Source: Siphonodentalium dalli (lineage: Eukaryota > Mollusca > Scaphopoda > Gadilida > Siphonodentaliidae). Taken from it: a stretch of DNA of 64,000 bases. Below, piece by piece: positions 1 to 64,000 of the stretch. A program made the translations under genes and the position numbers. Each line of letters begins with the position of its first letter. Position 1 is the first letter of the stretch. The notes beneath the pieces are model-generated. The model made no database searches and was not told the DNA's origin. It worked only from the letters and a program-made list of their open reading frames with translations. The DNA lies in NCBI GenBank assembly GCA_032622095.1, contig CP136064.1, positions 177,706,247 to 177,770,246 on the forward strand, read 5' to 3'.

Positions 1-600
1 TTATGGGAGTAAAACTGGGTTTTAGCGTACTTAAACCAAGTTTTGTGATAAACTCAGTTTAAGTTGAAACTAGGTTTTATTAACGTGATAAAGTTATGGT
101 AATATTACTAATTGTTTGTGGTGAATTGGCTATATAATCATCAGTATAAGCTTATGTATATATGTTTTATACGTACCATACGTCTCGCCTCGAACATACA
201 CCTTTAAATATACTTTGAAACAAATTCAAAGTTAAACCACCCTACCCCAGGTTTGACTAAAACCTAGTTTTTTGGGTTTAATTATTCGGCCGATATTTTT
301 CGCCCAATATTGGTGTTGTTTCTTCGTGAATATGGGAGTGTTTATTTTGAATTGGGGGAGGCGTTTATGCGCGGGCGTTTGTCACTCAATGTAGATGCAG
401 GAGAGTCTTAGTGGAATTCGGGGAGGCGATGTCGGTACTTATGAGATAAATTCTAACAAAATATGTGCCAGTGTGATGGACGATTTCTTGCTATATATGT
501 CTGTTTACAATTCGCTCGTTCGGATGTCGATTTGGCGGCTGAGAGCATGGCGGGATCTGACTGATCAGATTGACACGTTAGACACGAACATGACTTTTGA
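1..600. other. AT-rich non-coding stretch
   Basis: No gene is recognised. Short blocks of the type aaactaggttt recur in both orientations (about 40-100 and 235-275), which hints at a decayed inverted element. A frame opening at 395 runs into the GC-rich minisatellite that follows, shows no domain and is not called as a gene. Confidence 0.4.
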
Positions 601-629
601 AACTGATTCCTTATTCACAAAAAGGTCTC

Positions 630-2030
630 TTTCGGTCAATTTGACGCATGGGTTGGTGGCCCGCCCAAATACCTATCAGAGACACCCCAGCCTTCAACCG
701 GGGGAGGGTAACGGCCACCCTGAGGGGGTGGAGTATGGACTATTTTGGAGAACTGTAAGGATTTCGGCCAATTTGATAGTATGGGTGGGTGGCTCGCCCC
801 AAATAACCCATAGAAACACCCCACCCCTCACATCCGGGGGGGGGGGGGGGGTACCACCGAGGGGGTGAACGTGGGATATGGACCATTTTCGAGACTGGTA
901 AGGATTTCGGCCAATTGACGGCATGGATGGATGGCCCGCTCAAATGTCCCATAGAAACAGCCCACCCCTGAACGCTGGGGGAACCACCCCAGGAGGTGAA
1001 AATGGGGGTATGGACCATTTTCGAGAACGGTAAGGATTTCGGTCAATTTGACGTCAGCAGTGTGGGTAGCCCGCTCCAACTACCCCATAGAAACATCATC
1101 ACCCGGAGGTACCACCCCGAGGGGGTGAAAATGGGGTATGGACCATTTTCGAGAACGGTGGGTGGCACATCCCAAATGCCCCCCATAGAAACACCCCAAC
1201 CCCACCCGGACCCCATTTTCACCCGTGGTAAGGGTGGGGTGTTTCTATGACTATATTTGAGGGCGGGCCGCCCACCAATGACGTAATATTGGCCGAAATC
1301 CTTACCGTTCTCGATAACGGTCCATACCCCATTATATGGGGTATTTGGGGCGGGCCACCTACACATGCCGTAATATTGACCAACAGAGGCATGTTTTTGC
1401 GAATAATGAATAAAATGCTCCATACCCCATTTTCACCCCAGCAGGGTGGTACCCTCCAGGGATGAGGGTAGGGTGTCTATATGGGATATTTGGAGCGGGC
1501 CACACACCCCTGTCGTCAAATTGGCCGAAATCCTTACCGTTCTCGAACATGGTTCATATCCCATCTTCACCCCTCGGGTGGTAACCCAACCCACCCCGCC
1601 CGGATGTGAGGGGTGGGGTGTTTATATGCGTTATTTGAGGTACCCTTCCCCGGGGGTGAGGGTTGGGGTGTTTCTATTCGGTATTTGGGCGTACCCAATT
1701 TCTACCTCCTCTGGTGGTACCCCCCCCCCCCCGGTGAGGGTGTGTAGGGGTGGTTCTATGGTGTATTTTGATCGTGCCACCCACTCCTGCTGCCAAATTA
1801 ATTAGCCTAAATCCTTACCGTCCATACCCCTGTTATCCCGGGGTGAGGTTTCTATCGGGTATTATGGGCGAGCCACCCATTCATGCCGTCAAATTCGCCG
1901 AAATCCTTCCCGTGCTCAAAAATGGTCCATACCCCATTTTCACCCGTCCGGGTGGTACCCCCGGGGTGGTGGTGTTTCTATGGGGTATTTGTGGCGGGCC
2001 CCCACCCATGCCCTCAAGAGATATTTTTGA
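630..2030. repeat. GC-rich minisatellite, two arms in opposite orientation
   Basis: Degenerate units of about 125-150 bp carry the block ggccgaaatccttaccgtt or its reverse complement. The reverse-complement orientation lies at about 742, 882, 1013 and 1140. The forward orientation lies at about 1292, 1521, 1804 and 1889. The switch lies near 1215, where a block reading catagaaacaccccaacccc at about 1184 meets its inverse at about 1230. Each unit also has a G/C-rich spacer with homopolymer runs (16 G at 836-851, 13 C at 1720-1732). Overlapping frames across it are proline- and glycine-rich read-through and are not genes. The array is much richer in GC than its surroundings. Confidence 0.85.
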
Positions 2031-2304
2031 GTTCCAAAAGTCACGTTCGTCCATGATATTAGATAATATCTAACCGTTATACAACAGACCGTGCATTCGT
2101 CGTGATTTCTCAAAGCGCACGGGTTATTCCCCTGATTAGGAGATTATATAGCGACAACAGGTCGCGTGACCGGACAATGAATTGACAAGTAGCGATAATA
2201 AACAGACAGACCACGCCTCCTATTCTTGCAATTGGACAAGTGAGGCCCACAGGTAACGCAATCGACCAAATCTATGTCGTCCCAGCGGTGGAGAAAAACT
2301 GGTA

Positions 2305-2350
2305 GTTTAAACTAGGTCTAAACTGGAGATGCCGATTCGGACCTATACAT
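2305..2350 (+). repeat. End block of dispersed GTTTAAAC-type element
   Basis: The stretch with gtttaaactaggt followed by ggagatgccgattcgg matches related blocks near 25972 (inverted), 30690-30745 and 50895 (inverted), whose shared edge is gtagatggcgaatccggcc. The surrounding 2100-2470 contains no recognisable gene. Confidence 0.4.
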
Positions 2351-2480
2351 CTGGTTTCGGGAAGCAACAATCGGCGACAAACAAACACAAATGATTTCGC
2401 CATCCAGAGTCATTGCATTTAATTAATATATCAGAATGACGGTGTGTGTTGGCAATTTGGAATCAAGATAACAATGCAGG

Positions 2481-3123
2481 TTGAGTAATCAATCATGTTC
2501 ATAAGATTATTAATGAAAATATTAATTATTTAGTTGTCGCAGCAGTTCACAGTACGATAGCTACACGTTTAATGATTAATGAAAAAACTACGCTAAGATA
2601 ATTATATTAATAAGCTTAGTTTCTGTTTATTTAACAATTATTGTAAGATGTTGATTTATCAAGTTAATAAATCGCGCAATCAAGATAGCTATAATTTGAT
2701 CCATAAAGTAAATCAGTTGATTAATCAAGATAGCCAAGCAAGTTGGTGAATTAAGATAGCCATACCAGTTGAGTAATCAAGTTCATAAGATTATTAATGA
2801 AGATATTAATTAGTTTTATTTGTCGCAGCAGTTCACAGTAAGATAGCTACACGTGAAATGATTAATGAAAAATCTAAGCTAAGATAATTATATTAATAAG
2901 CTTAGTTTTTATTATCTAACAAGGACTGTAAAATGTTGATTTATCAAGTTAATAAATCGTTCAATCAAGGCAGCTATAATTTGATCAATAAAGTAAGTCA
3001 GTCGATTAATCAAGATAGCCAAGTATACGTTGAATAATCAAGATAACGAACCAAGTTGATGAATCAAGATAGCCCAGCTAATTAATAAGATTTTTAATGA
3101 AGGTATTAATTAGTTTTCGTCGC
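2481..3123. repeat. Tandem duplication, unit about 288 bp, with partial third copy
   Basis: A unit beginning ttgagtaatcaa at 2481 begins again at 2769. It contains cgcagcagttcacagta, ttaataagcttagtttt and gatttatcaagttaataaat in the same order in both copies. A shortened third copy runs from about 3053 to 3123. The unit is itself built from shorter aatcaagatag steps. It is AT-rich and non-coding. Confidence 0.85.
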
Positions 3124-3509
3124 GGATTTACGTTACCGTACACAAGACATGGAAAACAGTACACAAACCTGTGGAATCTGATACAAATGAGGGCGTCACC
3201 CCTCCCTTTTGTTGGTAAGCGGCATTCATGCCATTGTCAGGCGGTACGCGGAATTCATATTCCCTTATACTGTTAGCTGGTATAAAGGATGAATTCCCCG
3301 TATGCATGGTATTCAAGATTTAAATAAAAGACCCAACTTTGAAGGCGAAAATTTATTAATTTAATTTATTATTTAATGCTATAGACTGGAACTTTTTAGC
3401 CATATTTTCCTTTTTCGTGCTCGTTCTGTTAATCGGCCGCAGACAGACACTCACAGATTAACCGCGTCGCATCCGATCATTACTGTGTCGTAAAATAGAG
3501 TAAATATCT
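3124..3509. other. Unassigned stretch
   Basis: No repeat partner is seen elsewhere in the window. A 62-codon minus-strand frame (3128-3316) has no recognisable motif and no supporting splice or start context, so it is left uncalled. Confidence 0.35.
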
Positions 3510-4402
3510 CAGCCTGTTTTTTCAACAACAAAAAAACCGCACATTATCTGCTTATAATAGAACTTGGTTTAGTTAGATAATCTGCTTAGAATCGCCAAAT
3601 TTTGAGTCGGTAATGTGCTGAAAATGATAACGTTTTTGTTACATTATCGACTCATAATGAGGCGATTCTATGCAGGTTATGTGCGGACAATGACACAAAT
3701 AAGCCAAATCACGACTGCTGGAGTTGTGGTTTTGGGGGCTAACCCCGGGATCTTCGAAAGGGCCGAGTGGCCCTTTCCCTAACCCCTTATTTTTAGCTTT
3801 TATTAGATGAATATTTTTATCTGCTGATGGAGTATCTTTTTCTTTTTTTCTTTGTCAACTCTTTCTTTTTCACGACAATCCCCCCTTGTGATGTTCGCCG
3901 TATCTGCCAATACTTCCTCTGAACGCCGCAAAGGTTCAACTATTCTTGGTGGAAGGGATGATGCGGATGATCCAGAAGTCTCCGGCTGATAGTATTCCGG
4001 AGTCTTTGGTGTGGTGAAATAATCAGATGGATCTAAGATCATTTCCGCCTGGACCATGAAGTCGGCAACAGGGACGTCCGGGGTGACGTTAGCGTCCCTG
4101 TAGTTTCCGCTGGTGGTGGCAGGTACATCCACTGCAGAGGCTGTCTGGATGTCATCAGTCGGCCTCTGAGATGTTGTGTCAGTGGATGTAGACCCGGGAT
4201 GTTGGTCCTGTCCAGGGGGAAGTCACGACTTCTCAGGTGTACGCTATTTAACACGTGTTTTCACTGCACATGTAGCCCGCGCCATAAAACGAAATAACAG
4301 ATATGACTCCATATCTGCTTATTTGAGAACCCAATAATCACATTATGTACCTATTTCACATTATAGGTCGATATGTGCGCGTATTTACTCAGAGATAGGT
4401 TG
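3510..4402 (+). repeat. Dispersed family A element, copy A1 (interrupted)
   Basis: It opens with cagcctg and closes with a gcgcgtattt...ataggttg edge. Between them are blocks shared with copies at 20162-20980, 30798-31135 and 57432-57708: attatctgcttat, gattctaagcagattatgt-like, cattatcgactc, aatgaggcgattct, caaataagcca and cgccataaaacgaaataac. Several blocks are inverted partners of each other (gataatctgcttagaatcg against gcgattctatgcaggttat), so single strands should fold. Copies occur in both orientations. No coding capacity is visible, so this is a non-autonomous element of unknown superfamily. The copy is split by an insertion at 3716-4222. Confidence 0.75.
3716..4222 (-). mobile_element. 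Small retro-insertion inside A1, 7-bp target duplication
   Basis: The interruption of A1 is bounded by the direct repeat tcacgac (3709-3715 and 4223-4229), while the equivalent position of copy A4 is continuous. On the minus strand an open frame runs from the 5' edge of the insert to a stop at 3803. It is Ser/Thr/Pro-rich and ends in a lysine-rich KEKKKK stretch. Beyond the stop comes a short 3' tail with a hairpin (aagggccactcggccctt) and a C/G-rich end. The same tail style ends the insert at 20213-20661. A variable-length duplication plus a conserved 3' hairpin and a 5' edge that cuts a frame fits a 5'-truncated non-LTR retroelement. That class is an inference; no reverse transcriptase is present here. 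Confidence 0.6.
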
Positions 4403-5779
4403 AATAGCTAGCTATCGGGACTTTTTCTCTTCATTTGCATGGTCTAAGTGCAGTGTAAAATTAATGTTTTCTTAACGGGTATTCAGTATTCACTCCCTCT
4501 GTTAACTGGCATTTAAGTATTCACCCCTATGTTAACAACATGCAGTATTCATTAATCAGGGGAGGGTGACACCATCACAAATGAGTGACAACTCATCAGT
4601 CTGTAGACTGGGTATGCATTTGTATCACGATCGGCACCCTATAAATACCAGAACACGGAAGCTGTGTCTGGGTTTTGTGCTGATGATGGGTGGGTGCATT
4701 TTTTTCGACAATATTATAAACAGAATTGAAATTTCCATAAAGATCTATTAATGAGTCTAATGGATAGGGTGAAAACGTTATTTTTCGGCTACAGTTCCTA
4801 TTCATATATATGCCGATGTTGCTACAATGAACATGTTTAACATTACACAATATCATTGACAGATAGGTGTTTGGGTTTAAGTTATTTTAAATATTGAAGA
4901 CCACGACACAAAGAGTAGGAAGCGCTAAAACATCTTTCATATTTAGCATGTGCATGACAACTTCGATTGATGTCAAATCAGGAAGCACGATTGATGTGTG
5001 ACACAAACCCGTTTTGGACCTGTCACTCGTTCTGTAGGACACACTTTCAATTGTCTGGGAAACCTCAGTGCCAATGCTTGTTTGGACCGATTCGTGTCTA
5101 TATAGTCCCGCTTAACCGTTTTCCATTCGCTCAAACCGTCCAATCGCTACTCAGTTGGCATCAAATGAAATCCAACAACGATAAAATTCCTCAGCGCGAG
5201 AATAAAAATGTTCATTTGAGATTTTGATCACAGCGACGGCGTCTGATTCGTGTATTGTAATATTCGGCGTTTTATTATGGTGTGGACTATAATGCCAGTC
5301 CTTCGGCTCTAATGTGAGTATGCATGTGCTATTAAAGAATTTATTTGGCGTGACCTCGCTGTTATATTCTCGCGATATCAGCATGTCAAGAATGGTTGCG
5401 TATACTTACTTAAAGTGACTAATAAGCATTTTTATTAGACTAAACAGCAATTTTCTGCTTGCGTTCATCGGACCAAAGCCAGTAGATAAATATGTCGCCT
5501 TGGCAAACAAAAAAAGAATCACTTTTACCGCAACCTGTAACAGTAAAGATAGCTGCCTGTCAGGGTTCTCCGCATACGGTAACAATGAACCGTTCATTTA
5601 AACTATGTGTGGAACGTTGAAACTAAGCAGACAATACATTTACATGATTTCAGTAAGTCTTGCTGGGTCATGTACGTAGTTGATGTATGTATACATTGAT
5701 TGAGGTTATTCGCCTTGGAGACCCGATTGACACATTAAAGCTATAGGCATTATTTCCAATGTGCAGGTATTTACATTCA
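4403..5779. other. Unassigned AT-rich stretch
   Basis: No gene, RNA gene or clear repeat is seen. Frames of 60-90 codons on both strands overlap one another and show no motif. Confidence 0.35.
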
Positions 5780-6035
5780 TAATTTTGCCCAGCCGTGAAT
5801 CTCTTTTCCACGATATTATAGGGTTCTTTTACGTGCACATAATACCTCGGGGTGTGTAGTACACGGGACAGCCATTAACGTCAGAATCGGATCCGACGGC
5901 GACACACTAGCACCGATCTCCACACAGCACTAGGGGATGCGTTCCAACACGCGGTGTGGTCTGTCTAGACACAGCTAATAGAGTGTTACAACCCCGGGTA
6001 GATTCGAACTCATGCGGAAATTATCGCGGAGATGT
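5780..6035 (-). repeat. SINE-like remnant
   Basis: Read on the minus strand it has a B-box-like gagttcgaatctacccgggg at about 5994-6013. It then has a block with gacgttaatggctgtcccgt and gcacgtaaaagaaccct (about 5822-5890). From memory this resembles a central SINE/LINE-tail block common in marine invertebrates and chordates; I cannot check it here. No A box is visible, apparently because the LINE 3' end abuts it near 6036-6045. It could instead be part of another LINE tail. Confidence 0.45.
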
Positions 6036-8280
6036 TTTTACTTTAAACATATTTTATTGTGAATTATTCAATTTACAAAGGGATTGGGGTACAAGTTACA
6101 GAAACTTACAAGACACCCCTCTCCCGATACAAAGTTGAAATTACAGTATTTGTTTACAAGATGACAGAGTGTTTACAATTGTGGTGTAATACATTGGGTA
6201 ACTGAAAATAAAGAAGATAAAGGTTATAATGGTAAGAGTGTGGACTGAGTGTGTTAATTGTCAACCGTCTCCCTGGATACACATGAAATGAGGACGGGCC
6301 AGGACGTCTATTTGTTTTACTTAATATGTTAATTTATATATCTGATGGTATATTTTCGGGCGATTAATCTTGTTTAAAGCGTGTTGTCGCAGCTATGAAT
6401 GACTGAACAATGCGAAATAATTTTATGTTTCTTTGAAAGGTTTCGTCAGGAATTCCCCTTAGCAGTTGGTTCCAGTTTGATATTCGGAAATTATGTTTCT
6501 CCAGTTTACAGTAAAGTACATGTCTCTGTTCGTCATATAATGGACAGAAAAGAAAGAAGTGCATGCCACTTTCGTATGCGTATCCACACTGACAATCTGG
6601 ACTATCGGCAATATAGTTTTCGTGCATGTCTAGTCGAAGATCGCTACATGAGTTACGTATCCTACAGTGTAGAATATTACTTTTCCGGTTTCCTGATTCA
6701 AAGTATTTGGGTGGTTTCGTGACTGGGTCAACAATATTTAAGTTTTCTTTGAAATCTTGCAGATTTTCAGCTGCAGTTACATACTTAGGGAGTTTGTTCC
6801 ACTCGGTCACGGTCGAGGGAAGGAAGGATTTTTTATAGTGTTCTGTAGAACAATAATATGAGTAGAACCTATCCGGGCATCGCATGGCATACCTTGACAT
6901 CTGGTATGAACGTGGCGGTAATAAACCAGTAAGGTAGTCTGGGGCTTTATTATTTATGATTTTAAATAGCATTTGTAATTTATGTTTCTCTCTGCGGTTT
7001 TTTAGTGTAGGCCAGCCTGCTTCACACAGGACGGAACTATTTGAGCATGAACGTGTGAGACCAGTTACAATTCTGGCGGCATCGATGTGAATTCGGTCCA
7101 GTTTCTTCAGAAGATAATCAGGGGCGTTTTCCCATACGACATCAGTGTAATCTAATATTGGTAGAATATAGGCCTTGTATAGTTTATCAAGTGTTCTTCT
7201 GTCTAGCTTATATTTATATTTTCTAAGGATTGACAGCCGAGGAGTAACTCTTGTGACGATAGACTCGATGTGCTTGTTCCAGTTTAAATTGCTTTGAATT
7301 TCAAGACCGAGATGTTTATGCGACTCGATGAGTTCCACTTTTTTGTTTTGAAAAAGGACATTTAAAGGCACATTATTGGGGGTCAGAGAGAACAGTATTG
7401 CTTTCGTTTTAATCGGATTGAAATTTACAAGCCATTTACGCGCCCATTCATCAATCTTAATTAGGTCTTCATTTATATTTCTTTCTAACAAATCAATATC
7501 ATAGTGCATCGCCGTGAGACAAGTATCATCAGCATACATTCTAGTGTCTGAGTTTAAATTTTCGGGTAGGTCGTTTATGTATACGAGGAATAGGAAGGGG
7601 CCGAGTATTGAGCCTTGAGGGACTCCAGCGGGGATAACTCTAAAGTTTGAACATGAGTCATTTATGAGAACTCTTTGTTTTCTATTAGTGAGGTAGTCTT
7701 CTATCCAGTTTAAAAGCGGTCCGGAAATACCATATTGTTTCAACTTATAAATCAGTCCCCTATGCCAGACTCTTTCAAAGGCCTTTGATATATCACAGAA
7801 TACAGAGCACGTGTAGAGGCCTTTATCTAGGGTCTGGCAGAGGTTGTGATATAAGTCTGTTAACTGAAAAGTCGTGCTATGTCCAGGCATAAAGCCAGAT
7901 TGATTGCTGTATAGTAATTTATTGTTTTGAAAGAATTCCATGAGATGTTGGATAATTATTTTCTCAAATATTTTACTAAGACTTGGGAGGAGAGATATTG
8001 GACGGTAATTTGTACATTCGGCAGGATCATCTTTTTTAAATATGGGAATCACATTGGCTTTTTTCCAATCAGATGGGAATTTCCCTTTTTGTAATGATTT
8101 TTTAAAGATAATTTCTAACGGGACTGCGATCGATTCGGCTGTTTCTTGAAGCATTTTAGGACTGATTCCATCAAAACCATGGAGATGTTTCCACTTCACT
8201 GCCTCTTGGCTTAGGTCGGGGTGTGGCTTAACAGAATGTGGTAATCGGCATATAGTCCAGTCATAATAACAAATATTGGA
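6036..8280 (-). mobile_element. 5'-truncated non-LTR retrotransposon (LINE)
   Basis: The element holds a reverse transcriptase frame (6364-8280) and about 320 bp of 3' UTR. The UTR includes gagaggggtgtcttgtaag / cttgtaccccaatccctt, which can pair as a hairpin, and an aataaaat signal near 6050. A similar hairpin follows the orphan frame at 31206-31703. The upstream endonuclease region expected of the Jockey/CR1-like group is absent: the frame meets an in-frame stop at 8281-8283 and the sequence beyond changes to a tandem array. The 3' end abuts the SINE-like remnant. Clean target duplications were not found by eye. Confidence 0.85.
6364..8199 (-). CDS. LINE ORF2 fragment: reverse transcriptase with C-terminal zinc knuckle
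   Basis: The frame is intact over 612 codons; the first codon here is GTG and the reading frame continues open to 8280, so the true N-terminus is lost. Residues 1-300 form a non-LTR reverse transcriptase, which copies element RNA into DNA at a nicked target. Visible motifs are GFDGISP (8-14), YRPISLLPSLSKIFEKII (65-82), FCDISKAF with the catalytic Asp (134-141), GVPQGSILGP (192-201) and YADD (222-225). A thumb and linker follow, with SxxxxWNKLP near 462-471. The last 110 residues carry a Cys/His module, C536-x-C538-x8-H547-x4-C552. A full ORF2 would also have an N-terminal AP-type endonuclease; none is present. No frameshift is evident in the part retained, suggesting a fairly recent insertion. 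The best family guess is the Jockey/CR1 group. Confidence 0.92.
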   Translation of the reverse strand: MKWKHLHGFDGISPKMLQETAESIAVPLEIIFKKSLQKGKFPSDWKKANVIPIFKKDDPAECTNYRPISLLPSLSKIFEKIIIQHLMEFFQNNKLLYSNQSGFMPGHSTTFQLTDLYHNLCQTLDKGLYTCSVFCDISKAFERVWHRGLIYKLKQYGISGPLLNWIEDYLTNRKQRVLINDSCSNFRVIPAGVPQGSILGPFLFLVYINDLPENLNSDTRMYADDTCLTAMHYDIDLLERNINEDLIKIDEWARKWLVNFNPIKTKAILFSLTPNNVPLNVLFQNKKVELIESHKHLGLEIQSNLNWNKHIESIVTRVTPRLSILRKYKYKLDRRTLDKLYKAYILPILDYTDVVWENAPDYLLKKLDRIHIDAARIVTGLTRSCSNSSVLCEAGWPTLKNRREKHKLQMLFKIINNKAPDYLTGLLPPRSYQMSRYAMRCPDRFYSYYCSTEHYKKSFLPSTVTEWNKLPKYVTAAENLQDFKENLNIVDPVTKPPKYFESGNRKSNILHCRIRNSCSDLRLDMHENYIADSPDCQCGYAYESGMHFFLFCPLYDEQRHVLYCKLEKHNFRISNWNQLLRGIPDETFQRNIKLFRIVQSFIAATTRFKQD

Positions 8281-8283
8281 TCA

Positions 8284-8672
8284 ACACAGGAGCTATTTGT
8301 CAGGCCAGCCAGATAAATATTCCAGAAGCCACTTTTTGCTACATGTATCTGATTGGCCGGATGGATATCCTATAGTAGTTATTTGGCCGGATGAATAGCT
8401 ATAGTAGCCACATTTTGCTATTTACCCGGCCGACCAGATGAAAAGTGCAGAAGCCACTTGTTGCCTTGCACATATATACGACTGGTCGGTTGAATAGCAG
8501 AGAAGCTTGTCTGGGCATCCAGATAAATGGCACAGAAACCATTTTTACTATCTGTCCGGCCGGTCTGATGAATAGCCTATCGGAGTTAACTGTTTGATTG
8601 GTCGTATGAATATGCAGTATAGCTACATTTTGCTATATATCCGACCCCTTAGCCCAGAAGCCACTTGTTTCA
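8284..8672. repeat. Degenerate tandem array, unit about 60-70 bp
   Basis: Recurring text of the type gaagccacttttt, gctatctgtccggccgg and cagatgaatagc appears about six times with heavy divergence. Similar blocks reappear at about 9270-9345 and 9525-9590, so 8673-9265 appears to be inserted material. Confidence 0.6.
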
Positions 8673-8674
8673 GA

Positions 8675-8800
8675 TTCAGATTCATTTTATTCTGTTCATC
8701 GATATGTGGATATATACAGAAACGTTACAGAAAAGAGTATTACAGATAGTATGGCATCAAGATATTAAAATATAGCATATAATAACAATAAATTTCACAT
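8675..8800 (-). repeat. Possible LINE 3' end
   Basis: On the minus strand the text acagaataaaatgaatctg followed by a repeated aatctga tail looks like the 3' terminus of a CR1/Jockey-type element. No coding part is recognisable upstream, so only the tail survives. Confidence 0.35.
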
Positions 8801-9072
8801 GAGGAATACATGAGTGCATTATTATATATTTGGTAAGTTCATGGAATATCAGTGTTTTAGCCTCAAGTGTTGCTATTTCATTCAATTCATTCACGCTTCC
8901 AGTCACTCAGGGGATGGACATGCCAGCGATAGCTCTTCGCTAATCCTTTGAGTGCCATGGCCGTTGATTTTTTTTTTGGACTTTGCTGACTATGGATTTA
9001 ATCTCCAGCCAAGTCCACAGCGTGCTGAGCGGTATCCAGTCTGCCCATTATATTAGCTGGTCTCTCTATGCA

Positions 9073-9148
9073 GAAATATGGCTTGTTGCCGTTCATCGGA
9101 AAGCTCTCAGTGAGAGCATTCCGATGAATGGCAACAAGCCACATTTCC
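9073..9148. repeat. Near-perfect palindrome, arms about 36 bp
   Basis: The arm with gcttgttgccgttcatcgg meets its inverse ccgatgaatggcaacaagc around an axis near 9110. It lies directly beside a half MITE and could be the remodelled other half of that element. Confidence 0.75.
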
Positions 9149-9162
9149 GACTAATTCCTTAA

Positions 9163-9216
9163 AAGTTACCCATAATTCTGCTGTGGTTAAGGAGTTGATT
9201 ACTTAGGGCATTACTG
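9163..9216. mobile_element. Half of a TA-type palindromic MITE
   Basis: The sequence running from aaaagttacccataattctg to gggcattactg matches, with a few changes, the right arm of the 129-bp palindromes at 61779-61907 and 61955-62083. It is followed by TA, as at those sites. The matching left arm is missing. Confidence 0.7.
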
Positions 9217-9861
9217 TACTTATCGGCTAGCGGAATTGATATATAGTAATATAAGTACTTGTATAATATACCTGAAGCTATTTGCTCCACCAGTTAGATG
9301 AATATCGTAGAAGTTATTAATTTTGTACGGCCAGACAGCTTTATCCAAAGACACGAAGTGCGTGGTTATACCAATGTACTATTTTTTCTCAGTAGGCTAC
9401 TCCATGCCTAATGAAGTTGATCGTTAATTTGCATATACTCCCAAATAACCACGCAAGGTGTGATTAGATTGTGATTCTAATGATCTCAATTTGACACGCA
9501 TGCGTAAAAACATCGGTAGGAAAAATAACCGGGCGAATAGCTACAAATGATTTCCAGACTATTCATCCAGTAAGCTCATCCGTAAAAATTAAGGGGTCGG
9601 TGCGGGAAAACATGCAGTAAAATTTTTATAAACTAGTAGGAAACTAGGGTGATGGGTCCGAAAGTGGCCAAAATAAAAAACATAGCCTATGCATGTCCGG
9701 AATTTTTGAATGACACACAATCCCCCCCCCCCCCGGTTTACATGCCGAATACACATGTGACGGTAATTTTACCAGTTTGAAGCATACATGAATATGGACA
9801 TTTATTAATATTAATTTGATCATGTAGCCACATTTGCGTTCCAACATATCTTCTCTTCTCT

Positions 9862-9882
9862 ACTATATATTTTAAGACTTCC

Positions 9883-9936
<54 letters not shown>

Positions 9937-10493
9937 ATATCCTTTAGACTCGAAAACGGCTCGACCGATTGAGCCCAAACTTGCTGTGTAAGGGTAAAAA
10001 GTCACGGGAAGTGTCATCGCACCGCTTCTGAGACCGCCCGAGCACTCCTTCACACTTCAACTGTCACCGTAATGGGTATTGATGGGTTAATCGCGTGATA
10101 ATTAATGAGCGTTTGTATATGAGGCGTCGCTATTAAATAGCGTTTATCTACTTTAGTGAAAATACAGCATTTGACCGTCTCGCTCTGAAACTGAGGATGT
10201 GACCTTGACCTTGAAACGGGTACCCACAAATGACCTTGGGTGATATCTCGGTGGTCAGCGGTGACATCGATGTGAAATTTGTTATATGTATGGTCAACTC
10301 GGGACGGGAAATATTTTTGTCGGGTTATTTTGTCCACCCAACATGACCTTGACACGGGTACCCGCAAATGACCTTGGGCGATATTTCGGGCATCGGCGGT
10401 GACAGCGACGTTCGGGGTTACCTTGAAAAACAAAATGAATGGATCGACCAAAGTCATGGGACCAATCCCGCCAGTGGCGGGCTAATCTGCTAG
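9862..10493 (-). repeat. Dispersed family C element, single copy
   Basis: Read on the minus strand it starts ctagcagattagcccgcc, with a GCCCGCCAgtgGCGGGC hairpin. It continues through two internal copies of a block with aggtcatttgcgggtaccc, then cgagccgttttcgagtct, a TG/TA microsatellite (9885-9936) and an aaaatatatag edge. It is closely related along its length to the copy at 55434-56075. A 135-codon open frame inside is read-through of the two internal blocks (GHLRVPVSRS and GHLWVPVSRS) and is not called as a gene. The superfamily is not recognised. Confidence 0.7.
9885..9936. repeat. (TA)n then (TG)n microsatellite
   Basis: About 20 TA steps are followed by six TG steps, at the 3' end of the family C element. 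Confidence 0.98.
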
Positions 10494-13400
10494 TTTTTAT
10501 ATAAAGCGGTGATAGTAGGACTTGTATTGGACAACATAAGACCTATTTGAAATAAAGTCCAGCTATTGAATTTCGAGCTCAAGCTCAGGGTGTATACTCC
10601 GGTCGACTGATCTACTGCTCTATATATTTTTAGATATTATATCTCACGTGACTTTATCGCATTCTGATTTGCTGGATACTGCTATACTATTTTCAATAGA
10701 ACCCCACTGCCAACTATCGATTAATAGTCACTATTCGTTATAAAATGTTATTTACACTATATACAGTGATATTATACAAACATACGTGTATATGTATTGC
10801 AAACAACTCGTTTTTGAGACATCAAAGGCGGCAGTCCTTGCGCACTAACTCTCCTTGCATACCATTTATCGAGCAGTGTATGCACATAATGACTGTCTGG
10901 GTGGAATACCGAGAACTATTTCCCCGATGTGGTGTCTTTTGAACAGCAAGCAGGAATTCTTCTTGATAATACTAGTTTAACAAACTTTATATACTGTTAA
11001 TCACAAACCAAATGTTGTTTTACGGTTCGTAAGCGACGCAAGTATAGTTGTGACGTCCCTAATTTCTATACTCCATCAACCTAAAAAAAATGTGTTTTTT
11101 ATATCCGGGCGATTGGGACCTATGGGCCCCTATGATGGCCGCCATGTTGGAATAACCTCGAACCAGCCTGTAAAATGAATTGACAAATTAACAAAATGAT
11201 TTTATTTTTTCTTGTTTGATCAGCCTCCCAAATAGCAACACTATTAAATTTGAAAAACACAAGCACCCGTATTCAAAATTAAATAATTAATGTGGATTTA
11301 GTTGATATAGGCGCATAGCAGTCGGCAAACCTCGTCAGATTCCGAACCGTTTCAGTTTGAAATTACGTCCCATGGCCCATAGCAACGTTGCAAGTGGTGA
11401 CGTAATTTTCGTTACAAAATGGCTGCGTCCAGATGCAAGAAGTTATCGGCGAGTGCATATTCGAAATTCTCCGTTGTTCTCGTGCTGAATTTTATTGGTA
11501 TAAGCCAATCGATTGGGCATACATTGTGTGTGAAGCCACCATACTTCTAGTTGAACAGTGAAAGTGAAATCGTTTTCATAAGTTTATCGCAGATAGTTGC
11601 GTCCCGAATCGAGAAGTAAATATTTACAATTGAGGGTAGTTCAGACGATGATTTCTATGGAGTGGGAGTGGTACGGTCGATTTGCTTGAAATTTTCGACG
11701 ATGTTACTAAAATGCTACATTTCTCCAGTTGACATAGCACCTGAATGCTAACGTATGAGTTTCACATACCCGTACAAGTCCATAATATGTCTTTATGACA
11801 TTTTGAAATCTTCTGTCTTTTTTTGGAAAAAAAAATGGATGTGCAATAAAGGGTTAAATACACACCTCTATACTATACATCACACTAGGACCACCTGCAA
11901 GTTCTCGATTAAAACTTATGCAAAACTTATAGAAGGCGGGTTCCATTCATCACTCGTGTACCACACCAGTTTCTTCTTTGCGTCAGATACAATCGGCGTA
12001 CCTCTCATCCACTGACGTATATATACTCCCATCTGCCGGAGATAGCCACATAACCACTAACTGATTAAGTCATTCCCTGCTTGCGATAACATTGAATTCT
12101 TCACGGTTTATCGAGTTGAATGAGATTTGTCTTGAGGGGGAGTATGTAATTATGAAAACAGGCATCATCTCTCATCAAAAGACAAGACATTATAAGATCT
12201 CGAGCCTGCATGTGTGAAACAGCAAAAAAGCCGAACACATGGAAACATTTCGTATTAATGCAAAACTAGACTGAATGTATCAGGAATGATATGAATTCCG
12301 AAAAAAAGTTGTTATAATGACATTATGAGCCAAGTAGTTCTATGCTGATGTTGTCATTAGCGAGGAAGCAATTATTTAGACTAAAAACAAGCTGTTATAC
12401 TGTTGCGATCCATAATGGAGATTTTTTGTACATCTGCAAATTAAACAAAGGAAATACAAATCAACTGACTAGTATGTGGTGTCTCTATAGGAATCAGGGA
12501 GCTAAATGTGTTCGGGGAGCGAGTGCACCGTGGAATGATAGAGGTGAAGGTAACTGAAGAATGGCCTTCACCTGATACATGGGACACGCTATGAAAGGAA
12601 GAAATCTTGTTTATTTGATTTGTACATCATATCTAAATAATTTAAACTGGTGAATTAATGGAAGAATGGATTTTTGTGAGCGGAAATTTATTTACCTAGC
12701 TGCTGTAGTTCTGGGTTTTCCCAGGTAAAATTTGCTTGCGGGGTAGCCCTGTCGTACACTTTGGGATTTATTTAAAAAAAGTAAATACATGACCTATGAT
12801 TTTTCTTTCATTTCGTGATCAGCTGGTGTCAATCTAGCTGGGTAAACATCACTGGAGTGCCATGGAGGCTCCAATTCAGTGAATTTGGCTGAAACGTTAG
12901 CTCTGTCGTCTATGGGAAACCATTTAGTTAGCATAAGTGTCACGGCTTTGCTTGCGTGCTCGTGGAAAAGAGGAGACCTTTCTACTACGATGGATTGAGG
13001 ATTGAGAATTTTTCTCACTACTGTGCGAAGAAGTGAAAACAATCGACATTTATTTAACATCGGTGGGTTTTTTCCACAGCATATTCTATCTGTCTAATGA
13101 TATTTTGTGTATTTATTGACCTATATAGTATCCGCATTATCAAATTATGTATACATATTTTTGAAGTGCGAATGAGCCATATCTGTTTTATAATGCATTA
13201 GATACTCGGCTGTGGTTCAGATGGCCATAAAAGTAATCTTGTTCAGCGCATGCATGGTTTAAACAATATTTTTATTCTCAACGTTAAACACATAATGACG
13301 CTCACAATTGTTATTTCGCCATCAGACATTCTTAACATCTGAAAAAAGTGACATTTGGGGTAACTTTATGCAAAATAAATCATATGCGTCGAGTAGGGAA

Positions 13401-13640
13401 TCGGCTTTTACATCTTGTGTTTTTTCGTAACTGGGATCAGAACCGCACTAAAACATACTGCCATTTTCATACCCCATCACAAAATTCAAACTTCACTACA
13501 ATGGGTTAACTTATGTGCCAAATCAGTGCCCAGCTTCTATTTTATTCTCTCCCACCGCATCAGTTAGAGGACGCTTCGAACATATTTAGCATTCACATGT
13601 GCCGAAATGCATTGTGTTTTAGCTGCCATATATACTTTGG
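10494..13640. other. Long stretch with no recognisable gene
   Basis: AT-rich unique sequence. Frames at 11755-12015 (+) and 12794-13060 (-) reach 86-88 codons but show no motif, no homologous second copy in the window and no convincing splice signals. They may be chance frames or undetected exons. Confidence 0.35.
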
Positions 13641-16600
13641 GACTTCTGTCTGTTTGTTTGTTTGTTAGCAATGGCCGGGAAAATTGCCGGACGGATTGCG
13701 ACCAGGAGATTTTTCAAGGGTAGCATACAACTATTACACTCAACTCAAATGCGGGTTATATCACACCAATCTAATTCGTTCTGTGTAGTTCAAATTAAGG
13801 TCAGGTTGTGTCCCTAAAATTCCAAATTGGCCAGATATAAGGCGGACATCCCATTAATAAAAACTACCACCGAACTATTGCGATCTGATAGTGATGTCCG
13901 CAACACGCCATTCCGATATAATTCGCTTCCGCGTGAAATGATATCGCCGCTACTAAGACCACAGCCGTACGCGATTGTGAACTGTTATCTAAGATTGACC
14001 ACCAGCGAAATGACCATCTTTGAGTGCCGTTGACGCAGATTATATATCGGTGTTACGAACTCTATGTCATCGATCAAATAAAATGTGTTCCCCTAGTTCG
14101 ATGTTTGGTGGATAATTATATATATGGTCGCGTTATGGCGAGTATATCCATAACTACATACATGTATCGTCGCTAGACCTTGGTGTTTTGAAGCTGTATA
14201 CATGTAACATCCTCGATATGTGTGCAAAGCTGTGTCCAGTATATATAAGTGCATTCTATATATTTATACGAAACATTTCATTGCACATAGTCATTTTAAA
14301 TTGTCTGCATTTGAGAGAAAACATCGTTCTTACTTAGAAAAACTCTGAAGAAAACTGGATACAATTAATATATGACCAACTAATATCAAGATATTGGGTT
14401 ATGATACCCACTCGCCCTTTAACTTCTTCCAGACAAGGGTATCAGGATGTGGTGTCTTGTTATATATAGCGACAGTTCGAGCATACGATATTAAATTAAT
14501 CCAGACTATTACCATATGATTAAACTGTAAGCAAGATGTAAACAACTATACATATATAAAACCTCATTAATGTCACAGGAAGTGAACGAAATGAGTGGAT
14601 ATAACTTCCGTATACTAGTAAAAGTATTTCATCTAATTGTAAGCTCAGTTTGATCCCCGGAATGTATTTTTAAAAACTCTTGTCATGACCATCGATGTAG
14701 AATTAGCCACGTCTGCGCCACACTGAGGCTTAAATGTACGGTTGGCCTTGGCGGTGGGTATCATGTGAAAATATTTCCGCCCGTCAAAAACCGCCACAAA
14801 CAGAAAGAACAACAAAATGTAGACAGACTTTGTCCGTATACAAATAAGAAATATCGCATAAACAGTATGTTATTGTCATATTTGTTACCATTGTTATGTA
14901 AACAAAAGCATCAAAAGTTACTTTTCTTGTGTTTGTTTATATTATGATGGTAAACATAAAGAGCGTTCATTGTGGGTGAATTCCTGATATGGAACGAATA
15001 AAGAGCGTTTATGCAATTTGTGTGTGATTAGCCAGCACCATTGTGCTGTCTTCTGTAACACAATCAGGCTCTTGCTTAGATAAAATATAGTAAATCTTTA
15101 TGATAACATGCTGTTTACGCGATGGTCATGGTATATATGAACGAAACTGTATGCGTTTTAATGTTTTTCTATTTACGGTGATTGGAACAAATATGAATAT
15201 TTTCGACAACTAAGGCCTCACGTGCCTTTAAAACGCGATATGATGCAGATGTTGCTAATTCTACATGTATGGTCATGGCAAGAGTTAAAATAAACTATAT
15301 CTTCCATGATTGAAGCTACACCCTCAAACTTATGGATTAATCGAAAAGCTATAAGAGTACTTATACGAGTACTTATCTAGTGCAAAATATATGTTCTCTA
15401 CAAAAGTGGATGTATTTTAATTAAACACCAGTGAGTGTTCTAGATCACAAAATTAGCAATATGTGTTTGTGATTTTTGTAATTGTTCAACACCGATTTGA
15501 TTTAATTTTTAGAAATATTGTTTCTGTTCAAAAACTTGTCACCTAACAGATAACATAGCCGCAAAACAATGATAGACGGCAGCTATAGATAGCAGTTTTC
15601 ATTCATTAAGCAGTTGTATCAACTTTCAGATGAAAATCATCCATTAAAATGTACTATTACTTCCATGGACGAGAAATTTAGACTGTCGTTGTCTAATTTC
15701 GAGCGAAAGCCTGCCCTTGTCTTTGTTCACCGAAAAGTTGAAAACGTAGTAACCTGGCCCTTTCTGTTTTGTTATGCCGCAAGTTACAACTCCTGTCTGT
15801 CGCCTCGGGTCGTGACATTGCACCACAAACTCGTACGTGGTTTTGTCTATATATTGATCAGCCTAGTATTTTTGCAACGCAATAGACGAGAAATTGAAGC
15901 CTGGATCTAATGACACGTTCCGCTACGTTATGTCTGACCGCTGACGGCATGTGTATTTTCTAAACTAAATCTAACATTTTTTAATGAATTGTTTTGTCAG
16001 TTACAATTCATTCTGGCTTGATCTAGACAATGTTCAAATGAATATGGACAGATCAGTTTCTCAGAATAATGCAGAATGAATTGTAACCTACAAAAGTCTC
16101 AAATAAATAAATGTGACATTTCTTCACATTGCATGTAGGTGCGGGCAGCGGTAAGTCCTGCGTATAGGGGACAGAATTCTGGATGGCGTTTGTCATAACG
16201 GCTTCCATATCGCTCTCAATTATGCCTCGAAGAGACGCAGTTTCTTCGGCTCAAAGTTCACCGAAGAGCGGCGAACAGGAAAGGGTCAAAGGCATGTTCT
16301 CTTTGTGTGGATACACTGAGCTGCTTGTTACATACAGATGCAGAAAATTCTGACGAATGATTGCTTCTATGTCAAAGAAAGCTGTTCCGTTTCTCGTTCG
16401 CGGACATACAAGAATGCTTCGGAACATAAACACTGGCAGAATGAAGCAAATCGGAATCTTACTCTGACGCATTGGCAATGCTGCGGTTGTCTGTGTAACA
16501 TAGACTCTTTCGGCGTTCCGCTTCTGAAGAACACAATGGTCTAAAACACTGCCGATGCTGCTTTGTGGTTTGCCGTTGTGTTTATATTGCCCATTGATAT

Positions 16601-17440
16601 GGCATTCAAGAGTTTTTCGGCGAGGGATACATTATTATACATTGTACTTCATGACTCACACATTCGTCATTTGCACCCACTGTGTATTCTTTATTTTTTA
16701 TTTGGATACGAAGGTTGTTTCTTTGAGTTTGCGATGGAAGTATCATCCGGTGTGTAATAAATCATGGCGGCACCCGCATCTTTCACGAATTAATCGATAC
16801 TTTTGATAATTATGAATTGAAGTTCCTCCATGTGAGATTAATTTTGGTCATGTTTAGGCAATTACGAATTATTGCACAAGGATTGCCTGCAATATCAAAT
16901 AATGATTTAGCGGGGAGGGATCGCATAAAACATGCACCGTATTACTTTCGTTCACAGCGGATCGATGCAACGTCGTACTTATGATCATTGAGGCTGGTCT
17001 AGCAACGACTTGAATATGATATTTGGCCTACCATCCGCCGTTTCTTATTCAAACGACGCATTTAGCCACTGCATAAACGCCTAATCCGGTTCAGTTTACT
17101 ACATCCGGTTCGGTAACATCCCTGGAGAATAGCCAAAAAGGGTTACTTTGATACAGATGCAATGTGAGAGCAGTACTTTTTCTCTTTGTATAAATAAAAT
17201 AAAAGACCAATGGAAATGTGTGACAGGAACGGATGACAACTGTTGGCCACTAAGACCACCTATCCCGGATAACTCAACGCATAGGAATGTATATGCCTCC
17301 GACCCCCCCCCCCCCCCCCATGGGGATATTCGGGTATTACATAGTCGAGGCCTCCTTCCGTCAGTACGAACATTTCACAGTTGATAATTGTTCATTTGTT
17401 CAAATGTGCATGCTTCGGTGAGCGTGAACCAATTCTCGTT
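13641..17440. other. Long stretch with no recognisable gene; minor repeats
   Basis: A (GTTT)n run lies at about 13662-13675 inside a block that may be old repeat. A 16-bp perfect inverted repeat gttacaattcattctg spans 16000-16015 and 16072-16087. A 17-base C run lies at 17303-17319. The 98-codon frame at 15614-15910 has no recognisable domain. Confidence 0.4.
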
Positions 17441-17444
17441 TCTG

Positions 17445-17977
17445 AAATGGCCATGTATCGATCATGATGCCCCTCAACTCAGATCAAATGGCCATGTATC
17501 GAGCATGATGCCCCTCAACTCAGATCAAATGGCCATGTATCGATCATGATGCCCCTCAACTCAGATCAAATGGCCATGTATCGATCATGATGCCCCTCAA
17601 CTCAGATCAAATGGCCATGTATCGAGCATGATGCCCCTCAACTCAGATCAAATGGCCATGTATCGATCATGATGCCCCTCAACTCAGATCAAATGGCCAT
17701 GTATCGATCATGATGCCCCTCAACTCAGATCAAATGGCCATGTATCGAGCATGATGCCCCTCAACTCAGATCAAATGGCCATGTATCGAGCATGATGCCC
17801 CTCAACTCAGATCAAATGGCCATGTATCGAGCATGATGCCCCTCAACTCAGATCAAATGGCCATGTATCGAGCATGATGCCCCTCAACTCAGATCAAATG
17901 GCCATGTATCGAGCATGATGCCCCTTAACTCAGATCAAATGGCCATGTATCGATCATGATGCCCCTCAACTCAGATC
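17445..17977. repeat. 41-bp satellite, 13 copies
   Basis: The unit starts aaatggccatgtatcga and ends caactcagatc. It repeats exactly 13 times with no length change (13 x 41 = 533 bp). Apart from one T in copy 12 (cccttaact), the only variable site is GATC versus GAGC, in the order T G T T G T T G G G G G T. Flanks (ttcaaatgtgcatgcttcgg on the left, aagcttgaaaatcgg on the right) match the locus at 57293-57745, where only about one unit exists. No spacers are present, so this is not a CRISPR array. Confidence 0.97.
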
Positions 17978-18090
17978 AAGCTTGAAAATCGGTCCCGATT
18001 TTCGCCAATGTTGGGGTTGGATCCCGTGCCAAAATCGTCTAGCCCGCACCGCGGTGATCTTATCCACGACCTAATCACATCGGCTACGTA

Positions 18091-18463
18091 TGAGCGGCCG
18101 TTTTTACATTTCTTAAATAATTGGACTTAAGCGTTTTTGTATTTCGCTTAAGCGAATTTAGTCGAACACAAATTAAATTCAATTGCGCTTTAAGCGCAAT
18201 TCATTTAACATTATGTGGGCAACCAAGCCTGATTATGAACCTCATTTGATCTTCGAGGGGTGAGAACTTGTTATTTGGCTATTGCGCTTAAGCTCAAATG
18301 GTAAAGATATAAGTAATTGCGCTTAAACGCAATTGAATTATCCAACTGTTAAAAATGTTGATCAAAGTTGGAGGGTTATTCCCCCTTCAAACCCCCCCCC
18401 CCCCATATCTTATTAAATTTCGATTAAGTTCAATTATTTAATAAATGTGAAAATGGCCTTCCA
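18091..18463. mobile_element. TA-flanked CTTAAG-type palindromic element
   Basis: The left edge tgagcggccgtttttacatt and right edge aatgtgaaaatggccttcca are imperfect inverted repeats flanked by TA (18089-18090 and 18464-18465). The interior holds palindromes built on cttaag, including ttgcgctttaagcgcaa and gcgcttaagctc. The ends match those of the larger elements at 44451-45285 and 45728-46072. There is no coding capacity. It is a non-autonomous element; the TA flanks would fit the Tc1/mariner group but do not prove it. Confidence 0.7.
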
Positions 18464-18732
18464 TAGCTACAGGGACATACTTAAAAAGGAAGCCCTTTCT
18501 CCGAGAGTTGGGAATCGTGTCAGTCTGAACATGGGTTCGGATATTGACACAGAACGGATCTACCATTTTTATATGGGAACATCACAATGCACTTCCACCG
18601 AAATTGTATCTGTGACCATATGATTGCTTGTAAAGGCGTATACATATTTATATCAGATTTATCTTATTGATTCCTAGGATTGCCGTGTTGGAAGTTGCAT
18701 ATCAATGTTCTTAGATATATAGATTGATAGAT

Positions 18733-18830
18733 ATATCAGATTTATGGAGACACAGACTCAGTATGGCTTCAACCATGCTTGATTCAGTGAGTGTGAACAA
18801 ATTTACATTTCTGCATCGATCAACACCGTC
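18733..18830 (+). repeat. Dispersed block related to the satellite's left flank
   Basis: The text atatcagatttatggagaca and the following ggcttcaaccatgcttgatt match 57293 onward and the left flank of the 41-bp satellite, but no satellite unit follows. Confidence 0.45.
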
Positions 18831-19784
18831 TTCACGTGATCTGAAAAACATACTATATATCCATTTTCCAGCTGTTTTCAATTGTTCGCACAGAAATGAA
18901 ACAAACGCCCTTTATTTTAACACATCAGGAATAGACTAGCACAGAGCACTCTTTTCTGCTCCATGTCGTTTAATCGCTGTTTTTGTTTGGGACCCAAACA
19001 TCGTGTTCAACCTTGTATTTGTTCTTACTTTAATGCGTCTGTATGGGATATATAAGGCTCGTAGAAAAGTTCATATTTCAACCTATTTCGATACCGAGAA
19101 TAGTTCAAAAGCGAATATTATTAGGTGTATTTTGGAGCGCAAACCACCATGTGGCTTTCATATATGGTCATAAATACAAATGTACCGTCCTCGTGGGATG
19201 TGTAGGTTTAGAAATTATGACTTGTTTTTGTATAACTCAGAGCTGAAAAAATAAGACCGGTTGTGTTGTGCCGATCTATTTCATGCGGAATCTTATACAA
19301 GTTATAAAGTAAGATAACGCCGGTTCTCTTGTTTTCGTCTATTTACACATGCACTTATGATAAACAATCATTTCATACTGCGTGTAAACATACTGCGTGC
19401 TGTCTCTATATTTCAACTAAACGATTGGTTACCACTGAATAAAATTGAACTTATATTGCAATTTGCTCATTATTTTTCGGCAGAAAATTCGGTGCACATA
19501 TGCTTCAATTGACGTCAACAACTATATAGCATTCGCCCACGTTTCTTACACACAACCAAAGTCAAAACAGTGCACACTTGTGAGTAACACCGCCGTGTTC
19601 CGTTCTCTTTGACTTTAGCTGCAAATGGGTTATTTAATATCGGTGTGTTCGATTTCATCCAAGGACAGTGGAACATTTAGAATAAACGAGGGACTAACAC
19701 CAGACCACGAAAAGGTTCCTCAATCAAGTAATATTCCCACAGAGGAACATTAATTGGCAATTAGTAAACTCTGTAAATTGGTTC
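18831..19784. other. Unassigned AT-rich stretch
   Basis: No gene or clear repeat is seen; short frames only. Confidence 0.3.
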
Positions 19785-20116
19785 GTGATTAAGATGCAGA
19801 CTAGATTCAAACATTCAGGCAGGTTTTATTGGCTGTACTCGGTGCTTGAGTGCCGTCAGTACCACATCAATGGCAGCAGCGATCATGAAATGCGGCGGTA
19901 TGAACTATTCCTGCAAATGATGGTCATGTCAATGGCTAAAGAGCTGACTTATTTCCTATGCTCTAAAGAATCATTTCCGCTGCAACATAATAACAATGTT
20001 TGTATTACAGATGCATTAAAGGTACATTCAAGGTCGTTTATGCCAAAAATGTGTCTGGCCTGGAACAATCTATCCGTCATTGTAACCAAAGCTGAAAGCA
20101 TATATGAATTATGATT
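19785..20116 (+). pseudogene. LINE remnant, linker before the C-terminal module
   Basis: The end of this frame reads ...RSFMPKMCLAWNNLSV..., which resembles the segment after the reverse transcriptase in non-LTR elements (SxxPxxxxxWNxL; compare residues 457-471 of the LINE at 6364-8199). The rest of the expected C-terminus is found at 21005-21301 on the same strand and in the expected order. The roughly 890 bp between them is family A copy A2 with its nested insert. The simplest reading is one decayed LINE split by a later insertion. The N-terminal half of this frame is not recognisable. Confidence 0.5.
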
Positions 20117-20161
20117 GTCCTTAGAATTATATACAACACACCCAAACCCCTAAATATTATT

Positions 20162-20980
20162 CAACATAACCACGCGAAAATACGCACATAATCGACCTAT
20201 AATCTGAATATGCCCAGGTTTGGAGTTTGGGTTTGGGATGATCCCCCGGGAAGATTTGAAAGGACTGTAAGCCCTCTCCTACAACCCACGTTTGAATGCC
20301 ATAGTGCCACTGAAGAGCGTTTGTTGAGTTGGTTGTGAGTGTATAATAGTGCTTAGATGTTTGCCTGCAGAGTATGGGTTACATGCCACTCTAGCAGGAA
20401 TCAAAGCCCCCCCCCCCCTGATTCCAAAAGCGGACCGGCGATGAAGACTTACCTTGTTTATAATACGAGTTGTGTGTATTTAACTTAGTTGATATCTTTT
20501 TATTTAGTGGTTTGTTGTGAACTAGTGTCCTGGTTAGTGCATGCATGAACTCCGTTGCCTTAGTCTGTTGTATTCAGGGCTTATACTACGGGCTCAACTC
20601 TAGGAAGGGGGTGCAATGCAGGCCGGTTGACTTAAGGTCGGTCGGGGCTCCCCAACCAATGTGAATATGTATATACTGTGCTTATTTTATTCTAAAATAA
20701 GCAGATAATGGTGGATTATATGCGTTATTTCGTTTTATGGCGCGGGCCTCAATGAGAACACATATTAAAGAGCGTGTACCTGAAGAGTCGTGAGTTGACT
20801 TATTTGTGTTATTGTCAGCACATAATATGCATTATGAGTTGATAATGTCACTAAAACGCTCTCATATTCAGCACATTATCGACTCAAAATTAGCCGATTC
20901 TATCTAAACAGATTATCTACATAAAATATAAGGTTATATTATAACCAGATTATGCGCGGAATTATCGGGAGAAGAGGCTG
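20162..20980 (-). repeat. Dispersed family A element, copy A2 (interrupted)
   Basis: It begins caacataaccacgcg and ends aggctg on the plus strand, that is, inverted relative to A1. It shares aatcgacctataat, gttatttcgttttatggcgc, gagttgacttatttgtg and the inner palindrome around cattatcgactcaaaat. It is split by the insert at 20213-20661 and lies inside a LINE remnant. Confidence 0.75.
20213..20661 (-). mobile_element. Small retro-insertion inside A2, 8-bp target duplication
   Basis: The direct repeat tgaatatg at 20205-20212 and 20662-20669 brackets 449 bp that interrupt A2. The minus-strand 3' end (about 20213-20290), with a ctttc...gatc...cccggggg pattern and a purine/pyrimidine-rich close, resembles the 3' end of the insert at 3716-4222. 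The body is otherwise different and has no long frame. A 5'-truncated retroelement of the same broad group is the likeliest identity. Confidence 0.6.
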
Positions 20981-21004
20981 ATATTATTATACCGGCTCCA
21001 GAAC

Positions 21005-21301
21005 AGCCAAACACAATCCTTACCAAATTGAGAAACAAATGCAGCGATATACATCACGATAAATTCCTAAACTATAGAGCTCGCAGCGCATCGTGTTTGT
21101 GGAAATGAAATCGAAGACGCTCATCACTATTTTTCTTATATCCCTTATACCAAGTACAACGAGTGGGTTTTTTTTTTCAACAGGCTTCGAATAAATGGCA
21201 TCACTGTATATAATACCGCTGACCTCCATCGGCAATATGAAAATAAAATAATATTTGCAGAATTTCAAAAATATACAGTAGCTACAAATCGCTTTCCCTA
21301 A
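21005..21301 (+). pseudogene. Decayed LINE C-terminal zinc-knuckle module
   Basis: The translation gives LRNKCSDIHHDKFLNY, then after a 2-bp frame slip CGNEIEDAHHYF, and ends VATNRF followed by a stop at 21299-21301. This aligns in order with residues 510-608 of the LINE at 6364-8199 and with 31206-31703. The slip lies between the two first cysteines (tcgtgtttgtggaaatg), and the last cysteine of the C-x-C-x8-H-x4-C motif is replaced by Ile, so the copy is inactive. Confidence 0.75.
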
Positions 21302-22060
21302 TTAAACCAAAATATGCCCACTTAGTCATCATCATATCACCATTATGATATTACCCAAAAGTTTTGAAACTAACTCATTTCTCAAATTTCCATATTCAGT
21401 AATCCAAATTAAGCCACAGTATAATTTAAATAGTATGTCAATATATTTTTGTTGTTGTTGGTATTGTATGCGAAGAGTTAATATGACCATACGCTAGCTT
21501 AATAACGAACCAAAGTTAAACCACTCACACGAGGGTAGCTGTGGCTTTTTTTCCCCTCGAAATTTGTTTATAGATTCCCTGGTATTCACACCAAAATAAG
21601 ATTCACATAAACGTGTTTCCTGGATGATTATCAGTAATTAAACTCCGTTTAATAATAAAATTAGGCCAATCGTACTTCCGGGTAGTCTTTATTGACAGCT
21701 AGACTATACATGGCATTAAAGTGAAAATAGTTATACCTTGTCGAGAGGGGAACGGGAACGTTTTTACTGAATTTAAGCAATATATTTGTTGACGCATGTG
21801 AGCGCTGTATGGAGTATGATACTGTATGGAGAAGCGTGTCCATTTCATAGCTGTTCATTTCATTCATAAGATGTCACCATGTCGATTTCAACGAAAATCG
21901 ACGAACAAGGTCGTTGTGTAACTTTCTCCAATTGACCGAGTTCGCCTGATCCTGCATGAATGTATCTACTGCTTTGTTTATAATTATGTGTTTCCCTTCG
22001 ATTCCAGAAAATAGTATGATATTTATGGATTATAACATGCATGCATGTACTATATTGTCT
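21302..22060. other. LINE 3' flank and unassigned sequence
   Basis: The first part is presumably the 3' UTR of the decayed LINE, with a (TTG)n run near 21450. The rest has no recognisable feature. Confidence 0.35.
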
Positions 22061-24359
22061 TATAGTTCAGTGCATTTATGGTTTCACCTCAAAATAATTG
22101 CAACACAAAGTTTCTCAGTGGGAATAAGTACTTTAACCCATCACAAATAATATACTAAAAATTAACAAGAATCAAGAAATGCGAAATTGATGAATTTTGT
22201 GAAATAAATTTGTCAAAATTTGGTTAAATACTCATTTTATAGCTTTTTAAGGATGTTTATAAAAAACTTCCTTTCACATGTCCTTCCATTTATATATTCA
22301 TTTTGTAGAATGCACAACCCTGATTACAGAACAGAAAACCTTTCCTAGATACGTTGAGTATTTTTTGGGTTATGTGCCTCTAAAATTTGGAGTTTGTCTA
22401 ATTTCGGAGGCTCAATTTCTCAAAATTAGTTAAAATCCATTTTGTATGGTCTTGTATTTTCAAAAATAAAGAAAATGAAGGGATTCCATATTGTTTTAGT
22501 CATTTCCACTCTAGGTTGTGCACAAAATATGATTTATTTATGCATCTATGATTGAGAGGACAAAAATATTCTTAAACAAAATGTGTGTTCCACCATTGTA
22601 TGGACAGCCAAATTTGCCTGTGGTCCAGAACCGGCGTGATGAAATAGCATATTTGATGTCATACAAATCAATAATTATATATCCATATTCCCTGTCTTTC
22701 TCATAATCACTTAAGTAAACATCGTTAAACACATTGTAAAGGAATTTCCCAAATCATGGTGTAGAAAATCAAATTATGGCCCTATTAATCTTTAGAATTG
22801 ACTCATCTAAAAAATGCCATTTTGGGGCGTTTTTTGTTCATTTTTAAAGGTTTTTGTGTATAAATTGTAAAAACAATGTATGTTTAATGTGCAAAATCAT
22901 TTGCACTTTCCTCCAGAAACACCTTAGTGTTGAAATAAATGCCTTATGTTGGATATGTCAATGAATGTCACTGAATTTCACGAATTTTTCCCGAAACTGA
23001 TGCCAAATTTGAATATCTGAAAAATTGGGTAGGGGAAACCATATTGACAAAATCTAGAAAATATGGACCTTGATGCATAAAACTTTAACATCACCAGCTA
23101 CTACATACCTCATTCTTTCATACAGAGTAAATTGCTTCCTGTTTTGATGTTCATATTTAGAGCTACGATCATTTTTGTTGCCGTTAACTCAATGGCGAAT
23201 CATTATTTCGGGCTGGTTCTATATAACATGCTGATAAAAGCTCTAAATAAACATCTAATAATTATTAAAGTACTAAACTGTTTACCATGCAAGAATAATT
23301 TGCACAAACTGGAATAAAACAACCCTTTGTCTCCAATGACTAGAATATGGTGACAAGATCATAGCCTTTGGTGATGTCACCTACCCCATTATCAACATTC
23401 AAATTTGGAGTCAGTTTCTTGAAAAATATGTGAAATCCAGTGACTCTTGATTGGCATAACCAATGTAATCATATTTTTCCCAACACTAAGTGTTTTAAGA
23501 GGAACGTTCAAATGATTTTACACATTAAACACTAATTGTATTCATTGTTGTTTACTATTTGAGCACAAAAAAAACTTTAAAATGGACAAAAACACCATAA
23601 AACAGTCCAAAATGGCATTTTTGGAAAAGAGTCAATACAAAGGATTCATAGGGCCAGAAGTTGATTATGGCAGATATGTGTTTAGCAATTCCAGCACACT
23701 GTATTTAACCTAGTATATGTAAGAGGTTATGAGAAATACAGGGCATATGGATATCAATTTATTGAGTTGTATGACCTCAAATATGGTATTTCATCACCAG
23801 TTCTGTGTCACAAGGCAAATGGAACAAATGGAACACACATTTTGTTTAAGAATATTTTGTCTTCTCGATCATAGATGCATAAAGAAATCATTTTTTGTGC
23901 ACAATATAGTGAGGCAACTAATACAACAGTAAGATATCCCTTCATTGTTCTCTAGTTTTTTAAATACTAGACCCTAAACTATGGATTTTAGCTAATTCTT
24001 CAGAAATTGAGGCTCCGAAATTAGGTAAACTCCCAATTTTGGAGGCACATAACTCGAAAAATTCTCAACGTATCTGGAAAATGTTTTCTGTCCTGTAATC
24101 AGGATTGTGTATTCAACAAAATGGATATATAAATGGAAGCACATGTGAAAAGAAGTTTTTTATAAACATCCTTGAAAAGCTATAAAATTTTACTAAATTT
24201 ATTTCAATTTTTTTTATCAATTTCGCCATTGTTGATCCTTTTTGATTTTTAGTATGTTGTTTATAATTGGTTAATAGACTTATTCATGCTAAGAAACATT
24301 GTGTTGCAATTAGTTTTGAGGTTTGGCACTTTATTCTCATAAAGGCACTGGACTAATAG
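22061..24359. mobile_element. Large foldback element, arms about 1 kb
   Basis: The left arm (about 22061-23080) and right arm (about 23330-24359) are imperfect reverse complements over roughly 1 kb each, with a spacer of about 250 bp. Paired landmarks are ctcaaaataattgcaacaca / ttgtgttgcaatta, cttttcacatg-type blocks, ttatgtgcctctaaaatttgg / ttttggaggcacataactcg, and gaaactgatgccaaattt / caaatttggagtcagtttc. A third copy of the terminal block lies in direct orientation at 25511-25569, so the full element may extend to there. No transposase frame is present. Confidence 0.85.
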
Positions 24360-24820
24360 CCAGGAAGATCCTTATGAACATGGGAGGGAAAGATGTTTTG
24401 AGTTATGTATTCAAGCGAACATCCCAAGCAATAATAATGAGTGCTCTGTCTCTCAAGATCGACAACAACGTTGTACACATCGACCCACAACTCTTGTTTC
24501 AGAGGCTTATCACTGTTGCCAAAGCGCCGACCAGAGGTGATGTAACCTGCTGTGTCAGACTTTTAGGTAGAAAAGAATTTCATTTGCACACTCTATCACC
24601 AGATGCAGTTTTGGAAGGGCTTAATTTGGAACCAACTGATTGGGGGTGGCAGGTTAGAAAGGATGGGCGGCTTAATCCTATCATATGTGAGGAACCACCA
24701 GCTCCAAAAGAACTACTGAACATCATTCGTCGTAAATGTAAAACGGACTGCAAAAGCAATAGGTGCACATGCCTTATCAGAAAATCAGAACGATCTATCC
24801 AGACTTATTATTTTGTCAAA
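24360..24820 (+). pseudogene. Captured gene fragment with Cys-rich (CXC/tesmin-like) segment
   Basis: An open frame (24323-24952 in total) starts inside the foldback terminal block without an ATG; the first ATG is in the middle of recognisable text. Readable parts are HIDPQLLFQRL, LEPTDWGW, then PPAPKELLNIIRRKCKTDC and NRCTC. Such an order, a Trp-rich DPTxWGW segment then PPAPxxLLxxI and clustered CxxxC...CxC cysteines, is what I recall from C-termini of uncharacterised invertebrate proteins with tesmin/TSO1-like CXC repeats; this is recollection, not a search. The second half of the cysteine cluster is missing and the frame dissolves into AT-rich sequence after about 24820. It sits between two direct copies of the foldback terminus (24299-24359 and 25511-25569), which suggests capture by the element. 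It could also be an ancestral coding part of the element. Confidence 0.55.
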
Positions 24821-24954
24821 ATTCTATATTCTTTTAATGAATTTCTATATTTTTTCTTTTTTATCACTATTTTGTCACAAGATATGGACAACTTAGTGTC
24901 ATTGATACCACAAGCTGGCCCAAAATTGATGGAAAATCTCATATATAATTGACT

Positions 24955-25440
24955 GACAACAGTCCAAGTCCAACTATGGCAATTTTCTAATGCATAAACA
25001 TGTAATGTGAAATTCCATTTTTCTCTGATTTCTTGCCATTTTTACATCTTTTCACCCTAAAATATTTTGATTATTTTGATTATTTGCTTGTAGTAACAAC
25101 ATGAAAAAAAAACACAATTGTGGATATAACTATATAACAATAGTTCCAAGCCCAGTTATGACAATTTTACGACTGCATCAAGAGTTATTGTAGACTTCCA
25201 GTTTTCACTGAATTTTGGCAAATTTTTCAAATTTTGTACCCAAATTTAGAAAATTTAATCAATATTTATAGAATAAAATGATACAAAATCTTGGATACAA
25301 CTGTACCACAGATTATCATTGTGAAAATATAACAATTGTATGTTTACATCAAGAGTTATTAACAAAAAATGTTAATCTCCATTTTTCACCAATTTTTCAC
25401 CATGTTCGCCACTTTTGGCCTTAAAGAGGCCATTTCGCAT
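24955..25440. repeat. Degenerate tandem repeat, unit about 150-180 bp, three copies
   Basis: Three successive blocks share gtccaagtccaactatggca-like openings, a catcaagagttatt segment and a closing run of the form ccatttttc...ttttcacc. They lie between the captured fragment and the extra foldback terminus. Confidence 0.5.
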
Positions 25441-25510
25441 ATTCAGATTTTTGTTGATTTTTAGCTGAGTATACTCTATGATGCTCCCAACCAAAATAAA
25501 ACAAAATCTT

Positions 25511-25569
25511 TTGTGTTGCAATTATTTTGAGGTTCAGCCCTATTTTCTCATAAATGCACTGGACTATTA
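25511..25569 (+). repeat. Extra copy of foldback terminal block
   Basis: The sequence from ttgtgttgcaattattttga to aaatgcactggactatta repeats the terminus at 24299-24359 in the same orientation and the one at 22061-22108 in inverse orientation. Confidence 0.85.
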
Positions 25570-25803
25570 TGATAACAATTAATTCCATATAAAATATGTT
25601 ATTTCGTTTCGCACAGTACAGTACCAATTGTTGTACATTAAAGGCCCACCTTCGCATAGTAGATCGGTAAATTTGTGATGTCAATCTTATTATATTTCAC
25701 ATTTGCAATACCAGTAATCGAAAGACACAGTAACAAAATTTTCCGATTACGACATTAATGCCTTAAGCCCACCGATCTACTGTGCGACAAAAGTGCTCGC
25801 ACA

Positions 25804-26483
25804 AATTCAAAACAGCAGCGTCGTATTTAATAATAATTGGTGACGTCACAAAATTAGATATAGCCTATACAAGACCCAAAGCGTCCGGCTTTGGTTCGTT
25901 ATTATAACATGTGCCCCAATCCCAATTGTAAAATATGATACAATACAATGTTATTAAACTAAACATTGGGGCCGGAGTCGTCATCTCCACTGCAGAATAA
26001 ACCTTCGAGTTTAAACCTGGTTTAAACCTATATTGATGGCCAGCAAACCGGGTCTAAGTGGCGTTTTTGGTCGTTCAGTGGCTAGCAGAGTCTATGAGAT
26101 GAGCATGCAATCAAACTACACAAATACCAAGCGGATCACAAGCAGGCCAGCAGAATGATTGTCACGATCTCAATTATTGCGAACAAGCACATGCAAGCTC
26201 GTGTGAGAATTAAATAATTGTGACATGATAATACCATATATGCATGCCGCCACTCTCACAATATGGACACGCCACCACTCGATGTTATGTGCAGCGCCGC
26301 CCACGAAAACCGCGGTTCAGAAAGGACGGATTCGTCACCCAGGTCTAGCCTCCCTAAACGAGGTTTAGCTGTACCGTCGAATTACAACGAACCAAAGCCG
26401 GACGATTTCGGTCGTATATAGACTATATCTGATTTTGTGACGTCACCAATTATTATCTAATACGACGCTGTTGTTTTGAATTT
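25804..26483. repeat. Foldback, arms about 100 bp, enclosing a GTTTAAAC-type element
   Basis: The arms at 25804-25905 and 26386-26483 are reverse complements, with gcagcgtcgtatttaataat and ggtgacgtcacaaaatt as landmarks. The enclosed part (about 25972-26350) starts ggccggagtcgtcatctcc and ends near cggattcgtcacccaggtct, matching both ends of the element at 50895-51125. A smaller inverted pair around the text agtagatcggt lies just outside (about 25640 and 25775). Confidence 0.75.
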
Positions 26484-26499
26484 CGTAATCGGCTGTCAA

Positions 26500-28430
26500 G
26501 AGGCCAACCCAAATCAGTCGACGTGCAACATTCTCCTATTTATATAAACGTCATAAAATCATTTATTTGTTTTTATTTATAAGGGCAAGTAGGTCCATAA
26601 TGAATTTCTAACGGGTCTACTCCGGCACTCTACTGAATCAAATCATCGGACCCTAGGAAGTTTTAATATTTTTTTTAATAAACTAAAATCACCACAACTC
26701 AACACGATCTACGTGTATCTCAAAGCTTTATTTTCCAACTGATGCAAAGCAGTTGATCAATACTGCATGGTTCTGTAGAGACTATACCGTGCGAAAGGAA
26801 ATGAGATAATATTTAATATGGATTTGATTGTTATCATAAGTCTGCATTCTTACATGCATCTGAGCATCCATATATATATCCTATTTTCTTGAATAGAATG
26901 AAAACACATACTTATGAACAAAGCAGACAGACAGACAGACAGATGATTTTTTTCCTCCATTATTGGAGATGAAGTATATACAAACAATATACAATGGTAG
27001 GTATTGGTGATACAGAAAATATGTAGTATTGGTTACAAAATATTCAAATGTGACATCATATAATATAATTATGTAGGTTATATCATAATAATAAGCAGTA
27101 CATATTCCTGAGAAATCACGTCAAACGTGAACGTTACACGATGACGTTGTTTGTCGACTATCGTTGAAATCGACATGATGACATGTTATACATGAATGAA
27201 ATGAACATCCTGAGTATCTGAAGCGGAGAGCTCCCCAGCACGCCAAGTAATAGGGCATATAATGGTTAGTTTCAGTTCCATGCACTCTCGACAACATATA
27301 TAACTATTTATAATTACCCCACCAAACATAAGCCTTATGCGTGTGAATCTTATTTGGTGGGAATCTATAAAGTGATTTTGACAAGAATTGTTTTAAACGC
27401 TACATGTAGAAACCCCTATGTGATTGTTTTAGATTTGGTTCGTTAATTACGCTTGCGTATGATCATAGTATGGTTTAGTTGCCGGTTTGAAGTTATAAAA
27501 CGCAAAAAAATATCGCAATTGACAAAAATAAAATATCTCCACACACTTTACCGGACCCTATACTATAGAACACAATTATTGTAATCACAAGCTTCTGTGG
27601 GGCACTCAAAAGGTGTCGATTACCATAGACCTCCACTCTTATTCTAACAGTGTATAGGCGACTTCTTGTAATTCCGCGTCTCATGCATGGTGACCAATAA
27701 AATAATAGGTTTTTCACATGTGACTTGATTGACCAATGAAAAAAAATGATTCCTCGGAGACACTCATTGATATGTTATCGCTAGTGCATGGGTGAGCTGT
27801 GTTCAATTTGATTAGTGGTAATCGGTATCCTTTAAATAATCGATCAGTGAGTACATGTATATACGCCGCAACCGTTCGTGTATTGTGTTATATTTCATCA
27901 ATGGTTATCGTCTGTTCCAACAATTCAAGTCGTACGATGTATTTCAATTTCTAGTTGGTTTGTCATTCAGAATCGCTGGAGTATTCTATTGATAATATGT
28001 ACAAGAGACGTAGCTAGAAGGTCTCAGGTGCAGGTTTAAACTCCAAGTTGTGTACCCCTAAAGGAGACCCTCTAACAACGTCCCTGCACGAATGTCATAA
28101 TTGGTCAATACTCCAATACAGACTTTAGGTTGTTTGCCACGAGACAACCGCTTGATTGCCGCAGTGTGAATGCCATTCTGATCAAATCCAATCACCCGTC
28201 GGCAATGAGCCCACCAGCACACGGGTACAAGAAAACCATAGTCAGAAATGGTAACGCCACCAATATCATATTATTAGCCATAAATATAAATTATAATACA
28301 ATTATTCTATAAACTAGCTTTCAAATTTTATGTGGGAAATTTGCATACTTCCATAGTTCAAGTTTTCCCGTTTCTCGTGTCATACATTACTTTCTTCAAA
28401 CTGTCTTCTTTATTACGCAAGCTGATGGGC
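26500..28430. other. Long stretch with no recognisable gene
   Basis: Only a short (CAGA)n run at about 26924-26942 stands out. Sequence after 26950 may be an old repeat, but I cannot support a class. Confidence 0.35.
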
Positions 28431-29000
28431 CCGACTTCGCCCGGGCTGTTTCCCATCTGATTTCCGGTGAAAGGCGCGATTTGACCTTCAATTGACTATT
28501 TCGAAAGTCAAGGTCAGGTCAGGGTCATGATTTGACCCGTCCAAAACACCCCCACCCGGAGAAAAGTACCCCTAGATATCAAATTTCGTCGAAATCCGTC
28601 CGTATTACCCCACTTGACCTTTAATGAACAATTTTGAAGGGCAAGGTAAGATCGGAGTCGTGATTTGACCCGTCCAAAACACTCCCCCGACAAAAGTACT
28701 CATAGGTATCAAATTTCGTCGAAATCCATCCGTTTTATCCGATTTGACCTTTGGTTGACCACATTGAAGGTCAAGGTCAGGCCGAGGTCACGATTTGACC
28801 CGTTCAAAACTCTCCCCGGACAAAAGTATCCCTAGGTATCAAATTTCGCCGAAATTTGTCCGTTTTACCCAAATTGACCTTGCATTGACAGTTTTAAAGG
28901 TCAAGGTCAGGTCGGGGTCACGATTTGACCCGTCCAAACACTCCCCGGACACAAATACCCATAAGTATCAAATTACGTTGAAATCTATGGAAAGCCGAAG
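28430..29000 (+). repeat. Minisatellite, unit about 130 bp, four copies
   Basis: Units start at ttgacc near 28481, 28614, 28744 and 28874. Each contains aaggtcaaggtcaggtcggg, atttgacccgtccaaaac and atcaaatttcgtcgaaat. A GC hairpin (gggcccgacttcgcccgggc) sits just upstream at 28428-28447, in the position of the GCCCGCCACTGGCGGG hairpin of family C. One related unit lies inside the middle family C copy at about 54855-54985, linking the two families. Confidence 0.85.
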
Positions 29001-29034
29001 AGGACATGTTGGTTGCTAATTGCTAGATATACGA

Positions 29035-29203
29035 CGCGGTATTTTAAAGGTGTTTCAAACTAGGAGATAGAAGTATTCTGCGTTTCAAATGGTGATGAAT
29101 TATAGTATTTTATTCAAATTTTATGGCATAAAATTGTTATTAAAACCGTATATACTATAAAAAAAATGAATGACTCGAAAATTAAGCGGGCCTTTAAACA
29201 AAG
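29035..29203. mobile_element. Partial TTAA-type element
   Basis: Its right part (caaatggtgatgaattatag, aaaaccgtatata, gactcgaaaattaagcgggc) matches the right half of the element at 47603-48051 and also ends in cct followed by TTAA. The left end is not clear. Confidence 0.55.
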
Positions 29204-29444
29204 TCACAATTGCAGTTAGGCTCATATCATACTCGTCCATTCAGCGATATTCTGCTGCGCAGTTTGTTATAGCCTCCAGTATTCATTGAGCGTTATAGCC
29301 CCAACTGTTATAATTCGCCTTTAGCAGGCGTACTCTTGCCTCAGATTATTGAGATATTAGGTCACACGTAATCACATTAAATCGCATGGAAACATAGCAA
29401 TTGTGTGGGCTGCTTGGTGTGAATATGTAATGAGAAATAAGGTC

Positions 29445-30215
29445 ATACGTAATGACATTAAACTCAAGAAAACCCGCGAAAACAAAACAAAATCACATTT
29501 AAGGTTTTAAGTTATTTCCTTCATAAAAAGAATCTTCGTGATAATGAACCCTCTCAATACTTTAGAATATAGAATTAACCTTAAAATAACAAAAACCTTC
29601 GGAACACAGAACCTTCGGAATAACGTACCTTCGGATTGGTGAACCTTCGGAATAGCGAATATTCAGAGAAATTTGGAATAGTGGACCTTCGGGATAGTGA
29701 ACCTTCGGAATAGAGACATGCCCCCCAATATTCATATTATATGCCCAGAGTTTAAAGGTATGGACCCATAAAATTCTAAACTTGGCCCTTAAAATATTGA
29801 ACTCCAAATTGGAGCCCACACAGAACATCACTTAAGTCAACTGTACCTGTGTCATGTCCCAATGCGGGAGGGTCCATATATACCACAACATTCATATTAT
29901 ATGTCAAGAATTCAACGGTATGGCCCACGCAATGACATTAAATATCAAGAAAACCCGCGAAAACAAAACAAATTCACATTTAATGTTCTAAGTTAAGTTA
30001 TTTCCTCCTGTATCTGTATCGGTATGCGCGCAGGATCAGTCCGGATGTGAGCGCACACTCCATAAAAAGAATCTTTGTGAAAATGAACCCTCTCAAATTA
30101 GTCTCAATACTTTAGAATATAGAATTAACCTAAAAATAACAAAAACCTTCGGAATAGAGAACCTTCGGAATAGCGGACCTTCGGGATAGCGAACCTTCAT
30201 AATAGAAACATGTCC
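29445..30215 (+). repeat. Local duplication, about 490 bp apart, with AACCTTCGGAATAG steps
   Basis: Blocks aagaaaacccgcgaaaacaa, ctttagaatatagaattaac and strings of aaccttcggaatag occur in the same order at 29460-29720 and 29945-30215. The short step alone recurs at least six times. The 89-codon minus-strand frame over it is read-through. Confidence 0.8.
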
Positions 30216-30689
30216 CCACAATTACACCGGTGACGTAAACACATGTGCTAATCTTTGTCGTACTATCGTAACTATCGGTACGATTTATACTCTAGTACGA
30301 AATAAACATAATACAATCGCCCAGTGGATTATCGATCGACCACACAATATGAAAAACTCTACACCAGTGTACACCACTGTGTGGCGTAATAATCTACACT
30401 ATTACAATACGGTGGTCTATTGCACTTGCCCGCCTCCTGTGTACCTCCCATAACCTTGTGATTACAATTATTATGGTCCATAGTATAGGGCCCTGGTAAG
30501 AGTACTTTTCTTATAAATTTCCAATCAAAATATGCTCGCTGTCGTAAATATCGATTTTAGCTGTCAGTAGAATCCGGCGGTCCGCATTAGGCAAGTGCGA
30601 TCAATTATGTCGAAGATACAGAGAAACCGCTGGTCTGGCTGGACTAGTTTTAAACCACAGATTTAACTGTCAAACTGCGGTTTAAACAT

Positions 30690-30745
30690 AGAGGTTTATG
30701 TATACCAGGTTTAAATCGTAGATGACGAATCCGGCCTCAATGTTC
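30690..30745 (+). repeat. End block of GTTTAAAC-type element
   Basis: gcggtttaaacatagagg...accaggtttaaatcgtagatg...cgaatccggcc matches the blocks at 2305, 25972 and 50895. Confidence 0.5.
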
Positions 30746-30797
30746 TAGATCGCGCAGGTGCTCCCCGTGAGCTGGCACTTAAGTGACTAATTGTTTC

Positions 30798-31135
30798 AAC
30801 ATATCCTCGCGCAAATACGCATATAATCGACCTATAATGTGATATAGGTTCATAATGTGATTATTTGATTCTGAAATAGGAAGATATTGGACTATATCCG
30901 TTATTCCGTTTTATGGCGCTGGCCACAGTGAAAACACAAGTTAAAGAGCATACACCTGATAAGTCGTGAGTTGGTTTATTTGTGTCATTGCCCGCACCAT
31001 AATGAAGTCATGAGTTAACGCTCTCTATTTTAGGTTATTATCGACTCAAAATGAGGCGATTCTAACCAGAACCACCGACCTAAAACAAATTATATTATTA
31101 GCAGATAATGTGTGGATTTTTGGGAGAACAGGCTG
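30798..31135 (-). repeat. Dispersed family A element, copy A3 (uninterrupted)
   Basis: It runs from caacatatcctcgcg to aacaggctg without an insert, so it serves as a reference for the split copies A1 and A2. It includes aatcgacctataatgtga, gtgagttggtttatttgtgt and attatcgactcaaaatgagg. Like A2 it lies directly upstream of a LINE C-terminal fragment in the same relative orientation. Confidence 0.78.
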
Positions 31136-31205
31136 CTGTTTTCCACTTTCATATAAATCTCAATTCATTATAGCTAGTAACTCAATGACTTGATACCACT
31201 GAATT

Positions 31206-31703
31206 GCATTCATCCCGTCCATGATCGATGAATGGAATTTATCATGCAAAACCACTACCGACAACAAAAAACTTACTGATCCCTCATCAGAACCAACTAA
31301 AGATGAAATCATAAGTAACATGTATAAAACTTTTTGCAAACAAGAAATTACTATAAAAACCCCATCATACTATAACGCTGGTCAGAGGAAACTAAACATA
31401 CTGCACTGTAGACTCAGAAATAACTGCAGTGATCTAAACTTCGACAAACATGAAAATTACATCTTGGCTCAACCATCATGTAGTTGTGGTTATGCATGTG
31501 AAGACGCTAACCATTTTTTCTTCAGTTGTCCTTGGTACGCAGACTCCAGAGAACTGATGTGGGCAAGGTTGGATGAACTTAATGTATCTATCGTCTCTGA
31601 AAAAGATCTCCTGTTCGGCATCCCGCAATATAGTGAAACAATAAATACGCGCATTTTCGAGACAGTCCATTCATTTATTTCTTCGACTGACCGCTTCTCA
31701 TAA
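31206..31703 (+). CDS. Orphan LINE C-terminal module (5'-truncated element)
   Basis: The frame AFIPSMIDEWNL... continues without interruption to a stop at 31701-31703; ATG at 31221 gives 160 residues. It lacks a reverse transcriptase. It carries the same module as residues about 505-608 of the LINE at 6364-8199: QRKLNILHCRLRNNCSDL, DKHENYI, the knuckle CSCGYACEDANHFFFSC (C-x-C-x8-H-x4-C complete), LLFGIP and a final FISSTDRF. The 3' region to about 31960 has a gagaggggctctgataag / tgctccgatcctct hairpin and caataaat, matching the UTR layout of the other element. The likeliest origin is a severely 5'-truncated insertion; expression as a separate small protein is possible but unsupported. Confidence 0.8.
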   Translation, partial: AFIPSMIDEWNLSCKTTTDNKKLTDPSSEPTKDEIISNMYKTFCKQEITIKTPSYYNAGQRKLNILHCRLRNNCSDLNFDKHENYILAQPSCSCGYACEDANHFFFSCPWYADSRELMWARLDELNVSIVSEKDLLFGIPQYSETINTRIFETVHSFISSTDRFS

Positions 31704-31979
31704 ATGTTACCCTACCCCCTACCGCGAGACCATAGCCACTCCAAACAGCTACAGCATGCAGCATTCCACTTTAAATTTTGAACCTATCTCTAATTACTTT
31801 TATTAGCAGCCAAATGCCAGAGGAGAGGGGCTCTGATAAGTTCCGTAACTTGTGCTCCGATCCTCTGTGCCCACACAACTATATCTATATATGTCTATAA
31901 TAATATGTGTAATTTGTATATACATTTGTGGGTCACAATAAATATGTTCAATCATTGCATTCATAGTAAACTAGACAAC

Positions 31980-32273
31980 CGTTGTGAACTAAATTACTGC
32001 TGAAATTCAAAGAGAGATCCTTCATGAATAAAAATTGTTTGCGCGCACTCAATGTCTCTTGTTGAATAGACTGGTTCATGTTCGAATGCTGCAAACTATG
32101 AAAACGTAGTAACCTGACCCCTCAAGCCATACAAAACGAGTGCGACAAAGTTCATCACCTTTACACGTCTCTGTGGTGGTAGGAAGAGTCATTTGTGACT
32201 CTATCACCCTGACAATTAATATGCCTTATGTATTTGTACTTTTCATATTGTAAATAAAATTATTATTGTTTAT
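31980..32273 (+). repeat. Possible 3' end of another non-LTR element
   Basis: A hairpin-like agagtcatttgtgactct and an ending ttgtaaataaaattattatt resemble LINE 3' UTR tails. A short block gaaaacgtagtaacctg also occurs at about 15738. No coding part is seen. Confidence 0.35.
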
Positions 32274-32838
32274 GTTTGGTTTCCATACTAGTTAGTCATC
32301 TACTCAACGCAACTGAATCAGCATTTGTCTTTAAGTTCTCAGTTGTACGTGTTTTGTACGGACGAATAGTTATAAACTCCCCACCTGTTGCTTTATTCTA
32401 TTGTAGAGTTAGAAATACATATCAAACCAACCGCGTGGAGTTTTCTGTATTTAATCCGTTTTATTACTTGAACACCCCTCCAAACGAACACTATAGACCG
32501 TTCCAATGTATACTTGTATAACTGAGCGGGAGAATACATTTAGTATAGAAATGGTTAACATATGAAGGATAGATGCATGTATATGCTGACTTACACGGTC
32601 ATATTTGACACATGCTGTGTTACATAATGTGTCAAAATTGCCTAATATGATGTTTAGATTGCCAGGCAAATACAGAATGAAAAATACTAAAATAGCAATT
32701 TCACCACAGGTCGCGAAAATCCACAAAAGCAACCATCAGTTTTACGCACAAATCTACAGACTATGTCCGATTATTATTCGAGTGAGTTTCGCACACAGTT
32801 TTATAGTGCACTTTTACAGATGGGGTGCGTGGAAGTAT

Positions 32839-35428
32839 TGATAGGTCGTCCAGTGAAGAGGATAGGACGTCCAGAATGTTTTACTCTCTTATGGATAGGT
32901 CGTCCACCAATGACATTAATTATTTTTCAGGTTCTTGGTTTCAATTGTCGCACGAATGCTTCTAACAAAATTGGTGTCTGTGTGTTTTATATTTTAAGCT
33001 ACAAAATCCGACTCCAAATCCAAAATTGTGAAAAAATTGCAAAAGTTTCGACATTTCACCACATATCGTTTGTCTGTAGAGTCATTTGCGCACACAATGA
33101 GTCCATAACAAGCATTCCTGGCTGGATATTTTTGCCCACCATAATGTTTTTTTCCAAATGCCGGTACAATCCAGTCGACGCCGAATCGACGCTAATAACA
33201 TAATGTCTGTTTCGATTCAGTGGTTGTTATTGTTGTTAAACTCCACCTATACACATATATGTGTGTGGGAATTACCAGGACAAGGGTACTCTTATACTTG
33301 AATTGAGGAATATTCACCCCCATCCAAGATGGCGACTCGAAATTGAAAAATTACCGAAAATCGCTGATTTTTACATCAGTGAGCGTTGTTGTCCAGCTCC
33401 ACCCATGCTTATTGTTATGCGTAGGAAATACTGAGGCGAAATACTTTGCTTATATATCTCATCCAACAACAAGTCCCACAAATCAAAGATGGCGTCCAAA
33501 ATGGCACATACAATTTGAAGAAAAAAATCACCTAAATTCCCTCATATTCTCATAAGTGGGTTATTGTCATGATATCTCCATCCATGCTTACAGTTGAGTT
33601 GGGAATACTGAGGAGAAGTAATTACCTTATATACCCTCCAAGAAACAGCTTCAGAGTTACAAGACGGTGACCGAAATTTGAAAACATTGATATTCCTTTA
33701 CTTTTTACAGTGGGCGTTATTCTTACGTGAATTACACCAATATTTACATGTGGGTATGGAACATTTATTAGAAGTATTCATATGAGTTGGGCAATTGACA
33801 CTCACAGCCAAGTGGCCGGCATTGTCACATAATTTCCACTGTCGTCAATAATGTAACACGAAAAGGTGCACAACATGTGCATCTGAAGATGTTTTAAATG
33901 GGAACAATTATATTATATTTGTTCCTTTTTGAAACGTCTTCAGACGCACAGCGCAGCTAGTAGTATATTGGGAAGAGGAAAGCCCACAATGTGGCATTTC
34001 GAATTCCATTTTCCAATAAACGCCGCCAATGTATGTAACCGTAGTTGCGCCTAATAGTCATATTATAACTTGCAAGATTCAGACATATATGGCACGAAAC
34101 GTGAGCATCGAAAACTATATATCCATTTGCCGTACCTTGGCTTATCACTGGTACACCTTGGTACGGCTGTTACACGCCCAATCTAGCGGCCGGATTCACG
34201 TCAGCCCTATACTTTTTTTTATACAAGTCAGCCCAATAATTCGCATTATCTGAATCATCATGCACCGACATATGATTTATGTACCGGCTCGTCTATACGT
34301 ATCGATATTATGACACAAGTGAAAATTAATATGTGAAAACATCGACGACTTTTCAATTTCTGGCCACCAATTTGGCCGCCATCTTGGCTGTGAGTATCTA
34401 TTGTCGAACCCAAACGAATACGTCGTATCAATGTCCCCTACCCACACGTCAATGTGGGTAGAATTCGCGTAACAGTAACTCCCATTGTCATAAAGTAAGG
34501 CGTGTCTTCAAATTTATATGTTACATTTTTAGCGCCATCTGGGATTTGGGAAACAATTTTTTTGACGAGATGTAAAGTTGTTACTTCGCATCAGTATTTC
34601 CAACTCAACTGTAACCATGGATGGAGTTGTCACCACAATAGCGGCCATTGACTATGAATATAAGGAATTTTCGGTGATTTTTCAAAATGTGTCCACCATT
34701 TTGGGTGACATTTTGGATTTGGGGGATTTTTTGTTGGATGAGAGGAAAGTACTTCGCTACTCACAACAGTAAGCATTGATGGAGTTGTCGTCACAATAAC
34801 GCTCACTGATGTGAAATCAGCGATTTTCGGTGACTTTTCAATTTCTGATCGTCGCCATTTTGACCGCCGTGTTGGATTCGAGTGAATATTCCTCAACTCA
34901 AGTATAAGATGAATCCAAGCCGCGGTATCTCTTATACATATATATGCATGGGTGGAGTTATAATAACAATAACAACCACTGAATTGAAACAGACATTGCG
35001 GTATTAGCGTCGATTCTGCGTTGACTTAATTATACCGGCATTCGGAAAAACGTGATTTCTGGCAAACATATCCTGCCAGGAATGCATATTATGGTTTCAT
35101 TGTGTGCGCAAATGACTTCTATCAGACAAATGTATAAATTCTCGCCATTATGCTCATGGGCACAATCCAAACTTGCACTTGCATTCCGCTTACATAGTGA
35201 CAATAGGCTTTCCGATCACGTGTTCTAAAACGCTTAACAAGTACATGTTTATGTGTAGTACCCAACGCCAGAGTAGAAACTGGCTGAAGGTAAGGTTAAA
35301 TTGACACTATGGCTAACTTCTGACTAGATATCAACAACTAAATGCGAACAAGTTATTTGTGGACGTCCTATCATTTTAATGTGGGACGACCTATCCCCTC
35401 AATAATTTTAAATGTGGACGTCCTATCC
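32839..35428. mobile_element. Large foldback element with triplicated terminal motif
   Basis: The arms (about 32839-33750 and 34500-35428) are imperfect reverse complements. Paired landmarks are cattcctggctggatattt / ctggcaaacatatcctgcca-type blocks, caatccagtcgacgccgaat-like blocks, gaggaatattcac / gtgaatattcctc, and repeated aagatggcg / cgccattt blocks. Each tip carries three copies of gataggtcgtcca or gataggacgtcca: 32840-32852, 32861-32873 and 32894-32906 on the left, and inverted copies at 35360-35372, about 35382-35395 and 35415-35427 on the right. Each arm also holds a degenerate tandem repeat of about 165 bp. There is no transposase frame; frames of 60-150 codons here are read-through. 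Confidence 0.85.
33878..33949. repeat. Inner palindrome near the foldback centre
   Basis: Arms of about 31 bp, gtgcatctgaagatg... and ...cgtcttcagacgcac, flank a 10-bp loop. It may be an independent small insertion in the loop of the large foldback. Confidence 0.7.
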
Positions 35429-35449
35429 GTATTATTTTTCACCACCGTG

Positions 35450-36470
35450 AGAAAAATGCAAATATGGAGACATCAATATATAGGTGAAATCACACGCGGT
35501 TTATCGTGAAAATTGATGAATATTGTCTGTAGATTTGTGGGACATGTGGGTATGGAGCAAAATAACATTAATAAATACTAAACACTAAAATGAAAGTGTG
35601 TGCATTCAACTGCAAATGTCGACAATAAATTATAAAGAATAAATAAAGAATAATTAACTAATACGCAATAAGATGCCGAAAATGGAAAACACATGCATAA
35701 AATATGCACTTACCGGACTAGTGCCCCCGGTATTTGCTACCGATATTGCCCTTTGTGGCTAAAAAAATTGTTTTTAAATGTGTCCGGTAAACAATGTTTG
35801 TGTCAAAATCAATCATTTGTCTGGACGAGTCATCCGGATACCCGATGTGATATAGTTTCGAATAAAAAATAAATCACTGGGTTTTCTCGGCATATGATTT
35901 GTATATATATAGCACGATGTATTCGTATTATATCATAATCATTAAAATTCCTTTATTCTGAAATAAATCATGGAATTTAAGTCACTTATAATACATCTGG
36001 TGGAATAGCAATGTTTATGTGCCGGAGATTATGATAAGCGTGTGCTGGTTATTTCACGGTTGTTGTTTTGATTCATCACGTTTTATTCGGTCAAGTACGT
36101 GGGCCGTATTTATCGTGCCTATTACATCCATACTCCAAAATGTTTCGAAGCCATCTATCATCTATCAAGCAAATAAACCGCGTTAGATGAGACATGGCTA
36201 GGCCATGTAGGCGAGTTATCGAGAGGTTACGACGCCGATAGAGTTTAGTTTTTATTATACGAACATGTTTGCCGAAAATCATTATACAAGGTCCTATAAA
36301 ACAAGAAGTCTGATCACGAACAATGATCAATACATCTGGCACACGTCATTTTTGTTATACGAGTTCAGTTTGAATTAACCTCTGTAATAAATTGCGCTAA
36401 AACTATATACGGATTTAAAACACAGTTCCTTTGTTCTCCCTGCCACATTATATCTCTGAATTGGCAGATT
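35450..36470. other. Unassigned AT-rich stretch
   Basis: No gene or repeat partner is recognised. Confidence 0.3.
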
Positions 36471-36477
36471 ATACAGC

Positions 36478-36880
36478 AACATAATAATAATAATAATAAT
36501 GCATATCATTTATATAGCGCTTATCCCTGGTGTAGCTCTAAGCGCTTACATTATTACCCCAGCTGTTTTTTATGAGTAATGCCGAGTCTTGTGCCTGCTG
36601 CCATTTTACAGGCGCTTCACTAGAGCGGCTTACGGATACCCAACAACCAGGTAGGCCTACCTATTTCTCGTCTAGGTACGACGAAGCGAGCACTGACCTT
36701 GCCCAAGGGTCAGAACCTGGCGCGAGATTTGAAACAGCGTGTGGCTATATATAACACACACACCGCTCAATTCAGCCAAGCCACTGTTGTGGAGACAATA
36801 GTCCACCGAGCGAGGCGCGAACTCACGCCGGTGCATTAACACCATTACAAGTCCGACACTCTACCCACTGGGCTACCACA
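36478..36880 (-). mobile_element. tRNA-derived SINE with ATT tail
   Basis: On the minus strand the first 78 nt look like a degenerate tRNA: an A box in tagcccagtgggtagagtg (about 36858-36876) and a B box in gagttcgcgcc (about 36813-36824), which would form the internal RNA polymerase III promoter. The body contains cttgggcaaggtcagtgctc. The end reads agcgctatataaatgatatg followed by (ATT)n, the kind of tail shared with partner LINEs in many aquatic animals. Length of about 400 bp fits a SINE. The anticodon region suggests a Thr-like ancestor, but weakly. Mobilisation would require a LINE supplying reverse transcriptase; whether the LINE in this window is the partner is unknown. Confidence 0.8.
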
Positions 36881-37687
36881 TCGAGCTCTCGTTGTGCGAA
36901 AACAGGGCTATTCTTTTTCCGAATGACTGTTTTCGGGACATGACAATCTGCGGGATATGGGATGGAATATGGAATAGAACGACAATCTGCGGAACAGAAT
37001 TTCAAATTGCGTGCAACGGCCGATATCTCGAGGAATACAGCACGTAGAGGGCTCCTTTTGGTATCTAACGAAAGGCCGATATTCGCCCTACCCACACATA
37101 TTAACCCCGCCACTTTTATATTAGGCGAGGCCGTAGGCCGAGCCTAATACTGATCTCGCTGAGCCTCACATGACACCATATCCGACCACTAAGCGTCCCG
37201 TGACGTATTTATTATGTCAGTGGACAAAATCCAGCATATCCATTTAATTAATCGTCGCCGTAATTTATTGTAATTTGGTAAGATAAATGTGTCGTCTATG
37301 GCCATTAAATTATGTAACGACGTCACAGCGACGCGTCATGGACGTTGAACGTCAACGAATTGAGTCAATGGCTAATTACCAGAAGTAGGACAACTTGTTG
37401 AGTTTGATAGTTAATTTATGAGTCTTTAGAAATCCTCAAATATATCGCATTCAGGTTTTGGTACATGGTAATATGTCTTTAAATTCACTGAAAATGATTT
37501 CCGACAGATATCCCCTTTCTTGGCGCCAAAATACACCAAAAATAATCCTGAGTTTCTGAAAAAACAAGATGGCGGATAAGCACCTAATATTGATTTCATA
37601 TTAGGTCACCGACCTAATATGGGTTAATATACCGTCACTATATATCGACGCTGATTGGATAATTGCAAGAGCTGACATAGTAAGAAA

Positions 37688-38697
37688 ATATTATCCGCCG
37701 TTCATACGCGTCGGAGGTTCTCATATGAACATTATTATCCGCCGGTCATACACGGGGGAGGTTCTCGTGGTCATACGCGGTGGAGGTTCTCATATTATCC
37801 GCTGGTCATATGCGGGGGAGGTTCTTATATTATTCGCCGGTCATACGTGGGGGAGGTCCTCATATTATCCGCCGGTCATTCGCAGGGGAGGTTCTTATAT
37901 GAACATATTATCCGCCGGTCATACTCGTGGGAGGTTCTCATATTATCCACTGGTCATACGCGTGGGAAATTCTCATATGAACATATTATCCGGCAGTCAT
38001 ACGCAGTGGAGGTTCTCATATTATCCGCCGGTCATAAGTGGGGGAGGTTCTCATATTATCCGCCGGTCATACGCGTGGGAGGTTCTCATATTATCTGCCG
38101 GTCATACGCGTGATAGGTTCTGATATGAACATATTATCCGCCGGTCATACGCGTGGGAGGTTCTCATATGAACATATTATCTGCCGGTCATACGCGGTGG
38201 AGGTTCTCATATTATCCGCCGGTCATACGCGGGGGAGGTTCTTATATTATTCGCCGGTCATACGCGGGGGAGGTCCTCATATTATTCGCCGGTCATACGC
38301 GTGGGAGGTTCTCATATTATCTGCCGGTCATACGCGTGAGAGGTTCTGATATGAACATATTATCCGCCGGTCATACGCGTGGGAGGTTCTCATATGAACA
38401 TATTATCAGCCGTTCATACGCGTCGGAGGTTCTCATATGAACATATTATCCGCCGGTCATATGCGGTGGAGGTTCTCATATTACCTGCTGGTCATACGCG
38501 TGTGAGGTTCTCATATGAACATATTATCTGCCGGTCATACGCGGTGGAGGTTCTCATATTATCCGCCGGTCATACGCGGGGAGGTTTTTATATTATTCGC
38601 CGGTCATACGCGGGGGAGGTCCTCATATTATTCGCCGGTCATACACGGGGGGAGGTTCTCATATTATCTGCTGGTCATATGCGGTGGAGGTTCTCAT
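37688..38697 (+). repeat. 35-bp satellite, forward arm
   Basis: The unit runs ggtcatacgcgggggaggtt and on to ctcatattatccgcc. Longer variants carry an extra tgaacat block. Roughly 27 units with point differences. Because 35 is not a multiple of three, each frame cycles through three 11-12-residue peptides, giving long open frames without stops; these are not genes. Confidence 0.95.
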
Positions 38698-39255
38698 ATG
38701 AGAACCTCACCCGCATTGACCGGCGGATAATATGAGAACCTCCCTCGCGTATGACTGGCGGATAATATGAACCTCCACCGCGTATAACCATCAGATAATA
38801 TGTTCATATGAGAATCTCCCCCGCGTATGACCGGCGGATAATATGTTCATATGAGAACCTCCCACGCGTATGACCGGCAGATAATATGAGAACCTCCCTC
38901 ACGTATGACCGGCGGATAATATGAGAACCTCCCCCGCATATGACCGGCGGATAACATGAGAACATCCACTGCGTATGACCGGGTGATAATATTTGAACCT
39001 CCCCTGCGTATGACCGGCAGATAATATAAGAACCACCGCTACGTTTGACCGGCGGATAATATGAGAACCTCCACCGCGTATGACCGGCGGATAATATGTT
39101 CATATCAGAACCTCCCACGCATATGACGGGCAGATATTGTGTTCATATGAGAACCCCCCCCCCGTGTATGACCAGCAGATAATATGTTCATATCAGAACC
39201 TCCCATGCGTATGACCGGCGGATAATATGAGAACCTCCCCGCGTATGACTGGTGG
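38698..39255 (-). repeat. 35-bp satellite, inverted arm
   Basis: The same unit on the opposite strand, about 14-15 copies. It joins the forward arm at a perfect 22-bp palindrome centred on cat|atg (38687-38708). Confidence 0.95.
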
Positions 39256-40709
39256 ACACGTAAGTTTTTAAGTCTATAAACACTATTTGATTTGAATATT
39301 ATTTCGAACAGTCTGACCATTGACATATTCATGCGTTCAAAACAGTTAATCTATTTTGTAACTTGGCTTGTAATCGCCGGGTACCGGCTTCCGCCATCTG
39401 GGCTTTTAGTCACAACTGAAATAAAAACTAAGCTCACGGTGCGAATTATAACAAATGATCGAAGAGCGCAAATCCCTTAAAAATCACACTTGATACGTCT
39501 TCTGATACATGGTGTATATTCGTATTTTGTGGATGAATTGCTGCTATGGGCGGCTTAGTTGGAACGATAAAACGGCTTCAGTGGACCATTCTATTTTTTC
39601 GAGAAAAAGTAGCGCTCTTTCTTGGAGCGAATTTCTGCAACAATTGCACTGCGTAGTGGTCCCATTTGGAACAAATAACATTCCCTGTGTCTAATCCTAC
39701 ATGTTGATATACTACGCGCCCCATTATATGGAATATATCAGCTGAAATCGATCCTGTAATTGTAAACGTCGAGTCTATTTTTAGCTGTTTTTTATCGGCT
39801 CGTGTTTGCGTGTTCGCCATTACAGTATTCGTAGCTAAAAACGAGTGCGCAGTATTCCACTGCGTCATTTGATACCTAAAACTTGTTATTTGCTAGCGTA
39901 TTCATCGAGAAATTTAAATTCTAAACATTGATGTCGAACGTAGTTTTCCGTGTTTCGTGGCACCTTCGCATGGGCGGGTTAATCGGTCTCTAGATGTATG
40001 TGCATAAATCACAGCTTCGCTCGAATTAATAGATTTGTGTTGTTCAATAGATGATAAACTTCATTTTATTACCAAGTTAGCTTGTGGTCATAGCGTTATG
40101 GCTGTAAAAATCCATTTCTACAGCTGTTCCACGGTCTTGATTTCGACAATTTTATGTTAGGTCAGTTGTCGACCAAATAATGCAACTTCTGGTGTCCAAT
40201 CAGTGGCGGGGTTAACATGTGTGGGTAGGGCGAATATCGGCCTTTCGTTAGACACCAAATAGGAGCCCTCTACGTGCTGTATTCCTCGAGATATCGGCCG
40301 TTGCACGCAATTTGAAATTCTGTTCCGCAGATTGTCGTTCTATTCCATATTCCATCCCATCCCGCAGATTGTCATGTCCCCTGTTTTCTCCAAATAAAGC
40401 AGAGTTATTGTTCCGCTGTGGACAATTTGACAGATAAAGTGAGGCGACGACTGTGTTTTAAGTCAGAAAATTAACTCTTGATCGAGCATTCGGCACAGAA
40501 CTAAGTTGGTCACTATCGCGGCCTGATGTGATCTGTGTCATAATGCCCACTCACTCGATAATTATCCCTTACATAATTTGGGTTACGAACGGCGAATACT
40601 TGCATTGCGGTCCCAGTTTAATCCACATGGAATTTAATGGAACAGCAGTTGTGGCCACCATAAGGCACATGCATGTGGTATAATAAATTCTCGAAAACTT
40701 GGTATTTAA

Positions 40710-41098
40710 GGGGGAGGTCAAGTGACCAATTTTGAATGGGGATTTCCATGAAAATCTGCGGAGCAAAAGTTACAGAGTTGCACATACTTTGAGTGTGACT
40801 TGATGTGGTATTGGGAACAAGAGGTATTTATCTATAGCTGGTCCGCTTGGAACTTGTTCCGTTATAATGTTGGTGTATTTATTTTTGAATTTTATATGTA
40901 AGTTATGTAATTCCAGAAAAAAAATTCTCAAAAATATATTTATTGCAAAATTTTATAATTTACCAAGCGGAACCGCCGATAAATAGCTGTTGTTTCCAAT
41001 ACGACATCAAGTCACACTCAGAAGTATGTGCAACTCTGTAACTTTTTCACCGCAGATTTGCATGGAAATCCCTATTCAAAATTCACTTGACCTCCCCC
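40710..41098. mobile_element. TTAA-flanked palindromic element, 389 bp
   Basis: Ends gggggaggtcaagtga and tcacttgacctccccc are flanked by TTAA on both sides (40706-40709 and 41099-41102). The arms extend about 140 bp each, with gcagatttgcatggaaat-type blocks and aagcgga at the inner ends. A TTAA duplication is the signature of piggyBac-type elements, but the terminal G run is not the usual piggyBac end, so the superfamily is open. No coding capacity. Confidence 0.85.
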
Positions 41099-41102
41099 TT
41101 AA

Positions 41103-42850
41103 TAAAGGCTCTTGGTGGTTTGAAGTCTCAATGATGAGGAATCCAGGGCATTTAATACTATAAATTAATCATTCTTAAATTGCCATATAGTAGATGAGAC
41201 AAAAGTCGGAGCTTTTTATGCATGTTTAAACTTGGGAATTCCGGTAAAATTCCGGTAATTGTATGGGTGATCCCGTTAATGATCAATAAGCCCTTGTTTA
41301 TAAGTAATGGTCATAGCATAAGTTTTTTTTTTACCGCAATCGACCAAGTCGAAGACGAGATTTATTCTAGTAAAGAACTATTCGAATGCTCTGACCGACT
41401 TAGAGCACAATTGACCGCACTTATTGAAATTAAACATGTAAGCTGGAAATCGTCATTGAGCATGCGTTGACCACGACACACAACCCGTGCGCTGGCGGAC
41501 AGTTACAAATGCAGATTTTCAAAATATGAACGGAAACGACCCGTGGCAGGGATGTATCGGCTAACGGGAGATAATCGCTACGTGGAAATTGTGTTTCTCC
41601 ATACGCTCCGGCCCGGTGGCTTATTATTCATAATCAATCCGATCAGCGCAAATCGCCAATCGAACGGATACCTGACTTAGTATTATATGCGGCTTTAAAC
41701 AATCGTGTCGGATGAAAGGCGAATTATAAAATGATAAAATCGTCGCGGGGTTGAACGATTAAAATGGATTACGTGCACACTAAACCTGTGACAATTGCGG
41801 TAGCAGAATTGGCGTCACAACACCATTAAGTCATTATGTCGGAAATGGGTCGCGAACTGTCACGATAGTGTCTGATAATCGATACAAGTTAAACATCTAA
41901 AGGCGATTTGAAAACGTTATAATTGTTAGAAGGACCACTCTGGTTTCGATGATATGAGATGCGTCACACTTGAGCTGCGTGACATAATTTGTCGATCACA
42001 AATAATGGTGAAGCCATTGGAAGCGAAACGTCCACACAAAAGGACATCCGGTGTTGGTCACATTATTATCCTGTTTAAAGAAACGACGCTCAGGATTTAT
42101 AATGCGAAAAACAAAATGGACTTTCGTTGTATTTACTCGCGATTGTACACACGCAGACGTGGTATAGACTTCCATGTCGGCTCTGGTGTATCCATTAGCC
42201 TTAGTATATATGCTGATTTAGTTGTTGACGGCCCACTTTAGGTTTAACCAAACCAGGCAATATGGCATCCGTGGGCTTGTTAACCCAATTTTGAAATTGG
42301 ATGGAGAGTATTAAAAACTTGATACAATTGACACAAAACAACTCAAATAGGTGTCATACGTATAGTAAATAACACTATACTGGTGGCATGTTTAAAAAAT
42401 GTATGTCATACTTACCAACAAACATTAACTTTGTGCGCACATAACTAGAGACATAACAGTCAGATAGATGGAATTGTCATTAAAAATTTCAACACTCACT
42501 CCAAAAGATAAGAATAAAGTCGTATTATGTTGTGTAACTATGGATTTCTCCACAAAACATTTAGTCCACCAGGATACAGAACAGCTGTGTCCAGTCCAGA
42601 TAAAACATTAAGCACAAAACTATTCAGAACGTCGGATACCTTGACCAAAACAACGTGATCAGAGATTAATCGACGGAAAAGTTGATAGTACAATGTTTTA
42701 GAGCTCCCTCTTTCAAATTGGATCCACGTGTAATATGCTTGTAGAATATGCTTGTATGTCATGTGATCTATGTATTAAGCGGAAATTTTGAATAGTGAGG
42801 TCAATTTTGATCTTCCGAGCAAAATGTTAAACTGGCAAGTGTTTCAGTAT
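41103..42850. other. Long stretch with no recognisable gene
   Basis: Unique-looking sequence. Frames at 41222-41470 and 41954-42241 (82 and 95 codons, plus strand) have no recognised motif. Confidence 0.35.
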
Positions 42851-42859
42851 GCCACGATC

Positions 42860-43201
42860 CAGGTATGTGGTAATGTGTAAATGGCATTACATTCCATCAT
42901 CTTTTCTCAGGTAATGCAACGTAATTTGTAATACATCATTTCCTGCAATTCAAGTAATTCAAAGTAGTACATTACTTCACAAAAAAATCATGTATATTTT
43001 GTCTTAAAGAAATACACTGATCATATGAATGTTAGTGAATGAGGTGTTCCTCTCCACATTATCAAGAATAATGAAGCCATAGTGAGAGTTACGATTCAGT
43101 TGTATAACTTATAAGTTTGAAAGTAATGATAATGGTAATTGTAATGCAGAAAATGGCAAGTACGGTAATTCATTACTTTGCAAGTAATGGACACATCCCT
43201 G
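42860..43201. mobile_element. hAT-like non-autonomous element, 342 bp
   Basis: Ends caggtatgtg and (inverted) cagggatgtg are imperfect terminal repeats. Flanks ccacgatc (42852-42859) and ccatgttc (43202-43209) agree at 6 of 8 positions, as expected for an old 8-bp target duplication. Subterminal gtaatg/cattac motifs recur many times on both sides, as is common in hAT elements where transposase binds subterminal repeats. Confidence 0.7.
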
Positions 43202-43209
43202 CCATGTTC

Positions 43210-44010
43210 CCAATATTATAATCAATAGTTATTTATCTTATGGATAGGTTTAAAGTGATGTGAAACGTAAATTGAACCTCACAATTGAGTTCCCTGCGTC
43301 ATTCTGTGGGAAGAGTGAATAAAATAACTCAGATACACGAAATCCCCCATCCTGAAGTCAGTTTGTACACATTATACGGCCATTCGGCTAACTATTTATA
43401 TTCATCAATCGTCCCGATTAATCTCACCATAATAACACGAAAATACAAACCGATGCGTTGTCTTGTGCAGTCACGGAAATGCCCGAGCACTTCCGACTCG
43501 ATTGGGATTGAATCGGGTTTCGTTCTCAGAAATGGCTTCTAGGGAGGATGACCGTTCGCTGGAATAGCGTCATGCACATCAGAATATTAAAGCGAAAAAC
43601 AAATTGACATCGCAATCGGTAGTCAATTCGACAGGGAAGGAATAGAAAGGGAATTGTTGCGTGAAATCACAAACGGAAGAACATTGGCCGAGTTAGTGGC
43701 AAAGATTATAATCGAACAGTGATCGAGAGGTAATAATTCCAAAATGTTACTATTTATAGAAAATTGTAAGCGCATTGACCGAATTTTTACATCAATCTGG
43801 CCGCAAGCACAGTACCGTGCAGAAAGAGTTGTCTTACTTTTGTAACTCAAAACTGTTTAATTACATTATACCTGTACAATAGTACAAATAATTGGTATTC
43901 AATATGCCAGTACAGAACATTTGTTAGCTCATTGGCCATGAAATGTTTTTAATGGCAAATTCTGTTGTCAAGCTTTAGTAAGCACTATTCATTCTGATGG
44001 ATGATAACTA
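43210..44010. other. Unassigned stretch
   Basis: No feature is recognised; short overlapping frames only. Confidence 0.3.
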
Positions 44011-44450
44011 TAATGGAAAGCCTTTTTCACATGTATTAGCTAATTGCACATTAGCGTAAGTGAATTACAATTAAGCGTAATGTATTACACTCAGGTGTAA
44101 TGAACACATATAAAGCGTACTTCACTTACGCTTAACCGTATGATGTAGATAAAGCATTACTCCTATGAGTAATAGAATTATGACTAGTGTGCTTAAGCGT
44201 AATTGATTAAAGTGTGCTTAAGCGTAATTGATTTACGCTTAAGCTCACTGGTCATTTATTTTCATTGATAGATTAATTACACTTAATCATAAATGAATTA
44301 TGCTTAAGCGATTATACGAGAAGCCGTTTTCACATTTATTCTGATTCTGCTTAATCGCAAATCATTTACGCTTAAGTGTAAATCATTTGCACTTAAGAGC
44401 AAATCATTTATACTTAAATACAAATCATATGCGCTTTAGCGGAAATAGTA

Positions 44451-45285
44451 TGGGAGGCCCTTTTCACATTTATTATTTATTTGCGCTTAAGCGCAAATAT
44501 TTGTGCTTAAGCATAAATCATTAAGTGCAAATATTTGTGCTTAAGCGTAAATCATTTGCGCTTAAGCACAAATATGTGTCTATCAATTTATTTGCGCTTA
44601 AGCGCAAATACCTAACACTCCATTACATCCCTCTGATGTGAATGATTGAGTCCATCTCATATTATATTAGCATGGGCCCATAGTAATAGCCCCATACAGA
44701 CTCGAAGTTGAAGAAAAAACATATTTCCATATGCATATCAGCATCTCTGTCCCTGGTGTCCCAAGATTTGGTGCCTCACTCCCAGAGCTCATGTATATTT
44801 TATTATCTCCTGCACAGATATATACCATTTCCATGGCCATAAATAGGGAATTAGGGGTTACTGGGGTTTGCTTCCCTCATATGGTGTACTCATTGACTTG
44901 AAGTTGGGGAAAAACCCCTATTTTCATAATATCAGCATCCCTGTCCCCAAGAATTTGTGTCGCCATCCCAGAGATATAGTATATTTTATAAAAGAGACAT
45001 ATCCTACACAGATCTATATCATTTCCATGGTCATAAAACAGATCTTGGGGTTTCTGGGGGATTGTTTCCCTCATATGGTGGGGCTATATCAACTTTAGTG
45101 ATGTGTTTAGGCCTGTGCCATGTAAAATTAATTCAGGGGGGATCATTGCATATTGATTTTTATTTGCGCTTAAGTGCAAATGATTTGCGCTTAAGCGCAA
45201 ATATGATCTATTTGCTTAATTGCAAATGATAGAGGTTATTTGCGCTTAAGCGTAAATAAATAATAAATGTGAAAAGGGCCTCCCA
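44451..45285. mobile_element. TA-flanked CTTAAG element, 835 bp
   Basis: The left end tgggaggcccttttcacatt and its inverse at the right end are flanked by TA (44449-44450 and 45286-45287). Next to each end are cttaag palindromes. The centre carries a direct duplication of about 190 bp (about 44700-44885 and 44890-45080, both with tttccatggccataa-like and cttccctcatatgg-like text) that is unrelated to the palindromes, possibly captured sequence. Confidence 0.8.
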
Positions 45286-45727
45286 TATAATAGATCACAT
45301 TTATGGCAATTTTTATGCTAAAGCGCAAATATATTATTAGACACATATTTTTTACGCTTGAGCGCAATTGATTTACACTAATAAATAATATATTTGAAAA
45401 GGCTGTCTCCCATGCGATTTCCTCTAAACTCAAATTTACTCTGGCAATAAGACATCAATCAAACATCGGTTTAGACTCCCCCATATACTATGAGATGGAC
45501 TCAATTATTCAGACAGAGGAAATCAGTTGGAGTTAGGTATTTGCTTAAGCATTATTCATATTAATTATGCTTAAGTGTAAATGAGTTCCGCGCTTAAGCG
45601 TAAATGAAGTACGCTTAAACGTAATTCATATACACTCTCATTGAACTCCCCTCAAGCTGAAATGGATGCAACCGCATTACTAATGCCAGTAACCTACATC
45701 AGGTTATACCAATATACATGAGGTATA

Positions 45728-46072
45728 TGGGGAGCCAAATTAACATTTAATAAATAATAGAGCTTAAGCGATATAATTGAGCTTAAGCGATATAATAAGG
45801 GAAGATATAATTGCGATTAAGTTCAATAAGGAAATATCTAATTGCGCTTAGCACAATAAGGAATATCTTATTGCACTTAAGCACAAAAAGGAATATCGTA
45901 TTGCACTTAAGCGCAATAAGGAATCTCTAAGCGCAATAAGGAATCTTCTTATTGCACTTAAGCGCGATAAGAAATATTCTTATTGCACTTAAGTGTAATT
46001 AGAGATTCCTTGATTGGGGGGGGGGGGGCTTTAGCTCAATTATTTATTAAATGTTAATTTGGCTTCCTCCCA
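45728..46072. mobile_element. TA-flanked CTTAAG element, 345 bp
   Basis: Ends tggggagccaaattaacatt and its near inverse at 46030-46072 are flanked by TA (45726-45727 and 46073-46074). The core alternates gcacttaagcgcaataagg-like steps and ends with a 13-base G run (46016-46028). Confidence 0.78.
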
Positions 46073-46199
46073 TAGAGGTGAGATAGCTGATGAACCCAAT
46101 TACACTCAAGCGTAATTCAAATGTATTACGCTGATCGTAAGTTAATTATGCTTAAACATAAATAATTTATGCTTAAGTGTAATTAGCTACTATAAAGTG

Positions 46200-47598
46200 A
46201 ATCTGGGATAAGGGGAGTACTCTAAATTGTTCTTTCGACCAGCTGTTTCTACCAATTAAAAAAAATTCTCATTTATTTTGAAACTAATGAAAGACAATGG
46301 TATATTTTTTTACTAGTAATATTCATTATAAACTTGTACAAATCTGAAAACAAACAAAATTTTAATATTTAAGAAATTTAGAGTTCCCTCTCTTACAGCA
46401 GCAACCACTATGCCAGGAAGACCAATCGATCTAGTTCAGCCCGATTGGGCTATTATAATTTATAGATCGATCGGTGGTTCATGCACTCTCTGCGTTTGAA
46501 ATATTGCTAATAATTTCCATTTACATAAGTCAATAATGCCATTGCAGATAACTTCATCTTAAATTCGACCAAATGTGTTGACGTTTGATAAGAAGGGCAG
46601 GAATTCCCCGATTTGTTTATTTTCAATCGATGAGAAGCATGACGACCTGGATCAGCTGATCGGTTCGGAGGTGTGCCAATCGTATTTTGCATGCTGTGCA
46701 CGAATACCCATTCACGCCTAAATTTGCAAACAATCCATATATAACATATACACAGGGTGTACACTTTGTTAGTTGCCAATTAATTCTCGACATTTCAATT
46801 AGAAAACATGAGATATCGATGCAAAAATCAAGACATAATCACATTATCTAGTTTGTGTTTTGTTGAATCTACTTTCGGTTATCGACATGTCGGCTATTGT
46901 TTTGGCTGTTCTCTTAACCGTGCGTGCCAGCCGATCGTCGTTTTTCGGGCGGTTCCGATTTCTTCCGAATATAATTCCATGACCTCCACGCGATGATTCG
47001 CGCCGAAAATGTGGTTGTATCTGAGAAGATTTCTTACTCTGACCGCAGTTTTCAACAATTTAATACGGGGCGAATACCGCATCAATAATATGCAACCTTG
47101 GGGTTTTATTTCTAGTTTTTTATGACCTTTCTTATGGTATATCGGATACAGTTCTGTCTGACATGAAATATATACCCACCGGGAGTGAAGCTAATGACTT
47201 TAAGTGTACATATTTAATTAGCACACATGAGTTTCATTTATTTTTTTAAAGTAGGTCATGAAAATCACACCAAACATAAAAAACACAAACAAACAAAAAA
47301 CAAACAAAAAAACAGAGAGCTGATATTGTGATCTAGTATACTCGTTCGTATATTAGTTTAAATTTATTCACTTTGGTGAATAACATGGATTTTCTTTTGA
47401 AAAACAGGAAGTGTCGTTATTAACGAAGTGTCCCAAATTTCTCTAATAGTATCTTTTCCCGCAAAAAAAAAAACTATATTTGCACTCGATAAGTGCTCTA
47501 GCCTTTCAATGAATCCAAACGTTTGAGGATTTATCTTCAATTCTGGACGATTATGCTTCTGAATTCTGTGTCATGAAAATAGCCTACTGTGTGCCACC
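46200..47598. other. Long stretch with no recognisable gene
   Basis: An A-rich (CAAA)n-like run lies at about 47270-47312. Frames up to 90 codons have no motif. Confidence 0.35.
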
Positions 47599-47602
47599 TT
47601 AA

Positions 47603-48051
47603 ATGCCCACTTAATTTTCGAACCCCCATGCAGATCACATATAAAATATATGCCATATTATATATCATTTGAAGAAGCTCCAAAACATGGTATATCCAAC
47701 TTATCCGGTGTAATACACTGTGAACAGGTTCTTTTTGTCGAGGCAACTACGTGCTTTATGTGCTTGAGTTTAATCTGGACTGTACTGCAAAGTCTACTTA
47801 TTTTCAATGGAAGGGAAATTACTCTACATATTAGTTTGAATTATATTGATTTCTGTGAGCGAAACGGAGGAAATGTTTACATGATTTCAACTATTTTATA
47901 ACACACTATGGGCACATTCTGAGACACAGACGTTCCAAATGGTGATCAATTATAGTATTCTAATCATATGATATGTCATATACTGTTATTAAAACCGTAT
48001 ATCAAGTATCTATAAAAAAAGTAATCGGTGACTCGAAAATTAAATGGGCCT
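47603..48051. mobile_element. TTAA-flanked element, 449 bp
   Basis: Ends atgcccacttaattttcga and (inverted) aggcccatttaattttcga are flanked by TTAA at 47599-47602 and 48052-48055. A related right half lies at 29035-29203. It is presumably a non-autonomous cut-and-paste element; overlapping 70-80-codon frames are chance. Confidence 0.75.
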
Positions 48052-48055
48052 TTAA

Positions 48056-49779
48056 TATATGTCACTCACTGCATGGTGGACACTGGGAGAATTAGTAATT
48101 TCCAGTTGCGGTGTCAATACTTACAATAAGTATATTGCAGTAGGTGGTGGTACCATGTGTTACTTGCAAGATGATTTAAACGAGATTGTGTGCCCACAAT
48201 ACGAAAAATATATTTTTGCGCACTTCTATTATGTGAAGAAGTTGACGAAAATCACTAATTATGAAACGCGCAAGAGAAATGTCGATGTCCTTTTTTTCTT
48301 GACAGAAATAAGTGGCATGTAATTCATGACTGCATAACTTTTGGAATGCACCTCCCAGAAAAACATTCTAATCATATATGCTGCTGCTATTCAGTCATGC
48401 CAAGAAGTGAAACGCCATGTATACTGCCACAACTACGAATTGTTCACGCGCTACAGGAGAGGGCACGACTTCAATCACATCATGTATAGAGTCTTGTATT
48501 CGATCTAAGATTTTTCGACAGCTCCTTGATTGTGGTAGAACTGTATGTCGGATCTTCAGGAAAAAGCAGCCGTTTGAAGTATGTATTTTATACTGAGCAG
48601 CGGCATTCTCATTGCACACATCCGATGCAATGTGGATGAACTTGCGAGTGTGAGCGACAAGGAACATATCTGTAATTATAGTAATATTAGCCAGGTCCAG
48701 CCATATACGTACGTATAACGTGTAGAGTGTGTTGCCATTGTCAACGACAATCACATGACTCACTCATGTGACAATTCCGCCTATATACACGTACACGGTT
48801 GAACCGTTTATAATTTTTGTTGTCGAACATGTAGCAAAGAGGAATAATCCAATCTTCTGGTGATAACTAAGGAGATGATAACTCAACTATATGTGACAGA
48901 CAGGACGCGTTCGTTATTCTCATATTATACTACTGTTCGGTATATGACTTGCCCAATTCGGGATCTAAAAGGCGTTATAGACCATCTTGCTCCTGGATTG
49001 CTTTATTATCGCAGCAGTATGTGCAATGCAAGATATTCTAAAGTGAGCAGCTAACGCTATTCAGGCGGTAGGTGGATAGAACGTGTCCGCGCGGCATTAT
49101 TTTCTTTAAACCAATTAAGCATATCGGCGGCTCTGTGGATATATTGCCTCTATACCACTGTATTATCGTTTACACGTTCTACTACATGTTTGGCCTTTAT
49201 CTCAAAACGTGTACCTTGGCGCCGTAAAATCACATGAATTTGTCAACCAAATACATATATATCCTTAGTAATACCATATACAGTAACACGCGTCACAAGA
49301 TACACGTACGTTTGGTTGTTCCTGGCTATTCCATTTTGGGATTCTAGCGGGTTGTAATATCATCTTTAACATTTGCAAAATGTACTCGCAAATAATTGCA
49401 TGATTGTTTCAACGATTATTATATATCTTACCTTGACGTAGACTGGTGGAAAATATGGTTTCCTTTTGTCACTTATCGCCACATTCTTACCCCTCAGCTC
49501 AAAGTTGTCCAGAAGGATTTCGATTCCCGCAAATGGGGCGGTGAACTGCTGTGATGCCGAGAGCGATACAAGAATCTTAGTGGTATAACTCTACTAAATG
49601 ACACTGTGTTTTTGAAACGCGTGCGGCATGTACGTCAATATAGAGCACACCTAACTGATGCATCCGTATGCCTGCAACATAGAATTTTTTTTATATATGC
49701 GACATTGATCGGCTTACTCATTATTTCTTTACTTTGCTTCCACTATTGTCTGTGCATTATTTTCTCAATAAATACATTT
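48056..49779. other. Long stretch with no recognisable gene
   Basis: A 122-codon minus frame (48395-48763) and an 87-codon plus frame (48059-48322) show no domain or homologous copy in the window. They are left uncalled. Confidence 0.35.
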
Positions 49780-49946
49780 TAAGTGGCATTGCATGGTGTT
49801 TGGGCCGACTTACACGACTGAAGGGTAGAGTCAGCATAACATTACATTGGCTCGGCATGCTGATACAGCAGACAAAAATGCATGATTTTTTTTTGCAATC
49901 TGCCATAAGTGAGTGGAACTGTCTACCAGGCACCATACACAATTAA
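49780..49946 (+). pseudogene. Possible LINE fragment
   Basis: The frame ends HDFFLQSAISEWNCLPGTI, resembling the S/AxxxWNxLP segment that follows the reverse transcriptase in non-LTR elements. Only about 50 codons are informative, so this could be coincidence. Confidence 0.28.
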
Positions 49947-50004
49947 AAAATAAGCACTAAACGCAAGCACCATACACAATTAAAAAATAAGCACTAAACG
50001 CAAG
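49931..50004. repeat. Perfect 37-bp tandem duplication
   Basis: The unit starting caccatacacaatt and ending aacgcaag occurs twice with no differences (49931-49967 and 49968-50004), so it is recent or an assembly artefact. Confidence 0.98.
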
Positions 50005-50890
50005 CGTCCCAAATTACTATTATCACAGTAAGTGTCGTAGATAACAATGACTCCATTCTCGCTTAAGATTGAAGTGCAGTAGCTATGACGTATATCAAGT
50101 AATCATATTAAAACTTCCCCTCACTACCATTGTGGCGAATACAAACAGCACATCACTACATATTGGAATTTCATGAATACAATGATCACAGGACTGAACT
50201 TCTATGGGTCATGCCGCATGTCACCTATCAGAAAATACTCTTCTGTGTGGATCACAGAAACTTAGTTATCGTGAAAATATTAAAACATTTACGCTGTTCA
50301 AACATTAGTCTTGAACAAAAAAACGATTTTCGTAACCCTGACATTCGTGAAAACGTCGTGAATAACATTGAAATCCTGCTGCACGAAACCGCCACCGGAT
50401 CGTGTGACGTTTCACCGCCACGAGCGTATCATTGACGCAAAAATAATGATATGCACAACATTATATTCATGTAGCTCCAACTGAATTATACATTTAGTTT
50501 TCCCACAGTCAGTCAGTCGGTGTGTCTCTATCTCTCTTTTTTATTCTTTCGCGTGCTCTCTCTCCCTCTCTCTCTCCATCCCTTCCTCGCTTCCATCTTC
50601 TCACACTCCCTCTCTCTTACAACAATATATATCATTACCATTATTATAATATTAACATTCTTTCCCGTCCGATAACCCATCTCCACATAATGGAGAGGGA
50701 TGCGAAACAAAATGCAGCAAACACAACAGAAGCCATTGGGCTTGTTATTTAGGTCCCTTTCCAATCAATCCATCTAATTATACTATTATCTTTCATAGTG
50801 TATACATTTTGTTAAATGTTCATATATGTTATCAGGATTGGAATAAAATATCTTTACATAAAACAATGCACCCGATATGTTAACAACAAT
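50005..50890. other. Non-coding; pyrimidine-rich run
   Basis: 50520-50625 is a CT-rich, TCTC-repeat stretch. The 101-codon frame at 50130-50435 is unrecognised. Confidence 0.4.
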
Positions 50891-50894
50891 GTAA

Positions 50895-51125
50895 AGCTTA
50901 CGGCCGGATTCGCCATCTACAGTTTTAACCGGGTATATAAACATGCATTGGCGGTCCAACCAAACCGGGTCTAATGTGGTTGTTTGTGATCGTTTCGCGG
51001 CTAGCTGATCAACAACTCAATTCTCACGCCGTCAACCGTCTTACAGATCCTCCAATTGAACTGATTGTGTAACAAGTGTAAACCACGGTCCAGAAAAGGA
51101 CTCGACATCCTAGTCTCGCCAGTCT
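50895..51125. repeat. GTTTAAAC-type dispersed element
   Basis: It starts ggccggattcgccatctac and ends around accacggtccagaaaagga; both edges match 25972-26350, with shared middle text aaccgggtctaa and ttcgcggctagc. Confidence 0.6.
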
Positions 51126-51129
51126 AGAG

Positions 51130-53810
51130 TATTGACCTACAAACAGCTACGCATTGATGTCATGTACAACCGCCCACGCACTTCTATTCGGCAAACCTCG
51201 GCATTCTCCGTACCGTATATGAATTTATGAAATTGTCGCCCATTGAATTTCACCCATTCGACACAAAATAAGGCACGTATCCAGACGTATCCTAACTGTT
51301 CGATTTCCCCACCGGGTGAACATTCGTATACAAATCCGTCAATATCATTACAGCAGTCACTTGATAAAGTTGGATTGGCAAGCGAGAATCGAATTATTGA
51401 CGTTTGCCTTCTCAATGTTTATATTTTCGAAATGTCCTATAACTCTTTTCTTGTCGAAACTTATGAACTTTCTTGTTGATTTTGTCCATACAATTAACTA
51501 CCGTGCGTTATTTCGTTACAGTATCACCCAGTGTGATTCTAATATCATCGGGCAAGTATTTTACCAATTAAAATACAGTTATCATATTTTACATTAGACT
51601 TGGTGTCACACTGGTCAGTTTTTATATAAACATGGTTCGTTAGTTAAGTTCAAGGAATTATAGGTACATGATACACATAGTTCGTCACATTCATTCCATC
51701 AACACACAGGCACATCCGAATTTCATAATGGTATCATAAGTACTATACCCATTCAGTACATTGTGCTCGAAAACGTAGTGTTATTCGGTATGTGTGTACT
51801 GTTTTCAATTAATCCAGGGTTCGAAAATAGCGGGAAGTATCATTGAGGATCGGTGGTATTTTTCACATTATTACTCATATCGTTTGATATTAATTGCAGT
51901 TATACAACATTCTGAGATATCTCATTTCAGTTTACTTGGTGGATGTATGGTTATAAGTAATGATGGCATAGTTGCGGTGTTATATTGTAAATTGCTCTCA
52001 TGAGGCTTGGAAAGATAACAGCACTTGAGTTAACTGACGTACATGACTAAAATATTAGCACTCACGCTGACATCCCATCGAAATGACCTTGATGAACCAA
52101 CATGAGTCATAAAACAACATATAGTTATAGCATCCGCGCATAGTATTACATGTTGACTACACGCTGTAGTTATATATCCCCTACCCGCTGTCATTGGAAT
52201 CTTCTTATCCATTACAAATTTATCCTTGATACAGTATCATGTCTCCTTGCACCGATTAACCCATAGTTTCGTATCCGACTTAAAGACTGTTAAACGAAAT
52301 GACTGGAAGATGGATTTAATTGGGGTCATTTGGATTTTGACCGGCACAGTAATTAAACAAAGTGTGGGATTCACATTAACTTTGTTTAATTACTCTTCAG
52401 GTCAAAAACAATGACCTTAAACGACCAACCAGTCATACCTTATAATCATATACAGTACATTTTAATAAAACATTATTAACATGAACAACTTTTCAAAACT
52501 ACCAAAACAAGTAACATATTGTTAAAATTCCAAACACAGTCTCCCAATAACAACACGTAGCGAGCCCGTTCACATGATCGGCTTGAAGTGACGTAGGTGG
52601 TTCGTCGCTTTTTATGCAGAGGAAACTGCAGTTATTGTTTGATAAACATTGGAAACCGTCGTGTAAATCGTATGGTGATTTGTAATGATTCTTACGGGCG
52701 CGAATGCAGAGAGTGTGTGCTTATATGAAATTAATGAAACCCATAGTGGTCTGAAGCCTGAAATTACGCTCTCTTTTCTGTATACCTGTTCATTTGTGTC
52801 ATCAATATTTATTCTAGCTTTCGCATGTACATGAATATATAGAGGATCTCCAACGAGTTAGTTTGTGATATAAGATTTTATGAAACGAGTTTGATAAATT
52901 TGATTCATAACGAGTCGCAGACGATGAAGATCTTGTATATCACATGAACAAAATTGGAGCTTTATGCCTTTTTCACAAAGCAAAATCCTTAAAAGAAGCT
53001 TTAAAATGTCTACATTTACATCGTTGGCTGAGACGTTTCACAATCATATACGACAGTATTGCGCGCTCAGGATTGCGACGAAAAATACATTGCCTCTTAT
53101 GTTTTTGTGTCTATTTTCGTTATTGCAATGACGTTGGACTAGAATTTATCTTTAATGAACACATCAATCATTTTGCATTTTCTAGTTTTTGGTGTCATGC
53201 GCGGCTTTTCAAAATAGTATTAATCTGCCTAAGCAATGTAAAGTAGTTTTTTTGTTGGCGCGCTGTCAAGTTGCGGGAAGCATGCGCTTATTCGTCACTA
53301 GTGACGTATACACTATGCGATATAAGGAAATATGTAATGGCTTTTTAAATGATATAATAGGAGTTTCATGTGACATATAATAATTATATTTTGAAGAACA
53401 TTATAATTTATATCAGATTTGGTATCGCATTTTTGGTGAGATTTTCAATTGTGAGATACGGAGAATCTGACATTAAGCAGTATGCTTTTTAAAAGTCATC
53501 CCCTCAGTGTGTTACTTCTGAATCAGAAATTGTTTCAGCTATATAATGTCAATCAGTAAATGCCAAAGACAAAGCCAGATTTTTCTTCTGTTCCAGGTGA
53601 GAATTAAACACATGATGATTTATAATTTGTTTTTATTTTAATAAATTTTATTCATGTCTCAATTTATAACATCTCAAGTACATGAACAATTAAATTATAT
53701 AATCAGTGATGTGTCAATTTGTTTATATAGTCCAGGGTGAGTTATATCTCTCTTTGTTAAATAGTATTTATAAATTAACATCATGGATGGTTAAACATTT
53801 CTAAAATATA
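51130..53810. other. Long stretch with no recognisable gene
   Basis: One palindrome (about 52327-52412) has a perfect 15-bp core gtaattaaacaaagt / actttgtttaattac and near TTAA edges, probably a tiny foldback insertion. The frame at 52944-53246 (100 codons) has no recognised domain. Confidence 0.4.
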
Positions 53811-53814
53811 TAGT

Positions 53815-54715
53815 ACAAGCAGGTTAGCCCGCCACTGGCGGCGTTCGTCAGAAACATGACAATTTTTAATGTTTTTAATTAATTTTTTAGTTAATTTTTC
53901 AATTTAAATTATTTTTTTTCAATGAGTTAATATTAATTTTTTGTTTATAACATGAGTTAATTGTGCATTTTTAATTTACCGGATTTTTTAATTTAATTTT
54001 TGGTTTTTCAATATTTTACCCGTACATTTTTAATTTACTGGATTTTTTAATTTAATTTTTGGTTTTTCAATATTTTACCCGATTAGACCTTATTTTACCC
54101 GATTAAGGTGAAGAAGACATAAGAATCACTAAACACGCAGTACCCGTCCCTAAAAGAGGTATAATTTTAGGTACATCGGGCGGAAAAAACTGACCCGATG
54201 AAAATTTCCCCCGTGCCTAGGAACGACAGACATAAGAATCACACAACATGCATTTTTTTGTTTTCACACAACACGCAGTACCCGTCCCTAAAAGAGGTAT
54301 GATTGAAAATTTCCCCCGTTCCTAGGAACGACAGACAATAAGAATCACACAACACGTTAATTCTGCCTTTTTAATCGAGATAAATGTATTTCGCGTCCGT
54401 AGTTTCATACGCATGGTTAACCATTTAGCAACGTCGATGGCAATAAAGAGCGTTAGTCGGTTAACGACTCCAAATACGGTCAATATAAAGATAGTTGATG
54501 CCTTAACCCCCGAAGTGTCGTTTGCGGTGATATTGATGATTGGGAGTGGAGAATGAGTGCTCAGAGCTTGTTCAAAACGCGACGTGGACGATCCCCGTGG
54601 GTTTTTACACTTATATACGAAATTTGAGCTCGATCCGACCAGCCGTTTCCGATTCTATGAAGTACCCACACACACACATATATACATATATACGGAAGTC
54701 TCAAAATATATAGGA
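53815..54715 (+). repeat. Family C element, tandem copy 1
   Basis: It starts caagcaggttagcccgcc with the GC hairpin. It then has an AT-rich part containing a 59-bp-type duplication (aattttacccg steps at about 53970-54080) and duplicated aatttcccccgt blocks (54130-54350). It ends with ccgtttccgattctatgaag, a CA/TA microsatellite and acggaagtctcaaaatatat. Confidence 0.75.
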
Positions 54716-54717
54716 GA

Positions 54718-55430
54718 CTAGCAGGTTAGCCCACCACTGGCGGCAATCGTCAGAAACATGACAATTTTTTATTTTTATAATTAATTTTTTGTTTTTCAAT
54801 GAGTTAATTGTGCCTTTTTAATTTTTTAATTTAATTTTTTGTTTTTCAATTTTACCCGATTTGACCTTGAATTGATCATTTTCAAGGTCAAGGTCAGGTC
54901 GGGGTCACAATTTAACCCGTCCATGACACTTCCCGTAGGTAGAAAGTTTGAGCTCAATCGGTTCGAGTCTATAAAGGACACACACATATATATCATTTGT
55001 GGGTACCCGTTTCAAGGTGAAGATCACCTCGCGCGGAAAAAGTGACCTGATTAAAATCTCCCCCGTTCCTAGGAAGCCCTAAGTACGTAAGAATCACACA
55101 ACACGCTCATGTCTGGATACAGTCACGCTCACGCCCGGACCCAGACGTAAGAATCACATTACACACATACGCTCTTTATCAACGACACTGCGGATACGAA
55201 CGCTCGTTAACTATCAACGCGATTAACCCCACAGTGCCGTTTTTTGTGACTGGGGTGGAGAACGGGTGCTCGGAGCTTCTCCAAAACGCCGCGACGACCA
55301 TTCCCGTGGATTTTTTTACCCTCGGATATGAAGTTTGCGGTAAATCGGTGCAGCCGTTTTCGATTCTATAAAGTGTATATACACACATATATACACATAT
55401 ATATATATACGGAGTTCTCACAATATATAG
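54718..55430 (+). repeat. Family C element, tandem copy 2
   Basis: It starts ctagcaggttagcccacc directly after copy 1. It contains one unit of the 130-bp minisatellite type (aaggtcaaggtcaggtcggg at about 54884), then tcccccgttcctaggaagcc, gcagccgttttcgattctat and a TA-rich end at about 55378-55430. Confidence 0.78.
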
Positions 55431-55433
55431 TAA

Positions 55434-56075
55434 ACTAGCAGATTAGCCCGCCACTGGCGGGAGTGGTCCCATGGCTTTGGTCGATCCATTATTTTTTGAT
55501 TTTCAAGGTAACCCCCTACAGGCACGCCGTCAGCATGCTACCATTTGCGGGTACCCGTTTCAAGGTCATGTTGGGTGGACAAAATAACCCGACAAAACTA
55601 TTCCCCGTCCCGAGTTGACCATACATAACAAATTTCCCGTCGATGTCACCGCTGACGACCGAGATATCGCCCAAGGTCATTTGTGGGTACCCGTTTCAAG
55701 GTCCAATGTCGCCTCAAGCGGACAAACTGACCCGACGAAAATCTCCCCCGTCCCTTGGAAGCCCTAAGTAGGAAAAATCGTCTCGATATCCCCAGTTTCC
55801 GAGACGGTCGATTGAGCCGTATTTATACTCGTGTATATAAACGATCTTTAACAACGACACCGCAGATACGAACGCTCCTTAATCATTAACCCATCAATTC
55901 CAACGACGGTGGCATGGCGAATGGTGAAGAAGTGCTCGGACGTTCTCAGAAGCGGTGCGATGGCACTTCTCGTGGAATTTTTACCCTTAGATAGCAAGTT
56001 TGGGCTTAGTCGGTGGAGCCGTTTTCGAGTCTATAGAGGATATATATACACATATACGGAAGTCTCAAAATATAT
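55434..56075 (+). repeat. Family C element, tandem copy 3
   Basis: It starts ctagcagattagcccgccac and is the closest relative of the isolated inverted copy at 9862-10493. Shared blocks include atggctttggtcgatccatt, two gggtacccgtttcaaggtc repeats, ggagccgttttcgagtctat and a final acggaagtctcaaaatatat. It joins copy 2 through a few bases (taaa). Confidence 0.82.
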
Positions 56076-56079
56076 GGCA

Positions 56080-57290
56080 GATATGAAATCTCGCATGAGC
56101 TGTTTCTGTTTATATGATACACTCATCAGTCACTAGTATGAGCGAGAATAATTTAAAATCGTTTATGAATAACAATTGTCAATCCCATTTGTGCTGTGCC
56201 TTTCTATGTACATATAAAGTTCAATTTGTCAACAGTACAGTTGCCAAACCCTATAATATACATATGGACTTCAAAGGTAATCTGATCATTTATTGCTCGA
56301 AGCTCTTACACTTAGTTGTGTATTATAAGGTTTGGAAAGGCTAATACCTCTATCAAGACTCAGTTAACCTGATAGCATTAGTATCGACCGGTGGGCAAAT
56401 TGCCAGTATGTATTTTGGTGGTGTTTACATCGATAACCCTCATGTTCCGTTCAAGCAGCGATTATCGAAATATAAGTCTCAATGTTGCGGAAACTGATAG
56501 AATTTGACAACTTCTAAAAGAATGTTGCGAAAAGTATTCTCATTTGGCAAAACATGACAAAAGTAAGTTCCAGGTTAGAGCGGACGCTGTCTTTCAGTAG
56601 TATATCATATGTTAGGGTAACACTTTGAATTAATACATTGAATACTCTTATACAAGCTTTATATTCCACAGAATATATTTCTCAAGTCACATAATCTAGA
56701 ACACTCTGGTATCGAATATTTTTCAGCATTAAACAACACAGACCTTCCCTTGTTCGTCTAGTTCTGATTTGTTGAAAATATTGAGCGTTGACCTCACGGT
56801 TTGTGCCAAAACACTTGAAAACAGCTGTGAAATTTCTTTGACTCTTGGTAAGATTTTTCAGAGTGTATATCGCATGTAGATCGATGTTTCGTGTATCTAT
56901 CGACCCATCGTATCACTTCTTCCAAATTACTTATATATAATTTGGAGGTTCAAATGAGGCATATTCGTGTAACGACTCTATTGGTGGCGAAAATCGCGGT
57001 TTAAAATCCAGACGATAGAGGTCTGATAAGAACTGTCTCATTTTCTTCGTCCTCAGTGTCAAATGTCAAAAGATTCTCTATATCGTTGTCTGAAAGAAGT
57101 TTCCTTCTTGTGTATGTGACGTTCAAGCTGCATTAAATAAAATTACAAAAAGAACAACCATCTTCATTTAATAAATAAATGTAGTTTCAGTGTGTTTTAT
57201 TGCAGAGTGCAGTCCTGTGGTCGTTGAGCAGACTCACAGTGCTCCAACGCCAACGTCAATAAAACACACTAAATCTACATTTTTTCTTAT
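56080..57290. other. Unassigned stretch
   Basis: No gene or clear repeat is seen. Confidence 0.3.
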
Positions 57291-57292
57291 AT

Positions 57293-57431
57293 TTATATCA
57301 GATTTATGGAGACACGGACTCAGTACGAGTGTCCATTGCTTCAAATGTGCTTGCTTCAATGGATGTGAACAAATCATCATTTCGAAATGACCATATGTTC
57401 ATCGGAATGGTACGTTGAGAGGTCCATCAAC
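57293..57431 (+). repeat. Single-copy relative of the 41-bp satellite locus, left part
   Basis: atatcagatttatggagaca, ttcaaatgtgcttgcttcaa and tttcgaaatgaccatatgtt correspond to the left flank and first half-unit of the satellite at 17445-17977. The right counterpart, cctcaactcagatcaaactt, resumes at 57709 after family A copy A4. Confidence 0.6.
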
Positions 57432-57708
57432 CAGCCTGTTCGCATGAAAACCCGCACATTATTTGCTTATCAAGAGCTTATTTTAGGTAGATAATCTGCT
57501 TAGGATTTGTTTCTTTTGAGTCGATACATTATCGACTCCCAATGAGGCGATTCTAAGCAGATTATGTGCGGACAATGACACAAATAAGCCAACCCACGAC
57601 TTTTCAGGTGTACGCTCTTTAACATGTGTTTGACTGTGGCCCGCGCCATAAAACGAAATAACGGCTTTGGCTCCACAACCCTATGATTATTTGCGCGAGG
57701 ATATGTTG
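57432..57708 (+). repeat. Dispersed family A element, copy A4 (uninterrupted)
   Basis: It begins cagcctgttcgcatg and ends gcgcgaggatatgttg, about 277 bp, the shortest copy. It includes gcacattatttgcttat, cattatcgactcccaatgag, gattctaagcagattatgtg, gacaatgacacaaataagcc and cgccataaaacgaaataacg. It interrupts a relative of the 41-bp satellite locus. Confidence 0.8.
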
Positions 57709-57749
57709 CCCTCAACTCAGATCAAACTTGAAGATCGGTATGTATATTT

Positions 57750-59358
57750 TTCCTTATTGCTTTTTATAAATTCAGCTAATTTTTTTCTGAAATATGTTAG
57801 CAGTTTAGATATTACACCATGATTCAATGTAAGTTAGCCCAACCATCTATCTGTGAATTGTAGATCGATTAACCTATGGCCGCGCACTTAGTAAACACGC
57901 CCCCAAGTTCTATATCGACCGCTTTTAGTCATAGATCTGTGTCAACAAGGCGTGACGTCGGTTCGTGTTGTGGTGTGTTTTATTGGGATATGAAACACAT
58001 GACCCAATTGACATATATTTGTATATATATGATCATGGCATCGCTCATCTGGATGATAAGACCTCACATTTAGGAGGTTGATCAGACCTGTTATTTGTAG
58101 AGCTATATATATTTCAATCATGATTAGTTTGTGGGTACATGCCACGTTGTCTCGAACAAAGACAAGGACCACATTACTTACCATCTGATGGCTTATGAGT
58201 CTTGGTTTATTTGCTGGTACTGATTACTGAACAGGAGATAGGTCATCGCAATATTTAGTTCTTGTTTTGATTGTTGTCTTGTAAATTCTCACAAACGTTG
58301 ATTGACTGTAACTTGATAATGTTGACTGGGATTTGCCCAGAATCCACCCGGTATGATGCTTATTTGGGTACGTATGTATGTATGTATGTGTATTTAATTT
58401 TTCCCCTGCATGACTATGGCATCAGATCATATCATATGCAGAATATCTTGTTATAAATTGGACAAATAATGTGTTTCTCTTACTTTTAACAGGGTAATGA
58501 TTATAGCCTACTATATAATAGTAATTAGCCCATCTGACAAATTTTCTAGGGAAAGTCTTGGGAAAATTGGGGAAAAAATCCATTCTTTTCTATTATTTTG
58601 AGAAATTTTCCACCCTGTACTATTTGGCACTGTACTATTAATTGGATCCTTGCATCGCTGGTGCGAAATTGATTCGGATGTGTTCTTCTATACTCACAAA
58701 CATTTCGTTCATAATAGCATCATAAAGTCAGTTGTCGGCCATTAAGGCATTCAAGTTACCACACCAACAAACACTGTCGAGATTTGATTAGCCATTGCAT
58801 TGATCAGAAGTATTCATCGGAGATCGCTGCGCCTTTCGTCATCGGTCGGGAAACACAATGGAACGCCAGATATGGTGCGCTCTGAGCGTAATATTCAATT
58901 CATTGCGTAGCATATCAAGTTCACACAATGAGGGTTGTCAATATTTCATCTCGCTTTATGTGATTTTGAATTGTGATTGGCTGGAATGAACAAGTGGTCT
59001 CGATGTTTGGAGGTTCGGCATTGCATGCCCCTTAGCAAATGCACTATTTGGTAACGAACATTTACTATACAGAAGATTTAGACATTAAGGAATTATTAGT
59101 ATGCGTTCTTAACAGCTAAATGTGTGGTCTCTATTCCCGGACAACACGTCGAGGCAATAGTAGCCATTTTAGAAACCCCTTTTAGAATATTGGCATTGCT
59201 ATCACCGAGAAACACATGAGAAACATTGGTATCACACAAAGCATTGACTGAATATATTATATGCCGTACAAGTCTCCAAGTATACACCTTTCGCATAATG
59301 AAGTACGACACATAATTATTACGAATAGCTAACTGTAGTCCAAAAACCTTTTCGCAGA
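57750..59358. other. Long stretch with no recognisable gene
   Basis: Only a short (GTAT)n run at about 58373-58390 stands out. Confidence 0.35.
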
Positions 59359-59361
59359 ATA

Positions 59362-59584
59362 CGCCTTGTCACTGAATCGCGGCCATATTGGATCCATCCA
59401 GACCCGTTCCGTTATTTTAGTGCTACAGGTCAAAGGTCTGGAGTATCATTCCATGTATATATGGAGCTTTTGGAGATTCGTGAATTCCATATATAGAATG
59501 CTAATCCAGAACTTTGACCTGTAGCACTAAAGAACGGAACGGGGATGGATGGATATAATATGGCCGCGATTCAATGACAAGGCG
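59362..59584. mobile_element. TA-flanked palindromic MITE, 223 bp
   Basis: The ends cgccttgtcactgaatcgcg and the inverted cgccttgtcattgaatcgcg differ at one position and are flanked by TA (59360-59361 and 59585-59586). The arms extend about 83 bp each through gtgctacaggtcaaag, leaving a short unpaired centre. This fits a Tc1/mariner-type non-autonomous element. Confidence 0.88.
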
Positions 59585-59807
59585 TACGTATTGACGACTA
59601 TCGGCTGAATTCTGGTCTCAGGTCTAGACCACCCCAATAATCACGGTGTTCCATGTCAGGACTTGGTCTCGCGAAACCGCCTGGTCCCAAGCTGGGATCT
59701 GCGTATTATTACGCCACCATGTGGTGCAAGTTGTTTGGCAGATTTTGATATTCTGTGGTCGAGTGGGCCACGGCATTGCATGTGGGAGATTTTTTATTTG
59801 CACCTTA

Positions 59808-59985
59808 CTCAAATCGTACCGATAGAATCACGTAGATGCTGAAATTCTAAAGTTAACGCCACCGGTGTATAATATGTTTTTGAAAATATGACTCAATCGT
59901 ATCGATAGAGTCAAGACAGGCTGAAATTGTAAACTTAAAGTCACCGGTGTAATAATATGTTGTTGAAAATATAAATAATCTTGAT
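59808..59985 (+). repeat. Degenerate tandem duplication, unit about 85 bp
   Basis: actcaaatcgtaccgatag, gctgaaattctaaagttaa and caccggtgtataatatgt recur in order with changes, followed by a partial third copy. Confidence 0.7.
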
Positions 59986-60306
59986 AGCCTGAAAATAATG
60001 TATAACCCATTGGGAGCCCCTGGTGTAGTGAAGTGAATTATGGGTAATTTTATGCCTGTTCTATTGTAGTAACCGCCATCTGTTATTTTCTGGAATTATC
60101 GGCGTGTTTTATGAAAATGTCACCAAGATTTCTCCACTCGATTCTCTTAAAATGTACCCTATATATAATCGGTCAAATTCTTTTGATAATTCTATCTAAA
60201 TACATCTTAGCTACTATTCGGATCTGCTGTCCCGGTCGAAAAAGGTTTAGTTTGACCAAAACGGCTATTGACAAAAGTTTGTTTACAAAAATTGAGCGTA
60301 CGCTGT

Positions 60307-60662
60307 AAATTTATTATCGAAAACAAATTCAATTTCTTCCATCTAAAACATAATTACGCGCTGGACTCTGTCATTTTAAGAATATATAAGTATTACACAC
60401 AGACACACGAAGTCTCAGCTCAAAATTTTGAAAAATGACAGTTTTATCGACATAAATCGATTTTAATGGCAAATTCCATGTTAAATTTTATCATCGAAAA
60501 AAATTCATTTCTTCCATCTAAAACATAATTATGTGCTGTACCCTGTCATTTTAGGAATATAAAAGTATCCCACGCAGACACACCAAGTTTCAGCTTAAAT
60601 TTTTTTTAAATAAGAGATTTATCGACATAAATCGATTTGTATGGCAGATCCCATGTTAAATA
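60307..60662 (+). repeat. Tandem duplication, unit about 177 bp
   Basis: Both copies contain atttcttccatctaaaacat, ctgtcattttaggaatat-like text, cacagacacac-like text and atcgacataaatcgatttt, in order. Confidence 0.8.
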
Positions 60663-60749
60663 AATTTTAGGGCCCTGCAAATGTTTTTTGAGCTGTTCCA
60701 TTTTGGGCACCAGAGTCCATATTTGACCGGTTCTACCTGATAATTGTGC

Positions 60750-61565
60750 AACAGTACAGTCGCGTTACTTTATACGTCAACATTGGTCATTATCACCCGA
60801 CAAATTTATTTCAATCTATCGTATCAACCTCTATTTCCCCTGCGTAGCCTGACTAAGTGTCAACATTGGTCTTTATCGCTCCACTAATGTGTATCGTTTC
60901 ATCGGTATGAATTCCATATCCAATTATCCACATATAACCAACCCAACCTCTAATCCCGGTCCAATTTTTTTTTCATCGCTATAGTCACGTTACATAATAT
61001 TTTATCGCGTGATACTTGTACTTATATGTCTATGGTATTACTATAGTATACCGTATACGTATATTAATTGCTATTCCTTTCTATATAATTCTGGTGCCAT
61101 CTATAGAGATAGAGATAATTTCAGACCCCCCCCCCCAGATTTTATATCATTGCTGCTTTAGTACAGTCGCGATGCATTACATGGCAACATCGCTCCACTA
61201 ATTTATGTCAGTTCATCGGTACGAACACGTTTTTCTCCGAGTCCATATAACCAACCCAACATCTTATCCTGGCCTAAATTGTTATTTTTATTTTCATCGG
61301 TATAGTTGTGTTACATACATATTTTTATCATTTGATTCTAATTTGCATTGTACTACTATAGAAGTCCATAAATGACTATTCTGGCACTATATAGAGATGA
61401 CTAAGTTTCCGACACCCCCCTATTTTATAGCCTTGATGCAACAGTAGAGTTAAGATGCATAATATGTCAACATTGGTCGTTATCGCTCTACAAATTTATA
61501 TCGGTTCAACCCTTAGTTCCCGGTATCGCCCACCCCTCCCTCAATTTATTTTTTCATTTGTATTA
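60750..61565 (+). repeat. Degenerate tandem repeat, three copies, unit about 280-400 bp
   Basis: Recurring blocks: gtcaacattggtcattatc-like (about 60776, 61442 region), ccatataaccaacccaac, atcgctatagtcacgttac-like and a C-run before attttatatc. A 90-bp-scale insertion probably lengthens the first copy. Confidence 0.6.
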
Positions 61566-61778
61566 TAGTCTCGTTACGTACACATTTTATCTCTTGTAAC
61601 TTTTGCTTCAACGCGCCGAGTTCCGCTGCAGACAATACAAAACTGACAACATTTTGAAATGGCTACATCAGAGAGTTGTGCATAAGGTGTACTCGCATTT
61701 GTTGCGTTAAAACCAAAGTCCCAAGTCGAGGTCCAAAATCTCCAACACACTGATGTGAGGTTTAACTCCATATACATA

Positions 61779-61907
61779 CAGTAATGTCCAAAGTAATTGA
61801 CCACTTAACCACAGCAGAATTATGGGTAATTTTTCAGGATTTAAAATCCTGAAAAATTACCCATAATTCTGCTGTGGTTAAGTGGTCAATTACTTTGGGC
61901 ATTACTG
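61779..61907. mobile_element. Palindromic TA MITE, copy 1, 129 bp
   Basis: It begins cagtaatgtccaaagtaatt and is an almost perfect palindrome to cattactg, centred in ggatttaaaatcc. TA lies on both sides (61777-61778 and 61908-61909). Tc1/mariner-type by its target and CAGT ends; no coding capacity. Confidence 0.93.
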
Positions 61908-61954
61908 TAACCAATATAAGGATGTGAGGTTTAATGATAACTCAAATCCACATA

Positions 61955-62083
61955 CAGTAATGTCCAAAGTAATTGACCACTTAACCACAGCAGAATTATG
62001 GGTAATTTTTCAGGAATTTAAATCATGAAAAATTACCCATAATTTTACTGTGGTTAAATGGTCAATTACTTTGGGCATTACTG
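61955..62083. mobile_element. Palindromic TA MITE, copy 2, 129 bp
   Basis: Same length and ends as copy 1, TA at 61953-61954 and 62084-62085. It differs at a few sites in the centre and right arm (for example ttttactgtggttaaatgg). Because flanking units are also shared, it probably arose by duplication with its host unit rather than by an independent insertion. Confidence 0.93.
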
Positions 62084-62190
62084 TAACCAATATAAGGATG
62101 TGAGGTTTAATGATAACTCAATCCACATAACTAATATAAAGATGTGAGGTTTAATGAGAACTCCATCCACATAACTAATAAATATGTGTG

Positions 62191-62572
62191 AAAATTAAAC
62201 AAAAAAATGATGGCGTCCAATATGGTCTACCTAATTCTGCTCCAAAAACATGTATATTGAATATATGGATGTTTATTGGGGGGAAACCGATTATTTCAAT
62301 GATATTTTCATTAACTGGGATCCAAAACCCGACCTACGGGAGCGCGCTTCGCGCGCGACTGTTTCTTAAGCATATGTGCATATTTAATAAGCCAACAATT
62401 GGAATCACAACAGAGAAGATTGGCGGGGGTCCCTTGCGCTTGCGCGATCTGTCCATCAACAAATATTTAGACATCTCAATATACGTAAGACCCAATAACT
62501 TAATATACAGAATAGATGCATCTATTGCCTGAGTGACTAATATTTATATTTGTTACAATGAGGTCAAATAGT
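62191..62572. other. Unassigned; short GC palindrome
   Basis: A compact inverted repeat gcgcgcttcgcgcgcg lies at about 62343-62358. The 114-codon frame over this stretch (62188-62532) has no recognised motif. Confidence 0.35.
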
Positions 62573-62785
62573 TGCGAAGCCAGCACCACAATTCTTTCCC
62601 TCCATAGTAAATCTTAAAACAACTTCTAAAGAATTATTTATTTACCTTATATTTGGTATGCAGCGTCCTTGGTTTACTGGAGTTCAGATTTTTTAACATC
62701 ACGTCACCAAGTCAATTACTTGCGAAGCCACAGCCATAACTATTTCCTCCATAGTAATTCTCAAAACAACTTCTTAAGAACAATT
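62573..62785 (+). repeat. Degenerate duplication, copies about 145 bp apart
   Basis: gcgaagccagcaccacaatt with tccctccatagtaaatct and aaaacaacttctaaagaa at 62575-62635 recurs at about 62720-62785 with substitutions. Confidence 0.7.
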
Positions 62786-62789
62786 GACC

Positions 62790-63199
62790 AGGTCAGTCGC
62801 GCAAACATTGGAAGAGCCAGGGTCAATCATTTTTTTTTTAAACTAAATTTTACATTTAAATTATTACTTTATTTAACAACAACAAAAATTTAATGAGAAA
62901 ATTAACTTTACTACTTGCTAAATTTTATCTTTTAGTTATTTCATTTAAATTTTAGATTAAAATTTAAAAATATACAGTCCCAGTATGTACAGGGGGGTTG
63001 GTGCGTTATCAGAAAAAAAATCCAAATGGGTGCGTTGTATCACACTCCCGATAGCAAATATTTCCATTACCATGTATTTTTTCCCAAATCCATGTTTAAA
63101 GATAAATTATGACAAATAAACCAATTTTAAATGTCAAGGCTTAAGAAACTGGACCAAATAGATCATTAATCATTTAATTCAATTTAATCGGATATTTTA
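62790..63199. other. AT-rich non-coding stretch
   Basis: Runs of A and T dominate (about 62829-62960); no gene is seen. Confidence 0.4.
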
Positions 63200-63561
63200 C
63201 GGTGGCTGATTTAGGACATGGTATAAAGAAAAAAGCTCGCACGTTCGAACGCAAGAGCTCTTACGTTCGAACGTCCGAGCCCTTGTGTTCGAACGTGCGA
63301 GCCCTTACGTTCGAACGTGCGAGCTCTTGCGTTCGAATGTGCGAGCTCTTGCGTTCGAACGTGCACACAAGGGCTCGCACGTTTGAACGTAAGAGCTGGC
63401 ACATTCGAACGTAAGGGCTCGCACGTTCAAACGCAAGAGCTCGCACGTTCGAACGTAAGGGGTCGCACGTTCGAACGCAACGGCTCGCACGTTCGAACGT
63501 AAGAGCTCTTGCGTTCGAACGTAAGAGCTTTTTTTTTTACCATGTCCTAAACCAGCCACCG
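63200..63561. mobile_element. TA-flanked element packed with a 22-bp TTCGAA array
   Basis: The ends cggtggctgatttaggacat and, inverted, cggtggctggtttaggacat are flanked by TA (63198-63199 and 63562-63563). The interior has 13 palindromic cores TTCGAA (two altered to tttgaa and ttcaaa) at 63244, 63266, 63288, 63310, 63332, 63354, 63382, 63404, 63426, 63448, 63470, 63492 and 63514. The spacing is exactly 22 bp except one 28-bp step. Midway between most cores is a second palindrome-like core, gagctc or gggctc. All frames are open on both strands over the array, so overlapping 60-90-codon frames are artefacts. Non-autonomous; function of the array unknown. Confidence 0.9.
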
Positions 63562-63563
63562 TA

Positions 63564-64000
63564 TATATTTCCTTATTTTGAACCATAATTTATCGTTTTG
63601 TCTCAATATAATTCTGAGAGTTTTTGCTGTTATATTGTATATCCAGTCCAGCAATAATTTATTCTCAAATGAGGAATTAGTACTTTCAAAACTAGCTCCG
63701 ACCTCAATTCATTTCATAAACATGAAAGACACCCGCATCCAATGCGGATTACGTTCATTCACTACTATCATTCCCTATTTATCCGTGTCAACCACACCCA
63801 TCGATACCATATTGTGCGTAGAAATAATAGCACGAAAATCTGACTTAATCCATCAAAAGGAAATATGCTTTCAATCAAGGCAAGGATGTTATAAATAAAA
63901 CTCCACTGTAAAGCCAGATTAACGCACGCATGATTTACAATCAAATAATTACCAACCTGTATCGTTACTGCGAAACCAGAAATATGTATTCTCGTCTCAG
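63564..64000. other. Unassigned stretch at window end
   Basis: A 106-codon plus frame (63578-63898) has no recognised motif and could be chance; it is not called. Confidence 0.3.

Follow-up and report, generated by a model that had tools for sequence, protein, structure and literature searches.

The element and its array

The window, by which we mean the whole stretch of 64,000 nucleotides of Siphonodentalium dalli DNA that was analysed, contains at 63200-63561 an element of 362 bp that is bounded by TA on the left and on the right (Table 1). Its interior is called as an array of period 22 by Tandem Repeats Finder. The motif ACGTTCGAACGT, with up to two mismatches allowed, matches 13 times, all within 63241-63522, while 1.5 matches are expected and the highest count in 100 shuffles was five. 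Eleven of the TTCGAA-type cores are exact and two are one base off (TTTGAA, TTCAAA). The original prediction had described thirteen such cores at 22-bp steps with a single step of 28 bp, and the core positions bear this out, the steps being five of 22 bp, one of 28 bp and six of 22 bp. The GAGCTC-type cores expected about midway are likewise present, 11 bp along; those before the break read GAGCTC, GAGCCC, GAGCCC, GAGCTC and GAGCTC, ACACAA occupies this position at the break itself, and those after it read, in order, GAGCTG, GGGCTC, GAGCTC, GGGGTC, CGGCTC, GAGCTC and GAGCTT.

Table 1. Parts of the window element, in window positions
Feature	Position	Strand	Basis
Left TA (target-site duplication)	63198..63199	.	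TA statistics across 42 copies
Left terminal inverted repeat, CGGTGGCTGATTTAGGACATGGTA followed by an A-rich stretch	63200..63232	+	Inverted-repeat match, genome-wide end counts
Left arm, cores 1-6 at 22-bp steps	63234..63364	+	Core positions, linker polarity
TTCGAA-type core starts, left group	63244, 63266, 63288, 63310, 63332, 63354		
28-bp step between cores 6 and 7, fold centre, arm junction	63360..63381	.	Change of polarity from AG to GA, inverted arms
Right arm, cores 7-13 at 22-bp steps	63382..63531	-	Core positions, linker polarity
TTCGAA-type core starts, right group	63382, 63404, 63426, 63448, 63470, 63492, 63514		
Right terminal inverted repeat	63529..63561	-	Inverted-repeat match
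Right TA (target-site duplication)	63562..63563	.	Flank reading

The 22-bp unit consists of two dyads, TTC/GAA and GAG/CTC, spaced 11 bp, and its polarity is set by two linkers, TTRCG on one side and CGTGC on the other. In the left arm core 1 is reversed and cores 2-6 have the AA-type linker (TTRCG) on their left and the GC-type linker (CGTGC) on their right; in the right arm cores 7-12 are reversed and core 13 has AA-type linkers on both sides.

The inverted ends with TA flanks that had been proposed are there: they extend over 35 nt including the TA (63198-63232 and 63529-63563) and are 91% complementary. Beyond the ends alone, and beyond what the original prediction had stated, the element is one long inverted repeat with arms of 141 nt (63224-63364 and 63399-63539) that are 91% complementary, the local arm match being 133 nt at 91.7%. 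The predicted DNA fold of 63198-63563 has an energy of -195.2 kcal/mol, compared with -65.6 +/- 4.1 for 100 dinucleotide shuffles (z -31.5).

Other repeats in the window

Several other repeats were noted in the window. A minisatellite at 17445-17979 has 13 copies of a 41-bp unit with 98% matches. Two arrays of a 16-bp unit (AACCTTCGGAATAGAG), at 29588-29713 and 30144-30206, are each preceded by the same TTTAGAATATAGAATTAACCT stretch and are perhaps two copies of one element. An open frame of 638 aa lies at 6364-8280 on the minus strand, which we take by eye to encode the reverse transcriptase of a non-LTR retrotransposon. Nested near-perfect palindromes are found at 61777-62085, with 133-nt arms that are 95% complementary, each arm in turn forming an inverted repeat of 66 nt (98% for one arm, 91% for the other). 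A second large inverted tandem array, a 1.5-kb foldback of 35-bp repeats (GGTCATACGCGGGGGAGGTTCTCATATTATCCGCC), occupies 37744-39229 and reverses near 38700.

At 44034-46192 there are nested elements with inverted ends (TGGGAGGCCCTTTTCACATTTATTA) beside TA and with subterminal CTTAAG palindromes. When these were searched for in the genome, the 40 scored of 604 candidates matched 74 bp at 100%, which points to their having expanded recently within a larger repeat. We considered these elements (family C, window 44-46 kb) as a third family with a two-turn period and rejected them, since their steps are irregular and the fetched loci represent one larger repeat with a near-equal layout.

Family A across the genome

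The host genome comprises 2.23 Gb in nine contigs. A search of the assembly with the 24-bp end, as the original prediction had proposed, gave 634 + 654 sites with at most three mismatches, which belong to the family of the window element (family A) and to a sister family (family B); the reversed pattern of the 24-mer gave none in the genome at the same threshold. Ends of the A type, in which the end is followed by an A-run, number 99 + 111 = 210 with at most two mismatches, corresponding to about 105 copies of family A if each has two ends. We defined a complete copy as a pair of facing ends, each with at most five mismatches to the 24-mer, less than 1500 bp apart. The 48 complete copies were reduced to 42 distinct ones by dropping identical copies, the window's own repeats and locus L064; two further complete copies, L070 and L072, were fetched later and are not among the 42.

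Of 60 stretches fetched around ends, 40 contain a complete pair and 20 do not, so that truncated and longer copies stand outside our counts. Of these 20, four belong to a single larger repeat that contains family-B sequence, and in L051 the end is followed by other sequence; the remainder are family-A copies that are longer, incomplete or disrupted, as read for those in which cores are few.

The distinct copies span 124-1271 bp, contain 3-54 units each when mismatches are allowed, and complete copies lie on all nine contigs. TA is present on the left of 38, on the right of 40 and on both sides of 36 of the 42, with 0.7% expected for both sides. A typical copy consists of an end, left-arm units, a middle segment or junction, reversed right-arm units and the second end. 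The middle segment is of about 65 bp and has 33 matches in the genome, and the window copy is without it; L072 has two cores and, apart from its ends and the middle segment, little more than a single flanked palindrome. Among 676 units classified by their linkers, 270 have one polarity and 254 the other, 62 have GC-type and 60 AA-type linkers on both sides, and 30 are unclear.

All 42 copies have both the ends and the same kind of array. The two therefore belong together and have spread as a unit, as had been suggested, and the array is neither peculiar to the window locus nor unrelated to its ends. Family A is short, with inverted ends, a target duplication and many dispersed copies, as is usual for MITEs, and from its repeat content it appears to be non-coding. 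It also has the long inverted arms of short tandem subrepeats, variable in number, of a foldback element; a target duplication of 8-10 bp, such as those of Tm1 and Tetris, is not seen, as the printed flanks (6 bases per side) share TA as a rule and no longer repeat. Arm identity exceeds that of the window copy in five of the other 41 copies, over 132 nt in L014 and over at most 77 nt in four, and in some copies (e.g. L006, L013 and L023) the arms are clearly unequal or one-sided.

The L014 locus (G000:C3:258150390-258151000) contains a perfect palindrome, outside which lies a further pair of ends, and L093, a family-B locus (G000:C1:225086300-225092300), is a 6-kb inverted duplication; either these are real inverted duplications or they are assembly artefacts.

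A sister family with the same ends

Genome-wide, 188 + 226 ends match over about 23 bp and have no A-run; one of 100 such ends listed (C1:139885189) belongs to family A. All 16 family-B loci that were read (L093-L108) carry TTCGTGGCCACGAA units, with two mismatches allowed. Among the 86 steps shorter than 80 bp, 43 are of 22 bp and 32 of 21 bp; these are taken from L093-L108 together with L025 and L029-L032, loci that are partly non-independent, as L025 and L029-L032 share flanks within one larger repeat and L093 is an inverted duplication. Five of the eight family-B copies with both ends, L093 and L094 aside, are 0.97-1.11 kb long with arrays only near the ends. The three short copies are L099 (537 bp), L100 (298 bp) and L101 (153 bp), the last two being mostly array.

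The most surprising result is that unrelated palindromes stand behind shared ends at a nearly equal period of two helical turns. Homology of the A and B units was considered and rejected, the best cyclic identity (10/22) being at chance level. Derivation of the units from the ends was likewise rejected, as their likeness in local alignment is also at chance (permutation P 0.97 for A and 0.49 for B).

Two long pairs of family-B ends, sought among the first 100 listed ends of each end search, were considered as autonomous copies, and neither looks autonomous. L093, with 5.9 kb between the ends, is a family-B element within the large inverted duplication, and two frames in it gave no Pfam match. 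L094 (G000:C1:117951450-117958230), with 6.7 kb between the ends, has long open frames that we presume, by eye, to be those of a non-LTR retrotransposon.

Spacing of the cores

Step statistics were taken from exact cores, as counts that tolerate mismatches contain false cores 8 and 14 bp apart. Of 530 such steps in family A, 361 are of 22 bp, and multiples of 22 account for 417 (79%). Off-phase steps, one or more, occur in 39 of the 42 copies, a figure that includes the arm junction, which contributes one or two such steps in many copies and in the window copy too; 22 of the 42 have at least two off-phase steps besides those of 26 bp, the step of the middle segment. The strict 22-bp phase that had been claimed thus holds for the window copy, apart from its one 28-bp step, and does not hold for the family.

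Duplicate pairs of copies show how the spacing can change. The pair L023/L024 differs by two substitutions in 574 aligned bases and by array indels of 6 bp and 1 bp; the 6-bp indel turns a 22-bp step into one of 28 bp, and the 1-bp difference sits in a core. No small phase-changing indel was found in the alignable units of L058/L060 (four substitutions in 480 aligned bases), nor in those of the left part of the two L028 tandem copies. Units of the wrong length have been repeated unchanged, as in L054 (steps of 27, 27 and 27) and L049 (25 and 25), and in one copy of the L028 tandem pair the core is dead in six 22-bp units in a row (GGTGGA once, AGTGGA five times).

Conservation of the two palindromes relative to the intervening bases had also been put forward as a check, and one result of it counts against strict selection: between intact linkers mismatches per base are 3.0% for TTCGAA (368 units) and 3.5% for GAGCYC (356 units, each scored as the distance to the nearest of three variants), so that the two are kept about equally. 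On the opposite side, the six TTCGAA positions are slightly better conserved than most others in 282 units with intact neighbours as anchors, a way of choosing units that is biased towards the core, and CpG is mutated in 3.8% of cases inside TTCGAA as against 7.9% for the flanking CpGs (303 units); both figures are weak because the units are not independent.

The 22-bp spacing therefore seems to be mostly inherited and not guarded. Selection for strict phase, one of the two explanations originally offered, is unsupported in view of the 39 off-phase copies, the L023/L024 indels and the repeated wrong-length and dead-core units, while the other, a copying mechanism that conserves the unit, would largely account for the regularity. 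The proportion of multiples of 22 is nevertheless high given that units are only about 87% alike, which counts against a purely inherited spacing. Perfect phase in a single copy says little on selection before other copies are read.

How the arrays change

Units of the same polarity are almost as alike between copies (0.864) as between non-adjacent positions of one copy (0.869) or between neighbours (0.877), in a set of 502 polar units from 40 copies with two duplicate loci dropped; the value for neighbours was reached in 39 of 1000 shuffles of unit order. Because adjacent units are barely more alike than distant ones, slippage by one unit is not the main source of recent change. Exact matches of at least 55 bp are shared by 9.6% of 666 pairs of copies, compared with 0.1% after shuffling of 22-bp pieces (37 copies, those of at most 200 bp and duplicates being dropped). 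Together, the sharing of blocks and the weak adjacency mark the arrays as old mixtures of variant units, reshuffled block by block, with an occasional recent one-unit expansion. The self-complementarity of the units would favour both unequal exchange and template switching, and these are the processes presumed to reshape the arrays.

Target site and transposase

A preference for TA as target points to the Tc1/mariner-pogo group of transposases, and the TA duplication typical of that group is present on both sides of 36 of the 42 copies. The genome holds DDE_3 and DDE_1 transposases. A transposase with the same ends, which the original prediction had named as something to look for, was not found in the 32 loci read out of 240 matches (20 of 90 for DDE_3 and 12 of 150 for DDE_1), each covered for about 1.2-1.7 kb on either side and further for three, so that ends farther out would be missed. 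The loci read have other ends or none that could be made out; the best likeness to the end was 16 of 24 bases at the DDE_3 loci and 17 of 24 at the DDE_1 loci; the latter, in L128, was rejected as a terminus and is an internal subterminal repeat instead. The PF01359 profile has no match in the genome and has none in the controls either, so that absence is not implied.

The 32 loci having yielded no transposase with such ends, we only infer the class and the mobilization in trans: families A and B would be moved, or would have been moved, by one transposase that recognizes TACGGTGGCTGGTTTAGGACATG, and by its TA preference this transposase is probably of the Tc1/mariner-pogo group. The two DDE_1 families in which subterminal repeats were sought, represented by L128/L129 and by L130, have short direct ones 20 bp apart, and such repeats thus also occur in transposase-bearing elements of this genome. 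Open frames of 725 and 611 aa (L128 1032-3206 and L130 921-2753 (-)) contain DDE_1 and a Psq-type helix-turn-helix; in L128 there are also weak C-terminal matches to PHD/C1-like fingers, below the cut-offs.

Empty sites were looked for by comparing 55 joined pairs of flanks with the fetched loci and the window. The joined flanks of L009, L013, L018 and L020 each align with a different locus over the join, with 68-78% identity, and the alignments are gapped there or close by, so that they do not show the exact target duplication. Other matches across the join, among those listed, do not represent empty sites: L014 has nested ends in a perfect palindrome, L006/L041 reflects a tandem repeat and L039 matches itself.

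Discussion

The reading that we prefer, with a probability of about three in four (0.74), is that the window element belongs to a family of non-autonomous TA-inserting elements moved in trans, the regularity of which comes from the copying of units and blocks without strict selection on spacing. Such an element, of MITE or foldback type, would move by cut and paste. Its arrays would grow and change by the copying of whole units or blocks, through slippage, unequal exchange and hairpin-primed template switching between self-complementary units, and transposition would carry whole arrays along and so spread the 22-bp regularity, which would owe its existence to these two processes with no strict selection needed to maintain it. 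The dyads would allow every unit and, in the window copy, nearly the whole element to fold back on itself, and it is this folding that probably drives the rearrangement of blocks and the switches of polarity. The 42 complete arrays, with their 3-54 units, polarities, phase slips and duplicates, represent a natural series on the growth of tandem palindromes in mobile elements.

The alternative that survives best is that the units form a phased protein platform, in which dyads two helical turns apart would bind a dimeric protein (a second DNA-binding domain of the transposase or a host factor) and selection for mobility would favour palindromes that are in phase. A role of this kind, which the original prediction had suggested, is possible for the family-A units, and we regard it as unlikely. 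The idea is kept because family B, its main support, has the same ends with another palindrome at 21-22 bp. The irregular steps of family C, also present in the window, count against it. At least three units are present in all 42 complete copies of family A, but L072, outside that set, has two cores. Phase is kept in two of the three duplicate pairs and has shifted in the third at only two substitutions; off-phase and dead-core units have nonetheless been repeated, and TTCGAA is not markedly better conserved than GAGCYC. Direct subterminal repeats 20 bp apart occur in two DDE_1 families that bear a transposase, and secondary transposase sites in tandem repeats of the TIRs have been described for Galileo (PMC3573991), but the family-A and family-B units are unlike their ends, and one usual sign of such secondary sites is thereby gone.

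A broader form of this idea, less probable still, is that a palindromic unit every two helical turns is a working transposon module, filled independently with unrelated sequences (TTCGAA/GAGCTC in A and TTCGTGGCCACGAA in B) in families that share one transposase. The machinery would then read geometry and not sequence, either through cruciform-prone DNA or through a dimeric protein bound along a single helical face. With this pair of families one could test whether the period of subterminal repeats, as opposed to their sequence, matters to a transposase or to hairpin geometry.

It is very improbable that the element serves as a source of hairpin RNA, in which a transcribed palindrome would give long double-stranded RNA and a repeat of about the Dicer step would yield one abundant putative small RNA whatever the register, so that the element would be protected or tamed. 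The period of 22 is close to the length of small RNAs, and the window copy is predicted to fold almost perfectly from end to end, albeit as DNA (z -31.5); most copies, however, have poorer arm matches than this one, and the arrays of the five family-B copies of about 1 kb, being confined to the neighbourhood of the ends, would give a poorer hairpin. An ordinary minisatellite that arose by chance between unrelated inverted ends, to which the period-22 call of Tandem Repeats Finder might point, is refuted by the 42 complete copies on nine contigs, every one of which has the same ends around an array of the same kind.

The preferred reading, a non-autonomous element with copied arrays, places family A among known kinds of transposon. 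Its architecture is of the foldback type (as in Tm1, Tetris and Galileo), its size and dependence are those of a MITE with a tandem repeat, and it is a variant within these kinds. Long inverted arms of short tandem subrepeats, as in family A, are also those of the foldback elements FB and TU, whose target duplications are of 8-9 bp. A text search of the published literature with the end and unit sequences found no paper.

The Tm1 elements of root-knot nematodes, a Mutator/Foldback family, are described as having a short outer motif followed by a variable number of 13-15 bp tandem repeats, with MITE-like members, unequal arms and two TIRs per element that are about 93% alike (PMC3169594). Family A resembles them in its composite terminal inverted repeats, variable repeat number, MITE-like form and unequal arms; it differs in that Tm1 has target duplications of 8-10 bp (mostly 9) and a Mutator-type transposase where family A has TA, and in that the Tm1 repeat consensus as printed is by eye non-palindromic, whereas the family-A unit has two dyads 11 bp apart (PMC3169594).

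In Tetris, a foldback element of Drosophila virilis with tandem repeats in its TIRs, only the final portions of the TIRs are common to another non-autonomous element, DAIBAM (PMC4079207). Families A and B similarly share only their ends, and an autonomous partner was found in neither case, for family A among the 32 loci read. Tetris has repeats of about 220 bp and target duplications of 8-10 bp, in contrast to units of 22 bp and TA in family A, and its TIR-220 repeats have 37 bp in common with the end domain (PMC4079207), whereas family-A units are unlike the ends. Galileo, of the P superfamily in Drosophila, is similar in that its two TIRs gain and lose internal tandem repeats independently of each other and so vary in length, and in showing chimeras and exchange between copies; its F subfamily has repeats of about 210 bp, compared with 22 bp here, and the transposase of its superfamily is known (PMC3573991). 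A unit resembling an end-binding motif, as in Galileo, is not seen in family A, where the alignment is at chance.

Also comparable are the MITEs that carry and spread a tandem repeat in Xenopus, miDNA4 in X. tropicalis, listed as a Tc1-mariner MITE, and Xmix/Xstir in X. laevis; for these the comparison is with their description in a review, whose passages on them do not describe two-dyad palindromic units in inverted arms (PMC9659126). Relative to Tm1 and Tetris, what sets family A apart is the TA in place of target duplications of 8-10 bp, together with units that are doubly palindromic.
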